From Lysobacter changpingensis (GTDB lineage Bacteria > Pseudomonadota > Gammaproteobacteria > Xanthomonadales > Xanthomonadaceae), in NCBI RefSeq assembly GCF_017308985.1, contig NZ_JADWPE010000006.1, forward strand, positions 62,001 to 126,000: a DNA stretch of 64,000 nt, in the 5' to 3' direction. The translations under genes and the position numbers were made by a program. Below are positions 1 to 64,000 of this stretch, piece after piece (within the stretch, counting starts at the first letter, position 1; each line of letters opens with the position of its first letter). Under the pieces are notes generated by a model that saw nothing but the letters and a program-made list of their open reading frames with translations, ran no database searches and had not been told where the DNA came from.

Positions 1-98
1 GCCGCGCCGAACACCGCGCGTGCATTGTGGCGGCCCAGGTTGATGCCGCGCTTGAGCCAGGTCAGGCCGGCGAGCGGGCCGGTTGCGTGAGTGGTCAT
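1..98 (-). CDS. N-terminal fragment of a conserved hypothetical (probably membrane) protein
   Basis: The complement starts with ATG at 98 and runs off the left edge after 32 codons, beginning MTTHATGPLAGLTWLKRGINL. The Gly-Leu-x-Trp-Leu-Lys-x-Gly-(x)n-Asn-x-Arg pattern resembles the cytoplasmic start of small multi-pass membrane proteins of the BPSS1780 type that are common in Xanthomonadaceae. That assignment is a weak guess, because only about 32 residues are visible. It lies downstream of, and on the same strand as, the amidotransferase ending at 172. Confidence 0.4.
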   Translation of the reverse strand, partial: MTTHATGPLAGLTWLKRGINLGRHNARAVFGA

Positions 99-171
99 GG
101 AAGAGGTTCGGTGATGTCGCGTGGGGGAGCGCGTGCGAGCGTATCGCACGCGGAAGACGGAACGGGGAAAC

Positions 172-909
172 TCAGTGCCCGTGCAGGCCGCGCGCGTGGC
201 GCACGAAGCGGCGCAGCACGCGGCGCGCATGCGGCGTGGCGCTCACCGCGCGCGCCAGCGATTTCGCGCAACGGCCTTCGCCGTGCAGCGCCTCGCGTCG
301 CGCGTGGACGTAACCGCGCATGTGCGTGGCGCTGAATTCGGGGTGGAACTGCACGCCCCAGGCGCGCTCGCCCCAGCGGAACGCGTGGCAGTCGTCCTGG
401 TTCGAACGCGCCAGCACCGTCGCGCCCTGCGGCGCGCGCAGCACCGTCTGCAGGTGCGTGGCCTGCGCCGCGAACTGCGCGGGCAGGCCCTTGAACAGCG
501 GGTCCTCGTCGGCGTGCGGATGCAGCTGCAGGTCGATGGTGCCCATCTCGCGACCGGTCGGGTTCACCCCGACCTCGCCGCCGAGCGCGTGCGCCAGCAG
601 CTGGTGGCCGTAGCAGATGCCGAACAGCGGCATGCCTTCCTGCGCCGCGTCGCGCAGCCAGTGCGCGCTGCGTTCGCTCCAGTCGCGGCGCTCGGTGACC
701 ATCGCGCCGGAGCCGGTGATGATCGTGCCGGCGAAACCCTCGCGCGCGGGCAGCGCGTCGCCGGCTTCGACGTTGACCACGACCGCTTCGTCGGCGGTCA
801 GGCCGGCGGCGACGCGGATCCAGTGCGGGAAGCCGCGATGGCGGCGCATCGAAGCGACGGGCTGGCCGGTTTCGAGGATCAGGAAGGGCCGGGTATGTCG
901 GTGGTTCAC
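172..909 (-). CDS. Class I glutamine amidotransferase (GuaA-like GATase domain protein)
   Basis: A 245-residue stand-alone class I glutamine amidotransferase. The nucleophile elbow GICYGHQLL places the catalytic Cys at about residue 99. The second half of the triad is in VQFHPEFS (His about 189, Glu about 191). There is no GMP-synthetase ATP-pyrophosphatase domain, so this is not guaA itself; proteins of this size are usually called GMP synthase-like amidotransferases. The physiological ammonia acceptor cannot be read from the sequence. I chose the GTG at 909 ([12 protein letters not shown]) because the beta-strand that opens the fold follows at once; the ATG 24 codons later would remove it. 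The gene is divergent from glyQ, with 150 bp between the starts. Confidence 0.85.
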
Positions 910-1023
910 GGCGGAATACGGACGTTGGCGGGCCTCCACTGCGGAGGCATTGCGGGATGCGTTGCGGGCCGCGCCGCCGCCCCGCGGAAGTGCGAAAAAA
1001 CCAGCGGCATCAAGGCCCGCGGC

Positions 1024-1029
1024 TATACT
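1024..1029 (+). promoter_or_regulatory. Candidate -10 element of the glyQ promoter
   Basis: TATACT lies 31 bp upstream of the glyQ ATG in the otherwise GC-rich gap between the divergent amidotransferase gene and glyQ. No good TTGACA match lies 16-18 bp upstream, so this is a partial promoter call. It fits a short leader of about 25 nt. Confidence 0.4.
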
Positions 1030-1059
1030 AACCCGCTTTGCGGGACCCCCACCGAGACC

Positions 1060-1983
1060 ATGGCCGCACCTACCTTCCAGGGACCGACTTTCCAGGAACT
1101 GATCCAGCGCCTGAACGCCTACTGGGCCGACCAGGGCTGCACGCTGATCCAGCCGCTCGACCTGGAGGTCGGTGCCGGCACCTTCCATCCGGCCACCTTC
1201 CTGCGGGCGCTCGGTCCGGAGCCGTGGAATGCCGCCTACGTCCAGCCCTGCCGCCGTCCCACCGACGGCCGCTACGGCGAGAACCCCAACCGCCTGCAGC
1301 GCTACTACCAGTACCAGGTGGCGATGAAGCCCAGCCCGGACAACATCGTCGAGCTGTACTTCGATTCGCTCAAGGCGCTCGGCGTCGACCCGCTGGTGCA
1401 TGACCTGCGCCTGGTCGAGGACAACTGGGAATCGCCGACGCTCGGCGCCTGGGGGCTGGGCTGGGAAGTCTGGCTCAACGGCATGGAAGTCACGCAGTTC
1501 ACCTACTTCCAGCAGGCCGGCGGCCTGGAATGCCGCCCGGTGCTGGGCGAGATCACCTACGGTCTCGAACGCCTGTGCATGTACCTGCAGAACGTCGACA
1601 ACGTGTACGACCTGATCTGGACGTACGGCCCGGATGGCACGCCGGTGACCTACGGCGACGTCTACCACCAGAACGAAGTCGAGCAGAGCGCGTACAACTT
1701 CGAGCACGCCGACGTGGCCGAACTCTTCCACCGTTTCGACGCGTGCGAAGCCGAAGCGCTGAAGCTGATCGAACTCGGCCTGCCGCTGCCGGCGTACGAC
1801 CAGGTCTGCAAGGCCAGCCACAGCTTCAACCTGCTCGATGCACGCCGCGCGATCAGCGTGACCGAACGCCAGCGCTACATCCTGCGCGTGCGCCGCATCG
1901 CGCAGGGCGTGGCCGAGGCGTACTACGCGCAGCGCGAGAAGCTGGGTTTCCCGGCGTTGAAGAAGGCCGCGGAAGCGGCCTGA
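1060..1983 (+). CDS. glyQ: Glycyl-tRNA synthetase alpha subunit
   Basis: A 307-residue alpha subunit of the bacterial (alpha-beta)2 class II glycyl-tRNA synthetase, which forms Gly-AMP and charges tRNA-Gly in the cytoplasm. The N-terminus shows the family signature: [18 protein letters not shown] and [19 protein letters not shown]. Class II active-site elements follow ([14 protein letters not shown] and the ELYFDSL region). The length matches the family norm of about 300. The ATG at 1060 is the only start that gives the canonical MxxxTFQ N-terminus; an open frame extends much further upstream but is an artefact of high GC. glyS follows after 138 bp that contain a palindromic repeat. Confidence 0.98.
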
Positions 1984-2002
1984 GCAACGCGGTTCCGCTC
2001 TT

Positions 2003-2106
2003 AACTCCCTCCCCTTAAAAGGGAGGGCTGGGATGGGGATGGTGTCGCGGCGACGCACCCATGCACCCATCCCCACCCACCCTCCCCTTGAGGGGGAGGG
2101 CTCAAG
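2003..2106. repeat. C/T-rich palindromic intergenic repeat, two inverted arms
   Basis: Two arms, about 2005-2043 and 2067-2103, are inverted relative to each other. Each contains a small hairpin of the form CCCTCCCCTT-n-AGGGAGGG, followed or preceded by a GGGATGGGGATGG / CCATCCCCACCC stretch. Together they can fold into a cruciform-like structure between glyQ and glyS. The same family recurs at 23928-24098, and more degenerate copies occur at 10720-10760 and 28434-28560. Confidence 0.75.
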
Positions 2107-2121
2107 AACCTGAGGCTACGG

Positions 2122-4197
2122 ATGTCGCAGCAACTCCCCCTCCTGATCGAACTCGGCACAGAAGAGCTCCCCGTCAAGGCGCTGCCCGCGCTGGCGCAGG
2201 CGTTCTTCGACGGCATCCTCGACGGCCTGGCCAAGCGCGGCATCGCCTTCGAGCGCGATGAAGCCAAGCCGCTGTACACGCCGCGCCGCCTTGCCGTGCG
2301 CCTGCCGGGCGTCGCGCTGGAGCAGCCGGAGCAGAAGTCCGAAGTGCTCGGCCCCTACCTCAACATCGCGCTCGACGCCGACGGCCAGCCGACCAAGGCG
2401 CTGCAGGGTTTCGCCGCGAAGGCCGGCATCGAGTGGACGACGCTGGAGAAGACCAGCGACAACAAGGGCGAGCGTTTCGTGCATCGCTCCGTAAAGCCCG
2501 GTGCGACCACCGCCGCGCTGCTGCCGGAGATCCTGCGCGAGGCCGTCGCCGCGATGCCGATCCCCAAGCCGATGCGCTGGAGCGATCACGATTACGGCTT
2601 CGCGCGCCCGGTGCACTGGCTGGTGATGCTGCTCGGCAAGGACGTGGTGGACGCCGAACTGTTCGGCACCCGCGCCGACCGCATGAGTCGCGGCCATCGC
2701 TTCATGCACGACAAGCCGGTGTGGTTCTCCACGCCCGCCGATTACGTCGAATCGCTGCGCGGCGCGAAGGTGCTGGTCGATCCGGACGAGCGCCGCGAGC
2801 GCATCGTGCTGGAAGTGACCGACGCGGCGCGTGCGGCCGGCGGCGTGGCGCGCATCGACGACGGCATCCTCGAAGAGGTGAACGGCCTCACCGAATGGCC
2901 GAAGGCCGTGAGCTGCAGCTTCGAGCGCGAATTCCTCGCCGTGCCGCAGGAAGCGCTCATCGCCACGATGGAAGCGAACCAGAAGTTCTTCCCGGTGCTC
3001 GATGCCGACGGAAGGCTGAGCGAGCGCTTCATCGGCATCGCCAACATCGAATCCAAGGACGAAGCCGAAGTCCGCAAGGGCTACGAGCGCGTGATCCGCC
3101 CGCGCTTCTCCGACGCGAAGTTCTTCTTCGTGGAAGACATGAAGCAGGGCCTGGCGTCGATGAACGACGGCCTGGCGAACGTGAAGTACCAGGACAAGCT
3201 CGGCTCCATCGCCGACAAGGTCGCGCGTGTGGCCGCGCTGGCCGAAGCCGTCGCCGCGCAGGTGGGCGTGGACCCGGCGCAGGCGCGTCGCGCGGCCGAA
3301 CTGTCGAAGGCCGACCTGCAATCGCGCCTGGTCGGCGAGTTCCCCGAGCTGCAGGGCATCGCCGGCCGCTACTACGCGGCGGTGGAAAAGGAACCGCTGG
3401 AAATCGCCCACGCGATAGACGAGGCCTACATGCCGCGTTTCGCTGGCGACGACATCGCGCCGTCGAAGCTCGGCCAGGTGCTCGCCATCGCCGAACGCCT
3501 GGACACGCTCGCCGGCGGTTTCGCCACGGGCCTGAAGCCCACCGGCAACAAGGATCCGTTCGCGCTGCGGCGCAATGCGCTGGGCCTGGCGCGCACGCTG
3601 CTGGAAGGCGGACACGACCTGCTGCTGCACGACCTCATCGAACGCGCGCTCACGCTGCAGCCGGCGAAGCATGCCGAGATCGGCAGCTACGACATCACCC
3701 AGTTCGTCTACGACCGCCTGCGCGGCTATTACGCCGATCGCGGCGTGGCGTCGGTGCAGTTCGATGCGGTGGAGAACGTCGCGCACGATTCGCTGCCCGA
3801 CTTCGACCACCGCCTCAACGCCATCGCCGAATTCGCCAAGCTCCCCGAGGCGCAGGCGCTCGCCGCGGCGAACAAGCGCATCCGCAACATCCTGAAGAAG
3901 GTCGAAGGCGAAGTGCCGTCGGGCATCGACGCCGCGCTGTTCGCCGAGAACGCCGAACGCGAACTCGCGCAGGCCGTGGACGGCGCCATCGCCGACACCG
4001 ATCCGCTGCTCCAGTCGCGCGATTACGTGACCGCACTCGGCCGCCTCGCGCGCCTGCGTCCGCAGGTCGATGCGTTCTTCGACGGCGTGATGGTGAACGT
4101 CGACGATGCGGCGGTGCGCAACAACCGGCTTGCGCTGCTCAAGCGCCTGTCCGACCGGCTGGGCAGCGTCGCGGCGATCGAACACCTGTCGATCTGA
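2122..4197 (+). CDS. glyS: Glycyl-tRNA synthetase beta subunit
   Basis: A 691-residue beta subunit that carries the tRNA-recognition part of the heterotetrameric glycyl-tRNA synthetase. It begins [17 protein letters not shown], the usual start for this family (LLxELxTEELP). The central region has the EANQKFFPV and NIESKD blocks. It ends in an anticodon-binding-like helical domain ([20 protein letters not shown]). Length is typical (about 690). It lies in the same orientation as glyQ and is presumably co-transcribed across the repeat-bearing 138-bp spacer. Confidence 0.98.
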
Positions 4198-4200
4198 CGC

Positions 4201-4244
4201 ACGGCGGCGCAGGGCCCGCATCCGCGCGGGCCTAAACCCGCCGT
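4201..4244 (+). terminator. Nested GC hairpin after glyS
   Basis: An outer stem ACGGCGG/CCGCCGT (4201-4207 with 4238-4244) encloses an inner stem GGCCCGC/GCGGGCC (4213-4219 with 4226-4232), three bases after the glyS stop. No U-tract follows, so it could be an imperfect terminator, a 3'-end stabiliser of the glyQS message, or part of the tamA leader. Confidence 0.4.
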
Positions 4245-4282
4245 TAACCAGCCCCGTCGTTCGCCCCGGTTATCCTGCCCGC

Positions 4283-6076
4283 ATGCCGACCCTCCCCCGC
4301 GTCCTGGCCATCGCCGCGTTGTTGCTTGCGACCGCCGGCGTGGCGCACGCGGCGACGGTGAAGCGCGTGGACATCCACGGCCTGGACGAAACCAAGACCG
4401 CGAACGTGCGCGGCGCGCTTTCGCTGGTGGACGTGATCGGCCAGGACGTGCCCGGCCGTCGTCTGGCATACCTGGTGCGCGAGGCCGAGGACGAGACACG
4501 CGAAGCGCTGGAGCCGTTCGGCTTCTACTCGCCGAAGATCGAGGTCGCGCGCGAAGGCAGCGGCAGCACCGGCGTGACCGTCACCATCACCGTGACGCTC
4601 GACGAACCCGTGCGCGTGCGTCGCGCCGACATCGCGATCATCGGCGACGGCAGCGACGACCGTTACCTGAAGGAAGACCTTGGCGCGTTCCGCCCGCAGA
4701 CCGGCGACGTGTTCGACCACCAGCTCTACGAAGCGAGCAAGACGCGGATCACCCGCCGCCTCGCCGAGCGCGGCTACTTCGATGCGGATTTCAGCTCGCG
4801 CCGCGTGGAGATCACCCGCGCCGAGCGCGCCGCCGACATCGACCTGGTGTGGAGCAGCGGCGGCCGCTACGACATGGGGCCGATCGAGATCGAGCAGACG
4901 CCGCACGAGATCATCCGCGACAGCCTCCTCGACAAGCTGATCTACTGGGAACAGGGCAGCTACTACCACCAGGGCAAGCTCGACCGGTTCCGCGAATCGC
5001 TCGCGCGGCTGGATTACTTCTCCAGCATCGAGATCCAGCCGCGTCCCGAGGACGCGGTGGACAACCAGGTGCCGGTGACCGTCACCCTCACCCCGGCCAA
5101 GCGCACGATCTACACCGCGGGCCTGAGCTACGGCACCGACAGCGGCCCCGGCGTGCGCCTGGGCATGGAGCGGCGCTACGTCAACGATCGCGGGCACAAG
5201 GCGCTGGGCCAGATCGACTGGGCGTCCAAGCGCAAGACCGCGACCGCGCAGTACCGCATCCCCGCGTTCGCGTGGCTGGACGGCTGGTACACCTTCAGCG
5301 CGCAGTACTACGACGAACAGACCGACTACATGGACACGCGCAAGGTCGAGGTCGTCGCCAGCCGCAGCGGCCAGATCAGCCGCCGCCTCACCGCGATCGC
5401 CGCGCTGCACGCGCTGCGCGAACGCTGGGCCTACGTCGCCGACGACGACGGCGACGAGAACACGCCGGTGCAGTACCAGTCGGCGACGTTCCTGTATCCC
5501 TCGCTGCGCGCCGAATACGTCGACGCCGACGACCGCATCTTCCCCCGGCGCGGCATCGGCGTGACGCTGGAAGTGCGCGGCGGCGTGGAGGGCGTGGGTT
5601 CGGACGCGACCTTCGGCCAGGCCTGGGGCGTGGCGCGCTGGTACCAGGGCATGGGCGAGAGCAACCGCCTGATCCTGCGCGCCGAAGCCGGCGGCACCTT
5701 CACCAACGCGCTGGTGAACATGCCGCCATCGCTGCGCTTCTTTGCCGGCGGCGACAACAGCATCCGCGGTTACGGCTTCCGCGAAGTCGGGCCGTCCACC
5801 ATCGGCAGCGACGGCAAGAAATACGCGCTCGGCGCGAAGAACGTGCTCACCGGTTCGGCGGAATTCGAGCATTATTTCGACAACGGCCCGTGGGGCATGG
5901 CGGTGTTCGTCGATGCGGGCGACGCGTTCGACGACACGCCCGACATCCACACCGGCGTCGGCGTCGGCGCGCGCTGGCGTTCGCCGGTGGGCCCGGTACG
6001 CGTGGACATCGCGCGCGGCCTGAAGGATCCGGACTCGGATTACGAGATCTACCTGAACATCGGTGCGACCTGGTGA
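4283..6076 (+). CDS. tamA: TamA, Omp85-family outer-membrane assembly protein
   Basis: A 597-residue Omp85/BamA-superfamily protein, the outer-membrane half of the translocation and assembly module. It has a clear signal peptide with cleavage after GVAHA (about residue 23), then POTRA-type repeats (TVKRVDIHGLDETKT; EPVRVRRADIAI; GRYDMGPIEIEQTP). The C-terminal half is a bacterial surface antigen beta-barrel. It contains the conserved lid-lock-like FFAGGDNSIRGYGFREVGP segment and ends in an aromatic beta-signal, YEIYLNIGATW. The ATG at 4283 is chosen because it gives the signal peptide. tamB starts 7 bp after the stop, so the two form an operon. In E. coli TamA works with TamB in outer-membrane protein insertion and phospholipid homeostasis. 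Confidence 0.95.
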   Translation: MPTLPRVLAIAALLLATAGVAHAATVKRVDIHGLDETKTANVRGALSLVDVIGQDVPGRRLAYLVREAEDETREALEPFGFYSPKIEVAREGSGSTGVTVTITVTLDEPVRVRRADIAIIGDGSDDRYLKEDLGAFRPQTGDVFDHQLYEASKTRITRRLAERGYFDADFSSRRVEITRAERAADIDLVWSSGGRYDMGPIEIEQTPHEIIRDSLLDKLIYWEQGSYYHQGKLDRFRESLARLDYFSSIEIQPRPEDAVDNQVPVTVTLTPAKRTIYTAGLSYGTDSGPGVRLGMERRYVNDRGHKALGQIDWASKRKTATAQYRIPAFAWLDGWYTFSAQYYDEQTDYMDTRKVEVVASRSGQISRRLTAIAALHALRERWAYVADDDGDENTPVQYQSATFLYPSLRAEYVDADDRIFPRRGIGVTLEVRGGVEGVGSDATFGQAWGVARWYQGMGESNRLILRAEAGGTFTNALVNMPPSLRFFAGGDNSIRGYGFREVGPSTIGSDGKKYALGAKNVLTGSAEFEHYFDNGPWGMAVFVDAGDAFDDTPDIHTGVGVGARWRSPVGPVRVDIARGLKDPDSDYEIYLNIGATW

Positions 6077-6083
6077 GGCGCGC

Positions 6084-9000
6084 ATGAGCCAGCCCACTCC
6101 CGCCAACGAAACCCCGCAGGACCCGCGCGAAGCGCGCATCGCCGAGCTGCGTGCGCGCCGCTTCGCGCGCATGCGCTGGCTGGCGATCCGTGCCGGCATC
6201 GTGTCGGTCGCCATCGCGCTGCTCGCGGGCGTGTTCCTGTACTGGCTGCTCACCAGCATCGGCGGTCGCGACCTGCTGCTGGCGCAGATCGTCTCGCGCC
6301 TGCCGGCAACCGCGACGCTGTCGTGGCGCAGCGTCGAGGGCCCGCTCTCCGGCCCGCTGACGATGAACGGCGTGCGCTTCACCTACGAGCGCATCGTCTT
6401 CACCGCCGACCGCGTGCACCTGGATCCGGCGATCCGTCCGCTCATCCGCAGGCGCCTGCGGCTGGACGCGTTGCAGATCGCCAATGCGAAGCTCGAAATC
6501 CCCAGATCCGACGAGCCGTTCGAACTGCCGCGCTGGCCCGAGGTGTTGCCGGAAATCGCGCCGCCGCTGGAATTGCAGGCCGACGACGTGCGCGTCGATG
6601 GGTTCCTGCTCACGCAGGCGGGTGAGAAGCTCATCGACGTGCGCACGCTGCGCGGCGGCCTCGATGCGCGCCAGGGCGAACTGCACGTCGAACGCCTGTT
6701 CGTCGACAGCGACCTCGGCCGTTTCAAGCTGCACGGCGATTACGTGCCGCGCGAGGACTACCGCACCGACCTCACCGCGAGCGCCGTGCTGCCCGCCGCG
6801 CAAGGCCGCACGCCGGCACGCGTGGGGCTGGTCGCGCGCGGCGATCTGTCGCGGATGAACGTGGCGATCGCCGGCCACACGCCGCAACCGCTGCGCGCGA
6901 GCCTCGTCCTGCACGGACGCGACCAGCCGAAGTGGCGCCTCGACGCGGACGCGGAAGGACTCGACATCGGCCTGCTCACCGGCGCGGAGGCGAACGACGA
7001 GGATCGTCCGCTGGTCTTCAGCTTCAGTGCCGACGGCGTGGGCGGCGCGGCCGATCTGCGCGGCGAATTCCGGCAGGGCGATCTGGTCGCCACGGTGCTG
7101 CCGTCGAAGGTGCGCGTGGAGAACCAGGTGCTCGACGTGCAGCCGCTCGCGCTGCGCATCTTCGACGGCACCGCGACCCTGCGCGGCACGGCGGACTTCA
7201 CCGACACCGGCAACGCGAAGTTCCGCTTCGCCGCGAACGCGCGCAACCTGCGCTTCGGCGGCGAAACGACGGTGCCGGCCGCGTCCGCGAGCGCCGCGAC
7301 CAACCCGCCGGCGAGCGTGAGCGCACGCAAGCTGCAGACGGTCACCGCACCGCCGCCGGCCGCGCGAACCGAAACGGTCTCGATCGACGTCGACGCGGAC
7401 CTCGGCTTCGCCGGCACGATGCAATCGTGGGCGGCGATCGGCAACGCGACGCTGCGCCGCGACGGCACGCAGGCCACGGTCGCGTTCGACGGCCGCGGCG
7501 ACGACCAGCGCATGACGCTCAAGACCCTGCAGGCGCGCATGCCGAGCGGCACGCTCGACGGGACCGGCACCATCGCCTGGGCGCCGTCGCTGGGCTGGGA
7601 CATCGACGCGACGCTCGCCGGTTTCGATCCGGGCTATTTCGCGCCGGATTTCAAGGGTTCGATCAACGGCCGCATCGCCACGCAGGGCAGCACGCGCGCC
7701 GATGGCGGGCTCGACGTGACCGCGAACGCGAGCGGTCTCGGCGGACGACTGCGCAACCGGCCGCTCGGCGGCAACGCGAACTTCGCCATGCGCGGCGCGG
7801 GCACGGCCGGCGGCGAGACGACGTACCGGGGCGACGTCGCGCTGACGCTCGGCGGCAGCCGCATCGATGCGAAGGGCACCGTCGGGAACACGCTCGACAT
7901 CGACGCGAAGCTGACGCCGCTGGTGCTCTCCGACCTGCTGCCCGGCGGCGCCGGCACGCTGCGCGGCACGGCGCAGGTGCGCGGCCCGCGCAACGCGCCC
8001 GACGTCACCGTCGATCTCACCGGCAGCGGCCTGAAGTTCGGCGATTACCAGGCGCAGTCGCTCACCGCGAAGGGTCGCCTGCCGTGGCAGCGCGGCAACG
8101 GCGACCTCGCGGTGCGCGCGACGGGATTGCAGGTCGGCCTGCCGCTGTCGTCGGTGTCGCTGGATGCGCGCGGCTCGGTCGAGGCCCTGCAGGTGCAGGG
8201 CGAGGCGCGCGGCGACATCGGCGCGCTGTCGCTGGCGGGCAACGTCGCAAGGCGCGGCAACACGTGGCAGGGCGCGCTGTCCGCGTTCGAACTGACGCCC
8301 ACGCGCGGCGCGTCGTGGCGCCTGCGCGAAGCGGCGCGTTTCAGCTGGGATGGCCGCAACGGTTCGCTCAGCAACAGCTGCTTCGTCGGCAGCGGCGGCG
8401 GCGCGCTGTGCGCCAGCGCCGACTGGCCGCGTCGAGGCGTCGCGGTGAAGGGCGACGCGCTGCCGCTCAGCCTCGTCGTGCCGTACCTGCCCGAACGCGA
8501 GGGCGGCCGGCCGTGGCTGATCCGCGGGGAGATTTCGCTCGATGGCCAGATGCGCCCCGTCGGCAACGCGTGGAGCGGCCGGCTCGACGTGCGATCGAGC
8601 GGCGGCGGCCTGAAGAACAGCGAGCGCTCGCGGCGTGAAGTGCTGAGCTACGAGAACCTCACCCTGGCGGCGACGTTCGACCCGCGCCGTATCAACGCCG
8701 AACTCGCCACCGCCTTCAACAGCGGCGGTCGCATCGATGCGCGCATCACCACGGGTTGGGACGATTACGCGCCGCTCGCCGGGCAGGTGTCGGTCAACAC
8801 GTCCGAGCTGGTGTGGCTGGAACTGTTCTCGCCCGACATCATGGAACCCAAGGGCACGCTCGATGCGCGCATCACCCTCGGCGGCACGCGCGCGCGGCCA
8901 CAGCTGGGCGGGCAGGCGCGGCTGACGCAGTTCAGCACCGAACTCCCGTCGCTGGCGATCGTGCTCGAAGGCGGCGACGTGCGCCTGGACGCGCTGCCCG

Positions 9001-10028
9001 ATGGCACGGCGCGCATCGCCGGGCAGATCCGTTCGGGCGAAGGCACCTTGCGCGTGGACGGCTCGCTCAACTGGCAGGACACCAGCGCGCCGCTGCTGCT
9101 CACCGCGACCGGCGAGAACGTGCTGGTCTCCGACACGCGCGACCTGCATGCGGTCGCCAGCCCCGACGTGCAGGTGCGTTACGCCGCCGGCCAGCCGATC
9201 ACCGTGACCGGCACCGTCACCGTGCCGTCGGCGCGCATCGACCTGGAGCGTCTCGACCAGGGCGTGTCGGCGTCGCCGGACGTGGTGGTGCTCGATCCGG
9301 AAGACCCGGAAGCCAGCGCCGCGTCGCCGCTCGACCTGGACCTGTCGCTGGTGCTCGGCGACGACGTGCGACTCAACGGCTTCGGCCTGGAAGGCAGCCT
9401 CGGCGGGCGCATGCGCGTGCGTTCGCACCCCGGCCGCGAGATGACCGCGAGCGGCCAGCTGCAGGTCGCCGGGCGCTACAAGGCGTACGGGCAGAAGCTC
9501 GACATCACGCGCGGCGAGCTGTCATGGTCGGGTGGGCCGGTGTCGGACCCGATCCTCAACATCCGCGCCGAACGCGTGATCGGCGACGTCACCGCCGGCG
9601 TCGACATCCGCGGCCGGGCCAGCGCGCCCACCGCGAACGTGTGGTCCGATCCGGCCAGCTCGCAGTCCGAGGCGCTCGCGTACCTGACCCTCGGCCGCCC
9701 GCTCGCCAGCGCGAGCAGCGACGAAAGCCGCCAGGTGAACGCCGCCAGCGCCGCGCTGTCGGCTGGCGGCAGCCTGATCGCCTCGCAGCTCGGCGCGAAG
9801 CTCGGCCTGGACGATGCGGGCGTCAGCGACAGCCGCGCCCTGGGCGGCAGCGTGCTCGGCTTCGGCAAGCACATCTCGCCGCGCCTGTACGTCGGCTACG
9901 GCGTGTCGCTGCTGGGCACCGGCCAGGTGCTGATGCTGAAGTACCTGCTGCGCAAGGGCTTCGACGTGCAGATCGAATCGAGCACGGTGGAGAACCGCGC
10001 CTCCCTCAACTGGCGCAGGGAGAAGTGA
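6084..10028 (+). CDS. tamB: TamB, translocation and assembly module inner-membrane protein
   Basis: A 1314-residue AsmA/YtfN-like protein. A short cytoplasmic N-terminus is followed by one membrane anchor (about residues 31-54, IRAGIVSVAIALLAGVFLYWLL). A very long periplasmic region rich in beta-strand repeats (alternating hydrophobic/Gly/Asp patterns) follows. It ends in the conserved DUF490/TamB_C domain (LMLKYLLRKGFDVQIES). Family members form a lipid-conducting or substrate-guiding beta-taco bridge to TamA. Length is close to E. coli TamB (1259). It follows tamA by 7 bp. Confidence 0.95.
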   Translation: MSQPTPANETPQDPREARIAELRARRFARMRWLAIRAGIVSVAIALLAGVFLYWLLTSIGGRDLLLAQIVSRLPATATLSWRSVEGPLSGPLTMNGVRFTYERIVFTADRVHLDPAIRPLIRRRLRLDALQIANAKLEIPRSDEPFELPRWPEVLPEIAPPLELQADDVRVDGFLLTQAGEKLIDVRTLRGGLDARQGELHVERLFVDSDLGRFKLHGDYVPREDYRTDLTASAVLPAAQGRTPARVGLVARGDLSRMNVAIAGHTPQPLRASLVLHGRDQPKWRLDADAEGLDIGLLTGAEANDEDRPLVFSFSADGVGGAADLRGEFRQGDLVATVLPSKVRVENQVLDVQPLALRIFDGTATLRGTADFTDTGNAKFRFAANARNLRFGGETTVPAASASAATNPPASVSARKLQTVTAPPPAARTETVSIDVDADLGFAGTMQSWAAIGNATLRRDGTQATVAFDGRGDDQRMTLKTLQARMPSGTLDGTGTIAWAPSLGWDIDATLAGFDPGYFAPDFKGSINGRIATQGSTRADGGLDVTANASGLGGRLRNRPLGGNANFAMRGAGTAGGETTYRGDVALTLGGSRIDAKGTVGNTLDIDAKLTPLVLSDLLPGGAGTLRGTAQVRGPRNAPDVTVDLTGSGLKFGDYQAQSLTAKGRLPWQRGNGDLAVRATGLQVGLPLSSVSLDARGSVEALQVQGEARGDIGALSLAGNVARRGNTWQGALSAFELTPTRGASWRLREAARFSWDGRNGSLSNSCFVGSGGGALCASADWPRRGVAVKGDALPLSLVVPYLPEREGGRPWLIRGEISLDGQMRPVGNAWSGRLDVRSSGGGLKNSERSRREVLSYENLTLAATFDPRRINAELATAFNSGGRIDARITTGWDDYAPLAGQVSVNTSELVWLELFSPDIMEPKGTLDARITLGGTRARPQLGGQARLTQFSTELPSLAIVLEGGDVRLDALPDGTARIAGQIRSGEGTLRVDGSLNWQDTSAPLLLTATGENVLVSDTRDLHAVASPDVQVRYAAGQPITVTGTVTVPSARIDLERLDQGVSASPDVVVLDPEDPEASAASPLDLDLSLVLGDDVRLNGFGLEGSLGGRMRVRSHPGREMTASGQLQVAGRYKAYGQKLDITRGELSWSGGPVSDPILNIRAERVIGDVTAGVDIRGRASAPTANVWSDPASSQSEALAYLTLGRPLASASSDESRQVNAASAALSAGGSLIASQLGAKLGLDDAGVSDSRALGGSVLGFGKHISPRLYVGYGVSLLGTGQVLMLKYLLRKGFDVQIESSTVENRASLNWRREK

Positions 10029-10111
10029 CCCGCACGGCCGCACTCGACTTGCGGCCCGGGATGCGGGATCGTCGTCGGCAACGACACGAACCGCCGCAAG
10101 GGACGCCACCA

Positions 10112-10621
10112 ATGCAGGTGCTTCAAACGCAACGCCTGGTACTGCGCGAGATCGAACCGGCCGATGCGCCGTTCATCCTGGAACTGCTGACCGATCCTTC
10201 GTTCCTGGCGAACATCGGCGATCGCGGCGTGCGCGACCTGCCGTCGGCATTGAACTACATCGAAGCCACCCCGCGCGCGAGCTACGCGCGCAACGGCTAC
10301 GGCCTGTGGCTGGTGGAGTCGAAGGAGAGCGGCGAGGCACTCGGGATGGCCGGCCTCGTCCGCCGCGACACGCTGCCCGACGCCGACATCGGCTACGCCT
10401 TCCTGCCGCGCCACTGGTCGAAGGGCTACGCGGTGGAAGCCTGCACCGCCGTGCGCGATCACGCGATGCGTACGCTCGGCCTGCCGCGCCTGCTGGCGAT
10501 CGTGTCGCCGGGGAACACGCCTTCGGTGAAGGTGCTCGAACGCATCGGCCTCACCTTCCGCGACACGGTGCGGATGGGGGAAGCGGATCTGCAGTTGTTT
10601 GCGTTGGAGGCGGGGGCGTAG
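10112..10621 (+). CDS. GNAT family N-acetyltransferase (RimJ/RimL-like)
   Basis: A 169-residue single-domain acetyltransferase. It opens with LQTQRLVLREIEPADAPFI, the hallmark of the RimJ/RimL branch, and has an acetyl-CoA loop region near YAFLPRHWSKGYAVEAC. The C-terminal motif B is VSPGNTPSVKVLERIGL. Such proteins acetylate protein N-termini or small amines; the substrate is not predictable here. It starts 83 bp after tamB, and a REP-like repeat follows it. Confidence 0.88.
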   Translation: MQVLQTQRLVLREIEPADAPFILELLTDPSFLANIGDRGVRDLPSALNYIEATPRASYARNGYGLWLVESKESGEALGMAGLVRRDTLPDADIGYAFLPRHWSKGYAVEACTAVRDHAMRTLGLPRLLAIVSPGNTPSVKVLERIGLTFRDTVRMGEADLQLFALEAGA

Positions 10622-10653
10622 GGAACTCCACTACGCTCTTGCGACGAAGCTCT

Positions 10654-10760
10654 TGTAGCCCGGGTAAGCGAAGCGCACCCGGGGAGCCGTCAAGCCCGAA
10701 TCGGCGCCACCGCGCGCCAATTCACCCTCCCCAACCCTCCCCCGCATTCGCAGGGGCGGA
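10654..10760. repeat. REP-like palindrome plus degenerate C/T-rich repeat
   Basis: At 10654-10685 a copy of the TGTAGCCCGGGT-AAGCGAAGCGCACCCGGGG palindrome (stem CCCGGGT/ACCCGGG around a GAAGC-containing loop) lies just after the acetyltransferase gene. The following stretch, about 10724-10757, contains CACCCTCCCCAACCCTCC and a CCCCGCATTCGCAGGGG-like hairpin related to the C/T-rich family at 2003-2106. Confidence 0.65.
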
Positions 10761-10792
10761 GCGTCTGCCGGGATGATGACGTAGAGACTCCG

Positions 10793-11224
10793 CTAATCGT
10801 CCGCGTCGACGACCCGCACGTCCGCGAACCACAGCTTCGTCCATCGCTCGCGTCTTTCATCCGCACCAAGGCGTTGCGGCGACGCGCCCTGCGCCGCCGC
10901 GAACGCTTCCGCGTCGTCCAGCGCGCGCACGTTCACCGCCGCGTGCGTGCGCCCATCGTGTTCATGACGCACCAGCACCAGCACCGCGCAGTGCGCGCAC
11001 GCGATGAACTCCGCCTGCGCCGATCCCTGCCGATACACCAGCGGTTCGCCACGCAGGCGCACGCGCAGGGTGCCGTTCGCGTCCGACAACCACGCCGCGC
11101 CGTGCTTGCGGCAGAAGCTGCAATCGCAGGCGCGCGGGGTGTAATCCGATTCGGGCTGCGACAGCGTCATCCCGAACGCGATGCGTCCGCAGTGGCAACC
11201 ACCGTCGTACGTCCGCACGTTCAT
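10793..11224 (-). CDS. GFA-family (CENP-V/GFA domain) zinc-binding protein
   Basis: A 143-residue protein with the cysteine pattern of the glutathione-dependent formaldehyde-activating (GFA) fold: GGCHCGRI (Cys10, Cys12), CDCSFCRKHG (Cys33, Cys35, Cys38) and CAHCAVLV near residues 77-80. These ligands bind one or two zinc ions in the family. Most bacterial members have no proven formaldehyde role, so the function is open. Its ATG overlaps the TGA of the upstream propeller lipoprotein by four bases, which implies translational coupling. Confidence 0.85.
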   Translation of the reverse strand: MNVRTYDGGCHCGRIAFGMTLSQPESDYTPRACDCSFCRKHGAAWLSDANGTLRVRLRGEPLVYRQGSAQAEFIACAHCAVLVLVRHEHDGRTHAAVNVRALDDAEAFAAAQGASPQRLGADERRERWTKLWFADVRVVDADD

Positions 11225-12543
11225 GGCGTCGTCGCATAGCGCGCGCCGCGCAGGCCCGGCTTGCCGCCCACCACGTCGGTCCACACGATGAACGCGCTTC
11301 CGTCGACGAGCGCGATCTTCGGCATCCCCGTGCCGCGCCCTCTTCCCTGCAGTTCGGCGACGTCGCCGCGCTGCAGTTCGCGGGCGAGATCCGGCGTGAA
11401 GCGGGCGAAGCGCAGCGCCTGGCCGCCGGCGTCCTCGTTCATCCACAACGCCCATGCGGCGCGTTCGTCGAGTGCGGTGTCGACGCGGCCCTGCACCGCC
11501 ATGCCGCGATCGAGCACGAGCGGCGCGGCGAAGTCCGCTCCGCCACCGCGGCTGTGCGCGAGCTTCACCGACGGCGCATCGCCCGCGCCGGTGTACCAGG
11601 CGACGATCGCGTCCGTACCGCGCGTCGCCACCGCCGGTCCGTTGACTGGACACGCCGGCATCGTCCAGTCGTCGGCGTGCACGCGCGCGGCGGCCTGCCA
11701 TTGCGTGCCGTCGCCGCGCACGGCGAGGATGTCGCGCACTTCCGCCGGCGTGCGTCCGCGATACACCAGCAACGGGCCGCGCGCGGTCAGCGCGGCGTCG
11801 GTCTGGCAGCAGTCGCAGGTCATCGCGTCGAGTTCGCGCTCGTCGCTGCGTTGCAGCGAGGTGTCGAACACCGCCGTGCGCAGCGTCATCGCACCGGGCG
11901 GGTGCTTCGCGCCCGCGCCTGCGTGGCCGCCATGCGCCGAATGCCCGCCACCGCCGGTGTTGCGGCCATCCAGCCATGCAACGCCCAGGCGATCCGCACC
12001 GACCGGCCACAGCGAAACGAAGCCATGCTCGGTCGGCGTGCCGTCGGTGTTGACGACGACGGGCGCGGACCAGCTCGCGCCATCGTCGCCCGAACGCGCC
12101 AGCACCACGTCGTACGCGTAGCCCGCGCCCTCGCGCTTGCGCAGCCAGTGCGCCCACAATGCGCCGTCGGGCGTGACCGCGATGTGCGGCGTGTCGGCCC
12201 AGTTCACGAACCAGTCGCCGCCGCGGGCGATCTCGCGCGGTTCGCTCCAGGTGCCGTTCGCGAAGCGCGCGAACTTCAGCGTGTGCGCTTCGTCGCCCTG
12301 CTCGTCACCGGCATGTTCCACCCAGGAGAGCAGCAGGCTGCCGTCCGGTGCGCGCACGAGGTCGGGCTGCGCGGCGGGAGCGGTGGTGGCGGGCAGCGGC
12401 CAGGGTTTCGACGTCGCCCGTGGCGCGCGCACCTGCTCGGTGGCCGGGCTCGTGGCCGGAGGCGTCGCGGTCGGCGTGCATGCACTGAGGACCACGGTGA
12501 GCAGCCATACTGTGCCGGTGATTCGGGTCATCGCTCGGGCCAT
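11221..12543 (-). CDS. Sialidase-like beta-propeller lipoprotein with CDCC motif
   Basis: About 440 residues with a lipoprotein signal (WLLTVVLSAC; lipobox LSAC). Repeated beta-propeller (BNR/sialidase-like) blades follow, with SWVEHAGDE, LARSGDDGASW and LAHSRGGGADF motifs. Two features hint at metal binding: a CDCCQTD motif with Cys at about residues 243, 245 and 246, and a His/Gly-rich insert near residues 197-217 (HSAHGGHAG). The family is often annotated exo-alpha-sialidase, but I see no reason to infer glycosidase activity. ATGs at 12543 and 12531 both precede the signal peptide; 12543 is used here. Its stop overlaps the GFA gene start. Confidence 0.72.
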   Translation of the reverse strand: MARAMTRITGTVWLLTVVLSACTPTATPPATSPATEQVRAPRATSKPWPLPATTAPAAQPDLVRAPDGSLLLSWVEHAGDEQGDEAHTLKFARFANGTWSEPREIARGGDWFVNWADTPHIAVTPDGALWAHWLRKREGAGYAYDVVLARSGDDGASWSAPVVVNTDGTPTEHGFVSLWPVGADRLGVAWLDGRNTGGGGHSAHGGHAGAGAKHPPGAMTLRTAVFDTSLQRSDERELDAMTCDCCQTDAALTARGPLLVYRGRTPAEVRDILAVRGDGTQWQAAARVHADDWTMPACPVNGPAVATRGTDAIVAWYTGAGDAPSVKLAHSRGGGADFAAPLVLDRGMAVQGRVDTALDERAAWALWMNEDAGGQALRFARFTPDLARELQRGDVAELQGRGRGTGMPKIALVDGSAFIVWTDVVGGKPGLRGARYATTP

Positions 12544-12563
12544 CACGGGGAAGACAGACGCAA

Positions 12564-12914
12564 ATGTACCGGACCGTCGCCGCCTACTCCGATCCACTGC
12601 TCGCTCATATCGTGCGCGGACGGCTCCAGGCCGAGGGCATCCCGGCGTGGCTCGCGGACGAGCACAGCGTGCTCATGTTCTGGGATTGGCGTCTGGCGCT
12701 CGGCGGCGTGAAAGTCAGGGTCGCGTCGGAGCGGTTCGATGAAGCGCGCGAACTCGTGCGCGATCTGGACGAAGGCGCATTCGCGGGTCCACAGGACGAG
12801 GGTGAAGGCATACCGGCCTGCCGGGAGTCGTGGTCGAGCCGTCTCGCCTACTTCGCGCTGTTCGCGCTGTCTCTGCCCTTGCCGTGGTCGCGGCGATCGG
12901 GCGGACACGGCTGA
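12564..12914 (+). CDS. DUF2007 domain protein
   Basis: A 116-residue protein. The N-terminal ~70 residues match the DUF2007 (putative signal-transducing protein) pattern: MYRTVAAYSDPLLAHIVRGRL, GIPAWLADE, KVRVASERFDEARELV. A variable Arg/Ser-rich C-terminal tail contains a short hydrophobic stretch (LAYFALFALSLPLPW). No biochemical role is established for the domain. It is divergent from the propeller lipoprotein and converges with mnmG, 15 bp apart. Confidence 0.8.
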   Translation: MYRTVAAYSDPLLAHIVRGRLQAEGIPAWLADEHSVLMFWDWRLALGGVKVRVASERFDEARELVRDLDEGAFAGPQDEGEGIPACRESWSSRLAYFALFALSLPLPWSRRSGGHG

Positions 12915-12929
12915 TCGCCGTGCCAGCGA

Positions 12930-14819
<1,890 letters not shown>

Positions 14820-14916
14820 CGGGGTTCGTCGGATGCGGTCCGGACGCGTGTCCGGGGGCGGAATTCTAGGTCAGGCCGGCCTCGCCCGCCGTCGAGAATG
14901 AACGCCCGGTGAAAGT

Positions 14917-14931
14917 TGGCACGGTTCCTGC
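14917..14931 (+). promoter_or_regulatory. Sigma-54 (RpoN) -24/-12 promoter
   Basis: TGGCACGGTTCCTGC has the invariant GG (14918-14919) and GC (14930-14931) separated by exactly 10 nt, and the full TGGCACG -24 element. Only the T before the -12 GC departs from the TTGCW consensus (CTGCG here). Transcription would begin near 14943. The only downstream feature on this strand is the terminator at 15019-15055. Confidence 0.75.
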
Positions 14932-14942
14932 GACATACCTCT

Positions 14943-15055
14943 TGCACCCAGCGGGGCAGGCGCTAAGCGCCGGCCGGAATTGGAACAGGGGCTGGCCAAG
15001 CGCTCGCAGGGGAAGCACGGGGGCCGAATGTCGGGGGACGTTCGGCCCCCTTTTT
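14943..15055 (+). ncRNA. Putative sigma-54-dependent small RNA, about 110 nt
   Basis: No protein gene lies on this strand between the RpoN promoter and a strong intrinsic terminator, so the natural product is an RNA of about 110 nt. It can fold a 5' hairpin at 14966-15004 (AGCGC and GGCC pairing with GGCC and GCGCT). This hairpin presents an 18-nt loop with two GGA motifs (GGAATTGGAACAGGGGCT). A single-stranded CAGGGGAAGCAC linker follows, then the terminator hairpin, whose tetraloop is GGGG. Exposed GGA motifs in loops are typical of CsrA/RsmA-sequestering RNAs, but G-rich loops could also pair with C-rich targets. The existence of the RNA is inferred from the promoter and terminator only. 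Confidence 0.6.
15019..15055 (+). terminator. Strong intrinsic terminator
   Basis: The stem GGGGGCCGAA (15019-15028) pairs with TTCGGCCCCC (15041-15050). It extends through a T-G wobble and GTC/GAC to a GGGG tetraloop, giving 14 base pairs in all, and is followed directly by TTTTTATTTG. It is the clearest rho-independent terminator in the window. Confidence 0.9.
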
Positions 15056-15083
15056 ATTTGCTTGCCGGGGAGACCCGGAAACA

Positions 15084-15111
15084 CGAAAGGCGCCCGTGAG
15101 GGCGCCTTTCG
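15084..15111. terminator. Perfect 12-bp hairpin, candidate bidirectional terminator
   Basis: CGAAAGGCGCCC (15084-15095), loop GTGA, then GGGCGCCTTTCG (15100-15111). The AAA/TTT runs at the stem base allow termination in either direction. It could stop read-through from the sRNA side or end the leftward lipoprotein transcript that finishes translation at 15345. Confidence 0.55.
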
Positions 15112-15152
15112 CGTCTGCGGCGGGCCGTAAAACCCGCCGGGATGGGCGCCGA

Positions 15153-15200
15153 CGCCCGATGGGGACGGAACAGGGGGGATCCGTGGTTCCTCATCGGGCG
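15153..15200. other. Long inverted repeat in the gene-free region
   Basis: CGCCCGATG (15153-15161) pairs perfectly with CATCGGGCG (15192-15200). The stem can extend inward through GGGA/TCCT-type pairing and an ACGGA/TCCGT pair. The hairpin of about 48 nt belongs to no gene. It may be part of the 3' untranslated region of the lipoprotein gene on the minus strand. Confidence 0.45.
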
Positions 15201-15344
15201 CCGACATGGAGCGTTCGGCTCTGGGGCCGGTTTTCCGAATTACGTCCAAAAGCGACGCAATCGGTCAATGACCGCAGATTGCCGTCAGTCGTCCCCGAGC
15301 GCAAGAGGAAAAATGTGACTGCGCCCGAGAGCTTGCGACCACAG

Positions 15345-15854
15345 TCAACGCTCCTGTTGCCGGATGCCCCGGACAGCATTGTTCGGACGCGGCGGCGGGC
15401 TGGCGCGCTGCGGACGCGGGGCGGTCGCGCGCGGCGGCTGCGCCGGACGCGGTGCGCTGCCGGGGGTGGTCGGACGCGGGGCCGTCGTACCCGGCATCTG
15501 CGGACGCGGGCCGTTGCCCGACCAGCCGTGGCCGTGGTTCGGCGGACGGTTGCCGTTCCAGTGGTGGCCCGGATGACGGTCGTAGCGGTACGGATACCGG
15601 TAGGCCGGATAGCGCGGGTACGAGTAGTACGGATAGCCGTAACCGTAGCGATACGGCGAGCCCCAGTAGCCATAGCCACCGTAGCCGTACGGATAACCGT
15701 AGTAGCCGCCGTACCCGCCGTAATAGCGGTACTCGACCGAAGGACGGCCGTAGTAGTAATCGCCGCTGCCGGACGCGCCGCGATAGGTGTAGCCGGTAAC
15801 GCAGCCGGCCAGCAGCGTGGCGGCCAGCGCAGGCAGGATCAGTTTGCGGATCAT
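15345..15854 (-). CDS. Tyr/Gly/Pro-rich low-complexity lipoprotein
   Basis: A 169-residue predicted lipoprotein: MIRKLILPALAATLLAGC is a signal peptide with lipobox LAGC. The mature protein has a run of Gly-Tyr-rich repeats (GYGGYYGYPYGYGGYGYW and similar, about residues 40-90), a His/Asn/Gly stretch (HPGHHWNGNRPPNHGHG), and a Pro/Arg/Ala-rich tail. No folded domain is recognisable. The composition suggests an extended or adhesive surface-anchored segment. The ATG at 15854 is chosen because it begins the lipoprotein signal; an open frame extends 12 codons upstream. The gene stands alone in orientation. Confidence 0.75.
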   Translation of the reverse strand: MIRKLILPALAATLLAGCVTGYTYRGASGSGDYYYGRPSVEYRYYGGYGGYYGYPYGYGGYGYWGSPYRYGYGYPYYSYPRYPAYRYPYRYDRHPGHHWNGNRPPNHGHGWSGNGPRPQMPGTTAPRPTTPGSAPRPAQPPRATAPRPQRASPPPRPNNAVRGIRQQER

Positions 15855-16041
15855 GGTTTCGGACCCCCCAGGGTGTGCCGCCAGCTTCAAGCCGAAGGAT
15901 TGAACTCGGCCTTAATTCTTCCCGCGCGGACGCCGCCGCGATGGCGGGGTTCAGCGTAGCGCGCGGTTCGCACGCCGGTTTCGCATTGCCGGTCGTTTCG
16001 CGCGATGACAGCATGGCACGCCCTCCGCGACGGACCCGCCA

Positions 16042-16968
16042 ATGACCCTGCATCGCGCCTCCGGCCATTGGCGGCTGGGGCTCACGCTCACCCTGATCAC
16101 CGCCGCCTGCTGGGCGACGCTGCCGATCGCACTGAAGCTGGTGCTGCAGGTGCTGGACCCGATCACGCTGACCTGGTTCCGCTTCCTGGTCGCGGCGGTG
16201 TTCACCGGTGCGTGGCTGGGCCTTCGCGGGCGGCTGGGCGGGTACCGGACGCTGGGCCGTCGCAGCTGGGCGATGCTGCTGGTCGCCGCGCTGATGCTGG
16301 TGGGCAACTACGTGTTCTACCTGCTCGGCGTTCAGCACACCACGCCGGCCAATGCGCAGTTGCTGATCCAGCTCGCGCCCCTGCTGATGGCGCTGGGCGG
16401 GATCTGGGTGTTCGGCGAACGCTTCCGCTTCGCCCAATGGTTCGGCCTGGCGTTGCTGGTCGCCGGCATGGCGCTGTTCTTCGCCGACCAGCTCGCCGCG
16501 AGCGCCAAGGCGCCGGGCTACGTGCTGGGATCGGCGCTGGTGATCGTCGGCGCGATCGTCTGGGCGATCTACGCGCTGCTGCAGAAGCAGCTGCTCATGC
16601 GCCTGGGGTCGATGCAGATCCTGCTCTTCATCTACGTCGTGGCGACGCTGGCGCTGCTGCCGTTCGCGCAGCCGGCGCAGCTGTTGCGGCTCGACGGTCC
16701 GCACTGGGCGCTGCTCGCCTATTGCGCGTTCAACACGATCGGGGCCTACGGCGCCTTCGCCGAAGCGCTGGCGCACTGGGAAGCCTCGCGCGTATCCGCG
16801 GTGCTCGCGACCACGCCGCTGCTGTGCATCGCCGCGGCGACGGCCGTGCACGCGCTGTGGCCGCAGTGGCTCGCGCCCGAACGCATCACCCCGCTGGGCT
16901 GGATCGGCGCCGCGCTGGTCGTCGCCGGTTCCGCCGCGGTGAGCCTGCTCAAGGCCCGCGCGCCCTGA
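16042..16968 (+). CDS. EamA/DMT-superfamily transporter
   Basis: A 308-residue inner-membrane protein with two EamA repeats and about ten transmembrane helices (first at LTLTLITAACWATLPIALKLVL). Typical motifs are the WxRF-like ITLTWFRFLVAA segment and the C-terminal LGWIGAALVVAGSAAVSLL. Family members export amino acids, purines or other metabolites. The PLP-dependent dehydratase begins 27 bp downstream, so the two are probably co-transcribed; an amino-acid substrate is plausible but unproven. Confidence 0.88.
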   Translation: MTLHRASGHWRLGLTLTLITAACWATLPIALKLVLQVLDPITLTWFRFLVAAVFTGAWLGLRGRLGGYRTLGRRSWAMLLVAALMLVGNYVFYLLGVQHTTPANAQLLIQLAPLLMALGGIWVFGERFRFAQWFGLALLVAGMALFFADQLAASAKAPGYVLGSALVIVGAIVWAIYALLQKQLLMRLGSMQILLFIYVVATLALLPFAQPAQLLRLDGPHWALLAYCAFNTIGAYGAFAEALAHWEASRVSAVLATTPLLCIAAATAVHALWPQWLAPERITPLGWIGAALVVAGSAAVSLLKARAP

Positions 16969-16995
16969 CGACGCCACAGGACCTACCATCGCCCC

Positions 16996-17967
16996 ATGAA
17001 CGACACCGCCGCTTCCGTCCTGCCCGTCTTCGACGACGTCCTCGCCGCCGCCGCGCGGATCGCGCCGCACGCGCACGTCACGCCCGTGCTGCGTTCGCGG
17101 ACGCTCGACGCGATGGCCGGCTGCGAACTGCATTTCAAGACCGAACACCTGCAGCGCGCGGGCGCCTTCAAGTTCCGCGGCGCGTGCAACGCGATCTGGT
17201 CGCTGGACGAGGCGACGGCCGCGCGCGGCGTGGTCACGCATTCCTCCGGCAACCACGGCGCGGCGCTGGCGCTGGCGGCGCGCACGCGCGGCGTCGCCTG
17301 CCACGTGGTCGTGCCCGAAGGCGCGGTGGCGGCGAAGCTCGCGGCGATCGAGGCCCACGGCGCCACCCTGCACCGCTGCGCGCCGACCATCGCCGCGCGC
17401 GAGGCCCGCTGTGCGGAACTCCAGGCGGAGCTGGGCGCCGAGCTCGTGCACCCCTACACCGATCCGCGCGTGATCGCCGGCCAGGGCACCGCCGCGCTGG
17501 AGCTGCTGTGCTCGCCGGAGCGTTTCGACGCGGTGATCGTGCCGGTCGGTGGCGGCGGGCTGGCGGCCGGCACCGCGCTGAGCGTCGCCGCGCGTTCGCC
17601 CGGCACGCGCCTGTTCCTCGCCGAACCGTCGGGCGCGGCGGAGACCTTCGCCTCGCTCCAGCGCGGCGAACGCGTCACCGACTTCACGCCCGACACGGTC
17701 TGCGACGGCCTGCGCGGCACGCTCGGCGCGATCAATTTCCGCATGCTCCGGGACCACCACGCGCAGGTGCTGACGGTCGACGACGCCGCGACCATCGCGG
17801 CGATGCGCCTGTTCTGGCAGCGCACCAAGCAGATCGTCGAGCCGTCCTCGGCGACCGTGCTGGCGGCGGTACTCGCGAACCCCGCCCTGTTCGCCGGCCA
17901 GCGCGTGGGCGTGGTGCTGTCGGGCGGCAACGTCGACCCGGACACCCTGCCCACCCTGTTCGGATGA
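16996..17967 (+). CDS. PLP-dependent threonine/serine dehydratase (serine racemase-like)
   Basis: A 323-residue fold-type II PLP enzyme. The Schiff-base lysine is Lys59 in GAFKFRGACN, matching the SFKIRGA motif of serine racemase and catabolic threonine dehydratase. SSGNHGAALALAA binds substrate, and the glycine loop VGGGGLAAG binds the PLP phosphate. It lacks the C-terminal ACT-like regulatory domains of biosynthetic IlvA (about 510 residues), which points to a catabolic or racemase role. It follows the EamA exporter by 27 bp. Confidence 0.88.
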   Translation: MNDTAASVLPVFDDVLAAAARIAPHAHVTPVLRSRTLDAMAGCELHFKTEHLQRAGAFKFRGACNAIWSLDEATAARGVVTHSSGNHGAALALAARTRGVACHVVVPEGAVAAKLAAIEAHGATLHRCAPTIAAREARCAELQAELGAELVHPYTDPRVIAGQGTAALELLCSPERFDAVIVPVGGGGLAAGTALSVAARSPGTRLFLAEPSGAAETFASLQRGERVTDFTPDTVCDGLRGTLGAINFRMLRDHHAQVLTVDDAATIAAMRLFWQRTKQIVEPSSATVLAAVLANPALFAGQRVGVVLSGGNVDPDTLPTLFG

Positions 17968-17974
17968 GAAGCCC

Positions 17975-18050
17975 CGCTCGTTCCTCACTCCCCCGAACTC
18001 GTTCCTTGCTTTTCGTGACGGTTTGACCAGAATCGCTGTGCCGATTCTGG
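17975..18050. repeat. CTCGTTCCTCACTC-type repeat followed by a 9-bp inverted repeat
   Basis: 17975-18013 carries GCTCGTTCCTCACTCCCC and AACTCGTTCCTTGC, a family also seen at 18890-18985 and in altered form at 40526-40612. It is followed by CCAGAATCG (18027-18035) and CGATTCTGG (18042-18050), a perfect 9-bp palindrome with a 6-nt loop. The palindrome has no U-tract, so it could be an operator or a weak terminator after the dehydratase gene. Confidence 0.5.
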
Positions 18051-18154
18051 CGTAAGCCGGCCGCGGCCGTGTCGCCGACGCGGGTTGCCGGATGGGGATC
18101 CGGCAACGCCAGCGCCGCCGCGCCGCGAGACGACGATCGCCATGGGGGTGGCGG

Positions 18155-18889
18155 ATGGTGGTGGACGTGGAATTCCGCGTGGTCTCCGACCGGCGCGAAG
18201 GCCTGCTGCTGGCGCTCGGGCAGGCGGTGATCGCGCACGGCTTCACGCTGCTGCGCCAGCGCACGGCCGGCGGCGAGGACGGCGTCGTGCTGACCATGCT
18301 GGTGCGCGGCCCGCAGCCGAACCTGGCGCGGCTGGAGGAATGCATCGCCACGCACCGGCTGGTGTCGAACTTCGAAGCGACCTGCCCGGACTGCAGCACG
18401 CCGCGCCAGGTGCCCGCGCGCGAAGCGACGGCGACGCGCTGCGCGGGCTCGCCGGGCGCGGTCGAGCCGCGCCGCCTCGATGCGCTGCTGCCGCAGCTGA
18501 TGCGCGAATACCCGAACCTCTTCGTGCCGCTGCTCGAACTGGAACGCGCGCTTCCCGAAGCGGCGCGCGAGCCGTCGCTGCGCTACCTCGGGCAGCGCAT
18601 CGGCGCGTGGGTGCGGGCGCGCGATTTCCCCGACCCGGCGCCGCTCGCGCATGGCGAGGCGGTGCGGCGCATCGCCGTGCCCGCGATGCGGCAGATCGTG
18701 CAGGCGCAGTTGCACGGCGACGCGCTGCACGTCGACGACAGCCCGTTTTCCCGGCGCGACGAGGCCGGCGCGTGCTGCCATTTCCTGCGCGGGATGCTCG
18801 AAGGCCTGCTCGGCGGTGCGCCGCACGTGGTCGAAACGCGATGCCGCAACGACGGTGCCGAGGTGTGCGCGTTCGAGTTCCACGCCTGA
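18155..18889 (+). CDS. V4R-domain protein with N-terminal ACT-like region
   Basis: A 244-residue soluble protein. Residues 1-65 (VDVEFRVVSDRREGLLLALGQAV) look like an ACT-type beta-alpha-beta sensing fold. A CPDC motif with a third nearby Cys follows. The C-terminal 70 residues (GACCHFLRGMLEGLLGGAPHVVETRCRNDGAEVCAFEF) have the pattern of a 4-vinyl-reductase (V4R) small-molecule-binding domain, including its typical late cysteines. A regulatory or sensor role is inferred; no DNA-binding or catalytic domain is visible. The ATG at 18155 begins the conserved first strand; an open frame extends 21 codons upstream with poor composition. Confidence 0.62.
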   Translation: MVVDVEFRVVSDRREGLLLALGQAVIAHGFTLLRQRTAGGEDGVVLTMLVRGPQPNLARLEECIATHRLVSNFEATCPDCSTPRQVPAREATATRCAGSPGAVEPRRLDALLPQLMREYPNLFVPLLELERALPEAAREPSLRYLGQRIGAWVRARDFPDPAPLAHGEAVRRIAVPAMRQIVQAQLHGDALHVDDSPFSRRDEAGACCHFLRGMLEGLLGGAPHVVETRCRNDGAEVCAFEFHA

Positions 18890-18985
18890 GCGCGAGGAAC
18901 GAGAAACCAGGAGTGGGAAACGCGTAAGCGCCATGCACCGGTGTTCACTCGTTTCTCACTCCTCCGCACCCGTTGCTCGCTTTCC
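18890..18985. repeat. Inverted GAGAAAC/GTTTCTC repeat pair
   Basis: GCGAGGAACGAGAAACCAGG (about 18892-18911) and CACTCGTTTCTCACTCCT (about 18946-18963) are imperfect inverted copies of one motif, with CCGTTGCTCGC following. The block separates the V4R-protein gene from the SnoaL-like gene. Confidence 0.5.
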
Positions 18986-19074
18986 GCGGCGCGCATCACG
19001 GTCGGGCCCGAGGAGGCGCCGGCTATCATGACGATCCCGCCCCCACGGCGCCTGTGGTTCCGCAAGGACACGCG

Positions 19075-19500
19075 ATGAAGATCGACGGCACCCGCACCAA
19101 CGACCGCGCCACCGAACTGATCCTGGCCTACTACGCCGCATTCAATCGCGGCGACTGGGACGGCATGCTCGCCCTGCTCGGCGACGAGGTGGTGCACGAT
19201 CTGAACCAGGGCCCGCGCGAAACCGGGCGCGAGGCGTTCTCGGCGTTCCTGCAGCGCATGCAGCGCAGCTATCGGGAGCAGCTGCACGACATCGTGGTGA
19301 TGGTCTCGCCCGATGGCGCGCGCGCCGCCGCCGAGTACATCGTCCATGGCGAATACCTCGCCGACGACACCGGCCTGCCGCCTGCGCGCGGGCAGAAGTA
19401 CGTGCTGCCCGGCGGCGCCTTCTTCGAGATCCGCGACGGCCGCATCCATCGCGTGACGAACTACTACAACCTCGAGGACTGGACCGCGCAGGTGCGTTGA
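19075..19500 (+). CDS. SnoaL/NTF2-like ketosteroid-isomerase-fold protein
   Basis: A 141-residue protein of the NTF2-like superfamily. It has the opening helix ATELILAYYAAFNRGDWDGMLALL, a strand with VVHDLNQGP, the RETGREAFSAFLQRM segment, and the closing FFEIRDGRIHRVTNYYNLEDW. The fold forms a small hydrophobic cavity that can bind or isomerise ligands; no specific reaction can be assigned. The ATG at 19075 fits the domain boundary. A REP-type inverted pair follows. Confidence 0.8.
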   Translation: MKIDGTRTNDRATELILAYYAAFNRGDWDGMLALLGDEVVHDLNQGPRETGREAFSAFLQRMQRSYREQLHDIVVMVSPDGARAAAEYIVHGEYLADDTGLPPARGQKYVLPGGAFFEIRDGRIHRVTNYYNLEDWTAQVR

Positions 19501-19502
19501 AG

Positions 19503-19610
19503 CCGGTCCTTTTGTAGCCGCCCGGGCAAGGCCGCAGGCCGCAGCCCCGGCACCGTGGCCGGAGCGTCCTACCCGGGTGCGCTTCGCTTACCCGGGCTAC
19601 AAAAGCCGGT
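19503..19610. repeat. REP-like inverted pair (BIME-like)
   Basis: The left unit, TTTGTAGCCGCCCGGGCAAG (about 19511-19530), and the right unit, ACCCGGGTGCGCTTCGCTTA followed by CCCGGGCTACAAAAG (about 19571-19605), are inverted. CTTTTGTAGCC and GGCTACAAAAG are near-perfect outer arms, and CCGG flanks both ends. The right unit is the reverse complement of the copy at 10654-10685. Confidence 0.8.
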
Positions 19611-19685
19611 GGCCCGCTGGCGATTCCGACGCGCCGCCGACATCGTCGCCGCTAGCATGGCGCCGGTTCCGTCAGCAGCGGGCAC

Positions 19686-21170
19686 ATGCGCCAACTCCTT
19701 CGATCGCCAGCGCTCTGGACCGCCGCGCTGGCGACCGTGCTGGCGCTGGCCTTCCTGGGCTCGCGCGGGATCTGGGATCCGGACGAAGGCCGCTACACCA
19801 ACGTCGCGCTGAACATGCTCGACAGCGGCGACTGGCTCAACCCGCGCCGCAACGACGAAGTCGGCCACTGGACCAAGCCGCCGCTCACGTACTGGGCGAT
19901 CGCCTCCAGCGTCGCGGTCTTCGGCGCCAACACCTGGGCCGCGCGCCTGCCCGCCGCGCTGTCGTACCTGCTGAGCGTATGGCTGGCGTGGCGCATCGCC
20001 GCGCGGCTCGCGCCCGGTTCGCAGCACGCCGCCGCGGTGGCGTACGCGACGATGCTGTTTCCCTTCGGCGCCTCGCAGCTGATCACCACCGATTACCTGC
20101 TCAGCGCGTGGACGACGCTGGCGATGTGGGCGTTCGTCGAGGCGCGCTTCGCGCCGGCGCCGCATCCGCGCTGGTGGATCGCGCTGATGTGGATCGCCCT
20201 GGCGCTGGCCTTCGTCACCAAGGGACCGGCCGGATTGTTCCCGCTGCCGGTGGTGCTGCTGTTCGACTTCCTGCTGCCGGGCCGGCGTGGACATCGCGTG
20301 CTGCAATGGTCGGGCGTGGTGCTGTTCGCGCTGCTCGCGCTGCCGTGGTACCTCGCGGTCTTCCACGGAAATCCGGGCCTGTTCGAGTACTTCGTCGGCG
20401 ACGAACTGGTCAATCGCATGACCACCGGCGAGTTCGGCCGCCACGCCGAGTGGTACGGCTGGATCGAAATCTACGTCCCCACGCTCATCGTTGGCACCCT
20501 CCCGTGGACGCCGACGCTGTGGCGCTGGACGCGCGGCCTGCCTGCCATGGTCCGGCCGTGGTGGCGCGATCCGGAGCGTCGCCAGCGCGACGCGCAATGG
20601 CTGCTGCTCGCGCTATGGCTGCTGCTGCCGTTGCTGGTGTTCTGCGTCGCGCGTTCGCGCATGCCGCTGTACCTGCTGCCGCTGTTCGTGCCGATGGCGG
20701 TGATCGTCGCAATGCAATGGGCGCGCGAAGGCCGCGGCCTGCCGTCGTGGCGGAAACTGCTGCTGTGGGTCCTGCTGCTGTTGCTGGCGAAGGCTGCCAC
20801 CGCGTACTGGCCCACGCACAAGAATGCGCAGGCGTGGGCGCAGGCGATCCTCGCGCGGGCGCCAGGGCCGGTGCGCGAGATCGTCTTCGTCGAGGACATG
20901 GCGCGGTACGGCCTGCACCTGGAACTCGGCCGTGGCACGCAGATCGAGAAGATCTCGCTGGACGCGCTGCAGGACCGGCGCTTCAACCCCGAGTACGACG
21001 AACCGCTCGCGGTCGAACTGGCCGAACACGAACAGCACGTGGTGTGGGTGTGCAAGCAGGCCGACTGGCCGACCGTGCGCGAGCGGGTGGACGGCTACGG
21101 CTTTCGCGCGGTTGCGCTGGGAACGCCGTTCGAGCGGCGCGTGATCTTCCGCGTCGAACCGCGCCGTTGA
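19686..21170 (+). CDS. ArnT-like glycosyltransferase (PMT/GT83 family)
   Basis: A 494-residue polytopic GT-C enzyme. The first periplasmic loop carries the catalytic-type acidic motif IWDPDEGRYTNVA (Asp-Glu near residues 32-35), and HWTKPPLTYW follows, as in ArnT-like 4-amino-4-deoxy-L-arabinose transferases. About a dozen hydrophobic helices and a short soluble C-terminal domain follow. Such enzymes use undecaprenyl-phosphate-linked sugars to modify lipid A or other acceptors; the sugar here is unknown, and no arn genes are nearby. REP elements lie on its 5' side and on the far side of the next gene. Confidence 0.85.
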   Translation: MRQLLRSPALWTAALATVLALAFLGSRGIWDPDEGRYTNVALNMLDSGDWLNPRRNDEVGHWTKPPLTYWAIASSVAVFGANTWAARLPAALSYLLSVWLAWRIAARLAPGSQHAAAVAYATMLFPFGASQLITTDYLLSAWTTLAMWAFVEARFAPAPHPRWWIALMWIALALAFVTKGPAGLFPLPVVLLFDFLLPGRRGHRVLQWSGVVLFALLALPWYLAVFHGNPGLFEYFVGDELVNRMTTGEFGRHAEWYGWIEIYVPTLIVGTLPWTPTLWRWTRGLPAMVRPWWRDPERRQRDAQWLLLALWLLLPLLVFCVARSRMPLYLLPLFVPMAVIVAMQWAREGRGLPSWRKLLLWVLLLLLAKAATAYWPTHKNAQAWAQAILARAPGPVREIVFVEDMARYGLHLELGRGTQIEKISLDALQDRRFNPEYDEPLAVELAEHEQHVVWVCKQADWPTVRERVDGYGFRAVALGTPFERRVIFRVEPRR

Positions 21171-21179
21171 ACCGGCGCG

Positions 21180-21785
21180 TCAGCGCTGCGTGCCAAGCGA
21201 CAGGTAATCGAGCCCCTGGCTCAGCAGGAGCCGCATCACCGACGCGCGCTCGCCGACCGGCCGCGCCGCCATCGCGTCCAGCAGCCAGCCGACCGAACGG
21301 CAGCGCGCGTCGTGATCGTCGCCGTTGAGCCCGGCGAGGAAGCCATCGTTCAGCAGCGCCGCACGCACGCCGGCCGCCTTCAGCGATTGCGCGGCGACGT
21401 TCGCGTCGTACGCCTGGCGCGGGCTCTGCGCGGCGGTGATGAAGAAATCCGCCGCCGCATCGGCGAAGCGCATGCGGCTTTGTTCGCTCAGCTGCGCGGC
21501 GATGCGGTTGTAGCCGTCCAGGCTGCGATCGGCCTGCGGATCGAACAGCGCGCACAGCACGCGCGCGTCCTGCGGCGCCCGCGCGCTCGCGTGCACCGCC
21601 TGGAAGAGGCCGTCGACGCTCGCGTCGGGCGCGCGCATCAGCAGTTCACGACCGTCGGCGATGAGCGCCCCGGGATCGAAGGCGTTGGGATCGAAGCTCC
21701 AGCCGCCCAGGTCCTGCGCGATGGCGGGCGCGGTCGAGGCGGCGAGCAGCGCGGCTGCAGCGAAGGTGAGCGGGGTTCGGGCCAT
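21180..21785 (-). CDS. Secreted hypothetical protein
   Basis: A 201-residue protein with a classical signal peptide (MARTPLTFAAAALLAAST, cleavage near AIAQ). The mature part is helical and Ala/Leu-rich with two cysteines (RVLCALFDPQ and DARCRSVGWLLD). I do not recognise a domain. The ATG at 21785 is selected because it starts the signal peptide, although the frame is open further upstream. It converges with the ArnT-like gene (9 bp between stops). Confidence 0.65.
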   Translation of the reverse strand: MARTPLTFAAAALLAASTAPAIAQDLGGWSFDPNAFDPGALIADGRELLMRAPDASVDGLFQAVHASARAPQDARVLCALFDPQADRSLDGYNRIAAQLSEQSRMRFADAAADFFITAAQSPRQAYDANVAAQSLKAAGVRAALLNDGFLAGLNGDDHDARCRSVGWLLDAMAARPVGERASVMRLLLSQGLDYLSLGTQR

Positions 21786-21840
21786 GTCGATGCGATGCCG
21801 TGTGCGATGCTGGGATCGTAGGAGGTGACGGCTGAACGAT

Positions 21841-22000
21841 GCTGTTGTCGCCCGGGGAAGCGAAGCGCACCGCGCCTCCGTGCAACTCAGTTGCGGTAGT
21901 GATGAACGCGCCGCAGCGCGCTGCACCATCGACGTGCGCACGTCCTTGTGGACTCGACGCGGCAACCCCGGTGCGCTTCGTTTACCCCGGCTACAGAAGC
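21841..22000. repeat. REP-like inverted pair
   Basis: The left unit, GTCGCCCGGGGAAGCGAAGCG (about 21846-21870), and the right unit, CCCCGGTGCGCTTCGTTTAC followed by CCCGGCTACAGAAGC (about 21966-21999), are inverted copies of the family seen at 10654 and 19571. They flank about 90 bp of unique sequence between the secreted hypothetical gene and the end of the EamA gene. Confidence 0.7.
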
Positions 22001-22003
22001 GAA

Positions 22004-22996
22004 CTACGCCCCGCGATCCCCCGACGCCTCATCGACCGCCCGCGCATCCCCCGCACTCGCCCGCGCCGCGACGATGCTGAACACCACGATCCCGATCACC
22101 ACCAGCACCGCACCGGCCAGCGCGCGGCCCTGCGGCCAGGCCTCGCCGAGCCACAACACGCCGATCAGCGTCGCGAAGAGGATTTCCGCCGCCTGCATCG
22201 CCTCGGCCGCGGCGAGCGCGGTCGGGTTGCTGCGCACCATGCCGGTCGCCTGGAAGAACAGCACCGTCGCGATCACGCCCGCGCCCAGCGCCACACCGGC
22301 GGCGAACGACACCTGCCCGAGCGGCGGCGCGCCGACGTTCGCCAGCGTGATCGCCGCGACCGCCCACCACATCGGCTGGCTCGCCAGGGTCATGCCGAAC
22401 ACGCGCTGCGTCGCGTTGAGCTCGACGCCGGCGCGTTCCAGGTGCAGCAACAGCCCGCGATTGCCCAGCGGATACGCGAACGCCGAGATCGCCACGAGCA
22501 CCAGCGCGATCCAGCCGTCGCGATCGAGCGAACCGCCGCCGTGGCCGAACTGCAGCAGCAGCACGCCGGCGACGACCAGCAATCCCGTCGCCAATGCCGG
22601 CAACGGCACGCGCCGGCGTTCGTCGCGATAGAGGAACGGCGCGCACAGCATCCCGGCGATGACGGTGAGCTGGAACGTGCCGGCGATCAGCCACGATGGC
22701 CCGCTCGATGCGGCGTAGCTCAGGCACAGATAGAACAGCACGAAGCCGATGCCGCTCCACAGCAGCCAGGGCCCGGGATGCGCGCGGATCGCCCGCCACA
22801 CCGGCGCGACGCCGCCCTGCCACGGCATCACCGGCAGCAGCAGCGGCAGCGTGATGAGGTAGCGCAGGCACGCGGTCCACGCCCAGTGGCCGCCCTCCAC
22901 CGCCGCCGCACGGTTGAGCACGTAGGTGCAGGTGAAAAAGAACGCGGAGGCGAGCGCGATGGCGACCGCCGTCAGCGCCGTGCCGCGCGCGTTCAC
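22004..22996 (-). CDS. EamA-family transporter at the end of the biotin cluster
   Basis: A 330-residue inner-membrane protein with about ten helices and two DMT/EamA halves (SAFFFTCTYVLNRAAAVEGG; FFQATGMVRSNPTALAAAEAMQA; LIGVLWLGE). It starts with GTG at 22996, overlapping the bioC stop by four bases (GTGA), so its translation is coupled to bioC. The DMT superfamily includes the E. coli biotin importer YigM, so transport of biotin or a precursor is a reasonable inference, not a demonstrated one. Confidence 0.85.
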   Translation of the reverse strand: MNARGTALTAVAIALASAFFFTCTYVLNRAAAVEGGHWAWTACLRYLITLPLLLPVMPWQGGVAPVWRAIRAHPGPWLLWSGIGFVLFYLCLSYAASSGPSWLIAGTFQLTVIAGMLCAPFLYRDERRRVPLPALATGLLVVAGVLLLQFGHGGGSLDRDGWIALVLVAISAFAYPLGNRGLLLHLERAGVELNATQRVFGMTLASQPMWWAVAAITLANVGAPPLGQVSFAAGVALGAGVIATVLFFQATGMVRSNPTALAAAEAMQAAEILFATLIGVLWLGEAWPQGRALAGAVLVVIGIVVFSIVAARASAGDARAVDEASGDRGA

Positions 22997-23913
22997 GAAC
23001 GCTTCCGCACCGGGATGCCGCTCGCCGGCACGCGCACTTCGTCGACGCCGCCGACGCGGATCGGCGTGCCCGGCTGCGGGCCCCACGCATGCGCGTAGAT
23101 CACTTCCCACGTCGCCGGCAAACGGCCGTCGCGACGCCACGGTTCGTACGCCTGCGCCGCGCGCGCGAAGCGCGAGCGTCCGGTGAGGCTGCGGCGCCGG
23201 TCGTGCATCGCGTTGGTCGCGCCGAGCGTGCGCAGTTCGCGCATCAGCCCGGCGAGGTCGTCGTGGCCGAGCACGAATTCATCGCGATCGAGCACCGGAT
23301 TCCTGAACCCCGCCGCGATCAGCGCATCGCCGAACTGCGCGATCGACGCGAACGGGCTCACGTGCGGCGCGTTGTCGGCCTGCGCGAAGGCCTCGCGCAG
23401 TTCGTGCAGTGTGTCCGGGCCGAACGTGGAGACGAGCAGCAGGCCGTCGGGCTTGAGCACGCGGCGGAAGCCCGCGAAGACCGCCGGCAGGTCTTCGACC
23501 CATTGCAGGCACAGGTTCGAGAACAGGATATCGACGCTCGCATCGCGCAGCGGCAGCGCGCGCGCGTCGGCGCACAGCCAGTCCGGTCGGCGCGCGACAC
23601 CGGGCAGGAACGACGGACGCCATCCTCCCGCGTGACCGCGCGCTTCGCCGAGCATCGGCTGGGCGAGATCGAGTCCGACCACGTGCGCCTTCGGCCACCG
23701 CTTCTGCATCGCCGCGCTCGCATGGCCCGGGCCGCAGCCCACGTCGACGACGAGTTCCGGCGGCGCGCGGTTCAGCGCGGGATCGTCGAGGTAATCGAGC
23801 TGCTCCATCAACCGCGACGCGACTTCGCGCTGCAACGCGGATGCGTCGTCGTAGTGGTGTGCGGCGCGCGAGAAGGCGCGGCGGACCTGGCGGTGGTCGA
23901 AGGTGTCGGTCAT
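22993..23913 (-). CDS. bioC: Malonyl-ACP O-methyltransferase BioC
   Basis: A 306-residue SAM-dependent methyltransferase that masks the malonyl-ACP carboxyl so that fatty acid synthesis can build pimeloyl-ACP methyl ester. It begins VRRAFSRAAHHYDDASALQ, the BioC N-terminal signature. Motif I is VVDVGCGPGHAS and motif IV is DILFSNLCLQWV. It is slightly longer than E. coli BioC (251), the extra length being a C-terminal extension. It is part of the leftward biotin cluster and overlaps the EamA gene; bioH lies upstream beyond a repeat block. Confidence 0.93.
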   Translation of the reverse strand: MTDTFDHRQVRRAFSRAAHHYDDASALQREVASRLMEQLDYLDDPALNRAPPELVVDVGCGPGHASAAMQKRWPKAHVVGLDLAQPMLGEARGHAGGWRPSFLPGVARRPDWLCADARALPLRDASVDILFSNLCLQWVEDLPAVFAGFRRVLKPDGLLLVSTFGPDTLHELREAFAQADNAPHVSPFASIAQFGDALIAAGFRNPVLDRDEFVLGHDDLAGLMRELRTLGATNAMHDRRRSLTGRSRFARAAQAYEPWRRDGRLPATWEVIYAHAWGPQPGTPIRVGGVDEVRVPASGIPVRKRS

Positions 23914-23927
23914 CTGCTTCTTTGCTC

Positions 23928-24098
23928 CCTCCCTTTGAAGGAAGGGCCGATTGGGATTCTGATTCGGCTTTTGGCTCCCTCCCCTTCAACGGGAGGGCTG
24001 GGGTGGGGATGGTGTTGCCTCGATCTCGACGATCGCCGCTTGGTCCGGTGGAGAAACACCCTCCCCACCCAACCCCCTCCTTGAAGGAGAGGACTCAA
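23928..24098. repeat. Composite C/T-rich palindromic repeat
   Basis: At least three units: CTCCCTCCCTTTGAAGGAAGGG (about 23927-23948); CTCCCTCCCC-TTCAACGGGAGGG with the GGGGTGGGGATGG tail (about 23973-24013); and the inverted ACCCTCCCCACCC with CTCCTTGAAGGAGAGG (about 24058-24094). Same family as 2003-2106. It fills the whole gap between bioH and bioC and may separate expression of the two. Confidence 0.75.
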
Positions 24099-24103
24099 GC
24101 GCA

Positions 24104-24877
24104 TCACGCCGGCGCCGTCACCGCACGCATGAACGCATCGATCTCGCCGGCAACTTCATCCGCCGCGCCGAGGAACGGCGCATGCCCCGCATTGCCGATC
24201 ACCACGCTGCGCGCGCCCGGCGTCATCGCCGCAGCGGCGGGCATCGCGCCAGCGGGAATGAGCCGGTCTCGACGGCCGGAAATCCACAGGCTCGGCACGC
24301 GCAACTGCGGCAGTTCGTCGCGCAGGTCGAGCCGGTCGAGCAACACGAGGCCCTCCTGCAACGCGCGCGGGGCCGGTTCGCCGCGTTCGAACGCCTGCGT
24401 CTTCAGGCTGCGCAGTTCCTCCTGCGCATAGCTGGAACCCAGCGCTTCCAGCGCGAGGAAACCCTCCAGCGTGCCGCGGAAATCGCGTCCGAGCGCCTCG
24501 CCGAAATCGCGGAACAGCGAGGGCTTCACGCCGTGCGGCCAGCGGTCGTCGATCACGAAGCGGGGCGAGGAGGCGATCATCACCAGGCCGCGCACTTCCT
24601 CCGGGAAATCCAGCGCCGCACGCAGCGCGAACTGGCCGCCGAGCGACCAGCCGAGCCACACCGCATCGGGCACGCGCGCGACCAGTTGCGCGGCCAGTGC
24701 TTCAGGCACGAGCGGCGTGGCGTCGTCGCGCGCGCGGCCGTGGCCGGGCAGATCGATCAGGTGGAGCGTGTAGCGATCCTGGAGGCGTTCGACCAGCGGC
24801 GCGAACAGCCCGCCGTGCATGGCCCAGCCGTGGATCAGTGCCAGCGCGGGACCCTGCCCGCGCGTTTCGATGTACAT
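24104..24877 (-). CDS. bioH: Pimeloyl-ACP methyl ester carboxylesterase BioH
   Basis: A 257-residue alpha/beta hydrolase that removes the methyl group added by BioC. It starts MYIETRGQGPALALIHGWAMHGG. The nucleophile elbow is LGWSLGGQFAL (Ser about 81). The acid region is ISGRRDRLIP, and the His is in IGNAGHAPFL. Length equals E. coli BioH (256). Position between the ACT protein/bioF and bioC supports the assignment. Confidence 0.95.
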   Translation of the reverse strand: MYIETRGQGPALALIHGWAMHGGLFAPLVERLQDRYTLHLIDLPGHGRARDDATPLVPEALAAQLVARVPDAVWLGWSLGGQFALRAALDFPEEVRGLVMIASSPRFVIDDRWPHGVKPSLFRDFGEALGRDFRGTLEGFLALEALGSSYAQEELRSLKTQAFERGEPAPRALQEGLVLLDRLDLRDELPQLRVPSLWISGRRDRLIPAGAMPAAAAMTPGARSVVIGNAGHAPFLGAADEVAGEIDAFMRAVTAPA

Positions 24878-24913
24878 GGGTGCAGCCGATGGGGGATGGA
24901 ATGGAACGTGGTG

Positions 24914-25314
24914 CTACGCGGCGCCGTCCCGGGCGAGGTCGGCCAGCACCGCCAGTGCGTCGTCGCGGCGGTTGGCCGGGACCAGCAGGTGATCGTGGTG
25001 GAAACCGGCGAGCACGTTGCAGGCGATGCCGCGCCGCGCCAGCGCGGTGGCGAAGGCGGCGGTCAGGCCGACCGCATCCAGCGCCGAGTGCACGCCCAGG
25101 GTGAGCCAGGCGGCCCGGAAATCGTACGGCAGGCCGCGCGCGTCGGCGACCTCGCAGGGCAGCACATAGGTGACGCCCTCGTCCTCGGTGACCATGGCGA
25201 GCGCCAGCGCGGCGAGCGTCGGGTCGGGCGCCGGCCGCGCGACGAAGGCGACGTCGCCCGCGCGCGCCGTGACGTTCAGCGTGGCGAGCAGTCGCGCGAG
25301 GTCGCGCTCGCCGC

Positions 25315-25318
<4 letters not shown>
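24914..25318 (-). CDS. ACT-domain protein inside the biotin cluster
   Basis: A 134-residue protein resembling stand-alone ACT-domain proteins of the DUF2241/ACT_7 type: [25 protein letters not shown] and [15 protein letters not shown] are the diagnostic blocks. ACT domains bind amino acids or other small ligands. Its ATG overlaps the bioF stop by four bases and bioH starts 36 bp downstream, so it is expressed with biotin synthesis. Whether it senses a biotin-pathway metabolite (for example alanine, used by BioF) is speculation. Confidence 0.8.
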
Positions 25319-26538
<1,220 letters not shown>

Positions 26539-26556
26539 GGCGCCGCCGGCAGGCCA

Positions 26557-27600
26557 TCACGCGGCGCAGTGCCGCGCCGGTTCGACGATGTCGGCATGGA
26601 CGGTCTCCCCTTGTTCGACCACGGGCATCGGACGCAAGCCCAGTCGGTCGAACAATGCCATATCGCGCTCGGTGTCGGGATTACCGGTCGTCAGCAATTT
26701 CTCGCCGTAGAAGATGGAATTGGCGCCGGCGAGGAAGCACAGCGCCTGCAGCTCGTCGCTCATGGATTCCCGGCCGGCCGAGAGACGGACCATGGAACGC
26801 GGCATCAGGATGCGGGCGACCGCGACCGTGCGGACGAATTCGAAGGGATCCAGCAGCTCGGTGCCGGCCAGCGGCGTGCCTTCGACCTGCACCAGGCGGT
26901 TGATCGGCACCGAATCCGGGTGCGCCGGCAGGTTGGCCAGCGTCTGCAGCAGGCCGGCGCGCTGGTCGCGGCGATCGCCCATGCCCACGATGCCGCCGCA
27001 GCAGGTCTTCATGCCGGCGTCGCGCACGTGCGAGAGCGTGTCCAGGCGGTCCTGCATCTCGCGGGTGTGGATGATCGCGTTGTAGAACTCCGGCGCGGTG
27101 TCGAGGTTGTGGTTGTAGTAGTCCAGGCCGGCGTCCTTCAGCGCGCGCGCCTGGTCGGCCGAGAGCATGCCAAGGGTGGCGCAGGTCTCAAGGCCCAGCG
27201 ATTTCACCTCGGAAATCATGGCGGCCACCTTCGGAATATCCCGATCCTTCGGCGAGCGCCACGCCGCGCCCATGCAGAAGCGGCTGGCGCCAGCGGCCTT
27301 GGCTTGGCGGGCCTTTTCGAGCACGGCTTCGGTGCTCATCAGCTTGGTCGCCTCCACGCCCGTGTGGTAGCGCGCGGCCTGGGGGCAGTAGCCGCAGTCC
27401 TCGGGGCAGCCACCGGTCTTGATCGACAGCAGGGTGCTGACCTGCACTTCGGCGGGATCGAAATTGGCGCGATGCACGGTTGCCGCGCGGTGCAGCAGCT
27501 CCGGGAACGGCAGGTCGAACAGCGCGCGGACCTCGGCACGGGACCAGTCGTGGCGCGGTTCGGCCGACTCGACGACGGGCAACTGGCTGATGGCAGGCAT
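26557..27600 (-). CDS. bioB: Biotin synthase
   Basis: A 347-residue radical-SAM enzyme that inserts sulfur into dethiobiotin. The radical-SAM Cys triad is in [12 protein letters not shown], and further [2Fe-2S] ligands lie in [12 protein letters not shown] and the [13 protein letters not shown] block. [13 protein letters not shown] and [14 protein letters not shown] are family hallmarks. The ATG at 27600 gives the normal start (length 346 in E. coli); the frame is open upstream only through GC bias. First gene of the leftward biotin cluster. Confidence 0.98.
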
Positions 27601-27637
27601 GGGGGAATTCCGATGTTTTCGGCGAGACAGGCCGGGC

Positions 27638-27692
27638 AGTCTGGAAACCATGGCGAACCCTGTCAACCAAACTGGCGCGCATGGAGTTGACG
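27638..27692 (-). promoter_or_regulatory. Candidate bioB promoter with BirA-like operator
   Basis: On the minus strand TTGACA (27666-27661) is a consensus -35 box. A weak -10 (CAGACT, 27643-27638) follows at 17 bp. The same bases form an inverted repeat: TGTCAACC at 27661-27668 and GTTGACG at 27686-27692, with GTCAAC and GTTGAC cores 18 nt apart. This resembles the BirA operator of gammaproteobacteria (TTGTAAACC-N14-16-GGTTTACAA). It also lies inside the first codons of comF as annotated here. Confidence 0.5.
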
Positions 27693-28378
27693 GACGGGCG
27701 TGGCGGTTTCCCGATCGTCTGCTGGCGTGCCGGTGTCTTGTATGCGGCGAACGCGGCTCGAATGGTCGCGATCTGTGTGTGTTCTGCAGCGAATCCCTGC
27801 CTTGGGTGGCCGCCGCGTGCGGACGTTGTGCCTTGCCGCTCGGCATCGACGCCGAGCTGTGCGGCGAGTGCCTGCGACGGCCGCCACCGCAGGCGGCGAC
27901 GCGCGCCGCTTTCATCTATCGCGCGCCCCTCGATCGGTTGCTGCCACGCGCGAAGTTCCATGGCGACCTCGCTTCGTTACGCCTGCTGTCGCAGCTGATG
28001 GCGGGGCGCGTGGCGGATGCCGACCGCCCATGCGCGCTGGTGCCGATCCCGCTGCACCGCGACCGTCTGCGACGGCGCGGCTACGACCAGGCGCTGGAAC
28101 TGGCCCGCCCGCTCTCGCGGCGCCTCGATGTACCGCTGCGGGACGACCTGCTGCGCCGCGTGCGTGCGACGTCGGCGCAGTCGCGGCTGGATGCGGGGGC
28201 GCGCCGACGCAACCTGCGGGGGGCGTTCGAGGTACGCGCTGGACCGGAGCTGCCTGCGCATGTCGCACTGGTGGACGACGTGATGACCACGGGCGCCACT
28301 GCGCGCTCCGCGGCGATGGCTTTGCTGCGGGCGGGGGTGCGGCGGGTCGACGTGTGGGTGTGTGCGCGGGTGCCGTGA
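27650..28378 (+). CDS. comF: ComF-family phosphoribosyltransferase-like protein
   Basis: A 242-residue ComF/GntX-type protein. It has N-terminal zinc-ribbon cysteines ([25 protein letters not shown]), then a phosphoribosyltransferase domain with [17 protein letters not shown] and the PRPP loop [14 protein letters not shown]. ComF proteins take part in DNA uptake and carbon-source use of DNA in naturally competent bacteria. The start is uncertain: the ATG at 27650 is preceded by GGAAACC, a weak ribosome-binding site. Starting there, the BirA-like operator lies within codons 4-15. Divergent from bioB by 49 bp. Confidence 0.9.
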
Positions 28379-28433
28379 TGTGGGTCAGCGGCAGCAACGC
28401 TTGCTGCTTGTGCTGCCTCGCCTGCTCCGCAGT

Positions 28434-28560
28434 GGAAGGTTGGGGAGGGGTGAAGTGCACAGCGCCACGTCGCCAAAGCGCCGCATCGAGCTCCGTACGA
28501 ACCGTGCCTCCCCTCCAACCTCCCTCTGCAAGCAGGGTGAGGGGGAACGGCGGCGCCATC
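28434..28560. repeat. Degenerate C/T-rich inverted repeat
   Basis: GAAGGTTGGGGAGGGGTGAAG (about 28435-28455) and CCTCCCCTCCAACCTCCCTC (about 28506-28525) are inverted. A CTCTGCAAGCAGGGTGAGGG hairpin-like stretch follows. It is related to the units at 2003 and 23928. The rest of the 296-bp gap between comF and the RidA gene shows no other structure. Confidence 0.5.
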
Positions 28561-28674
28561 GCTCCGATGGGCGCTTGTCCAGTTCCCGATCTCCAGCGCC
28601 CCGACACACGAGCAACGGTTCAAACGCGATGACTACACCGACAGGGAGACCCGCCGCCCCAGCATCACCACGTC

Positions 28675-29175
28675 CTACTTCTCTTGCGGCTTCGCGATCT
28701 CCGCCCGAGCCCGCGCACCCGACCCCACCACCGCCTCCGCCCTGACCTCCATAGGCGCATTGCCCGCGTAGAGCGCCGTCGTCCCCACCGCCGTCCATGC
28801 CGGATAGTGATCCTTGAAGAACTCGCGATGCACCTTGAGCACCGGCGCGATGCGCTGGCGGAATTCGTCGTGATCGCGCGCGACGTGGAAGCTCTGCAGC
28901 TCGACGACGTCCTCGAGCGTCGCGCCGGCCTTCTCCAGGTGCGCCTTCAGCTGCTGGAACGCCCAGCGGATCTTCGCCTCCTCGTCCTGCCCTTCCAGCG
29001 CTGGAATGCCCGAGACGATCACCCGGTCTCCGACGCGCACGGCCGGCGTGTAATGCAGTGCGTGGTACGACCCTTCCCAGCCCGACGGTGCGAAATGCTC
29101 GCGCGTCGGCGCGTCCTGGGCCGCGGCACTGGCGGCGATCACACACAGGAACAACGACAGGCAGGCACGACGCAT
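28675..29175 (-). CDS. Secreted RidA/YjgF-family protein
   Basis: A 166-residue protein with a signal peptide (MRRACLSLFLCVIAASAAAQ) followed by a RidA-like domain: HYTPAVRVGDRVIVSGI, QQLKAHLEKAGATLEDVVEL, and PAWTAVGTTALYAGNAPMEVRAEAVV. Cytosolic RidA hydrolyses reactive enamine/imine intermediates; a periplasmic version suggests a different substrate. In the segment that in RidA carries the catalytic Arg the sequence reads APMEVRAEAVV, so an Arg is present nearby. The ATG at 29175 is chosen because it starts the signal peptide. Divergent from the HdeD-like gene. Confidence 0.8.
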   Translation of the reverse strand: MRRACLSLFLCVIAASAAAQDAPTREHFAPSGWEGSYHALHYTPAVRVGDRVIVSGIPALEGQDEEAKIRWAFQQLKAHLEKAGATLEDVVELQSFHVARDHDEFRQRIAPVLKVHREFFKDHYPAWTAVGTTALYAGNAPMEVRAEAVVGSGARARAEIAKPQEK

Positions 29176-29254
29176 GGCGAACTCCGGCGGCGGTGGAAGC
29201 GCCGATTCGAACACGCGTCGCGCGGCCTGGAGATGCCGTCCGGCGGATTGCCGG

Positions 29255-29309
29255 ATCGGGATTCGGGATTCGAGCCATTGCGGTCATCCCCGCGAAGGCG
29301 GGGATCCAG
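29255..29309. repeat. GGGATTCGGGATTCG unit plus REP hairpin
   Basis: ATCGGGATTCGGGATTCG (29255-29272) is a short unit of the GGGATTCGGGATT family seen at 59150-59226. GGTCATCCCCGCGAAGGCGG (29282 onward) is a separate element: ATCCCCGC (29286-29293), GAAG loop, GCGGGGAT (29298-29305), followed by CCAG. It matches the widespread proteobacterial CCCGCGAAGGCGGG REP type. Apart from these, the 316-bp gap 29176-29491 shows no gene. Confidence 0.7.
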
Positions 29310-29491
29310 CTCCGAGCACATCACGCGCTTCGCCAGGCGAGATGCGCGCACATATGGGCGTTGCGACGAATGCCCGGGCCCCGAACGTCGCCCTCACCGT
29401 CACCCCACCTTCACACCGCAACGACCCTTCCCGCTCCACGATCGCGCGGTTACGCACCACGATGGAAGGACCTCAGATCAAGGAGCGCGTC

Positions 29492-30040
29492 ATGAACGCA
29501 GGTCTGTTGCGTACGGTGGGTCGCAGTTGGTGGGTGCTGGTGCTGTATGGCGTGATCGGCGTGCTGTTCGGCATCGCGGCGTTCATGTGGCCGGCGAAGA
29601 CGGCCGTGGCGATGGCCTGGGCCTTCGGCGTGATGGCCATCGCCGAGGGCGTGCTCAGCGCGCTCGCGCTGTTCGACCGCAACGTTTCCGTCTCGAAAGG
29701 CTGGCTGGCGCTGTATGCGCTGGCGTCGTTGGCGTTCGGCCTCGTCGCGGTGTCGAACCCGGTCGTCACCGCGGGCGTGCTGCTGCTGATCCTCGCCGCG
29801 TGGCTGCTGGTGGCGGGCATTTATCGCATCGTGCTGGCGATCCGCATCCGCAAGGAAGTCACGGGCGAATGGATGATCGCGCTCAGCGGCGTGCTGGCGA
29901 TCCTGCTGGCGGTGCTGTTCGTCGCGCGGCCCGCCGTCGGACTGGTGACCGTCGCACTGTGGATCGGCGTGGCCGCGCTGTTCTACGGGGTGCTGCAGGT
30001 GATGGCCGGCTTCAAGCTGCGCAAGCTGGCCGGCACCTGA
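29492..30040 (+). CDS. HdeD-like (DUF308) membrane protein
   Basis: A 182-residue inner-membrane protein with six predicted helices in three hairpins (WWVLVLYGVIGVLFGIAAF; AWAFGVMAIAEGVLSALALF; GWLALYALASLAFGLVAV; VLLLILAAWLLVAGIYRI and so on). The DUF308/HdeD family includes the E. coli acid-resistance membrane protein HdeD. The start at 29492 is supported by AAGGAG at 29480-29485, six bases upstream; the in-frame ATG ten codons earlier lacks a Shine-Dalgarno. Confidence 0.88.
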   Translation: MNAGLLRTVGRSWWVLVLYGVIGVLFGIAAFMWPAKTAVAMAWAFGVMAIAEGVLSALALFDRNVSVSKGWLALYALASLAFGLVAVSNPVVTAGVLLLILAAWLLVAGIYRIVLAIRIRKEVTGEWMIALSGVLAILLAVLFVARPAVGLVTVALWIGVAALFYGVLQVMAGFKLRKLAGT

Positions 30041-30043
30041 CGC

Positions 30044-30952
30044 TCACGCCGCCGGCGCGCGCAACGCGAAGTCGGCGGCGATGCCGGCGAAGATCGCCAG
30101 CCCCACCCAATGGTTGTGCAGGAACGCACGGAAGCACGCCGCGCGTTCCCGGCGACGCGCGATGCGGAACTCATAGGCCACCAGCACCACGGCGACGGCC
30201 AGGCCGATCCAGTAATACGCGCCCATCGCCGCGCGCTGGCCGACGAACGCCAGCGCCACGAAGAACAGCGCGTACAGCACGCCCTGCGCGATGAGGTCCA
30301 TCTCGCCGAACAGGATCGCCGTGGACTTGCTGCCCATGCGCAGGTCGTCCTCGCGGTCGACCATCGCGTACCAGGTGTCGTAGGCGGTGGACCAGACGAT
30401 GTTGGCCACGTACAGCAACCAGCCCACGGCCGGCACTTCGCCCTGCACGGCGGCGAAGGCCATCGGGATGCCCCAGCCGAACGCCAGCCCCAGGTACACC
30501 TGCGGCAGGTGCGTGTAGCGCTTGAGGTACGGGTAGCTCGCCGCCAGCACGACGCCGATGAAGCTCATCAGCACGGTCAGCCGGTTGAGCGTGAGCACCA
30601 GCGCGAAGGCCGCCAGCATCAGCACGGCGAACAGCGCCAGCGCCTCGCGACCGCGCACCGCGCCGGTGGCGAGCGGGCGATTCCGGGTGCGCTCCACGTG
30701 CGGGTCGAGCCAGCGGTCGGCGTAGTCGTTGATCACGCAACCGGCCGAACGCGTCAGCCACACGCCCGCGCTGAACACGAACAGCGTCCACAGCGGCGGC
30801 ACGCCCTTCGCGGCCAGCCACAAACCCCACCACGTCGGCCACAGCAGCAGCAGCCAGCCGATCGGGCGGTCGCCGCGGACCAGCTGCCAATACAGCGACA
30901 GTCGCGTTTTCCATGGGGACGCCGCGGGGGATTGGAAGCGTTCGTAGCTCAT
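30044..30952 (-). CDS. ubiA: 4-hydroxybenzoate octaprenyltransferase
   Basis: A 302-residue intramembrane prenyltransferase that attaches the polyprenyl tail to 4-hydroxybenzoate in ubiquinone synthesis. Two Asp-rich Mg/diphosphate motifs are present: [15 protein letters not shown] ([12 protein letters not shown]) and [20 protein letters not shown]. Multiple hydrophobic helices follow, with [14 protein letters not shown] in the first. The ATG at 30952 is preferred over an upstream TTG at 30985, which lacks any start signals. It converges with the HdeD-like gene, only 3 bp apart. Confidence 0.95.
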
Positions 30953-31131
30953 TCGGGGCAGATCGGAGGTATGCAGGTCAGGCAATTAGGGGCCGAAGGC
31001 GGCTCGATGCGCGGGAATTCCGCGGGCCGGCTGGCGTCGCGGCAGCACGCCGCCGCGCTTTGCCGCTAGAATGCCAGCCCCGCTGTCGCGACGTGATCGC
31101 CGATCAAGCCGTTCGCGGGAACATCCAACAG

Positions 31132-31208
31132 GCGCCCGTAGCTCAGCCGGATAGAGTAGTGGCTTCCGAAGCCATTGGTCGGGGGTTCGAATCCCTCCGG
31201 GCGCGCCA
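31132..31208 (+). tRNA. tRNA-Arg, anticodon CCG
   Basis: A 77-nt cloverleaf with encoded CCA. The acceptor GCGCCCG pairs with CGGGCGC, and the D arm is GCTC...GAGT. The anticodon stem GTGGC/GCCAT encloses the loop TTCCGAA (anticodon CCG, reading CGG). The T arm is GGGGG-TTCGAAT-CCCTC, the discriminator is G, and CCA ends at 31208. CGG is expected to be a common Arg codon in this GC-rich genome. Confidence 0.97.
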
Positions 31209-31285
31209 TCTCACGCATCCCGCCTTTCTGCGCGAGCGTGAGCGGACCGGATCGCGTCGGCGTTCGTGAAACGGCCCGGACAAAC

Positions 31286-31316
31286 ACGGCAGCCTCCCGG
31301 CTGCCGTTCGCGTTTT
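31286..31316 (+). terminator. Intrinsic terminator downstream of tRNA-Arg
   Basis: ACGGCAGCC (31286-31294), loop TCCC, GGCTGCCGT (31299-31307), then TCGCGTTTT. It plausibly ends the tRNA transcript. The rest of the gap up to the cytochrome gene (31317-31602) holds a TATACT -10-like hexamer at 31523-31528 and a CGACCGC/GCGGTCG leader hairpin at 31535-31553. No protein gene was seen in it. Confidence 0.7.
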
Positions 31317-31602
31317 CGCATTTCGGATGGGCCTCATGGGGCTCCTCAACAGTATGTTTGCGCTCCGCCGCAGTCGCAGACCATCCAGCGCGCGACACGC
31401 ATGAACAAGGGTCGTGCAACCCATCCGACAGAGCCCCGCGACGCTCCGCGAAACCGCCATCGCGGCCTCGCGCCGCACCGGACCGCCCAAGTCCGAACCT
31501 AGTGGATGGGCCTAGCGGGCCGTATACTGGCGCGCGACCGCTTGGGGCGGTCGATCGTCGATGGCTTCGCGTGACCCGTACGGGCGCGCCATAGGTGGGT
31601 TT

Positions 31603-32118
31603 GTGCGCAATTACGACCTCGAATTCCTGAAGAAATTCTCGATGGTGATCGGCTTCCTCGTGCTGGTCACCCTGGGCCTGATCATCGCGGCCATCTTCGT
31701 GCACGGCCAGCTGCCGGCGGAGGTCAACCCCGACGTCGCCAAGCGCACGCAGCAGCGCATCGCCCCGGTCGGCGCGGTTTACGCAGGCAGCACCGGCGCC
31801 GCCGCGCAGCAGGCCGCCTCGGCCGCCGCCGCCGCGAAGGCCGCCTCGCAGGTCGCCTACGGCGGCACCACCGACGGCTCGGTGATCTTCAACAACCTGT
31901 GCACCGGCTGCCACACCTCCGGTGCCGGCGGCGCGCCGACGCTCGACCAGGCCCACTGGACCGCGCGCCTGCCGAAGGGCAAGGACACGCTGCACAAGCA
32001 CGCGATCGAAGGCTTCACCGGCACCGCCGGCGTGATGCCCCCGAAGGGCGGCAACCCGGCACTGACGGACGAGCAGGTCATCGCCGCGGTCGACTGGATG
32101 CTGGCGAACCTGAAGTAA
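31603..32118 (+). CDS. Membrane-anchored class I (c5-type) cytochrome c
   Basis: A 171-residue cytochrome. An N-terminal membrane anchor (FSMVIGFLVLVTLGLIIAAIFV, about residues 14-35) is followed by an Ala-rich linker and a c-type heme domain with CTGCH (Cys100, Cys103, His104). A likely axial Met lies in GVMPPKGG. It probably shuttles electrons at the periplasmic face of the inner membrane. The GTG at 31603 is preferred because AGGTGG lies 4 bp upstream and the protein then begins VRNYDLEFLKKF. An ATG at 31561 would add 14 residues. Confidence 0.85.
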   Translation: MRNYDLEFLKKFSMVIGFLVLVTLGLIIAAIFVHGQLPAEVNPDVAKRTQQRIAPVGAVYAGSTGAAAQQAASAAAAAKAASQVAYGGTTDGSVIFNNLCTGCHTSGAGGAPTLDQAHWTARLPKGKDTLHKHAIEGFTGTAGVMPPKGGNPALTDEQVIAAVDWMLANLK

Positions 32119-32356
32119 GCCGCTTCCTTCGAGCCACCGCACGACGCCGCCTCCGGGCGGCGTTGTCGTTTCTGGGGTAAGGCAGCCCGCGCGGCCATGG
32201 ATGGTCGTGCAGGCGTTTCGCCAGGAGGGCAGCCACCAGGCGGCGAACTCCGGGTTTCATCCCATTAACGGCGCAGCGCATCGACCGCCAACACCGGACG
32301 AGCAGCCGTCACGGCCCGTCGCGATAATGCGCGCCCCTGTCCCGGCGAGCGCGCCC

Positions 32357-34039
32357 ATGATCCGTCCCGGCTTCCCTTTCCGCCCCGCCCTGCTGCTCAT
32401 GCCGTGCCTGCTGGTCGGCTGCGCCTCGCCGTCCGATGCGCGTGAGGCGACGGCGATCGGCGCCGTGCAGGGCCACGCCGAACGCAGCGCCCTCGTCGGC
32501 CAGGCGGTGACCGTTCGCGGCGTCGTCAGCGCGAAGCTCGACGGCGGCTGGTTCGTACAGGATGCCGGCGACGGCGACGACGCCACCTCCGACGCGATCT
32601 TCGTGCAGGACGCCGCATCGGCCGTCGGTCCGGGCGATGCGGTGCTCGTGCACGGCACCGTGGCCGAACTCGACGTCGGCCGCGCCACCCGCACGGCGCT
32701 GGTGCGGACCCGGGTCGAACGCGTCGGCGAAGGCGAAACACCAGTGACCCCGCTCGCGAAGGCGCCCACCGGCTGGGAAAGCCTGGAAGGCATGCGCGTA
32801 CGCCTTGATGCGCCGGTGTTCCTCGCCGACAGCGGCGATCTGCGCAGGCACGACCGCGTTCTCGCGAGCCTCGACGAACGCCTCTGGCAACCGACCGAGC
32901 GCCACGTCCCCGGCAGCGACGGCTATCGCGCCGAAGTCGCCCGCAACACGCAGCGCGCGTTGTGGCTGGAAGCGGCGGATGCGACGTGGCCGCAGGGCTT
33001 CGCGCAGGCACGCTCCGGCAGCCGCATCGAAGGCGTCACCGGGGTGATCGATCAGGCGAAGGACGGTCATGCGCTGGTCCTGGAATCGGCACCCACACTC
33101 GACCCGGCTCCGCGTCCGCAGCCGCCCACCGTCCCGGGTTCGCTCCGCATCGCCGCGCTCAACCTGGAGAACCTGTTCAACGGCGACGGGCACGGCGGCG
33201 GTTTCCCCACGCCGCGCGGCGCGCGCACGCCGGCCGAACTCGCCGCGCAGTTGTCCAAGCACGTGGCGGTCATCGAGGCGCTGGATGCCGACGTCGTCGC
33301 GCTGATGGAACTGGAAAACGACGGCTACGGCGAGGATTCGAGCATCGCCACGCTGGTCGACGCACTCGACGCCGAGGGCGGCGCATGGCGTTTCGTCGAT
33401 GCGAAGCGCGGCCCCGGCGACAACCCGATCCGCGTCGGCCTGATCTATCGCGGCGATCGCGTGCGCACGCTCGGCGAACCGGCGACGCTGGAGGGCGGCC
33501 CGTTCGGCGAACACAGCCGCGTGCCGCTGGCGCAGGCGTTCGCGCCGTTGAAGGGCGATGCGAAGGCGTTCGTCGTCGTCGCCAACCACTTCAAGTCCAA
33601 GGGCTGCAGCGATGCCGATGGCGCCGATCGCGACCAGCACGACGGCGCGGGCTGCTACGACGCCACGCGCGTCGAATCGGCGCGTCGCCTGCACGACTGG
33701 CTCGCGGGCGATCCCACCGGGCACGGGGCGCGCACGCTGATCGTCGGCGACCTCAACGCCTATGCGCAGGAAGCGCCCGTGCGCGCGCTGCGCGAGGCCG
33801 GCTGGCAGGACGCCTTCGCCGTCGCCGGCATCCCGGCGCCCTACAGCTACGTCTACGACGGCCGGCTCGGCCGCCTCGACCACGCGCTGCTGAGCCCCGC
33901 CTTCGCCCGGCGCCTGCGCGGCGCGGCGGAATGGCACGTCAACGCCGACGAGGCCGAATCGTCCGGCTATCGCGCCGGCGGCACGGGGCCGTGGCGCAGT
34001 TCCGACCACGATCCGCTGGTGCTCGGCTTCGACCCCTGA
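32357..34039 (+). CDS. ExeM/NucH-like lipoprotein endonuclease
   Basis: A 560-residue predicted lipoprotein (PALLLMPCLLVGC, lipobox LVGC). Residues about 35-130 form an OB-fold-like domain (VTVRGVVSAKLDGGWFVQD). The C-terminal half is an endonuclease/exonuclease/phosphatase domain: RIAALNLENLFNGDG, ALMELENDGYG, VVVANHFKSKGC, IVGDLNAYAQE, and the final SDHDPLVLGF His-Asp pair. ExeM-type enzymes degrade extracellular DNA. This copy is shorter than the roughly 870-residue secreted forms and is membrane-anchored instead of carrying a C-terminal sorting domain. The ATG at 32357 is picked for the signal peptide. Confidence 0.88.
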   Translation: MIRPGFPFRPALLLMPCLLVGCASPSDAREATAIGAVQGHAERSALVGQAVTVRGVVSAKLDGGWFVQDAGDGDDATSDAIFVQDAASAVGPGDAVLVHGTVAELDVGRATRTALVRTRVERVGEGETPVTPLAKAPTGWESLEGMRVRLDAPVFLADSGDLRRHDRVLASLDERLWQPTERHVPGSDGYRAEVARNTQRALWLEAADATWPQGFAQARSGSRIEGVTGVIDQAKDGHALVLESAPTLDPAPRPQPPTVPGSLRIAALNLENLFNGDGHGGGFPTPRGARTPAELAAQLSKHVAVIEALDADVVALMELENDGYGEDSSIATLVDALDAEGGAWRFVDAKRGPGDNPIRVGLIYRGDRVRTLGEPATLEGGPFGEHSRVPLAQAFAPLKGDAKAFVVVANHFKSKGCSDADGADRDQHDGAGCYDATRVESARRLHDWLAGDPTGHGARTLIVGDLNAYAQEAPVRALREAGWQDAFAVAGIPAPYSYVYDGRLGRLDHALLSPAFARRLRGAAEWHVNADEAESSGYRAGGTGPWRSSDHDPLVLGFDP

Positions 34040-34086
34040 GCGCCGCGCCGACGAGGCCTGAATCCCCTACGCCGTATCATGGCGGC

Positions 34087-34779
34087 ATGAGCAATCCCGC
34101 CTTTCCGAACGACGCCACCGCCACGCTGACGCTGCAGGGGCCGGTCGGCGCGCTGGAGACCATCGTCGAAGCCGCCGAGGCGCCCGCGCGCGAAGCGGTC
34201 GCCATCGTCTGCCATCCGCTGCCCACCGACGGCGGCACCATGCACAACAAGGTCGTGACGATGGCCGCGCGCGCGCTGCGCGAGTCGGGCATCGCCACGG
34301 TGCGCTTCAACTTCCGTGGCACCGGCGCCTCCGAGGGCAGCTTCGACCAGGGCCGCGGCGAGGCCGACGACCTGCGAGCCGTCGCCGCATGGGTGCGCGA
34401 ACAGCGCCCGCGCGCGCGGTTGTGGCTGGCCGGTTTCAGCTTCGGCTCCTACATCACGCTCAAGTGCGCGAACGAGCTGCATCCGGGCATGGTGATTTCG
34501 ATCGCCCCGCCCGCGGCTGGCCGCAACTGGGACTTCAGCACCATCGCGCCGCCGCAGTGCCCGTGGCTGGTGATCCAGGGCGAGGAGGACGAGATCGTCG
34601 ATCCGCAGGCCGTGTACGCGTGGATCGACGGACTGAAGCTCGAAACGCCGCCGACGCTGGTGAAGATGCCCGAGACCAGCCACTTCTTCCATCGCCGCCT
34701 GATGGACCTGCGCGGCGCGATCAAGAACGGGATCAAGCCGCACCTGCCGCCCGAGGCGGAAGGCGCCGCGTCGGCATGA
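34087..34779 (+). CDS. Alpha/beta hydrolase (CocE/YpfH-like serine hydrolase)
   Basis: A 230-residue alpha/beta hydrolase. It has HPLPTDGGTMHNKVV and FNFRGTGASEGSFDQG near the N-terminus, a nucleophile elbow LAGFSFGSYI, an acidic residue in GEEDEIVDP, and a His in ETSHFFHRR. The HPxxxxGGTMxNK...NFRGxGxSxG pattern defines a family seen next to other cell-division or lipid genes in Xanthomonadaceae; the substrate is unknown. It overlaps the zapE start by four bases. Confidence 0.85.
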   Translation: MSNPAFPNDATATLTLQGPVGALETIVEAAEAPAREAVAIVCHPLPTDGGTMHNKVVTMAARALRESGIATVRFNFRGTGASEGSFDQGRGEADDLRAVAAWVREQRPRARLWLAGFSFGSYITLKCANELHPGMVISIAPPAAGRNWDFSTIAPPQCPWLVIQGEEDEIVDPQAVYAWIDGLKLETPPTLVKMPETSHFFHRRLMDLRGAIKNGIKPHLPPEAEGAASA

Positions 34780-35897
34780 GCGCGACGGCTCCTGTCGCCG
34801 ACGCCGGTTCGTCCCGGTCCGCGCCGTCGGCGCTGTACGCGGCCGGTGTCGCGCGCGGCGAATGGAACGAGGATCCCGCGCAACGTCCGGCGCTGCGCGA
34901 ACTCGACCGCATCCACGCGGCCTTGCGCGATCCGCCCCGGCGCGGGTTGTTCGACGGATGGTTCGGCAAAAAGCCCGCACCGCCGCGCGGCCTGTACCTG
35001 TGGGGCGGCGTGGGTCGCGGCAAGACATTCCTGATCGATCTGTTCTACGACGCGCTTCCGTTCGAGCAGAAGCGCCGCACGCACTTCCACCGCTTCATGC
35101 GCGAGGTGCACGCGCGACTGCGCGCCCATGCCGGGCAGAGCGATCCGCTGGCGTCGATCGCCCGCGAATGGGGCCGCGACCTGCGCGTGCTGGTGCTCGA
35201 CGAATTCTTCGTCAACGACATTGGCGACGCGATGCTGCTGGGCCGCCTGCTCGAACGCCTGTTCGTCGAGGGCGTCGCGCTGGTGACCACGTCGAACACC
35301 GCGCCGGCTAACCTCTACAAGGACGGCCTGCAGCGTGCGAGCTTCCTGCCGGCGATCGCGCAGATCGAGCAGCACTGCAAGGTGCTCTACCTCGACAGCG
35401 CGCAGGATTACCGCCTGCGCGCGCTGACGCGTTCGCCGGTGTATCGCGCGCCGCTGGACGAAGGCTCCGACGCGTGGCTGGCCGAACGCTGGCGCGAGCT
35501 CACCGCGACCTGCCCGCGCGAGGAAGGCCCGCTCATCATCGAAGGCCGCGAAATCCCCGTGCGCGCGCTCGCCGAAGGGCACGCGTGGTTCGATTTCGCC
35601 GCACTGTGCGAAGGCCCGCGTGCGGCGAGCGATTACATCGAGATCGCGACCGAGTACCACACGGTGCTGGTCGGCTGCATCCCGCTGTTCGACGGGCGCA
35701 ACGACGATCCGGCGCGGCGGTTCGTGCACCTGATCGACGAGCTTTACGACCGTCACGTCAACCTGGTCTGCACCGCCGCCGCCGCGCCGCCTGCGCTGTA
35801 CACCGGGCAGAAGCTGGCGCACGCGTTCGAACGCACGGCTTCGCGGTTGATCGAGATGCAGTCGGCGGAGTTCCTGGCGCTGGAGCATCGGGGGTAG
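34776..35897 (+). CDS. zapE: Cell division protein ZapE (AFG1-like ATPase)
   Basis: A 373-residue P-loop ATPase of the AFG1/ZapE family, which destabilises FtsZ polymers at the constricting ring. Walker A is WGGVGRGKTFLIDLF and Walker B is LVLDEFFV. Other family blocks are KRRTHFHRFM, TTSNTAPANLYKDGLQR and FxALCxGPRAASDYIEIA. The start at 34776 gives an ATGA overlap with the hydrolase gene. Length matches E. coli ZapE (375). Confidence 0.95.
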   Translation: MSATAPVADAGSSRSAPSALYAAGVARGEWNEDPAQRPALRELDRIHAALRDPPRRGLFDGWFGKKPAPPRGLYLWGGVGRGKTFLIDLFYDALPFEQKRRTHFHRFMREVHARLRAHAGQSDPLASIAREWGRDLRVLVLDEFFVNDIGDAMLLGRLLERLFVEGVALVTTSNTAPANLYKDGLQRASFLPAIAQIEQHCKVLYLDSAQDYRLRALTRSPVYRAPLDEGSDAWLAERWRELTATCPREEGPLIIEGREIPVRALAEGHAWFDFAALCEGPRAASDYIEIATEYHTVLVGCIPLFDGRNDDPARRFVHLIDELYDRHVNLVCTAAAAPPALYTGQKLAHAFERTASRLIEMQSAEFLALEHRG

Positions 35898-35982
35898 TTT
35901 TTTTCACGGTGAGGTGGGCCACGCACATGGAGTGCCCGAACGTCCGACCGTACACTCGACGCTTTCGCACGCAATGCATCGA

Positions 35983-36576
35983 ATGAACCTCGCCCTGTTC
36001 GACTTCGACGGCACCATCACCACGCGCGAACTCATGCCGGATTTCGTGCGCATGGCGACGACGAAGCGGCGGCTCATGATCGGACAGATCGTGCTCGCGC
36101 CGGTCATCGTGGGCTACAAGGCGGGCGTGGTGAGCGGCAACGCGGTGCGGGAACGCATCGCGGACTTCGCATTCCGGGGACTCCCGCGGCAGGCGTTGCA
36201 CGACGCGGGCGAGCGTTTCGCACGCGTGACGATTCCCGGCGTGCTGCGCCCGGACGCGATGGCGCGCCTGCAATGGCATCGCGAACAGGGCGACACCATC
36301 GTCGTCGTGTCCGGCTCGTTCGATCTGTACCTCTCGCACTGGTGCACGCAGCACGGGCTCGAGTTGCTGTGTTCGAAACTGGAATCGCGCGACGGCGTGA
36401 TGACCGGCCGCTTCGACGGCGCGCAATGCGTCGGTGCGGAGAAGGCGCGCCGCGTGCGCGAGCGCTACGACCTGTCGCGCCATCCCGTCGTGTACGCATA
36501 CGGCGACACGCACGAGGATCGCGATCTGCTCGCGCTCGCGCACCGTCGCTGGTATCGCGGACGCGAGATCGACTGA
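35983..36576 (+). CDS. HAD-superfamily IB phosphatase
   Basis: A 197-residue HAD-IB hydrolase related to phosphoserine phosphatase. Motif I is ALFDFDGTIT with the nucleophile Asp near residue 6. Motif II Ser is in IVVVSGSFDLYL. Motif III/IV is YAYGDTHEDRDLLALA. An N-terminal insertion with two hydrophobic stretches (IGQIVLAPVIVGYKAGVV) forms the cap. The ATG at 35983 begins three residues before the conserved strand; 35974 is an alternative. The substrate is not assignable. Confidence 0.88.
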   Translation: MNLALFDFDGTITTRELMPDFVRMATTKRRLMIGQIVLAPVIVGYKAGVVSGNAVRERIADFAFRGLPRQALHDAGERFARVTIPGVLRPDAMARLQWHREQGDTIVVVSGSFDLYLSHWCTQHGLELLCSKLESRDGVMTGRFDGAQCVGAEKARRVRERYDLSRHPVVYAYGDTHEDRDLLALAHRRWYRGREID

Positions 36577-36580
36577 CGCG

Positions 36581-36790
36581 TCACACCGGACGGCCGGTGT
36601 CGCGCATCAACTGGTCGAAGCGGTCCCATTTCAGCTTGCGGCGATAGACCTTGTTGGTCGGTCGCCATTCGATCGCGCCCTTCGATACCAGCAGCGTGCC
36701 GAAGCGGCGGCCGTCGCGTTCGACGACGAACTCGATGTCCTCGCGGCCCAGCTCCCGCCGCGGCAGGTTGAAGATGACCTTGTGTGCCAT
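36581..36790 (-). CDS. Small conserved hypothetical protein
   Basis: A 69-residue protein starting MAHKVIFNLPRRELGREDIEFVV and ending in KLKWDRFDQLMRDTG. The alternation of strands and charged residues (FGTLLVSKGAIEWRPTNKVY) suggests a compact beta-rich domain of the kind conserved in Xanthomonadaceae. I recognise no function. It converges with the HAD gene (4 bp apart) and has a proper ATG. Confidence 0.65.
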   Translation of the reverse strand: MAHKVIFNLPRRELGREDIEFVVERDGRRFGTLLVSKGAIEWRPTNKVYRRKLKWDRFDQLMRDTGRPV

Positions 36791-36838
36791 GCGCATCGCC
36801 TCCGGCCGGACGGCCACGGCGACTCTAGCGCGGGCGCG

Positions 36839-37462
36839 TCAACGCGGCGTGGCGCCGCGCCGCCAGACGAGGCCTCGATTGTTCGCGGGCATCGCGACGT
36901 CCTCGACCAAGCGCAGGCCGATGCGCTGCGCGAGCGCATCGACCGCTTCGAAATCGCGGATCGCCGATTGCGGATCGCGCGCCTTGAGCCAGGCGTCGAA
37001 CTCGCGATTGCTGTCGCTGGTGTACGCGCCGCCGTAGTTGAACGGGCCGTACACCACGAGCACCGCACCGTCGGCCAGCACGCCGTAGAGTCCCGCGAAG
37101 AACGATTCGACCTGCGCCCAGCCCATGATGTGCAGCGTGTTCGCGCTGAACGCCGCGTCGAAGCGACCGTCGTTCGCGTTCGACCGCGGCCACGGACCGG
37201 TCGCGACATCGAGTTCCACCGCCGCCGGCGTGTTCGCCAGCGACGCGTGTTCGAGCCAGGCGCCGATGCCGGGGAGGTTCTCCGCGCGATCGCTGCACTG
37301 CCATCGCAGCCACGGCATCGCGTTGGCGAAATACACCGCGTGCTGCCCGGTGCCGCTGCCGATTTCCAGCACGTCGCGACGGTCGGCGAAATGGCGCTGC
37401 AGGACGGCGAGGATCGGCTCTCGATTGCGCTCGCAGGATGGCGCGTTCGGAAGCGCGCTCAT
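36839..37462 (-). CDS. DUF938 SAM-dependent methyltransferase-like protein
   Basis: A 207-residue class I methyltransferase fold of the DUF938 family. It begins SCERNREPILAVLQRHFADRRDVLEIGSGTGQHAVYFA (motif I EIGSGTGQH), with AAFSANTLHIMGW as motif IV and VLVVYGPFNYGG. A eukaryotic homologue group is called METTL26; substrates are unknown. folE lies 16 bp upstream on the same strand, so co-transcription is likely. Confidence 0.88.
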   Translation of the reverse strand: MSALPNAPSCERNREPILAVLQRHFADRRDVLEIGSGTGQHAVYFANAMPWLRWQCSDRAENLPGIGAWLEHASLANTPAAVELDVATGPWPRSNANDGRFDAAFSANTLHIMGWAQVESFFAGLYGVLADGAVLVVYGPFNYGGAYTSDSNREFDAWLKARDPQSAIRDFEAVDALAQRIGLRLVEDVAMPANNRGLVWRRGATPR

Positions 37463-37478
37463 GGCACCGGCCGCGCCG

Positions 37479-38069
37479 TTACCGCCCGGGGCCCACGTCG
37501 ATGAACTGCAGGAACTCCGCGCGCGTGCGCGCGTCCTCGCGGAAACTGCCGAGCATCTTCGAGGTGATCATGCTCACGCCGCGCTTGTGCACGCCGCGCG
37601 TGGTCATGCATTCGTGCGCGCCTTCGATCACCACGCCGACGCCGCGCGGCTGCAGCACGTCCTGGATCACCTGCGCGATCTGCGCCGTCATCTTCTCCTG
37701 CACCTGCAGGCGGCGCGCATAGGTTTCCACCACGCGCGCGAGCTTGCTGATGCCCACCACCTTGCCGTCGGGCAGGTAGCCCACGTGCGCCTTGCCGATG
37801 ATCGGCGCCATGTGGTGTTCGCAATGGCTTTCGAACTCGATGTCGCGCAGCACGATCATCTCGTCGTAGCCCTCGACTTCCTCGAAGGTGCGCTTGAGGT
37901 AATCGGCCGGATCCTCGCCGTAGCCGCTGAACCAGTCGCGGTACGCCTTGGCCACGCGCTTGGGCGTGTCGAGCAGGCCCTCGCGCGAGGGATCGTCGCC
38001 GGCCCAGCGCAGCAGCGTGCGCACGGCCGCCTCGGCCTGTTCGCGGGTGGGCTTTTCGTCATGCGCCAT
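37479..38069 (-). CDS. folE: GTP cyclohydrolase I
   Basis: A 196-residue enzyme converting GTP to 7,8-dihydroneopterin triphosphate, the first step to tetrahydrofolate. Zinc and catalytic residues lie in [21 protein letters not shown] and in [31 protein letters not shown] and the C-terminal TRAEFLQFI are family signatures. The ATG at 38069 yields the normal FolE length; the open frame upstream is not conserved in character. Confidence 0.97.
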
Positions 38070-38126
38070 GGCACGGGCTCGGAGTGTCTGGGGGACAGGA
38101 ATGCTACTCCACCCGCGCGGGCGGAG

Positions 38127-38164
38127 AAAAAGGCGCCGCCGGGCGGGATGAACCACGGCGGCGC
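38127..38164 (-). terminator. Intrinsic terminator of the RND efflux operon
   Basis: On the minus strand GCGCCGCC (38164-38157) pairs with GGCGGCGC (38140-38133), followed by CTTTTTCTCC. It lies 115 bp beyond the outer-membrane channel stop codon and just before folE. Confidence 0.7.
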
Positions 38165-38278
38165 GAAAGGGGCTGCAAACCAGCCATGAAGCGGAAACCG
38201 AGCAACCGGCGACGCCACGCGTGAGGGAGGGGAAGGCGTGGCGCCGCCGGCCGTCGGCCAGGGGAACGATGGAAAACC

Positions 38279-39766
38279 TCAGCGCGCGGCGACGTCCTCG
38301 CGCACCGGCACGCGCGTGGGCCAACCGCCGGCGAGCGCCTTGTACAGCGCGACCGCGGAACTGGCGCTGCGCGTGCGCGCATCGGCGAAGGCTTCCTCGG
38401 CGTTGAGGCGCGTGCGTTCGGCGTCGAGCACTTCGAACAGATCGGCCGCGCCCGCCTCGTAACGCACGCGCGCCAGGCGCGCGGCGGTGGCGCTGTCGGT
38501 CGCGGCCTGCGCCAGGTGCTGGTCTTCCACGCGTGCACGCGCATACCGCACGAGCGCGTTCTCGGTGTCCTCCAGCGCGAGCAGCACCGACTGCTGGTAA
38601 CGCGCCAGTTCGCCGGCGGCTTCGGCATCGGCGGCGGCGATGCGCGCACGCACGCGACCGATGTCGAGGAACGACCAGTCGATGCCGAGGAACGCCAGCC
38701 GCGTTTCGCTGTCGCGTTCGAACAGCGAGCTGGTATCGATGGCCTGGCTGCCGATCAGTCCGCCGAGCGTGAAGCGCGGGAACAGGTCGGCGGTCGCGAC
38801 ACCGATGCGCGCCGTGGCCGCATGCAGGCGATGTTCGGCGGCGATCACGTCGGGACGATGGCGCAGCAGGTCGCCGGGCGAACCCGGGTCCAGTCGTGCC
38901 GGCAGCGCGGGCAGCGGCTGCACCGGGGTGAGTTCGGCGATCAGCGCATCGGGCGTCTGCCCGGTGAGCACGGCGAGGCGGTGCATCGTCACCGCGACCT
39001 GCGCTTCCAGCGCGGGCACGCGCGAGAGCGTGGCTTCCAGCTGCGCACGCGCACGCGAGGTGTCGAACTCGGTGCCGCGGCCCGCGTCGAAGCGCGCGTT
39101 CACCAGGCGCAGGGTTTCGCGCTGGTTCCCGGAGTTCTCGCGCGCGACGCGCAGGCGCTCCTGGAAGCCGCGCAGTTCGACGTAGCTGCGCGCGACTTCA
39201 CCGACGATGGCGACCTGCAACGCATCCAGGTCGGATGCCGCCGCCCAGGCTTCCGCGCGCGAGGATTCCACGCCACGACGCACGCGACCGTACAGGTCGA
39301 GCTCCCAGCTCACGTCGGCCTGCACGTTGTAGCTTTCGCCATCGCGATCGGCGCGCGACACGCCCGGCGCCTGGTCGGCGCTGGCGCGCGAATCGCTGCC
39401 GGTGGCGCTGGCGGTCACGGTCGGGAAGCGGTCGAGCTTCGCGTTGCGCAGCAGCGCGTTGGCGCGGTCGTAGTTGGCCAGCGCGATGCGCAGGTCGTGG
39501 TTCGCGGCGAGCGATTCCTCGACCAGCCGCGTGAGCAGCGGATCGTTGAAGCTGCGCCAGAACTCCGCGTCGGCCTGCGGCGAAGCGGCCGGTGCGGCCT
39601 CCTGCTCGACGCCGGTCGCGACATCGGCCGCGCGCGCATCCGCGGCGGCTTCGTCGCGCGCGAATTTCGCGGGCGTGTCGATGTTCGGCCGCACGTAGTC
39701 GGGGCCGACGGCGCACGCGGCAAGCAGGGCCGCCGCGACGCCGAGGGTGAGCGTTCTGATCACCAT
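38279..39766 (-). CDS. RND efflux outer-membrane channel (OprM/NodT family)
   Basis: A 495-residue outer-membrane factor lipoprotein: [18 protein letters not shown] has a lipobox (LAAC) followed by [17 protein letters not shown], the family's mature start. Two OEP repeats follow, with coiled-coil helices and the [21 protein letters not shown] block. It forms the TolC-like trimeric exit duct for the pump encoded upstream. Its ATG overlaps the SDR stop by seven bases, tying it to the operon, and it is the last gene. Confidence 0.93.
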
Positions 39767-40503
39767 GGCAGCGTTTCTCCCAGGTAGACGAAGCCGCCGG
39801 ACGGGCCGTCGGCATCGATGAGGGCCATCTGGACGCTGGTCTTCGCGCCGGTGGGCACGTCGATCTCGCCCTCGCCGGCGTTCATGTCGGTCTTCACGTA
39901 GCCCGGATGCACCGCGTTGACCTTGATCGGCGTGTCGCGCAGTTCGTACGCCAGGTGCACGGAGTACGAGTTGATCGCGCTCTTGGACGCGTTGTAGGCC
40001 GGGATGGCCTTGAAGTCGTAGATCGGCGAACCCGGCTGCGTGTGCAGCGTCAGCGAACCGAGCAGGCTCGACACGTTGACGATGCGCGCGGCCGGCGCCT
40101 TGTGCAGCAGCGGCAGGAATGCCTGCGTGGTTTCGACGACGGCGAAGACGTTGGTTTCGAACGTCTCGCGCCACGCGGCGAGCGACTGCAGCGACGGCTT
40201 CGGCAGCGTCCGGTCCTCGGCGATGATGCCGGCGTTGTTCACCAGGATGTCGAGCTTGCCGTGACGGCGTTCGACCTCCTGTACTGCGGCGGCGATGCTG
40301 GCGGTGTCGGTGACGTCGAGCGCGATGGCTTCGACCGGCAGCCCATCGCCCTGCAGCTTCAGCGCGGCCTCGACGGCCCGGGCGCGATCGCGCCCGGCCA
40401 GCAGCGTGTGCACGCCGGCCTGCGCCAGCTGGCGGACGGTTTCGAAACCGATGCCGCGGGTGCCGCCGGTGACGAGGGCGATCTTGTTGGTGTTCTGGGA
40501 CAT
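39760..40503 (-). CDS. Short-chain dehydrogenase/reductase within the efflux operon
   Basis: A 247-residue classical SDR. The Rossmann motif is ALVTGGTRGIGFE, NNAG is in ILVNNAGIIAED, there is a Ser in NVSSLLGS, and the catalytic YxxxK is in PAYNASKSAINSY. NADP preference is likely from the Arg after the glycine motif. It lies between pump and channel genes and overlaps the channel start, so it is made with the pump. It may reduce a reactive carbonyl that is also an efflux substrate (inference). Confidence 0.92.
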   Translation of the reverse strand: MSQNTNKIALVTGGTRGIGFETVRQLAQAGVHTLLAGRDRARAVEAALKLQGDGLPVEAIALDVTDTASIAAAVQEVERRHGKLDILVNNAGIIAEDRTLPKPSLQSLAAWRETFETNVFAVVETTQAFLPLLHKAPAARIVNVSSLLGSLTLHTQPGSPIYDFKAIPAYNASKSAINSYSVHLAYELRDTPIKVNAVHPGYVKTDMNAGEGEIDVPTGAKTSVQMALIDADGPSGGFVYLGETLPW

Positions 40504-40525
40504 GGGGGGGTCTCGGGGGGAAGTG

Positions 40526-40612
40526 GGGAGAGAGGAGTGATCCGGGTGAGTGGAGGAAGAGGTCGGAGCGGGCGTTCGCCCACTCCTCACTCCGCTCCAC
40601 TCACTCCTGCAC
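40526..40612. repeat. Imperfect inverted repeat between pump and SDR genes
   Basis: AGGAGTGATCCGGGTGAGTGG (about 40533-40553) is partly complementary to CACTCCTCACTCCGCTCCAC (about 40581-40600), with a GGAGCGGGCGTTCGCCC hairpin-like centre. It is a loose relative of the CTCGTTTCTCACTC repeats at 17975 and 18890, here inside an operon. Confidence 0.45.
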
Positions 40613-43600
40613 TCAGGCGTGGGCCGAAGCGTGCGACTCCACGGTGGACGGGCCATGGCTCACCAGCGGCTTCCCCGCCAGCTTGCGCAGCGCCACGTAG
40701 AACACCGGCGTCAGGAACAGGCCGAACAGCGTCACGCCGATCATTCCGGAGAACACGGTGATGCCCGTGGCCTGGCGGACTTCGGCGCCGGCGCCGTGCG
40801 AAAGCACCAGCGGCACGGTGCCGGCGATGAACGCGATCGACGTCATGACGATCGGGCGCAGACGCAGGCGGCAGGCTTCCAGCGCCGCTTCGACGATGCC
40901 TTTACCCTGCATTTCCAGCTCGCGGGCGAACTCGACGATCAGGATCGCGTTCTTGCACGCCAGCCCCATCAGCACCACCAGGCCCACCTGCACGAACACG
41001 TTGTTGTCGCCGGTCAGCCACACGCCCAGCAGCGCGGAGAGCATGCACATCGGCACGATCAGGATCACCGCCAGCGGCAGCGTCCAGCTTTCGTACAGCG
41101 CGGCGAGCACGAGGAAGGCGAGCAGCACGGCCAGCGGGAAGATGATCAGCGCGGCCTTGCCCTGCGTCGCCTGCTGGTAGCTCAGGTCCGTCCACTCGAT
41201 GTCCATGCCGTTGGGCAGCACCTTCTGCGCGAGCTCCTCCAGCTTCTCCATCGCCTGCGCGGACGACAGCTGCGTCGGATCGGCCTCGCCGAGGATGTCC
41301 GCCGCCGGATAGCCGTTGTAGCGGATCACCGGATCGGGGCCGAAGGTCTCGGTGACCTTCACCATCGAACCGATCGGCACCATCTCGCCGCGATCGTTGC
41401 GCGTGCGCAGGTTGGCGATGTCCTCGACGCTGTCGCGGAACGGGCCGTCGGCCTGCGCCACCACCTGCCACGTGCGGCCGAACATGTTGAAGTCGTTCAC
41501 GTATGCCGAACCGAGGTAGGTCTGCAACGTGTCGAACAGTTCGGTGAGCGGCACGCCCTGCGCCTTCGCCTTCACGCGGTCCACTTCCGCGTCGAGCTGC
41601 GGCACGTTGGCCTGGTAGCTCGAGTTCGGGAAACCCAGCCCCGGCGTCTGCGAACCGGCGCCCTGGAAGTTCTGCACCGCGCTCTGCAACGCGCCGTATC
41701 CCAGGTTGCCGCGGTCCTCGATGTAGAGCGAGTAACCCGAACCGTTGCCCAGGCCCTGGATCGGCGGCGGCTGCAGCGAGAAGGCGAAACCTTCCTGGAT
41801 CGCGGAGATCTTCGCGCTGAGTTCGGCGTTGATTTCCTCGGCGCTGCGCGTGCGCTCGCCGAAGGGCTTGAGGTTGATGAAGGTCACGCCGTAGTTCGGC
41901 GTGTTGCTGAACTGCAGCGGGTTCAGGCCCGGGAACGCGACGTCGTTCTGCACGCCCTCGATGCTCATCGCGATCTCGCCGATCTTCTTCAGCGCCGCGT
42001 CCGTACGCTCGATCGAGGAGCCTTCCGGCATCTTGATGCCGGCGATGAGATAGCTCTTGTCCTGCACCGGCACGAAGCCGCGCGGCACGAGCTGGAACAT
42101 CAGGCCGGTCGCAACCAGCAGGCCGGCGTAGACGACGAACACCGCGCCGCGACGGCCGAGCACCTTGCCCACGCTGTTCTGGTAGCGCTCCGCGGCGGTG
42201 CCGAAGAAGCGGTTGAACGGACGGAAGATCCAGCCGAAACCGCGTTCGATGCCACGGCTCAGCAGGTCCTTCGGCGCGCCGTGCGGCTTGAGCAGGCGTG
42301 CGGCCAGCGCCGGCGACAGGGTCAGCGAGTTGATCGCCGAGATCACCGTCGAGATGGCGATGGTCACCGCGAACTGCTTGTAGAACTGGCCCGTGACGCC
42401 CGACAGGAACGCCATCGGCACGAACACAGCGCACAGCACCAGCGCGATCGCGATGATCGGGCCGGACACCTCGCGCATCGCCATGTGCGCCGCTTCCAGC
42501 GGCGAATGGCCGTCCTCGATGTGGCGTTCGACGTTCTCCACGACGACGATCGCGTCGTCCACCACGATGCCGATCGCCAGCACCAGGCCGAACAGCGTCA
42601 AGGTGTTGATCGAGAACCCGAGCAGGTAGAGCGCGGCGAACGTGCCCACCACCGAGACCGGCACCGCGATCAGCGGAATGATCGACGCACGCCAGGTCTG
42701 CAGGAACAGGATCACCACCAGCACCACCAGCAGCGTGGCTTCCAGCAGCGTGGTGACGACCGACTTGATCGAGTCGCGCACGAAGATCGTGGTGTCGTAG
42801 ATCGACTTGTACTCGATGCCCGGCGGGAAGCGCTTGGCCGCTTCGTCCATGCGGCGGATGACTTCGTCGCGGATCTGCAGCGCGTTCGCGCCCGGCGCCT
42901 GGAAGATGCCGATGGCCGCGGCGTTCTGGCCGTCCAGGCGCGCACGCATCGTGTAGTCGCCGGCGGCGAGTTCGATGCGGGCCACGTCGGACAGACGCAC
43001 GACTTCGCCGCCCTCACCGCCCTTGAGCACGATGTTGCCGAACTCTTCCGGCGTTTCCAGGCGACCGCGCGCGTTGATCGGCGTGAGGAACTGCGAGCCG
43101 TTGGGCATCGGCTCGGCGCCGAGCTGGCCGGCGGAGACCTGGATGTTCTGCTCGCGCACGGCGCGCAGGACGTCGCTGGCGGTCATGCCGCGCGAAGCGA
43201 CGCGGTCCGGGTCGAGCCAGATGCGCATGGCGTAGTCGCCGCCACCGAAGGGCTGCGCTTCGCCGACGCCGGGAATGCTCGCCAGCTGGTCCTTGATGTG
43301 CAGTCGCAGGTAGTTGCGCAGGTACAGCGTGTCGTACTTGCCGCTCGGCGAGGTGAGGTGCACGACCATCAGGAAGACCGGCGACTGCTTCTGCGTGGTC
43401 ACGCCCTGCCGGCGCACGTCCTCGGGCAGTCGCGCCAGCGCCTGGCTGACGCGGTTCTGCACGCGCACGGTGGCCTCGTCGGCGTTCACTTCGGGACGGA
43501 AGGTCACGGTGATCTGCAGCACGCCGTCGGAGCTGGCGACCGACTTCACGTACATCAGGCCTTCGACGCCGCGGATGGATTCCTCCAGCGGCGTGGCGAC

Positions 43601-43786
43601 GGTTTCGGCGATGACCTTGGGGTTCGCGCCCGGGTACACGGTGCGCACCACCACCGAAGGCGGCACGACTTCGGGGTATTCGCCGATCGGCAGCAGCGGG
43701 ATCGAGATCAGGCCGGCGGCGAAGATCACGATCGACAGCACCGCGGCGAAGATCGGCCGGTCGATGAAGAACTTTGAAAAGTCCAT
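40613..43786 (-). CDS. RND (HAE1/MexF-like) multidrug efflux pump
   Basis: A 1057-residue inner-membrane proton/drug antiporter with 12 helices and two large periplasmic loops. It starts MDFSKFFIDRPIFAAVLSI and has GEYPEVVPPSVVVRTVYPGANPKVI. The proton-relay aspartates are in GLVLAIGIVVDDAIVVVENVE. The second half has GLACKNAILIVEFARELE and RLRLRPIVMTSIAFIAGTVPL. The sequence and the LysR-regulated, adaptor-pump-channel layout recall MexEF-OprN and BpeEF-OprC. Exact substrates cannot be read from sequence. Start 43786 is chosen for the canonical N-terminus. Confidence 0.96.
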   Translation of the reverse strand: MDFSKFFIDRPIFAAVLSIVIFAAGLISIPLLPIGEYPEVVPPSVVVRTVYPGANPKVIAETVATPLEESIRGVEGLMYVKSVASSDGVLQITVTFRPEVNADEATVRVQNRVSQALARLPEDVRRQGVTTQKQSPVFLMVVHLTSPSGKYDTLYLRNYLRLHIKDQLASIPGVGEAQPFGGGDYAMRIWLDPDRVASRGMTASDVLRAVREQNIQVSAGQLGAEPMPNGSQFLTPINARGRLETPEEFGNIVLKGGEGGEVVRLSDVARIELAAGDYTMRARLDGQNAAAIGIFQAPGANALQIRDEVIRRMDEAAKRFPPGIEYKSIYDTTIFVRDSIKSVVTTLLEATLLVVLVVILFLQTWRASIIPLIAVPVSVVGTFAALYLLGFSINTLTLFGLVLAIGIVVDDAIVVVENVERHIEDGHSPLEAAHMAMREVSGPIIAIALVLCAVFVPMAFLSGVTGQFYKQFAVTIAISTVISAINSLTLSPALAARLLKPHGAPKDLLSRGIERGFGWIFRPFNRFFGTAAERYQNSVGKVLGRRGAVFVVYAGLLVATGLMFQLVPRGFVPVQDKSYLIAGIKMPEGSSIERTDAALKKIGEIAMSIEGVQNDVAFPGLNPLQFSNTPNYGVTFINLKPFGERTRSAEEINAELSAKISAIQEGFAFSLQPPPIQGLGNGSGYSLYIEDRGNLGYGALQSAVQNFQGAGSQTPGLGFPNSSYQANVPQLDAEVDRVKAKAQGVPLTELFDTLQTYLGSAYVNDFNMFGRTWQVVAQADGPFRDSVEDIANLRTRNDRGEMVPIGSMVKVTETFGPDPVIRYNGYPAADILGEADPTQLSSAQAMEKLEELAQKVLPNGMDIEWTDLSYQQATQGKAALIIFPLAVLLAFLVLAALYESWTLPLAVILIVPMCMLSALLGVWLTGDNNVFVQVGLVVLMGLACKNAILIVEFARELEMQGKGIVEAALEACRLRLRPIVMTSIAFIAGTVPLVLSHGAGAEVRQATGITVFSGMIGVTLFGLFLTPVFYVALRKLAGKPLVSHGPSTVESHASAHA

Positions 43787-43874
43787 GGAATGGTTCCTTG
43801 TGCGGCACGAGGGCCGCAACGGTCCTGGGCGATGCGGTTTCGCGCATCGCCTGCTTACGGTTTCTGCTTTGGCG

Positions 43875-43898
43875 CCCTTCCCTGCGTGCAGGGAAGGG
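43875..43898 (-). other. Hairpin between adaptor and pump genes
   Basis: CCCTTCCCTG (43875-43884) and CAGGGAAGGG (43889-43898) form a perfect 10-bp stem with a 4-nt loop in the 131-bp spacer between the adaptor and pump cistrons. No U-tract follows on the minus strand, so a processing or mRNA-stability role is more likely than termination. Confidence 0.55.
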
Positions 43899-43917
43899 TT
43901 GCTTCAGGTCGGGACGC

Positions 43918-45111
43918 CTACTTCATCGCCACCTGCGGCTGCGGCGCGGGCGCACCCATCGCGATCACCTTCGGCTGCACCGGCATTCCGGGGAAGAACA
44001 CCTTCTGCACGCCGTGGACGATCACCTTGTCCGTCGGCGCCAGGCCCGACTGCACGACACGCAGGCCGTCGATCACCGGACCGAGCTTCACGTCCTTGCG
44101 CGTGGCGGCGTTCTTCTCGCCCAGCACGTAGACGTACTTGCGGTCCTGGTCGGTGAGCACGGCCTTGTCGTCCACGAGCATCGCCTTGAACTTGCCGCTG
44201 CCCTGCAACTGGACGCGCGCGTACAGGCCCGGGGTGAAGATGCGGTCCGGGTTGCGCAGCACGGCGCGCGCGCGGATGGTGCCGGTGCTCGGATCGACCT
44301 GGTTGTCGACGAAGTCGACCGTGCCTTCATGCGGGTAGCCGCTCTCGCTGGCCAGCCCCACGCGCACCGGGTTCTGCGTCGCCGCGCGCTCGCCCTTGCG
44401 GGCCAGTTCCTGGTAGCGCAGGAAGCTCTGCTCGTCGGATTCGAAGTACACGTACACCGGATCCTGCGAGACGACGGTGGTCAGCAGCGTGGAATCGGCG
44501 CTGGCGAGGTTGCCCTCGGTGACCATCGCGCGACCGGCGCGGCCGTCGATCGGCGAACGCACGGTGGTGAACTGCAGGTCCAGGCGGGCGTTGTCGAGCG
44601 CGGCCTCGGCGGCGCGCACGGCGGCATCGCCCTGCGTGCTGGCGGCGCGACGCGTTTCGAACTCCTCGCGCGAGATCGCCTTGGCTTCGACCAGCGTCTG
44701 CGCGCGCTTGTCCTGCATCTGCGCGAGGCGGGCTTCGGCGCGGGCGCGTTCGAGGTCGGCTTCGGCCTGCGCGAGGCGGGCCTTGTACGGGCGCGGATCG
44801 ATGACGAAGAGCAGGTCGCCCTTCTTCACTTCCTGGCCTTCCTTGTAGGCGACCTGCTGGACGTACCCGGAGACGCGCGGGCGCAGTTCGACGGTTTCGA
44901 TGGCGGTGACGCGGCCGGTGAATTCATCCCAGCGGCTGACGTCCTTGTTGAGCACCTGCGCCACGCTGACTTCCGGCGGCGGCGGCATGCCGGCGCCCGG
45001 TTCGGCCTGGCTGCTGCAGGCGGTGGCGATGGCCGCCGCCAGCAGCGCTGCCGCCAGTGCGAGGGTGGGGATCCCGGTTCCGGACCGGGCGAGTGCTTTG
45101 CGTGGGGTCAT
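43918..45111 (-). CDS. RND efflux periplasmic adaptor (MexE/AcrA-like)
   Basis: A 397-residue membrane-fusion protein with a lipoprotein-type signal (LALAAALLAAAIATAC, then SSQAEP). Barrel-sandwich halves (TVELRPRVSGYVQQVAYKEGQEVKKGDLLFVIDPRPY and TTVRSPIDGRAGRAMV) flank an alpha-hairpin. A beta-barrel segment (NPVRVGLASESGYPHEGTVDFVDNQVD) and a membrane-proximal domain follow. It links the pump to the outer-membrane channel. Its start overlaps the preceding SDR stop by four bases. Confidence 0.94.
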   Translation of the reverse strand: MTPRKALARSGTGIPTLALAAALLAAAIATACSSQAEPGAGMPPPPEVSVAQVLNKDVSRWDEFTGRVTAIETVELRPRVSGYVQQVAYKEGQEVKKGDLLFVIDPRPYKARLAQAEADLERARAEARLAQMQDKRAQTLVEAKAISREEFETRRAASTQGDAAVRAAEAALDNARLDLQFTTVRSPIDGRAGRAMVTEGNLASADSTLLTTVVSQDPVYVYFESDEQSFLRYQELARKGERAATQNPVRVGLASESGYPHEGTVDFVDNQVDPSTGTIRARAVLRNPDRIFTPGLYARVQLQGSGKFKAMLVDDKAVLTDQDRKYVYVLGEKNAATRKDVKLGPVIDGLRVVQSGLAPTDKVIVHGVQKVFFPGMPVQPKVIAMGAPAPQPQVAMK

Positions 45112-46109
45112 GGCGAGTCTTCCAGGTTGTTGTTGTTATGTGGAGCGATGTCGTTGGGGGGAGCAATCAGGTTGCGGAGCAGCGTGCGCGCGTCCTGTAG
45201 ACACCGTGATGGCAGTAGTCCCAGGGCGGAGCCGGGCGAACATCCGTTTCCGGGCTCCTGCTGGATCGTCGAAGCAACGGACGGGGAATCGACATCCGGC
45301 GTGACATCCGCGGCGACATCGGCGAGCGGGGCGTCCGCGACGTCGAACAGCCCTTCGACGACCGGCACCTTCGAGTAGGGGACCACCGCCTCGCCGGGCT
45401 GCACGCCCTGCGGCTCGACCAGCGCCAGCGCGCGCTGGCCGACGGCGAGCGCGCTCGGCCACTGCTCGCAGGCGTGGGCGCGGTTGAGCTCGGTGGACAC
45501 CGGGCTGTCGATCGCCAGCAGTTGCACGCGCACGCCCAAAGTGCGGGCTTCCTCGTGCAGCACGCGCGCGAGCATGCGCAGCGCCGCGGTCGCGATGGAA
45601 CGATGGCCGTAGCCGGCCCACGGCCGGTCCGCGCCGGGACCGCCGATCAGCACGTAGGTGCCGGTGCGCCCGCCTTCGGACAGCAACGGCAGCAGATGGC
45701 GCGCGGCGGCAAGATGCGGAAGCAGGTCGTCGTCGAGCGTCTGACGCAGGAACGCCGCCGGGTGGTCGAGCAACCGGCCGCGCGGCGCGCTGCCGCAGAC
45801 CGCGGCGATCACGCCGTCGATCGGCCGGCCGAGCTTGCGCAGCGCGCGCACCAGGCGCTCGCCGTCGCCGTCGCTGCTGACCGAACCGGAGACGATGCTC
45901 AGGTCGGCCTCGGGGAATTTTCCGCGCAGGCATTGCAGGCCGGCCTTGTCGCGGGCGACCGCGATCACCGGCCGGCCGGTGGCCAGCGCGGCCTGCACGA
46001 CACCACGGCCGACGCCGCCGGTGGCGCCCAGCACCACGACGGCGGCACGGGCGATGCGGCGGTTCTGGGCCATGGCGCGGGCCGAAGGCCGGGCGGCGAA
46101 GGCGGTCAT
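45108..46109 (-). CDS. Atypical NAD(P)-binding SDR-like protein
   Basis: A 333-residue protein with a Rossmann motif VVVLGATGGVGRGVV near residue 25. The catalytic YxxxK of classical SDRs is missing: the equivalent segment reads AGYGHRSIATAALRM, with Ser in place of Lys, so it may bind NAD(P) without redox chemistry. The last ~60 residues (from about SVASTIQQEPG to HNNNNLEDSP) have a composition unlike the rest and look like translated former spacer. The ATG at 46109 gives an ATGA overlap with the DUF2798 gene; a GTG four codons earlier is possible. Confidence 0.75.
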   Translation of the reverse strand: MTAFAARPSARAMAQNRRIARAAVVVLGATGGVGRGVVQAALATGRPVIAVARDKAGLQCLRGKFPEADLSIVSGSVSSDGDGERLVRALRKLGRPIDGVIAAVCGSAPRGRLLDHPAAFLRQTLDDDLLPHLAAARHLLPLLSEGGRTGTYVLIGGPGADRPWAGYGHRSIATAALRMLARVLHEEARTLGVRVQLLAIDSPVSTELNRAHACEQWPSALAVGQRALALVEPQGVQPGEAVVPYSKVPVVEGLFDVADAPLADVAADVTPDVDSPSVASTIQQEPGNGCSPGSALGLLPSRCLQDARTLLRNLIAPPNDIAPHNNNNLEDSP

Positions 46110-46387
46110 TGCCGGCTCCACTGTCCCGAATCCGGGATTTTTCCTCCCGCCAGCGGGACGGTCTCGTGGCGGGTGACCGCGTGCAGCGTCGCGCTCACCA
46201 CCGGCAGCACCAGCATCGCGGCCGGCAGGGCCAGCACGAAGGCCAGTACCCAGGCGAGCATCCAGAACTCGTCGGGACCAGCGGCCAGACCCTGCTGGAG
46301 CGCGATCAGCGCGACGCCGACGAGCACCGCCATGGCGACCAGCATCGCCGGCAGGAAGGCGTATCGGGCTTGGCGGGGCGTCAGCAT
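46106..46387 (-). CDS. DUF2798 small membrane protein
   Basis: A 93-residue inner-membrane protein with two helices (FLPAMLVAMAVLVGVALIALQQGL and FWMLAWVLAFVLALPAAMLVLPV), matching the DUF2798 pattern (TPRQARYAFLPAMLVAM at the start). Function is unknown. It is the first cistron of the efflux operon, overlaps the SDR start, and lies opposite the LysR gene 161 bp away. Confidence 0.8.
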   Translation of the reverse strand: MLTPRQARYAFLPAMLVAMAVLVGVALIALQQGLAAGPDEFWMLAWVLAFVLALPAAMLVLPVVSATLHAVTRHETVPLAGGKIPDSGQWSRQ

Positions 46388-46450
46388 GGCGGCGGGACCG
46401 GGAGAAGTTGCCACAAAGGTTAGGCCGCCAATTGGCACTTGATTAGTCCG

Positions 46451-46487
46451 ATTTGGAGGGAATAATTGTCCCGTCATCGGTCCAAAT
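46451..46487. promoter_or_regulatory. Candidate LysR-type operator
   Basis: The perfect 7-bp arms ATTTGGA (46451-46457) and TCCAAAT (46481-46487) flank GGGAATAATTGTCCC, itself a near-palindrome. This is in the 161-bp AT-richer gap between the efflux operon and the divergent LysR gene, the usual site for LysR autoregulation and activation of the target operon. Confidence 0.45.
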
Positions 46488-46548
46488 GCGGTCGGGCGGC
46501 TTGCCCGGCCCGCTCATCCCTTCCCCGCCGCGTCCAAGGAACCCCCAC

Positions 46549-47625
46549 ATGGCCCGCGATCTCAACGACACCCTGATCTTCGTCAAGGTGGTCGAGCACG
46601 GAAGTTTCATCTCCGCCGCACGCGCCCTGCAGCTGCCCAAGACCACGGTCAGCCGCAAGGTGCAGGAACTGGAAACGCGCCTGGGCGCGCAGTTGCTGCA
46701 TCGCACGACGCGCAAGCTCGGCCTCACCGAAGCCGGCAACATCTACTTCGAACATTGCCAGCGCATCTCGCGCGAACTCGACGAGGCCGAAAGCGCCGTC
46801 GGCCAGTTGCAGGGCGGCCCGCGCGGCTGGCTGCGCTTCACCGCGCCGTATTCGGTGGGCATCACGTGGATCGCGCCGCTGCTGGGCGAATTCCACGCGC
46901 GTCATCCCGAAGTGCGCGTGGAAATGGTGCTGACCAACGAACAGGTCGACATCATCGACAAGGAACTCGACGTCGCGCTGCGCGTGGGCAGCCTGCCCGA
47001 TTCCAACCTCATCGCGCGCAAGCTCGCGACGTTCCGCACGCAGGTCTACGCGAGCCCGGGCTACATCGCGCGCCACGGCGAACCGCTGCATCCGGACGAC
47101 CTGGTGCACCACCGCACCGTCGCGCCGTCGAAGGCGCGTCGCAACGGCCAGTACTTCTGGGCGCTCAACGACGGCACGCGCACGGTGGATTACCGCGTCG
47201 ATCCGGTGCTGGTGGCGAACGATCCCGGCCCGCTGTGTGGCGCGCTGCTCTGCGGCGAAGGGCTGATGCTGGCCGCCGACGTCACCGTGAAGGCGTACGC
47301 CGAACAGGGCTACGTGCAGCGCGTGCTCGCCGGCTGGACCGGTCCGGACTACGAGTTCAACGCCGTGTTCCCGCGCGGCCGCGTGCAGTCGCCGAAGGTG
47401 CGCGCGTTCGTCGACTTCCTGGTCGAACGCCTGAACTTCGACGCCGACTACATGCAGGTGCTCTGCCCGAACGTGCGCGCGCGCTACAAGGCCGCCGAAC
47501 AGGCCGCGGCCGACGCGATCAGCGCGGAACTGGCCAAGGTCGCCAAGCAGCCGGAGGCGAAGGCCAAGCGCAAGGCGAAGGCTGAAGAAGCCGTCACCGT
47601 CGGGCCGGAAAGCACGAACGAGTGA
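46549..47625 (+). CDS. LysR-family transcriptional regulator of the efflux operon
   Basis: A 358-residue LysR-type regulator. The N-terminal winged helix-turn-helix is LNDTLIFVKVVEHGSFISAARALQLPKTTVSRKVQELETRLG. A periplasmic-binding-like effector domain follows (GWLRFTAPYSVGITWIAPLL). It differs from typical family members by a Lys/Ala/Glu-rich tail of about 35 residues (KQPEAKAKRKAKAEEA). The start is supported by AAGGAA about 9 bp upstream of the ATG at 46549. Its divergent position suggests control of the RND operon, as MexT does for mexEF-oprN. Confidence 0.92.
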   Translation: MARDLNDTLIFVKVVEHGSFISAARALQLPKTTVSRKVQELETRLGAQLLHRTTRKLGLTEAGNIYFEHCQRISRELDEAESAVGQLQGGPRGWLRFTAPYSVGITWIAPLLGEFHARHPEVRVEMVLTNEQVDIIDKELDVALRVGSLPDSNLIARKLATFRTQVYASPGYIARHGEPLHPDDLVHHRTVAPSKARRNGQYFWALNDGTRTVDYRVDPVLVANDPGPLCGALLCGEGLMLAADVTVKAYAEQGYVQRVLAGWTGPDYEFNAVFPRGRVQSPKVRAFVDFLVERLNFDADYMQVLCPNVRARYKAAEQAAADAISAELAKVAKQPEAKAKRKAKAEEAVTVGPESTNE

Positions 47626-47798
47626 GTGGCGACAGGAAGCGGGTGAAGCGGCGGGGCGCGGTTCCCGTCCTTCACCTGTTTCCGACCCCGTTCAGCACCT
47701 TCACCGCGACTTCATAGCCGCGGCGCTCTGCTTGGCGAAGCCACGGACACGGCGCCCCCGTACGCGAGGGAGTGCGTCGCAGCTCCGAGCAACCGCCA

Positions 47799-48566
47799 AT
47801 GAAACGAATCATCGCCGGCCTGGCTGCCGTCGCCGCGCTCGCGCTGGCGATCGGCGCCGGCGCCGCCTGGAACAAGTACCTGCGCGCGCCCTCCGTCGAA
47901 ATGCTGCCGATGCCGGCGCACCTGATCGCGCTGGATTCGCCGGCCGGACAGAAGCTTCTCGCGCGCGCCGAGGACGCCGACTTCGACGACTTGATGGCGA
48001 ACTTCGTGCCGCAGAGCCGGCGCGCGTTCTGCGGCGTCGCGAGCGCGCTGACCACGCTCAACGCCGCGCGCGCCACGCCCACGCCGCTCGACCAGTGGCG
48101 CCTGTTCGAACATCCCGGCGTGCGCGCCGATCCATGGAAGGTCAGTTTCATCGGCATGTCGCTGGACGATTTCGCCACGCTGCTTCGCGCGCACGGCGCG
48201 CGCGTGAACGTGGTGTACGCCTCGGAGTCGAACGTCGATGCGTTCCGCCGCAGCGTGCGCGAGAACCTCGCACGCGAGGGCGATTTCCTGCTGGTGAACT
48301 ACCAGCGCAGCGAACTGGGGCAGGCGCCGATGGGCCACATCTCGCCCATCGCCGCGTTCGACGAAGCGAGCGACCGCGTGCTGGTGCTCGACGTCGCCGC
48401 GCACAAATACCCGCCGACGTGGGTCGAAGTCGGATCGATGTGGAAGGCGATGCGCGCACCGCTGAATCCGGAAACGAAGATCACGCGCGGCTACCTGGTC
48501 GTGCATGGCGACGGCGTGGGCCCGGATGCCGTCACGGCGCGCGCAACCCTGGCGGACGCGGATTGA
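47799..48566 (+). CDS. Phytochelatin synthase-like cysteine protease
   Basis: A 255-residue protein with an N-terminal signal or anchor (MKRIIAGLAAVAALALAIGAGAA), then a phytochelatin-synthase (PF05023) papain-like domain. The triad is visible: Cys78 in RRAFCGVASALTTLN, His180 in MGHISPIAAF and Asp198 in VLVLDVAAHKYPPTWV. It lacks the plant C-terminal metal-sensing domain. Bacterial members such as the Nostoc enzyme mainly cleave glutathione to gamma-Glu-Cys; here the export signal implies a periplasmic glutathione-related role. The ATG at 47799 is preferred over one nine codons upstream because it starts the signal sequence. Confidence 0.88.
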   Translation: MKRIIAGLAAVAALALAIGAGAAWNKYLRAPSVEMLPMPAHLIALDSPAGQKLLARAEDADFDDLMANFVPQSRRAFCGVASALTTLNAARATPTPLDQWRLFEHPGVRADPWKVSFIGMSLDDFATLLRAHGARVNVVYASESNVDAFRRSVRENLAREGDFLLVNYQRSELGQAPMGHISPIAAFDEASDRVLVLDVAAHKYPPTWVEVGSMWKAMRAPLNPETKITRGYLVVHGDGVGPDAVTARATLADAD

Positions 48567-48599
48567 GCACGGCCACACGACTCGCGTCGGCACGAACCC

Positions 48600-50417
48600 T
48601 CACCCCCGCAATCGCCGCGCCAACCCGGACACCCGCGCCGCATGCCGCGCAAGCGCCGCACGCAGCACCGCCTCGCCCGCGCACACGTGCAGTTCGCGAC
48701 GCGCACGGGTGACGCCGGTGTAGAGCAACTCGCGCGACAGCGTGCGCGCGTCCTGCCTGGGCAGCAGCAGCCACACGGTGTCGAATTCCGAACCCTGCGC
48801 CTTGTGCACCGTCATCGCGAACGCGCCGCCGTGCGCCGGCAGCGACGCCGGATGGAAGCCGCGCACGCCATCGCTCCCCACGAACCATGCGACCGGCACG
48901 CCGGCCGCGTCGTGCTGCACCACGCCGATGTCGCCATTGAACAGGCCGTGGCGATAGCTGTTCTCCGTGACCAGCAGCAGGCGCCCGTGGAAGTACGGAT
49001 CGCGCTGCACGCCGGCGAGTGCGTCCTCGATGCGCTGGTTCAACGCCGCCGCGCCCTGCGCGCCTTCGCGCAGCGCGGTGAGCAGCCGCAGCGTCTGCGC
49101 CTGTCGCAGCGCTTCGGCGGGATCGTGCAACGCCATCAACGCGCGCCACGGTGACAGCAGCGTTTCGCGCGACGCGCCGGCGAGCGGATCGACCGCGTCT
49201 TCGTGGAAGTGCACGCCCGCGAGCCCTTCGCGCAGCAGCGTCACCGCGCGATCGGCATCGCCAACGCGCAACGCATCGGCGAGCGGTGCGAGATCCAGCG
49301 ACTGCGCCTGCCGGTATCCACGCCGCAACTGCACGCGATGGCCGGCCAGCGCACCGGCGTCGTCCGCGTGCGGAAACGGACCCAGCAACGGCGCCAGCGC
49401 GCGCGCAAGATCGGCCGGCAACGCATCGCCCTCGCCCGCCGCATCGGTGATCGCCGCGAGCACGTCGCCGGCTTCCACCGACGGCAACTGATCGCGATCG
49501 CCCAGCAGGACCAGGCGTGCGCCATCGGGCACGGCCTCGACCAGCTTGCACATCAGCGGCAGGTCGACCATCGACGCCTCGTCCACGACGATCGCGTCGA
49601 ACGGCAGCGGGTGGTCGGCGTCGTGGCGGAAACGCGGACTGTCGGGGATCGTGCCGAGCAACCGGTGCAGCGTGCTCGCCGACGAGGGAAGCGCATCGCA
49701 CCACGATTCTTCCGCTCCCTCGATGCCGCGCATCCGCGCGATGGCGGCACGCAGGCTTTCGGCCATGCGCTCGGCGGCGCGACCGGTCGGCGCGGCCAGC
49801 GCGATGCGCGGCACGGGCCGCCCGGCAAGCGCGGCCTGGGCGATCAGAAGCAGCAGCACGCGCGCGATCGTCGTGGTCTTGCCGGTACCCGGGCCGCCGG
49901 TGACCAGCAGGAGGGAACGCAACAGCGCCAGCGCCGCGGCGCGCGCCTGCCGGTCCGACTCCTCCGCATCGGGGAACAGCGCCTTGAACAGCGGCACCAC
50001 CGCCGAAACGTCGCCCATCGGCGGGGACGCAGCCGCGATGCGCCGCAGATGCTGCGCGAGCCGGCGTTCGTATTCGCGATAACGACGCAGATAGACCAGG
50101 TCGTCTTCCAGCACCAGCGGCGCCTGCCTGCTCGCCTCCTCGCGCGACGGCGTGGCAACCCAGCGCGACGAACGCAATGCGTCGCGCCACTGCCCCGCGT
50201 AGGGCCATTCCACGTTCGCATCGCACACCAGGTGCGGACGCGAGAGATCGAGTCCCGCGTGACCCTGTGCGATCGCCGACGACGCGAGCGCCGCGGCGAC
50301 CAGCACGCGATCGTCCGCATCGCCGTCCTCGCGGCCGAGCCGGCGCAGGCTCTGCGCGAGCGCGTGATCGACCGGTCGCAACGCGCCTTGCCGCAGCAGT
50401 GCATCGAGCAGGCTCAT
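48600..50417 (-). CDS. recD: Exodeoxyribonuclease V alpha subunit
   Basis: A 605-residue superfamily 1B 5'-3' helicase subunit of RecBCD. Walker A is LLLVTGGPGTGKTTTIARVL, Walker B is AIVVDEASMVDLPLM, and motif V/VI is FAMTVHKAQGSEFDTVWLL with ELLYTGVTRARRELHVCAG. The first ~130 residues form the RecD N-terminal domain. Its ATG overlaps the recB stop by four bases. It converges with the phytochelatin-synthase-like gene. Confidence 0.97.
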   Translation of the reverse strand: MSLLDALLRQGALRPVDHALAQSLRRLGREDGDADDRVLVAAALASSAIAQGHAGLDLSRPHLVCDANVEWPYAGQWRDALRSSRWVATPSREEASRQAPLVLEDDLVYLRRYREYERRLAQHLRRIAAASPPMGDVSAVVPLFKALFPDAEESDRQARAAALALLRSLLLVTGGPGTGKTTTIARVLLLLIAQAALAGRPVPRIALAAPTGRAAERMAESLRAAIARMRGIEGAEESWCDALPSSASTLHRLLGTIPDSPRFRHDADHPLPFDAIVVDEASMVDLPLMCKLVEAVPDGARLVLLGDRDQLPSVEAGDVLAAITDAAGEGDALPADLARALAPLLGPFPHADDAGALAGHRVQLRRGYRQAQSLDLAPLADALRVGDADRAVTLLREGLAGVHFHEDAVDPLAGASRETLLSPWRALMALHDPAEALRQAQTLRLLTALREGAQGAAALNQRIEDALAGVQRDPYFHGRLLLVTENSYRHGLFNGDIGVVQHDAAGVPVAWFVGSDGVRGFHPASLPAHGGAFAMTVHKAQGSEFDTVWLLLPRQDARTLSRELLYTGVTRARRELHVCAGEAVLRAALARHAARVSGLARRLRG

Positions 50418-53400
50418 GCGATCGCCTCCTCGCGCTTCGGCGCATGGCGGAACAGCGCATCGAGTCCATCGATCAGCGCGCGCGGCGGCGTCCACGCGTG
50501 CACGCCCGGCGAATCCTCGCGCGATGCATCCAGCCCGCGACAGAACAGATAGCGGATGCCGCCGAAGTGGGTGTCGTAGTCGTACGCGTCGCCCAGGCGG
50601 AAGCGCAGCCAGCGATGCAGCGCCAACGCATACAGCAGCGCCTGCAGCGTGTATTCGCTGTCGTCCATCGCCGCGGCGAGCGCATCGCGGTCGTACGCGG
50701 GCAACCGGTTGGATTTGTAATCGAGCACGAAGTAACGCCCGTCGTGCACGTAGACCAGGTCGATCTTGCCCGTCATCAGTCCTTCGAGCCGCTGCCGGTT
50801 GCCGAATGCATGGCGCTCGCGCAGCAGCCCGTGTTCGTGCATCAACGCGAGCAGGCGCGGAACCGGCGTGGCTTCAAGCGCGAAATGGAACTCCATTTCG
50901 GACAGCCGCGCATCGAACGGCACTTCGCACAAGCGCGTGCCTTCCGGCAACGCGACGGTGAGCGTATGCCCGACCAGCGGTGCGAGCACGGCCACGCCGT
51001 CGTCGACGTCCTCGTCCGCATAGCCTTCGCCGTGCAGCGCGTCGACGAGATGGCGGCGCTCGGCGTCCGGCACGCCATCGACAGGCCATCGCGACCACGC
51101 GCCGAAGTCCACGCATTCGAGCACCGAGTGCAGCACGTTGCCGAAACGGCTGCCACTGAATCGCCTGTCGTTGTCGAGTGTCGCATCGCCATCGAACGCG
51201 ATCGCGGCGGGTTCGTCCTGCGCACCGCCCTCTTCCACCACCGCGCGCGGCGCCGCTTCCACGCTGCCCGCCGATTCGTTCGCCAGCTGCGTGAAGCTGT
51301 ACACCCACCAGTCGCGGGAGACGACGCGCCGCGTCTGCCGCGCGGCAGGAACCGGATCACGATGATCCGGCGACAAGGCGTCTGGCAGCCGCAAGGGCAG
51401 CGACGGGCGATGCACGTCGATGGCTTCGCCAAGCGATTCGGCCAGTGCATCGACATCGCGCAGCATCGGCTCCAGCGGGCTCAGTTCCACGTTCGCGAAT
51501 GGCCCCGTCGCAAGCCACAGCGTGTGCCGCGCGCGGGTGAGGCCGACGTACAGCAGGCGCGCGTCCTCGCCGCGCTCCTCGCTTTCCTGCCGGCTGCGCG
51601 CGTCGTTCCACGCGCTCGCATGCTCGGGCGTCGCCTCGCTGCGCAGCTGGAGCACGCGGCCTTCGCCATCGTGGAACTCGCACAGGTTGCCGTTGCGCGC
51701 ATCGCGGCCGATCGCCGCGAACGGCAGGAAGACGAACGGGTACTCCAGGCCCTTGCTCTTGTGCAGCGTGAGGATCTGCACGCAGCGCGCATCGGATTCC
51801 AGGCGCAGCTGCTGGGTCTCGTCGCTGTCGTCGGCCTCGGCGATGCGCGTGCGCAGCCAGTCGACCAGGCCGTGTTCGCCGATCGCCTGGATGTCGGCTT
51901 CCTGCAGTACTTCGGCCAGCTGCAGCGTGTTGGTGAGGCGACGCTCGCCATCGGATTGCGCGAGCAGGCGCGGCGCGTGTTCCGCCGCGACGTCGCCGAG
52001 CATCGCCAGCGGCCCATGGCGCTGCCAGCGATCGCGCCATGCCAACGCGCGCAGTTGCCAATGACGATGCAGCTGCGCGTCCTCGTCGAAGCGCGCGAGC
52101 GTGTCGGCGTCGAGCCCCACCAGCATCGTCGCGAGCGCACCGCGCAGGCGTGCGTCGTCGTCCGGACGCAGCAACGCTTCGAGCAACGCGAGGACGTCGC
52201 ACGCTTCCCCGGTGGAGAACAGGCTGCGACGTCCCGCCGCGACGGCGGGAATGCCCGCACGCGACAGCGCCTCGCGCATCAGCGTCGCTTCGTTGTGGTT
52301 GCGCACGAGCACGGCGATGTCGCCGGATTGCGGCGCGCGATCGCCGCCGCGCTCGCGCAGCAGCGCTCGTCCTTCGCGCGCATCGGACAGCAGCGCGTGG
52401 ATCGCGGTCACGCAGGCCAGCGCGGCGAGCTGCCGCGCTTCGCCGACGTACCACTGCGGCTTGCGGCGGCCGTCGTCGGGCGACGGCAGCACGCAGACAT
52501 CGAGCGCCGGGGCGGTGCGGCCGTCGCGCTGGAAGTCCTCGTCGCGCACGGCGCCACCGGGCTCGACGTCGCGAAAGCGGATGCGCTCGTCGACGAACGC
52601 GGTCTCGCCGGCGCGGGCGTACAGCGTGGAGATCGCGCGCAGCAGCGAGGGACGCGAGCGGAAATTGCGGTCGAGCGCGGGCGCGCGTTGCGCGCGCTCG
52701 GCCGCCGCGAGATAGGTGTGAACGTCGCCGCCACGGAAGCGGTAGATCGCCTGCTTCGGATCGCCGATCAGGAACAGCGCCGCATCGTCGCGACCGAAGA
52801 TGCGTTCGAAGATCGCCCACTGGCGCGGATCGGTGTCCTGGAATTCGTCGACCAGCGCGAAGGCGTACTGCGCACGCAGGCGTTCGACGAGACGATCTCC
52901 GTGCGGGCCGTCCAGCGCGTCGGCAAGGTTGGCGATGAGGTCGTCGAAGGTCTGCTCGCGACGCAGGCGCTTGATCGCGGCGAGGCGTTGCGACGCCGCG
53001 TCGCGCACGCGATGCACGAGCGCGATGCGACGCGAGGCAAGCCATGCATCGCGCGCGTTCGCCGCTTCGAGGTACCGCGCGACGGCGTCGAAGAGCGGCG
53101 AGGATGGCGGCTGCAACGGCGCACCCCTCTTCGGCTTGTTGGTCTTGTCGGCGAGCATGCGCGGCGTGAGGCGGTCGAGCTTCTCGTGCACCGGCATCGA
53201 TGCATCGCCATGACCGCACCACTGTGCCAGCGCGTTGCGCAGTTCGAGTATCAACGCGGGCTTGTAGCTGGTGCCGTTGAGCACCTTGTTCCCGATGGCC
53301 GCGTGGAGCGCCGCGCAGGCGTCCTCGCCGTGCGTGAGGAACGCGTCGCGCAGCGTGGAGGCGGCAGCGAGCAGGTGCGGGAGCGGATCGGGCGAAGCCG

Positions 53401-54037
53401 GCGGCGGCGCGGGTTGCAGGCGCGGCACGTACAGCAGCTTGTAGAGGTCGCCGGCGAGGCCGTCGGGCGCGCGCCATTGCTGTTGCAGCAGTTCCGCATC
53501 GGTCGCCTCCGCGCCGAGCGAGCGCCACAGGTCGGTGGCGACGGCGTCGATCAGCTCGCGCTCGCTGCCGGTGAGTTCCGGCGCGAGCAGCGGCTGCCCC
53601 GCTTCGACCGCGTGTTCGGCGACCGCGCGCGCGCAGAAGCCGTGGATGGTGAACACCGCGGCCAGGTCCATTTCGCGCGCGGCCTGGCGCAGGCGACGCG
53701 CAAGCGCGAGCGGATCCTCGCGCCGTGACTGCCGTTCGATCAGCGCGCGCGTGACGGCCGCTTCGCTGTCGTCGTCCAGCGTGGTCGGCATCAGCGCGAC
53801 TTCGTTCGCGAGCCGCGCCGCGAGCTCGAGGCGCAGGCGCAGGCGTTCGCGCAGTTCCTGCGTCGCCGCTTCGGTGTAGGTGACGGCCAGGATTTCGCCG
53901 ACGCGCAGGCCGCGCTCGATCACCAGCCGCGTGACCAGCGTCGCCAGCGTGAAGGTCTTGCCGGTGCCGGCGCTGGCCTCGATCAGGCGCACGCCGTCGA
54001 GCGGCAGGTCGAGGAAGGGGTCGTGGACGGCGCTCAC
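50414..54037 (-). CDS. recB: Exodeoxyribonuclease V beta subunit
   Basis: A 1207-residue UvrD-like helicase-nuclease. Walker A is RLIEASAGTGKTFTLATL near residue 20, FALVDEFQDTDPRQW is motif II, and LTLHKSKGLEYPFVFLPF is motif V. The C-terminal nuclease domain has YFVLDYKSNRLP, where the Asp and Lys of the active site lie. It starts with GTG at 54037, overlapping the recC TGA (GTGA); the normal N-terminus (HDPFLDLPLDGVRLIEASAGTGKT) begins directly there. The complex processes double-strand breaks for RecA. Confidence 0.97.
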   Translation of the reverse strand: MSAVHDPFLDLPLDGVRLIEASAGTGKTFTLATLVTRLVIERGLRVGEILAVTYTEAATQELRERLRLRLELAARLANEVALMPTTLDDDSEAAVTRALIERQSRREDPLALARRLRQAAREMDLAAVFTIHGFCARAVAEHAVEAGQPLLAPELTGSERELIDAVATDLWRSLGAEATDAELLQQQWRAPDGLAGDLYKLLYVPRLQPAPPPASPDPLPHLLAAASTLRDAFLTHGEDACAALHAAIGNKVLNGTSYKPALILELRNALAQWCGHGDASMPVHEKLDRLTPRMLADKTNKPKRGAPLQPPSSPLFDAVARYLEAANARDAWLASRRIALVHRVRDAASQRLAAIKRLRREQTFDDLIANLADALDGPHGDRLVERLRAQYAFALVDEFQDTDPRQWAIFERIFGRDDAALFLIGDPKQAIYRFRGGDVHTYLAAAERAQRAPALDRNFRSRPSLLRAISTLYARAGETAFVDERIRFRDVEPGGAVRDEDFQRDGRTAPALDVCVLPSPDDGRRKPQWYVGEARQLAALACVTAIHALLSDAREGRALLRERGGDRAPQSGDIAVLVRNHNEATLMREALSRAGIPAVAAGRRSLFSTGEACDVLALLEALLRPDDDARLRGALATMLVGLDADTLARFDEDAQLHRHWQLRALAWRDRWQRHGPLAMLGDVAAEHAPRLLAQSDGERRLTNTLQLAEVLQEADIQAIGEHGLVDWLRTRIAEADDSDETQQLRLESDARCVQILTLHKSKGLEYPFVFLPFAAIGRDARNGNLCEFHDGEGRVLQLRSEATPEHASAWNDARSRQESEERGEDARLLYVGLTRARHTLWLATGPFANVELSPLEPMLRDVDALAESLGEAIDVHRPSLPLRLPDALSPDHRDPVPAARQTRRVVSRDWWVYSFTQLANESAGSVEAAPRAVVEEGGAQDEPAAIAFDGDATLDNDRRFSGSRFGNVLHSVLECVDFGAWSRWPVDGVPDAERRHLVDALHGEGYADEDVDDGVAVLAPLVGHTLTVALPEGTRLCEVPFDARLSEMEFHFALEATPVPRLLALMHEHGLLRERHAFGNRQRLEGLMTGKIDLVYVHDGRYFVLDYKSNRLPAYDRDALAAAMDDSEYTLQALLYALALHRWLRFRLGDAYDYDTHFGGIRYLFCRGLDASREDSPGVHAWTPPRALIDGLDALFRHAPKREEAIA

Positions 54038-57000
54038 GCGGCGGCTCCGGTGCGCGCATCGACACCTTGTCCGTGCACCACCGCGTCGAACAGGCGCGTG
54101 GCGAGTTCGCGGAAACGCACGCCGTCGGGGTCGTCGAACTCGCCCGCGAACGGATCGCGTCCGCGCAACGCGAGCTGCACCGCCGCGTTGTTCGCGTCGC
54201 CCCAGGTGCGGTCGCTTCCGGCCCACTGTTCCCGTGCCTGCTTCCATGCGGCCAGCTCCGCCGTCTCATCCGCACGCGGCGCGGCGTACCAGCGCCACGC
54301 CGAGCGCGCCTGGATCGGCAGCGGTTCGCGCATTCCTTCGCGATACAGCGCGAGCAGTTCACGCAACGCGGCGCGGGCCTGCACCACGGACAACGCGGCA
54401 CGTTCGCGCACGCCGGGGCCGTCGTCCCACTGCGCGAGCTGCGCCAGCGGGCGCGTGTCGCCGAGCGCCGACAGCACTAGCCAGTCGAGTCCGTGCGCGA
54501 TCTGCGCCGGACCGTGCAGCGTGTCCAGTCGCATGCGCAAGGCGCCACGCGGGTACAGGCGATCGAGATGGCCGTACAGGCGCGTGCCGTCGAGTTCGAG
54601 TTCGAACGCACGCGTCGCCGCATCGCCGTCGCGCCACTCGCGCAGGGAGATGGCGAACGGTTGCACCTGCGCTTTCAGGCCGGCGAGCTGGCGTTCGCCG
54701 AGCGGTCCGGACGGCAGCAGCGCGCGGGCACGAAGGCGTGCGGCAAGATCGTCCGTCTCGCCCGCCGCACAGGCCTCGAACACGACGTTCTGCAGTTTCC
54801 AGCGATCCAGGCCGCGCGCGGGCGCGGTCAACGGATCGAGGTCGTCGTGCGCGTCGATTTCGTCCGGCAACCGCAGGCCCATGCGCTGACGCAGGAACTG
54901 CCCGGCCGGATCGACGAGGAAACGACGCAGCGCGGTGAGCGGCAGCTCGGCGGGCACTTCGGTCTCGGAAAGCGCGTCGGTGAACCACGGCGCCGCTTCG
55001 ATACGTGGACCCCGCACCGCATCGGCGGCCGGATGCCAGGGCGCCAGATAACTGAAATGCCGCGGCTCGTCCTTCTGCCCGAACGCGCGCGGCGAGAACG
55101 GCTGCAACGGATGGTGCAGCACGAGGGCGTCCCGCGCGTTTTCGTCCAAGTGGTAATGCGCGGCGGCGTCGAGCAGTTCGGATACCAGCACCGAGGGCTC
55201 GCGTGCGCTGCCGTCGCGCGGATCGGCGCCGAGCCAGCTGACGTAGAAGACTTCACCGGCCGATGCGAACAGCTGCAGGAACAGGAAGCGGTCGTCCTCG
55301 CGCAGCGAGCGGTCGCCGTGGCGGCGCGCGGGCGTGGTCAGTTCCTGCGCCATCTTGTTGAGGCCGCCGGCGGGATCGCGACGCGGGTAATCGCCGTCGT
55401 TCATGCCGAGCAGGCAGATCGCGCGGAACGGGATCAGGCGCATCGGCACCATGCGCGCGAAGCTGACGCCGCCGGTGAGCAGCGGCGCGCGCGTGTCGGA
55501 TTCGGACAGCGCGGTGCGGAAATAGGCACGGGCGACGTCGGGCGGCACCGCGTCGTCGAAGCCGGCGTCGTGCGCGCTCTTGGCGAACGCATCGACGTGA
55601 CGGCGCAGGCGTTCGATCGCGCGCTGGTCGGCGATCGCGCGCGGGTGCCCGGGCAGCAGCGCGTCGAGCAGCGCGAACAGCGCATCGCGCCATTGCGCCG
55701 GCGTCATCGAGCGGCCGAGCACGCGCTCGTTGCGCGCCAGCACGCGCAGTACGCGGATCAGCGCATCAAGGGCGTCGAGCGCGCTGCCTTCCAGTCCGGT
55801 CCACGGCGCGACGCCGGCGAGGTCGGCGTCGTCGTTCGTGGCGTGGCCGAGCAGCAGGCGATCGAGCGCGAACCGCCACGTGTATGCGTCGTCGGCCGGA
55901 GCGTCGTGGCGCGCGCGATGGTCGGGATCCAGGCCCCAGCGCGCACCGGCGTCGTGCAGCCAGTGGCGCAGGCGTTCGAGGCCGGGGGCGTCGAGCCCGG
56001 CCGCTTCCATCAGCGCGGGCGTGGCGATCAGGTCGAGCACTTCGCTCACGCCGAAGCGCGCGTCGGGCAGTGCGAGCAGGCGCAGGAAGACGTCGGCCAG
56101 CGGCTCGCCGGCGAGCGGGCTCAGGTCGGCCAGCGCGTACGGAATATAGTCGCGCGTGCCGGCCAGGCCGCCGAACACGGCTTCGATGTGCGGGCGGTAC
56201 GGATCGATATCCGGCGCGAGCACGGCGATCTCGCGCGCCTGCAGCGGCGGGTCGAAGCGTGGATCGTCGAGCAGCGCGCGCAGTCGGTCGTGCAGCACCT
56301 GTACCTCGCGCAGGCGCGTGTGGCAGGCGTGGACCTGCAGGCTGGGATCGTCGCGATCGGCGTGTTTCCGCCACGGCCGCGGCGCGCGACGGTGGAGCAG
56401 GTCGCGTTGCAGGCGGCCGAGCAGGCTGTCGCGACCGGGCGCGTCGTCGGGCAGCGATTCCGGATCGGCGTAGCGCTCCTCCTCCACCGACGGATGCACC
56501 ACTTCGTAACCGCCCAGCACCGCCATGAAGTCGCGGCCGGCCGCGCCCCAGTTCGACAGCAGCGGGTTCTCGTCCTCGTGCTCGGCGGGATCCTGGCGCA
56601 GGCGCTCGGCGTAGGTCGGCAGGTCGCCCCAGTAGCGGCGCGATGGCGTCGGCACGTGGAAATGCAGCGTCCCCACCCTCGCCTGCGTGGCGATCACGCG
56701 CAGCACGTCGGGCGAGATGTTGAGCGTGGCGAAGGCGAACAGCCGCGCAGGCATGCCGGCGGGCAGCGGGGCGTCGGGCGCGGCGAAGCGGGCGAGGTAA
56801 TCGTCGATGCGGCGCGAGCGGTGGCGACGCCCGCCGGCGACGCGGCGCCACAGTTCGGCCTGCGCGTCGTTCGGCGCTTCGCCGGCTTCCCAGGCGAGCA
56901 GCCAGTCGCGGCGCCAGGCCTGGTATTTCTCGAAGATCGACGCGAGTTCGCCGGCCAGCGCCCAGGGCTTGAGCGCGTCGTCGCCCGACAGATAGGCCCG

Positions 57001-57351
57001 CAGCGGCGCGAAGGCGCGGCCGGCGAGCGCGGCCGGATCGGCGAGCTGCGCGTACAACCGCCATTGCAGTGCCGCCGCGTCCCGGTCCTCGCTGGCGCCG
57101 GGCACGTTGGCGTCGAGGGTCTCGCGGACGAATTCGCCGGGCGTCAGGAAGCGCAGGTTCGCGGCGATGCCGTGGCGCTGCGCGAGCGTCGACTGCAGCC
57201 AGCGGCGCATCGCGACCTGCGGGATCAGCACCACGTCCGGCGTCAGCAGCGGCCGGCCGGGCACGGGCTCGCGCAGCTGCGTGGCGAGCAGTTCGCCCAG
57301 CACGTCGAGCGCGTTGGAGTGGTAAATGCGGAAGTCGGAGCGGCCGGGCAT
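54034..57351 (-). CDS. recC: Exodeoxyribonuclease V gamma subunit
   Basis: A 1105-residue RecC, the Chi-recognising, inactive helicase-like subunit. It starts MPGRSDFRIYHSNALDVLGELLA (FxxYHSNxLxxL is typical). Family blocks are PLLTPDVVLIPQVAMRRWLQ, REIAVLAPDIDPYRPHIEAVFG, CLLGMNDGDYPRRDP, and ELPLTALRRFLVDPAGQFLRQRMG. Length is close to E. coli RecC (1122). First gene of recC-recB-recD, divergent from mlaF by about 246 bp. Confidence 0.97.
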   Translation of the reverse strand: MPGRSDFRIYHSNALDVLGELLATQLREPVPGRPLLTPDVVLIPQVAMRRWLQSTLAQRHGIAANLRFLTPGEFVRETLDANVPGASEDRDAAALQWRLYAQLADPAALAGRAFAPLRAYLSGDDALKPWALAGELASIFEKYQAWRRDWLLAWEAGEAPNDAQAELWRRVAGGRRHRSRRIDDYLARFAAPDAPLPAGMPARLFAFATLNISPDVLRVIATQARVGTLHFHVPTPSRRYWGDLPTYAERLRQDPAEHEDENPLLSNWGAAGRDFMAVLGGYEVVHPSVEEERYADPESLPDDAPGRDSLLGRLQRDLLHRRAPRPWRKHADRDDPSLQVHACHTRLREVQVLHDRLRALLDDPRFDPPLQAREIAVLAPDIDPYRPHIEAVFGGLAGTRDYIPYALADLSPLAGEPLADVFLRLLALPDARFGVSEVLDLIATPALMEAAGLDAPGLERLRHWLHDAGARWGLDPDHRARHDAPADDAYTWRFALDRLLLGHATNDDADLAGVAPWTGLEGSALDALDALIRVLRVLARNERVLGRSMTPAQWRDALFALLDALLPGHPRAIADQRAIERLRRHVDAFAKSAHDAGFDDAVPPDVARAYFRTALSESDTRAPLLTGGVSFARMVPMRLIPFRAICLLGMNDGDYPRRDPAGGLNKMAQELTTPARRHGDRSLREDDRFLFLQLFASAGEVFYVSWLGADPRDGSAREPSVLVSELLDAAAHYHLDENARDALVLHHPLQPFSPRAFGQKDEPRHFSYLAPWHPAADAVRGPRIEAAPWFTDALSETEVPAELPLTALRRFLVDPAGQFLRQRMGLRLPDEIDAHDDLDPLTAPARGLDRWKLQNVVFEACAAGETDDLAARLRARALLPSGPLGERQLAGLKAQVQPFAISLREWRDGDAATRAFELELDGTRLYGHLDRLYPRGALRMRLDTLHGPAQIAHGLDWLVLSALGDTRPLAQLAQWDDGPGVRERAALSVVQARAALRELLALYREGMREPLPIQARSAWRWYAAPRADETAELAAWKQAREQWAGSDRTWGDANNAAVQLALRGRDPFAGEFDDPDGVRFRELATRLFDAVVHGQGVDARTGAAA

Positions 57352-57597
57352 CGCCGTTATCTTGCCGGAGCGGCGTCGCGCGCGACGAGACGCGGCCGAT
57401 CCCGCATCGCTGGCATGCGCATTAAGGCCACCCCAAAAACGCGCCGCGATGATGTGCCGGCCGCGCGACATACCGTGCCGTGCGGCAGGCGGGCAAAGCG
57501 CGGCGAACCTGCGACAATGCCGCCTTTCCGGTTCCCGTTCAGCCCCTACCGGCCATGCTGCCCGGCCTTCCGGCAGTCCGCCGACACACGCACGCGC

Positions 57598-58386
57598 ATG
57601 ACGAACGAAGCTCCCATCGTCCGACTGAGCCAGCTCCGCCTCGATCGCGGCGGACGCACCGTGCTGCGCGACATCAGCCTGGACGTGCCGCGCGGCAGCA
57701 TCGTCGCGGTGCTCGGGCCGTCGGGCAGCGGCAAGTCGACGCTGCTGGCCGCGCTGACCGGCGAACTCGCGCCGGCCTCGGGTTCGGTCGAAGTGTTCGG
57801 CCAGACCGTGCCGCAGGGCCGTCGCGCGCTGCTGGAACTGCGCAAGGGCATCGGCGTGCTGTTGCAGGGCAACGGCCTGCTGACCGACCTCACCGCGGCC
57901 GAGAACGTCGCCCTGCCCCTGCGCGCGCACACGAACCTGCCCGACGCCGTGATCCGTCAGTTGGTGCTGATGAAGCTGCACGCGGTGGGGCTGCGGGCGG
58001 TGGCCGATTCGTATCCGCGCGAACTCTCCGGCGGCATGGCGCGACGCGTCGCGCTGGCCCGCGCACTGGCGCTGGATCCGCCGCTGATGATCTACGACGA
58101 GCCGCTGACCGGCCTGGACCCGATCGCCTCGGGCGTGGTGATGGAGCTGGTCAAGCGCCTCAACGACACGCTTGGGCTGACCAGCATCGTCGTGACGCAC
58201 CACGTGCACGAAACCCTGCCCGTCGCCGACCACGCCATCGTCATCGCGAACGGCGGGATCGTCTTCTCCGGAACGCCGGCCCAGCTGGAAGCCAGCGAGG
58301 ACCCGTTCGTGCGCCAGTTCCTCAATGGCGAGCCGGACGGCCCGATCGCGTTCGACGCCGCGCCGCGCACCTCGGAGGCCGCCTGA
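57598..58386 (+). CDS. mlaF: Mla phospholipid transport ATPase MlaF
   Basis: A 262-residue ABC ATPase. Walker A is VLGPSGSGKSTLLAAL, the Q-loop region is IGVLLQGNGLLTDLTAAENV, the signature is YPRELSGGMARRVALARAL, and Walker B is PPLMIYDEPLTGLDP with the H-loop THHVHE. It powers phospholipid trafficking between the membranes through the MlaFEDB complex. The stop overlaps the mlaE ATG by one base (TGATG). The ATG at 57598 fits the first strand IVRLSQLRL. Confidence 0.96.
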   Translation: MTNEAPIVRLSQLRLDRGGRTVLRDISLDVPRGSIVAVLGPSGSGKSTLLAALTGELAPASGSVEVFGQTVPQGRRALLELRKGIGVLLQGNGLLTDLTAAENVALPLRAHTNLPDAVIRQLVLMKLHAVGLRAVADSYPRELSGGMARRVALARALALDPPLMIYDEPLTGLDPIASGVVMELVKRLNDTLGLTSIVVTHHVHETLPVADHAIVIANGGIVFSGTPAQLEASEDPFVRQFLNGEPDGPIAFDAAPRTSEAA

Positions 58387-59135
58387 TGCCATTCGTTGCC
58401 GCCACCCGCTCGCTCGGCCGCGCCGGGTTGTTCTCGCTGTCCGTCCTGCGGGCGTCCAAGCCGACCGCCGACTTCTGGCGCGAGCTGGTTCGTGAGATCT
58501 ACAAGATCGGTGCACGTTCGCTGCCGATCATCGCCGTTGGCGGTGCGTTCGTCGGTCTTTCGGTGACGCTGCTAGGCTATCGGGCGCTAGAGACCTACGG
58601 CGCCACGGCGCAGGTCAGCGCGATGCTCGGCCTCGGCCTGTACCGCGAACTGGGCCCGGTGCTGACCGCACTCCTCTTCATCGGCCGTGCCGGCAGCTCG
58701 ATCGCCGCCGAACTCGGCCTGATGCGTGCCACCGATCAGATCACCGCGCTCGGCCTGATGGCCATCGACCCGGTCGGCAAGGCCGTGGCGCCGCGCTTCT
58801 GGGCGGCGGTGCTGTGCGTGCCGCTGCTGACGGGCTTCTTCTGCAGCCTGGCGATCAGCGCCAGCTACTTCGAGTCGGTGCACGTGATCGGCCTGGACGC
58901 GGGCACTTTCTGGCAGGTGCTGAAGGACAGCGTCGATTTCGTCGACGACTTCCTGATGGCGTTCGTGAAGTCGGCGGTGTTCGGCGGTACGGCGGCGCTG
59001 GTGGCGGCCTACGTGGGCTTCCACGCCGAGCCGACCATCGAGGGCACCTCGGTGGCGACCACCCGCGCGGTGGTCAACGCCTCGCTGCTGGTGCTGATGT
59101 TCAATTTCGTGATGTCGGCCTTCCTGTTCCGGTGA
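58386..59135 (+). CDS. mlaE: Mla phospholipid transport permease MlaE
   Basis: A 249-residue permease of the MlaE/YrbE family: LPIIAVGGAFVGLSVTLLGY, ELGPVLTALLFIGRAGSSIAAELGLMRATDQITAL and a C-terminal SLLVLMFNFVMSAFLF. The EQxxAL-like coupling segment (RATDQITALGLMAIDP) contacts MlaF. It is translationally coupled to mlaF. A 101-bp repeat-bearing gap separates it from mlaD. Confidence 0.95.
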   Translation: MPFVAATRSLGRAGLFSLSVLRASKPTADFWRELVREIYKIGARSLPIIAVGGAFVGLSVTLLGYRALETYGATAQVSAMLGLGLYRELGPVLTALLFIGRAGSSIAAELGLMRATDQITALGLMAIDPVGKAVAPRFWAAVLCVPLLTGFFCSLAISASYFESVHVIGLDAGTFWQVLKDSVDFVDDFLMAFVKSAVFGGTAALVAAYVGFHAEPTIEGTSVATTRAVVNASLLVLMFNFVMSAFLFR

Positions 59136-59139
59136 GTCG

Positions 59140-59227
59140 GGAGTCGGGACGGGAGATCCGGGATTCGTAACCCCCGACCCCACCCCCGCTTCCCCTCCAA
59201 TCCCCAATCCCGAATCCCCAATCCCGG
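59140..59227. repeat. GGGATTCG / CGAATCCC repeat block inside the mla operon
   Basis: GTCGGGAGTCGGGACGGG and CCGGGATTCG (59140-59166) are followed by CCAATCCCCAATCCCGAATC and CCCAATCCCG (about 59197-59226). The second half is a tandem of a degenerate 7-8-bp AATCCCC/GAATCCC unit and is inverted relative to the first half. The same unit occurs at 29255-29272. It fills most of the 101 bp between mlaE and mlaD. Confidence 0.7.
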
Positions 59228-59236
59228 TCTTTACCT

Positions 59237-59794
59237 ATGCGTGCCCCCCGAATCGAATTCGCCGTCGGCGCCTTTCTCCTGCTGGCCCTGGCCTCGCTGC
59301 TGGTCCTGGCGCTGGCCTCGACCAACGGCCGCTTCGGGCTGGGCGGCGACACCTACCCGCTGACCGCGCGGTTCTCGACGATCGGCGCACTTCGGCCCAA
59401 CGCCCCCATCAAGATCGGTGGCGTTTCGATCGGACATGTCGACAAGATCGAAGTCGATCCCGTCAAGTTCGACACCGTTGTCACCCTGGCGATCGACAAG
59501 CGCTACGACAAGCTGCCCGCCGATACCGCCGCGAGCATCCTCACCAGCGGGCTGCTGGGCGAGAGCTACGTGAACCTCGCGCCCGGCGGCGACCCGGAGA
59601 ACCTCAAGCCCGGCGACGAGCTCTACCTGACCCAGTCGGCGGTCGATCTGATCCAGCTGGTGGGCAAGTACATGTTCAGCGGCGGTGGCGCCAAGCCCGC
59701 CGACAATGCCGGTCAAACCGGCGGCCAAGACGCCGCACTTCCCGATTATCTGCAGGGCGAAGCCGCCCCCACGGACGAGACCAAGAAGCCATGA
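59237..59794 (+). CDS. mlaD: Mla transport substrate-binding protein MlaD
   Basis: A 185-residue MCE-domain protein with one N-terminal anchor (IEFAVGAFLLLALASLLVLALA) and a periplasmic MCE domain (LTARFSTIGALRPNAPIKIGGVSIGHVDKIEVDP, ASILTSGLLGESYVNLAPGG). A polar tail follows. MlaD forms a hexameric ring that receives phospholipid from MlaC. The stop overlaps mlaC by four bases. Confidence 0.96.
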   Translation: MRAPRIEFAVGAFLLLALASLLVLALASTNGRFGLGGDTYPLTARFSTIGALRPNAPIKIGGVSIGHVDKIEVDPVKFDTVVTLAIDKRYDKLPADTAASILTSGLLGESYVNLAPGGDPENLKPGDELYLTQSAVDLIQLVGKYMFSGGGAKPADNAGQTGGQDAALPDYLQGEAAPTDETKKP

Positions 59795-60465
59795 AGCGCA
59801 TCTCCCACCGCTCCCTGATCCTCCTCATCGGCGCCGCGCTGGCCGTCGCCGCGCCGGCCGCCGTGCTGGCGCAGGCGGCGCCGGCCCCGGCCGCCGCGAC
59901 CACCGCCCCGGCGGGCTCGCCGAGCCAGCTGGTGCTGAGCAACTCCACCCGCATTCTGGCGACGCTGGAATCGCGCCGCGCGGAGTTCCAGCAGAACCGC
60001 GCCGCGCTGCGCGACTTCGTCGCCAGCGAATTCAACGCGATGTTCGACCGCGACTACTCCGCCCGCCTGGTGCTGGGCGTGCACGGCCGCGGTGCCTCGG
60101 ACGCCGACGTGAAGGTCTTCGCCGACGCGCTGGCCGACAGCCTGATGCAGCGCTACGGCTCCTCGCTGCTGGACCTCAACACCAAGCTGAAGGTCCGCGT
60201 GAAATCGGAAACCCCGCTGCGCGGCGGCGCCATCGTCAAGGTTTCGAGCGAGTACCTGCGCCAGGGCAACGAGCCGGTGCCGGTCGACTACCTGATGCGC
60301 AAGGTCGGCACGCAGTGGAAGGTGTTCGACGTGATGGTGGAAGGCGTCAGCTTCGTGCAGACCTTCCGCAACCAGTTCGACGCACCGCTGAAGCAGAAGT
60401 CGATCCCGCAGGTCGCCGCCGACATCAAGGCCGGCAAGCTGCAGGCGCAGGCGGCCACGAACTGA
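59791..60465 (+). CDS. mlaC: Mla phospholipid-binding protein MlaC
   Basis: A 224-residue periplasmic carrier with a signal peptide (LILLIGAALAVAAPAAVLAQA) followed by an Ala/Pro linker. The Tol-Ttg2/MlaC fold is marked by RRAEFQQNRAALRDFVASEFNAMFDRDYSARLVLG, LRGGAIVKVSSEYL, YLMRKVGTQWKVFDVMVEGVSF, and a final RNQFDAPLKQK. It shuttles phospholipid between outer-membrane MlaA and MlaFEDB. mlaB starts one base after its stop. Confidence 0.95.
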   Translation: MKRISHRSLILLIGAALAVAAPAAVLAQAAPAPAAATTAPAGSPSQLVLSNSTRILATLESRRAEFQQNRAALRDFVASEFNAMFDRDYSARLVLGVHGRGASDADVKVFADALADSLMQRYGSSLLDLNTKLKVRVKSETPLRGGAIVKVSSEYLRQGNEPVPVDYLMRKVGTQWKVFDVMVEGVSFVQTFRNQFDAPLKQKSIPQVAADIKAGKLQAQAATN

Positions 60466-60466
60466 C

Positions 60467-60742
60467 ATGGCCGCCGCGACGGTCCGCCAGGACGGTGACA
60501 CCCTCGCCTTCGGCGGCGTGCTCGAGCGCGCCGCCGTCGCATCGTTGTGGTCCCAGCTGCGCGCGGCGAAGGCGCGCAGGCTGGACCTGAGCGCCGTGGA
60601 ATCGGTCGACAGCGCGGGCCTCGCGCTGCTTGCCGGACTCAGTGCGCGCCTGGGGATCGCCGAAGTGATCGGATCGCCGCCGGGCCTGGCCGACCTGCGC
60701 CGGGCCTACCGCCTCGACGAAACGCTGGCCTTCGCCGGCTGA
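60467..60742 (+). CDS. mlaB: STAS-domain protein MlaB
   Basis: A 91-residue STAS-domain protein that stabilises the MlaF ATPase. It has the loop AKARRLDLSAVESVDSAGLALLAGLSARLG, in which Asp-Ser precedes the conserved AGLALL helix. The size matches E. coli MlaB (97). It sits directly after mlaC and 75 bp before mlaA. Confidence 0.88.
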   Translation: MAAATVRQDGDTLAFGGVLERAAVASLWSQLRAAKARRLDLSAVESVDSAGLALLAGLSARLGIAEVIGSPPGLADLRRAYRLDETLAFAG

Positions 60743-60817
60743 GTCGCGACACTCCGTTCCGGCCGTGGCCGCAGGCCCGGCCGGCCGCGCCTTCCCCGAG
60801 CCCTTAAACTCCGACCC

Positions 60818-62035
60818 ATGCGCCCCCACGCACCCCTCATCGCGTTCCTGCTCGCCGCCGCGCCGCTGATCGGCCAGGCGCAGATCATCACGCGCCCGCT
60901 TTCCGGCGCGCAGTCGGAAGAGTTCAACCGCTGCATGAAGGCGGCCGGCGAAGACAAGGCCGCCGCGCGCAAGTGCGTGGAAGCCAACCTGCGCGGCGAA
61001 ACCGGCCGTCCGCCAGCCGAAGCCCAGCCGCCGGCCGTGCCGGCGACGCCTCCGCCCACGGAAACGCAGCCGGTCCCCGCGCCGCCGCCGACCGAGCCGG
61101 CACCCCCGGCGCTGCCGCCGAGCGAACAGCCTGCGACTCCGCCCACGACGGAACCGGAGACGCCGCCCGACGCGCCGCCGCCGACCGAGATCCCGCCCAC
61201 GCCGATCGAACCGACGCCGGCCAGGACGCCGGAAGCGGCCACCGGCGAGCCGACCCAGGCCGAGCGCGATTTCGACGCGATCTACGGCGCGTACGGCGAC
61301 CCCACCCTGCCGACGCCGGCCGCCGCGCCGGCGGTGTTCGACCCGTGGGAGCGCTACAACCGTGGCATGCACCGCTTCAACAACGCGGTCGATCGCACCG
61401 TGGCGCGACCGCTCGCGCGCGGCTACGTGAAGGTGGTGCCGCGGCCGTTCCGGCTCGGCATCAGCAATTTCTTCAACAACCTCGGCCAGCCGGTCTCGGC
61501 GATCAACGCGCTGCTGCAGGGCAAGCCGAAGCAGGCGGGCCAGTCGCTGGGCCGGTTCCTGCTCAATTCGACGCTGGGCATCGGCGGCATCTTCGATCCG
61601 GCCTCCGACGCCAAGCTGCCGAACAAGAGCGAGGACTTCGGCCAGACGCTGGGCACGTGGGGCTGGAAGCGTTCGCGCTACGTCGAGCTGCCGCTGTTCG
61701 GCCCGCGCACGGTGCGCGACAGCTTCGGCATGGTCGGCGACGCGCCGCTGAGCCCGCTGCGCCAAGTGGAAGCCGATCGCGTCCGCATCCCGCTGCAGGG
61801 TTTGCAGCTGGTGGACGTGCGCGCGCAGCTGCTGGCGACCGACAGCTTCCGCGAAGGCGCCGAGGACGATTACACCCTAGTGCGCGACGCCTGGATGCAA
61901 CGCCGCGACTACCAGATCTTCGGCGATCGCATGAACGGCGACGAGTCCGACAGCCTGCCGGACTACCTGCGCGACGATACGAACCCGCAGGTGCCGGTGG
62001 ATGCGATGCCGGTGATGCCGACGGATGGCGGTTGA
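60818..62035 (+). CDS. mlaA: MlaA/VacJ outer-membrane protein with a long Pro-rich N-terminal extension
   Basis: A 405-residue protein. Residues from about 174 (FDPWERYNRGMHRFNNAVDR, GISNFFNNLGQPVSAINALLQGK, FGQTLGTWGWKRSRYVELPLFGP) form the MlaA/VacJ domain, which extracts phospholipid from the outer leaflet. Before it are a signal peptide without a lipobox (LAAAPLIGQAQ, no Cys), a short segment with Cys39 and Cys53, and a Pro/Thr/Glu-rich linker at about 65-145. E. coli MlaA is a lipoprotein of about 250 residues, so both anchoring and length differ here. Conserved domain and mla context make the identity firm. Confidence 0.92.
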   Translation: MRPHAPLIAFLLAAAPLIGQAQIITRPLSGAQSEEFNRCMKAAGEDKAAARKCVEANLRGETGRPPAEAQPPAVPATPPPTETQPVPAPPPTEPAPPALPPSEQPATPPTTEPETPPDAPPPTEIPPTPIEPTPARTPEAATGEPTQAERDFDAIYGAYGDPTLPTPAAAPAVFDPWERYNRGMHRFNNAVDRTVARPLARGYVKVVPRPFRLGISNFFNNLGQPVSAINALLQGKPKQAGQSLGRFLLNSTLGIGGIFDPASDAKLPNKSEDFGQTLGTWGWKRSRYVELPLFGPRTVRDSFGMVGDAPLSPLRQVEADRVRIPLQGLQLVDVRAQLLATDSFREGAEDDYTLVRDAWMQRRDYQIFGDRMNGDESDSLPDYLRDDTNPQVPVDAMPVMPTDGG

Positions 62036-62052
62036 TCGCAGCTTCCCTCGAT

Positions 62053-62094
62053 AAACGAAAAGGCCCCGATGGAGACATCGGGGCCTTTTCGTTT
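62053..62094. terminator. Bidirectional intrinsic terminator between mlaA and rmuC
   Basis: A perfect 19-bp stem: AAACGAAAAGGCCCCGATG (62053-62071) and CATCGGGGCCTTTTCGTTT (62076-62094) around GAGA. The A-run and T-run at the base serve both convergent transcripts. Confidence 0.9.
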
Positions 62095-62144
62095 CTGGGC
62101 GGCGTCTGCCGGCGTGGCGAGTGGCCCGAATGCGGTTCGCGACC

Positions 62145-63701
62145 TCACTCCTCCGAACCGGTGCGCTCCAGTGCGAGCGGGAGAATCGTCTCCTCGGGTT
62201 CCAGTTCGGCCGAGAGCGCCTTCTTGCCTTTGACGCCCAGTTCGACGAGACGTCGCGCACGCGGAATGACCGCGTTGCGGGATTCGGAGAGCTTGCTGCG
62301 CGCATCGGTGAAAGCGGTATGCGCGTCGGTGAGCTTCCTGCCGACCAGGTCGAACTCCGCAAGGAAGTTCTGCAGCGCGTCGAGCAGGAGACCGCCCGAC
62401 TTGCTGATCTCGATGGCTTCGCGCTGCACCTTGTCGCGCGTCCACAGCCGCTCGATCACGCGCAGCACGGCCATCAGGGTGTTGGGCGAGGCGAACACGA
62501 TGCCCTTGGCGAAGGCGTCGGTTTGCAGCGTCGCGTCCGAGCCGAGCGCGGCCGACAGCGCGCCCTCGATCGGCACGAACGCCACGGTCACTTCGAGCGC
62601 GGAATCGCCCACGGCCTTCGGATAGTTCTTCTCGGCCAGATCCTTCATGTGCTGGCGCAGCGCGACGGCGTGACGGCGCAGCGCGTCCTCGTGCGCTTCC
62701 GGCGTTTCGGCGTTCATCGCCTGCTGCCAGTCGATGAGGTTCACCTTGCTGTCGACGACGATGCGGCGGTCGCCCGGCAGGCGCACGACGACGTCCGGGC
62801 GCAGCCGGCGGCCTTCGTCGTCCTCGCTGGAGGCCTGGCGGTCGTAGTGCGTGCCCTCCTCCAGGCCGGAACCGCGCAGCACGCTTTCCAGCATCAGTTC
62901 GCCCCAGTCGCCGCGCACCTTGGCGCTGCCCTTCAGCGCGCGCGTCAGCGCCGAGGCCTGTTCGGCCATGTCCTGGTTGAGCGTCTTGAGTTCGTTGACG
63001 GCGCCCGCGAGCGCGGCGCGTTCCTTCGCCTCTTCGCCATAGATCGTATCCACGCGGTTGCGGAAGACGTTCAGCTGCTCGGCGAAGGGCTTGAGCAGCG
63101 TCTCGATGTCCGACTTCGACTGCTGCGTCGCGGTGCGCACGTTGTTCTCGAACTGCGCGCCGCGTTCTTCGAAGGTCTTGCCGGCGAGTTCGGCGAACGT
63201 CGCCGAGAGCTTCGACTGCGCGTTCTCGAGGAAGCCCTTGATCTCCGCCTTGGCCTGCTCGGCATGGGCGAGGTTGGCCTCGGCCTGCGCGGTGCGCTCG
63301 CGCAGCTGCACGAGTTCGGCGCGGAGGGCCGACGCTTCGCCGCGTTCGGCGTCCAGGCGCGCGCGCAGATCGGCCAGCTCCGCGTCGCGGGCGCGCAGGT
63401 TCGCCGCGATCTCGACGGCGCTGGCGGACTGGCGTTCGGCGCGCGCGGCGGCTTCGTCGCGTTCGCGCGTCGCCCGTGCGAGTTCGTCGGCGCGGGTGGC
63501 GAGGTCGGCGTCGCGCTCGGCCAGACGCACCTGCAACGCGGACAGTTCGATCGCCTTGGCGCGCTCGGCGTCGCGCAGCGCGACCAGTTCCGCGTTCGAG
63601 GCACCATCGCCCTGGCCCCGTGCCAGCCGCGTGAGCAGCCAGGCCACGTACATCAGCATGAGCACGATGACGGCGCCTGCCGCGATGATCAGCGTGTCCA
63701 T
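62145..63701 (-). CDS. rmuC: DNA recombination protein RmuC
   Basis: A 518-residue protein with an N-terminal membrane helix (AAGAVIVLMLMYVAWLL), a long coiled coil (about residues 30-190, rich in Ala/Glu/Arg heptads), and a PD-(D/E)xK-type RmuC domain with LRPDVVVRLPGDRRIVVDSKVNLIDW and ALEVTVAFVPIEGALS. RmuC limits inversions between short repeats, probably as a nuclease. The length is close to E. coli RmuC (475). It converges with mlaA. Confidence 0.93.
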   Translation of the reverse strand: MDTLIIAAGAVIVLMLMYVAWLLTRLARGQGDGASNAELVALRDAERAKAIELSALQVRLAERDADLATRADELARATRERDEAAARAERQSASAVEIAANLRARDAELADLRARLDAERGEASALRAELVQLRERTAQAEANLAHAEQAKAEIKGFLENAQSKLSATFAELAGKTFEERGAQFENNVRTATQQSKSDIETLLKPFAEQLNVFRNRVDTIYGEEAKERAALAGAVNELKTLNQDMAEQASALTRALKGSAKVRGDWGELMLESVLRGSGLEEGTHYDRQASSEDDEGRRLRPDVVVRLPGDRRIVVDSKVNLIDWQQAMNAETPEAHEDALRRHAVALRQHMKDLAEKNYPKAVGDSALEVTVAFVPIEGALSAALGSDATLQTDAFAKGIVFASPNTLMAVLRVIERLWTRDKVQREAIEISKSGGLLLDALQNFLAEFDLVGRKLTDAHTAFTDARSKLSESRNAVIPRARRLVELGVKGKKALSAELEPEETILPLALERTGSEE

Positions 63702-63850
63702 GGAGCTTCGCCTCTTGCGGGTTGGTACGACTTGCAGTGTATCGGCCGCGGTCTCATGCGGTGAGATCCGGAACGGCTACCGACGTTCGGACAAATGCGC
63801 GACATGGCGTCGGGAAATCCCGCGCCACGCGCGATGCGGGGCAGGGCGCC

Positions 63851-64000
63851 TCAATCCACCACGCGGCAGAACACCGCCTTGAGGTAGCGCGATTCCTGCA
63901 CCTGCGCCAGCCACGGGTGGTCGGCGCCGGCGCCGGCGACCTTCAGCACCTGCACGGTGCGGCCGGAGTAGTACGCGGCGCGGCGCAGCATGTCGAGGAA
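63851..64000 (-). CDS. C-terminal fragment of an RlmI-like rRNA methyltransferase
   Basis: The last 49 codons of a gene that enters from the right edge, ending at the TGA at 63851. The peptide includes FLDMLRRAAYYSGRTVQVL, GAGADHPWLAQVQES and RYLKAVFCRVVD. This matches the C-terminus of class I methyltransferases of the RlmI type (23S rRNA m5C1962), where a GxGxDHP and a YLKxxxCRV tail are typical. Only the end is visible, so RlmI versus a paralogue is not settled. Confidence 0.75.
   Translation of the reverse strand, partial: FLDMLRRAAYYSGRTVQVLKVAGAGADHPWLAQVQESRYLKAVFCRVVD

What the first reader, a model, noticed from the sequence alone, without database searches (positions are those of the whole stretch)
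14917..15055. Sigma-54 promoter driving a terminator-delimited small RNA
TGGCACG-GTTC-CTGC has perfect GG-N10-GC spacing. A 14-bp terminator stem with TTTTT ends about 110 nt later, with no gene in between. The predicted RNA exposes several GGA/GGGG motifs in loops (18-nt loop at 14976-14993, linker at 15008-15013, tetraloop 15033-15036). RpoN-dependent sRNAs are few (for example CrcZ in Pseudomonas), and I know of none described at this locus. Loop GGA motifs raise the possibility of an RsmA/CsrA sponge; base-pairing to C-rich messages is the alternative.
Basis: partly seen in the sequence, partly recalled or inferred. Interest (0 to 1): 0.82.

Follow-up and report, generated by a model that had tools for sequence, protein, structure and literature searches.

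The report
Sigma-54 small RNA and convergent partner
The small RNA seen here is the known but functionally unexplained RNA asX1; it sits behind a strongly conserved sigma-54 promoter and next to an apparently undescribed, oppositely read RNA hairpin whose loop is complementary to its own, so the two may form a small regulatory pair.

Summary
Window 14945-15055 (+) is the known sRNA family asX1 (Rfam RF02235, 93.8 bits, gathering 70), so 'none described at this locus' is wrong. The sigma-54 reading is strongly supported: TGGCA-N7-TGC begins 27-30 nt upstream of asX1 in 111 of 111 examined family genomes (11 of 122 hit genomes not fetched). Of 22 more distant asX1-like RNAs, 19 have the strict site and 3 a relaxed one.

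New here: a second conserved hairpin, 'el2', lies within about 1 kb of asX1 in all 111. It covaries strongly. G-U asymmetry (78 vs 5) places it on the minus strand, with asX1 as positive control (136 vs 27). No Rfam family reaches its threshold there. Its loop GGAUYCCCCCUGUUCC is complementary to asX1's apical loop GGAACAGGGG.

Best explanation: asX1 is a sigma-54-dependent antagonist (sponge) of a convergent C-rich-loop RNA. Pairing, direction, el2 expression and targets are inferred. The RsmA-sponge idea is not excluded but weak: GGA is only mildly enriched and ANGGA is not, while CAGGGG is about fourfold enriched.

The parts
14916..14931 (+). sigma-54 promoter: -24 TTGGCACG (14916-14923), -12 TGC (14929-14931), GG-N10-GC
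   Evidence: TGGCA and TGC invariant in 71 of 71 loci, pattern present in 40 of 40 more
14945..15055 (+). asX1 sRNA (RF02235)
   Evidence: cmscan 93.8 bits, E 1e-12, positions 1-115/115; fold z -4.39
14982..14991 (+). asX1 apical-loop motif GGAACAGGGG, complementary to the el2 loop
   Evidence: 71 of 103 distinct asX1 sequences exact at these columns; direct repeat of el2's + strand
15019..15055 (+). asX1 intrinsic terminator (14-nt arms, GGGG loop, T5)
15148..15205 (-). el2 hairpin, convergent with asX1; no Rfam family at threshold
   Evidence: covariation: 13 of 13 pairs of helix 1 with changes on both sides, 93.9% of cells paired; minus strand by G-U asymmetry; cmsearch G000:C6:77132-77213:- = window 15132-15213; only sub-threshold Rfam overlaps: isrK on -, E 2.4, and sot2652 on +, E 5.5
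15167..15182 (-). el2 loop GGAUCCCCCCUGUUCC; core pattern single copy in the genome
15276..15304 (-). putative el2 promoter: TTGCGC (15304-15299) N17 CAATCT (15281-15276)
   Evidence: read; the block CTTGC-N-GCAAGCTA is conserved in an alignment of 45 genera, with exceptions; use untested
15085..15110 (-). GC-rich inverted repeat between the two RNAs, possible el2 terminator (GAAAGGCGCCC-TCAC-GGGCGCCTTTC)
   Evidence: function inferred
12930..14819 (-). mnmG, divergent neighbour
   Evidence: NCBIfam TIGR00136 880.5 bits, cut-off 524.85; synteny

Best explanation
asX1 is a sigma-54-dependent sRNA whose main partner is the convergent C-rich-loop RNA el2. When an enhancer-binding protein activates the sigma-54 promoter, asX1 accumulates, its apical loop (CAGGGG core) pairs with the el2 loop (CCCCUG core), and el2 is sequestered or cleaved. 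El2's own targets, probably G-rich ribosome-binding sites, are thereby released. Shown by comparison: asX1 identity, conserved sigma-54 site, conserved el2 hairpin on the opposite strand, conserved loop complementarity and linkage. Inferred: that el2 is transcribed as a separate RNA, that the loops pair in cells, that asX1 antagonises el2 rather than the reverse, and el2's targets.
For: (1) Sigma-54 site upstream of asX1 in 111 of 111 examined loci; of 22 asX1-like RNAs read from 33 model hits, 18 have the strict site, 3 a site with the A of TGGCA changed and GG-N10-GC kept, and the 22nd (L080) has a strict site that the script missed because the model hit starts inside the RNA. (2) el2 core beside asX1 in 110 of 111 fetched stretches and, after a longer fetch, about 1 kb away in the last. 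(3) el2 is a structured RNA: 149 two-sided-change cells against 53 shuffled, 0 of 500 shuffles reach it, slid controls fall from 83.9% to 33-45% paired (72 sequences chosen from 143). (4) Strand: A-C cells 78 against G-U 5 on +, opposite for the asX1 control, G-U 136 against A-C 27. (5) The longest perfect complementarity between asX1 and the el2 region falls at this loop-loop site in 40 of 45 genera, 9-12 nt. (6) GGAACAGGGG occurs only 9 times in the 4.06-Mb genome (reversed control 2) and two copies lie 185 bp apart here. (7) In other families the stem under the asX1-like loop is different, yet CAGGG is kept in all 22 RNAs read. (8) Asymmetry: el2 occurs where no asX1 match was found (G247 in L074; L083, L086, L088), while asX1 without el2 was not seen in 111. 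(9) In G282 asX1 and el2 lie together 5.6 kb from mnmG; in G225 asX1 is inverted while el2 keeps its orientation to mnmG.
Against: Per genus, the longest match is reached by at most 10 of 200 shuffles in only 27 of 45 genera (26 of them at the loop site), and whole-duplex energy beats shuffles (at most 2 of 50 as low) in only 11 of 45. In five genera the longest match lies elsewhere; in one (L101, loop GGAACGGGGG) the longest is 6 nt. el2's loop is nearly invariant, so no compensatory change between the two loops could be seen; L068's asX1 loop reads GATACAGGGG. In some out-of-family members the match is only 6 nt (CAGGGG). No expression evidence for el2 was found. No conserved enhancer-binding-protein site was visible upstream of the promoter (by eye). 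The el2 core was itself used to pick sequences for A1, so its invariance there is by construction (the 111-locus count is not). An exact-pattern RBS candidate target failed conservation.
Confidence: 0.48

Rival explanations
1. The reverse direction: asX1 is the active riboregulator (its G-rich loops pair with C-rich mRNA leaders) and el2 RNA is its antagonist or decoy.
For: asX1 carries more than one CAGGGG in 36 of 111, mean 1.23 against 0.26 in shuffles; asX1 is the RNA with reported expression.
Against: el2's core is kept across families where asX1's loop varies, and el2 exists where no asX1 match was found, which fits el2 as the primary regulator.
Confidence: 0.2
2. el2 is a cis-acting leader of mnmG (same strand, upstream) and asX1 modulates mnmG read-through by pairing with that leader.
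For: el2 is on mnmG's strand and upstream of it in nearly all loci seen; in G247, where no asX1 was found, el2's core lies about 40 bp from the mnmG start.
Against: By eye, a terminator-like hairpin separates el2 from mnmG in many genera; in G282 el2 lies with asX1 away from mnmG; mnmG appears to have its own -10-like box (my reading).
Confidence: 0.12
3. asX1 is an RsmA/CsrA-sequestering sRNA.
For: About four GGA per RNA, 3.95 against 2.98 in shuffles; GGA in the apical loop of most members (99 of 111 by pattern); 11 of 16 out-of-family relatives have GGA within the eight bases before CAGGG.
Against: ANGGA (CsrA core, recalled) is below shuffles, 0.27 against 0.46; the loop GGA is lost in genera g7, g13 and others while CAGGG stays. 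Xanthomonas has a described RsmA-sequestering RNA, RsmU, from a comEA 3' UTR (PMC7694677, abstract and passages). It would leave the linked complementary el2 unexplained.
Confidence: 0.1
4. The shared 10-mer is a coincidence of two G/C-rich elements that are both conserved for unrelated reasons, such as protein binding.
For: Weak per-genus shuffle statistics in 18 of 45 genera; el2 ultraconservation is not explained by asX1, which varies more.
Against: Both copies lie in apical loops at one locus, the site is the best match in 40 of 45 genera, and the 10-mer is rare in the genome.
Confidence: 0.1

Closest known systems
asX1 (Rfam RF02235, Xanthomonadaceae sRNA)
   Same: The RNA at 14945-15055 is a full-length member.
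   Different: The paper passages seen give no promoter class, partner RNA or mechanism; the original description (Schmidtke 2012, PMC3300014) is not held, so a sigma-54 remark there cannot be excluded. asX1-like RNAs here extend beyond the family.
CJnc190/CJnc180 of Campylobacter jejuni (PMC8687705; abstract, outline and one discussion section read)
   Same: A pair of RNAs from one locus on opposite strands; [quoted passage not shown]
   Different: CJnc180/190 are antisense RNAs with extensive complementarity; asX1 and el2 do not overlap and share a 6-12 nt loop match. No sigma-54 link is stated in what I read.
GlmY/GlmZ of enterobacteria (PMC7073468 seen only as a search listing with the start of its abstract; sigma-54 control recalled)
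   Same: A decoy sRNA, sigma-54-linked as recalled, that controls another sRNA.
   Different: GlmY acts as a decoy for the protein RapZ; here the two RNAs are unrelated in fold and complementary.
CrcZ of Pseudomonas (recalled)
   Same: RpoN-dependent sRNA acting as a decoy.
   Different: CrcZ titrates Hfq/Crc through A-rich motifs; asX1 has G-rich loops and a complementary RNA neighbour.
sX13 (RF02232)
   Same: Another conserved Xanthomonadaceae sRNA, present in this genome; C-rich loops (recalled).
   Different: On another contig; el2 is at another place, and no sX13 match is reported there.

Membership tests
asX1 (RF02235) | Score over the curated gathering threshold across the full model | tested here: met
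   93.8 bits against 70, positions 1-115 of 115; one match in the genome
asX1 (RF02235) | Expressed as an sRNA in this organism | not testable with these tools
   Expression reported in other species only
sigma-54-dependent promoter | -24/-12 elements with GG-N10-GC spacing at the right distance from the 5' end | tested here: met
   14916-14931; conserved in 111 of 111 examined
sigma-54-dependent promoter | rpoN present in the genome | tested here: met
   two rpoN in G000; 96 of 99 family genomes have one; the one near-complete genome without, G320, gave no asX1 in the genome-wide search (n = 1) and no match in its mnmG stretch to either model
sigma-54-dependent promoter | Enhancer-binding-protein site | tested here: inconclusive
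   By eye no conserved upstream site in 190 nt; only TGTGA-N6-TCACA-like (Clp/CRP-like, recalled) sites in g6 and L015
RsmA/CsrA-sequestering sRNA | Several conserved GGA (ANGGA) motifs in loops | tested here: inconclusive
   GGA mildly enriched, ANGGA not; loop GGA lost in several lineages while CAGGG is kept
RsmA/CsrA-sequestering sRNA | Binds RsmA | not testable with these tools
   none
sRNA antagonist (sponge) pair | Complementarity in exposed loops, conserved with linkage | tested here: met
   40 of 45 genera at the same site; el2 beside 111 of 111 asX1
sRNA antagonist (sponge) pair | One RNA lowers the activity or level of the other | not tested
   needs an experiment

The most novel reading that the evidence does not exclude
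asX1 and el2 form a two-RNA switch found in several families of the order: el2 is an undescribed family of C-rich-loop sRNAs with a nearly invariant 16-nt loop, and asX1 is its dedicated sigma-54-controlled antagonist, so that an enhancer-binding-protein signal is turned into release of el2's mRNA targets by loop-loop pairing between convergent genes.
Probability: 0.4. Interest if true: 0.78.

Novelty: new variant of a known kind. Interest (0 to 1): 0.62.

Why it matters
asX1 was found in 84 of 99 genomes of a family that includes plant-associated Xanthomonas and Xylella, but the paper passages seen here give it no mechanism. A conserved sigma-54 promoter ties it to a known signalling logic, and the adjacent complementary RNA gives a concrete partner to test. 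If the pair works as proposed, it explains asX1, adds an apparently undescribed RNA family, and offers a naturally linked, phylogenetically deep case of one sRNA controlled by another.

Tried and rejected
sX13 as asX1's partner: I fetched the genome's sX13 but did not test pairing, because a closer partner appeared. el2 as a plus-strand paralogue sharing asX1's motif: rejected by G-U asymmetry. el2 as a conserved small ORF (one f1 frame reads ..IPPVP..): rejected on inspection, since one-base indels inside it change the frame between relatives (for example L007, L028, L026). el2 as an enhancer-binding-protein site between two sigma-54 promoters in other families: set aside because the arms covary as base pairs. 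A membrane-protein gene as a trans target of el2 (GGAACAGGGG six bases before its ATG in this genome): not conserved; 27 of 35 genomes had the protein, 25 of the 27 loci gave a readable start region, 1 has the exact 10-mer (same genus) and 2 more have ACAGGGG. The other 6 of 7 genomic 10-mers outside the locus lay inside or beside long ORFs and were not pursued. el2 in the class: 4 of 321 genomes hit, all four in the window's own family, with stricter filters. The core pattern was absent from the genomes of families f2, f4 and f6-f10 in the listing. Whole-duplex energy: not significant in 34 of 45 genera. Rows dropped: of 33 hits of the asX1 model (E up to 5, 48 loci) I read 22 that lie in the asX1 place; 11 were not read (L146 twice, L152 twice, L087 twice, L091, L082, L147, L081, L145), though one search shows sigma-54 sites and CAGGGG in L081, L145, L146, L147 and L152. 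Literature: only two papers hold asX1 with Xanthomonas and sRNA; in the passages seen neither names RpoN or a partner. Listings showed no title or abstract start that joins them. Subscription papers and supplements were not searched.

Full report
OBSERVATION. The sigma-54-like element TTGGCACGGTTCCTGC is at 14916-14931 with GG-N10-GC spacing. The full pattern occurs once in the window (0.08 expected; 8 of 100 shuffles had one). The loose form TGGCAY-N6-TGC is at chance level (2 found, 1.44 expected). A 14-nt terminator stem with a GGGG loop and T5 ends at 15055. The RNA folds at -66.6 kcal/mol, z -4.39.

IDENTITY. Rfam gives asX1, RF02235, at 14945-15055, 93.8 bits against a gathering score of 70, full length; one match in the genome. 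It was found in 75 of 299 genomes of the order, all 75 in the window's family, of which the listing shows 79 genomes, and in 84 of 99 genomes of the family drawn afresh, 45 of 54 genera. The 14 control genomes had none. Expression is on record in X. campestris pv. raphani (PMC4652430, passage) and, at low level, in Xylella cells (PMC12189769, passages). The original description is not held, so I cannot say what it states about the promoter.

SIGMA-54. Searches give 122 genomes with asX1 (75 plus 47 new); I fetched and examined 111 (71, 40) and did not fetch 11. All 111 carry TGGCA-N7-TGC starting 27-30 nt upstream of the RNA; TGGCA and TGC are invariant in the 71 counted by column. The predicted sigma-54 start agrees with the Rfam 5' end within two bases. 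rpoN was found in 96 of 99 family genomes. Of the three without, G320 (99% complete) also gave no asX1 in the genome-wide search and no match to the asX1 or el2 model in its mnmG stretch; the other two are 82% and 86% complete and have an asX1-like RNA (G308) or asX1 (G346). Genus g91 (three genomes) has rpoN but no asX1 found, genome-wide or at mnmG, so rpoN does not require asX1. asX1 lies divergent from mnmG in 69 of 71 loci; the gene is mnmG by NCBIfam. No conserved activator site was seen in the 190 nt upstream (by eye).

A SECOND ELEMENT. Searching the fetched loci for the complement of the asX1 loop showed a second copy of the 10-mer beside asX1 in most of them. It belongs to a conserved hairpin, called el2 here, at window 15148-15205. 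Its core was found in 110 of 111 asX1 stretches; the last, G347, has it about 1 kb away. It lies downstream of asX1 except in G225, where asX1 is inverted and el2 is upstream. The pattern GGAACAGGGGGRATCC is present in 115 of 250 order genomes, once in each genome that has it in the listing, and its reversed control in none of the listed rows. The el2 model hit 4 of 321 class genomes, all in the window's family. In Rfam no family reaches its threshold there; below threshold, isrK overlaps one end on the minus strand (E 2.4, 14.6 of 50 bits) and sot2652 on the plus strand (E 5.5), both of chance size.

STRUCTURE AND STRAND OF EL2. On 72 diverse sequences chosen from 143 (A1) the 13-pair outer helix has 93.9% of cells paired and all 13 pairs show changes on both sides. 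Cells with two-sided change number 149 against 53 in shuffles (0 of 500), and slid controls drop to 33-45% paired. The inner 5-pair helix is poor (57.6%). These sequences were chosen by the loop core, so core invariance in A1 is by construction; the 111-locus count is independent of that choice. Wobble-type cells on the + strand are A-C in 78 and G-U in 5 cases (137 distinct sequences, 8 pairs), so the RNA is read from the minus strand. The same measure on asX1 gives G-U 136 and A-C 27, its known strand. Upstream on the minus strand are a CTTGC-N-GCAAGCTA block and a TGACC-N-GCGTCGC-N-GACG block, both conserved among 45 genera with exceptions; one of them is likely the promoter. In a few genera the second block reads as TTGACA-N-GACGTAAT (my reading).

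COMPLEMENTARITY. The el2 loop GGAUYCCCCCUGUUCC contains CCCCUGUUCC, the complement of asX1's GGAACAGGGG. Taking one locus per genus, the longest perfect match of asX1 to the 84-nt el2 region is at this site in 40 of 45 genera. Lengths over all 45 are 28 of 10 nt, 13 of 9, 2 of 11, 1 of 12 and 1 of 6. In 27 of 45 at most 10 of 200 shuffles reach the longest match (26 of these at the loop site); whole-duplex energy is as low in at most 2 of 50 shuffles in 11 of 45. GGAACAGGGG occurs 9 times in the 4.06-Mb genome, its reversed control 2 times, and two of the 9 are the pair here. Among 103 distinct asX1 sequences 71 have the exact 10-mer; two positions of its G run are invariant and one is only ever gapped; 109 of 111 keep CAGGG. 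asX1 carries 1.23 CAGGGG on average against 0.26-0.28 in shuffles, GGA 3.95 against 2.98, and ANGGA 0.27 against 0.46.

BEYOND THE RFAM FAMILY. A model of asX1 (R2, from 70 of 111 sequences) gave 33 hits at E up to 5 in 48 further loci, 18 of them below 0.01. I read 22 that lie in the asX1 place, 6 in the window's family and 16 outside, four of them weaker than 0.01 (L156 0.022, L151 0.038, L150 0.085, L079 0.87). All 22 keep CAGGG and have el2 0-252 nt downstream; 18 have the strict sigma-54 site, 3 keep GG-N10-GC with a changed base, and L080's strict site was missed by that script but is. In family f12 the stem under the loop is different, yet the loop stays ACAGGGG, GCAGGGG or TCAGGGG; in some the complement is only 6 nt. 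el2 occurs where no asX1 match was found in G247 and in L083, L086 and L088; a more diverged asX1 there cannot be excluded.

REARRANGEMENTS. In G282 asX1 and el2 lie together about 5.6 kb from mnmG. In G225 asX1 is inverted while el2 keeps its orientation to mnmG. So el2 does not depend on read-through from asX1, and the pair does not depend on mnmG.

MECHANISM. The best reading is that asX1 is a sigma-54-controlled antagonist of the el2 RNA. [quoted passage not shown] asX1/el2 differs in being non-overlapping, loop to loop, and sigma-54-linked. The RsmA-sponge idea is not excluded, since most members keep GGA, but its ANGGA form is not enriched and it does not explain el2; Xanthomonas has RsmU for that role (PMC7694677, abstract and passages). 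A computational study of the Xylella sigma-54 regulon searched intergenic regions upstream of annotated genes on their coding strand (PMC3224663, passages), a scope that could miss an unannotated sRNA.

LIMITS. No expression data for el2, no test of pairing, no activator and no el2 target were obtained; the one target candidate failed conservation.

Noticed in passing
L150, L151, L153-L158, L160-L163 and similar (families outside f1), about 220-280 bp to the right of el2: A second sigma-54-like promoter in front of a short protein (61 aa in L155: MDLSFDFEPVYHHHDLLIELG...) with no Pfam match.
   Followed up: partly
window about 15230-15285, minus strand, and the same place in 45 genera: A conserved dyad GCGTCGC-NTT-NNGACGY next to TGACC upstream of el2; it could be an RNA hairpin or an operator inside a promoter spacer.
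   Followed up: partly
G282 mnmG locus, L073 around 1211, minus strand: With asX1-el2 elsewhere, the slot beside mnmG holds another sigma-54-like promoter before a different reading frame starting MSLLHRTALAVALLAV.
   Followed up: no
g6 loci (L002-L008) and L015, just upstream of the asX1 sigma-54 site: A TGTGA-N6-TCACA-like palindrome (Clp/CRP-like, recalled) close to the -24 element.
   Followed up: no
window 44995-45091 (+): ARAGORN reports a tRNA-like gene with a four-base anticodon ggcc that Rfam does not list at gathering score.
   Followed up: no
G000:C3:837244 (L173): GGAACAGGGG lies six bases before the start of a membrane protein that resembles the Bax-inhibitor/YccA family (name recalled; no NCBIfam match at 1e-10); among 25 readable orthologue starts only the same-genus one keeps it.
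   Followed up: yes
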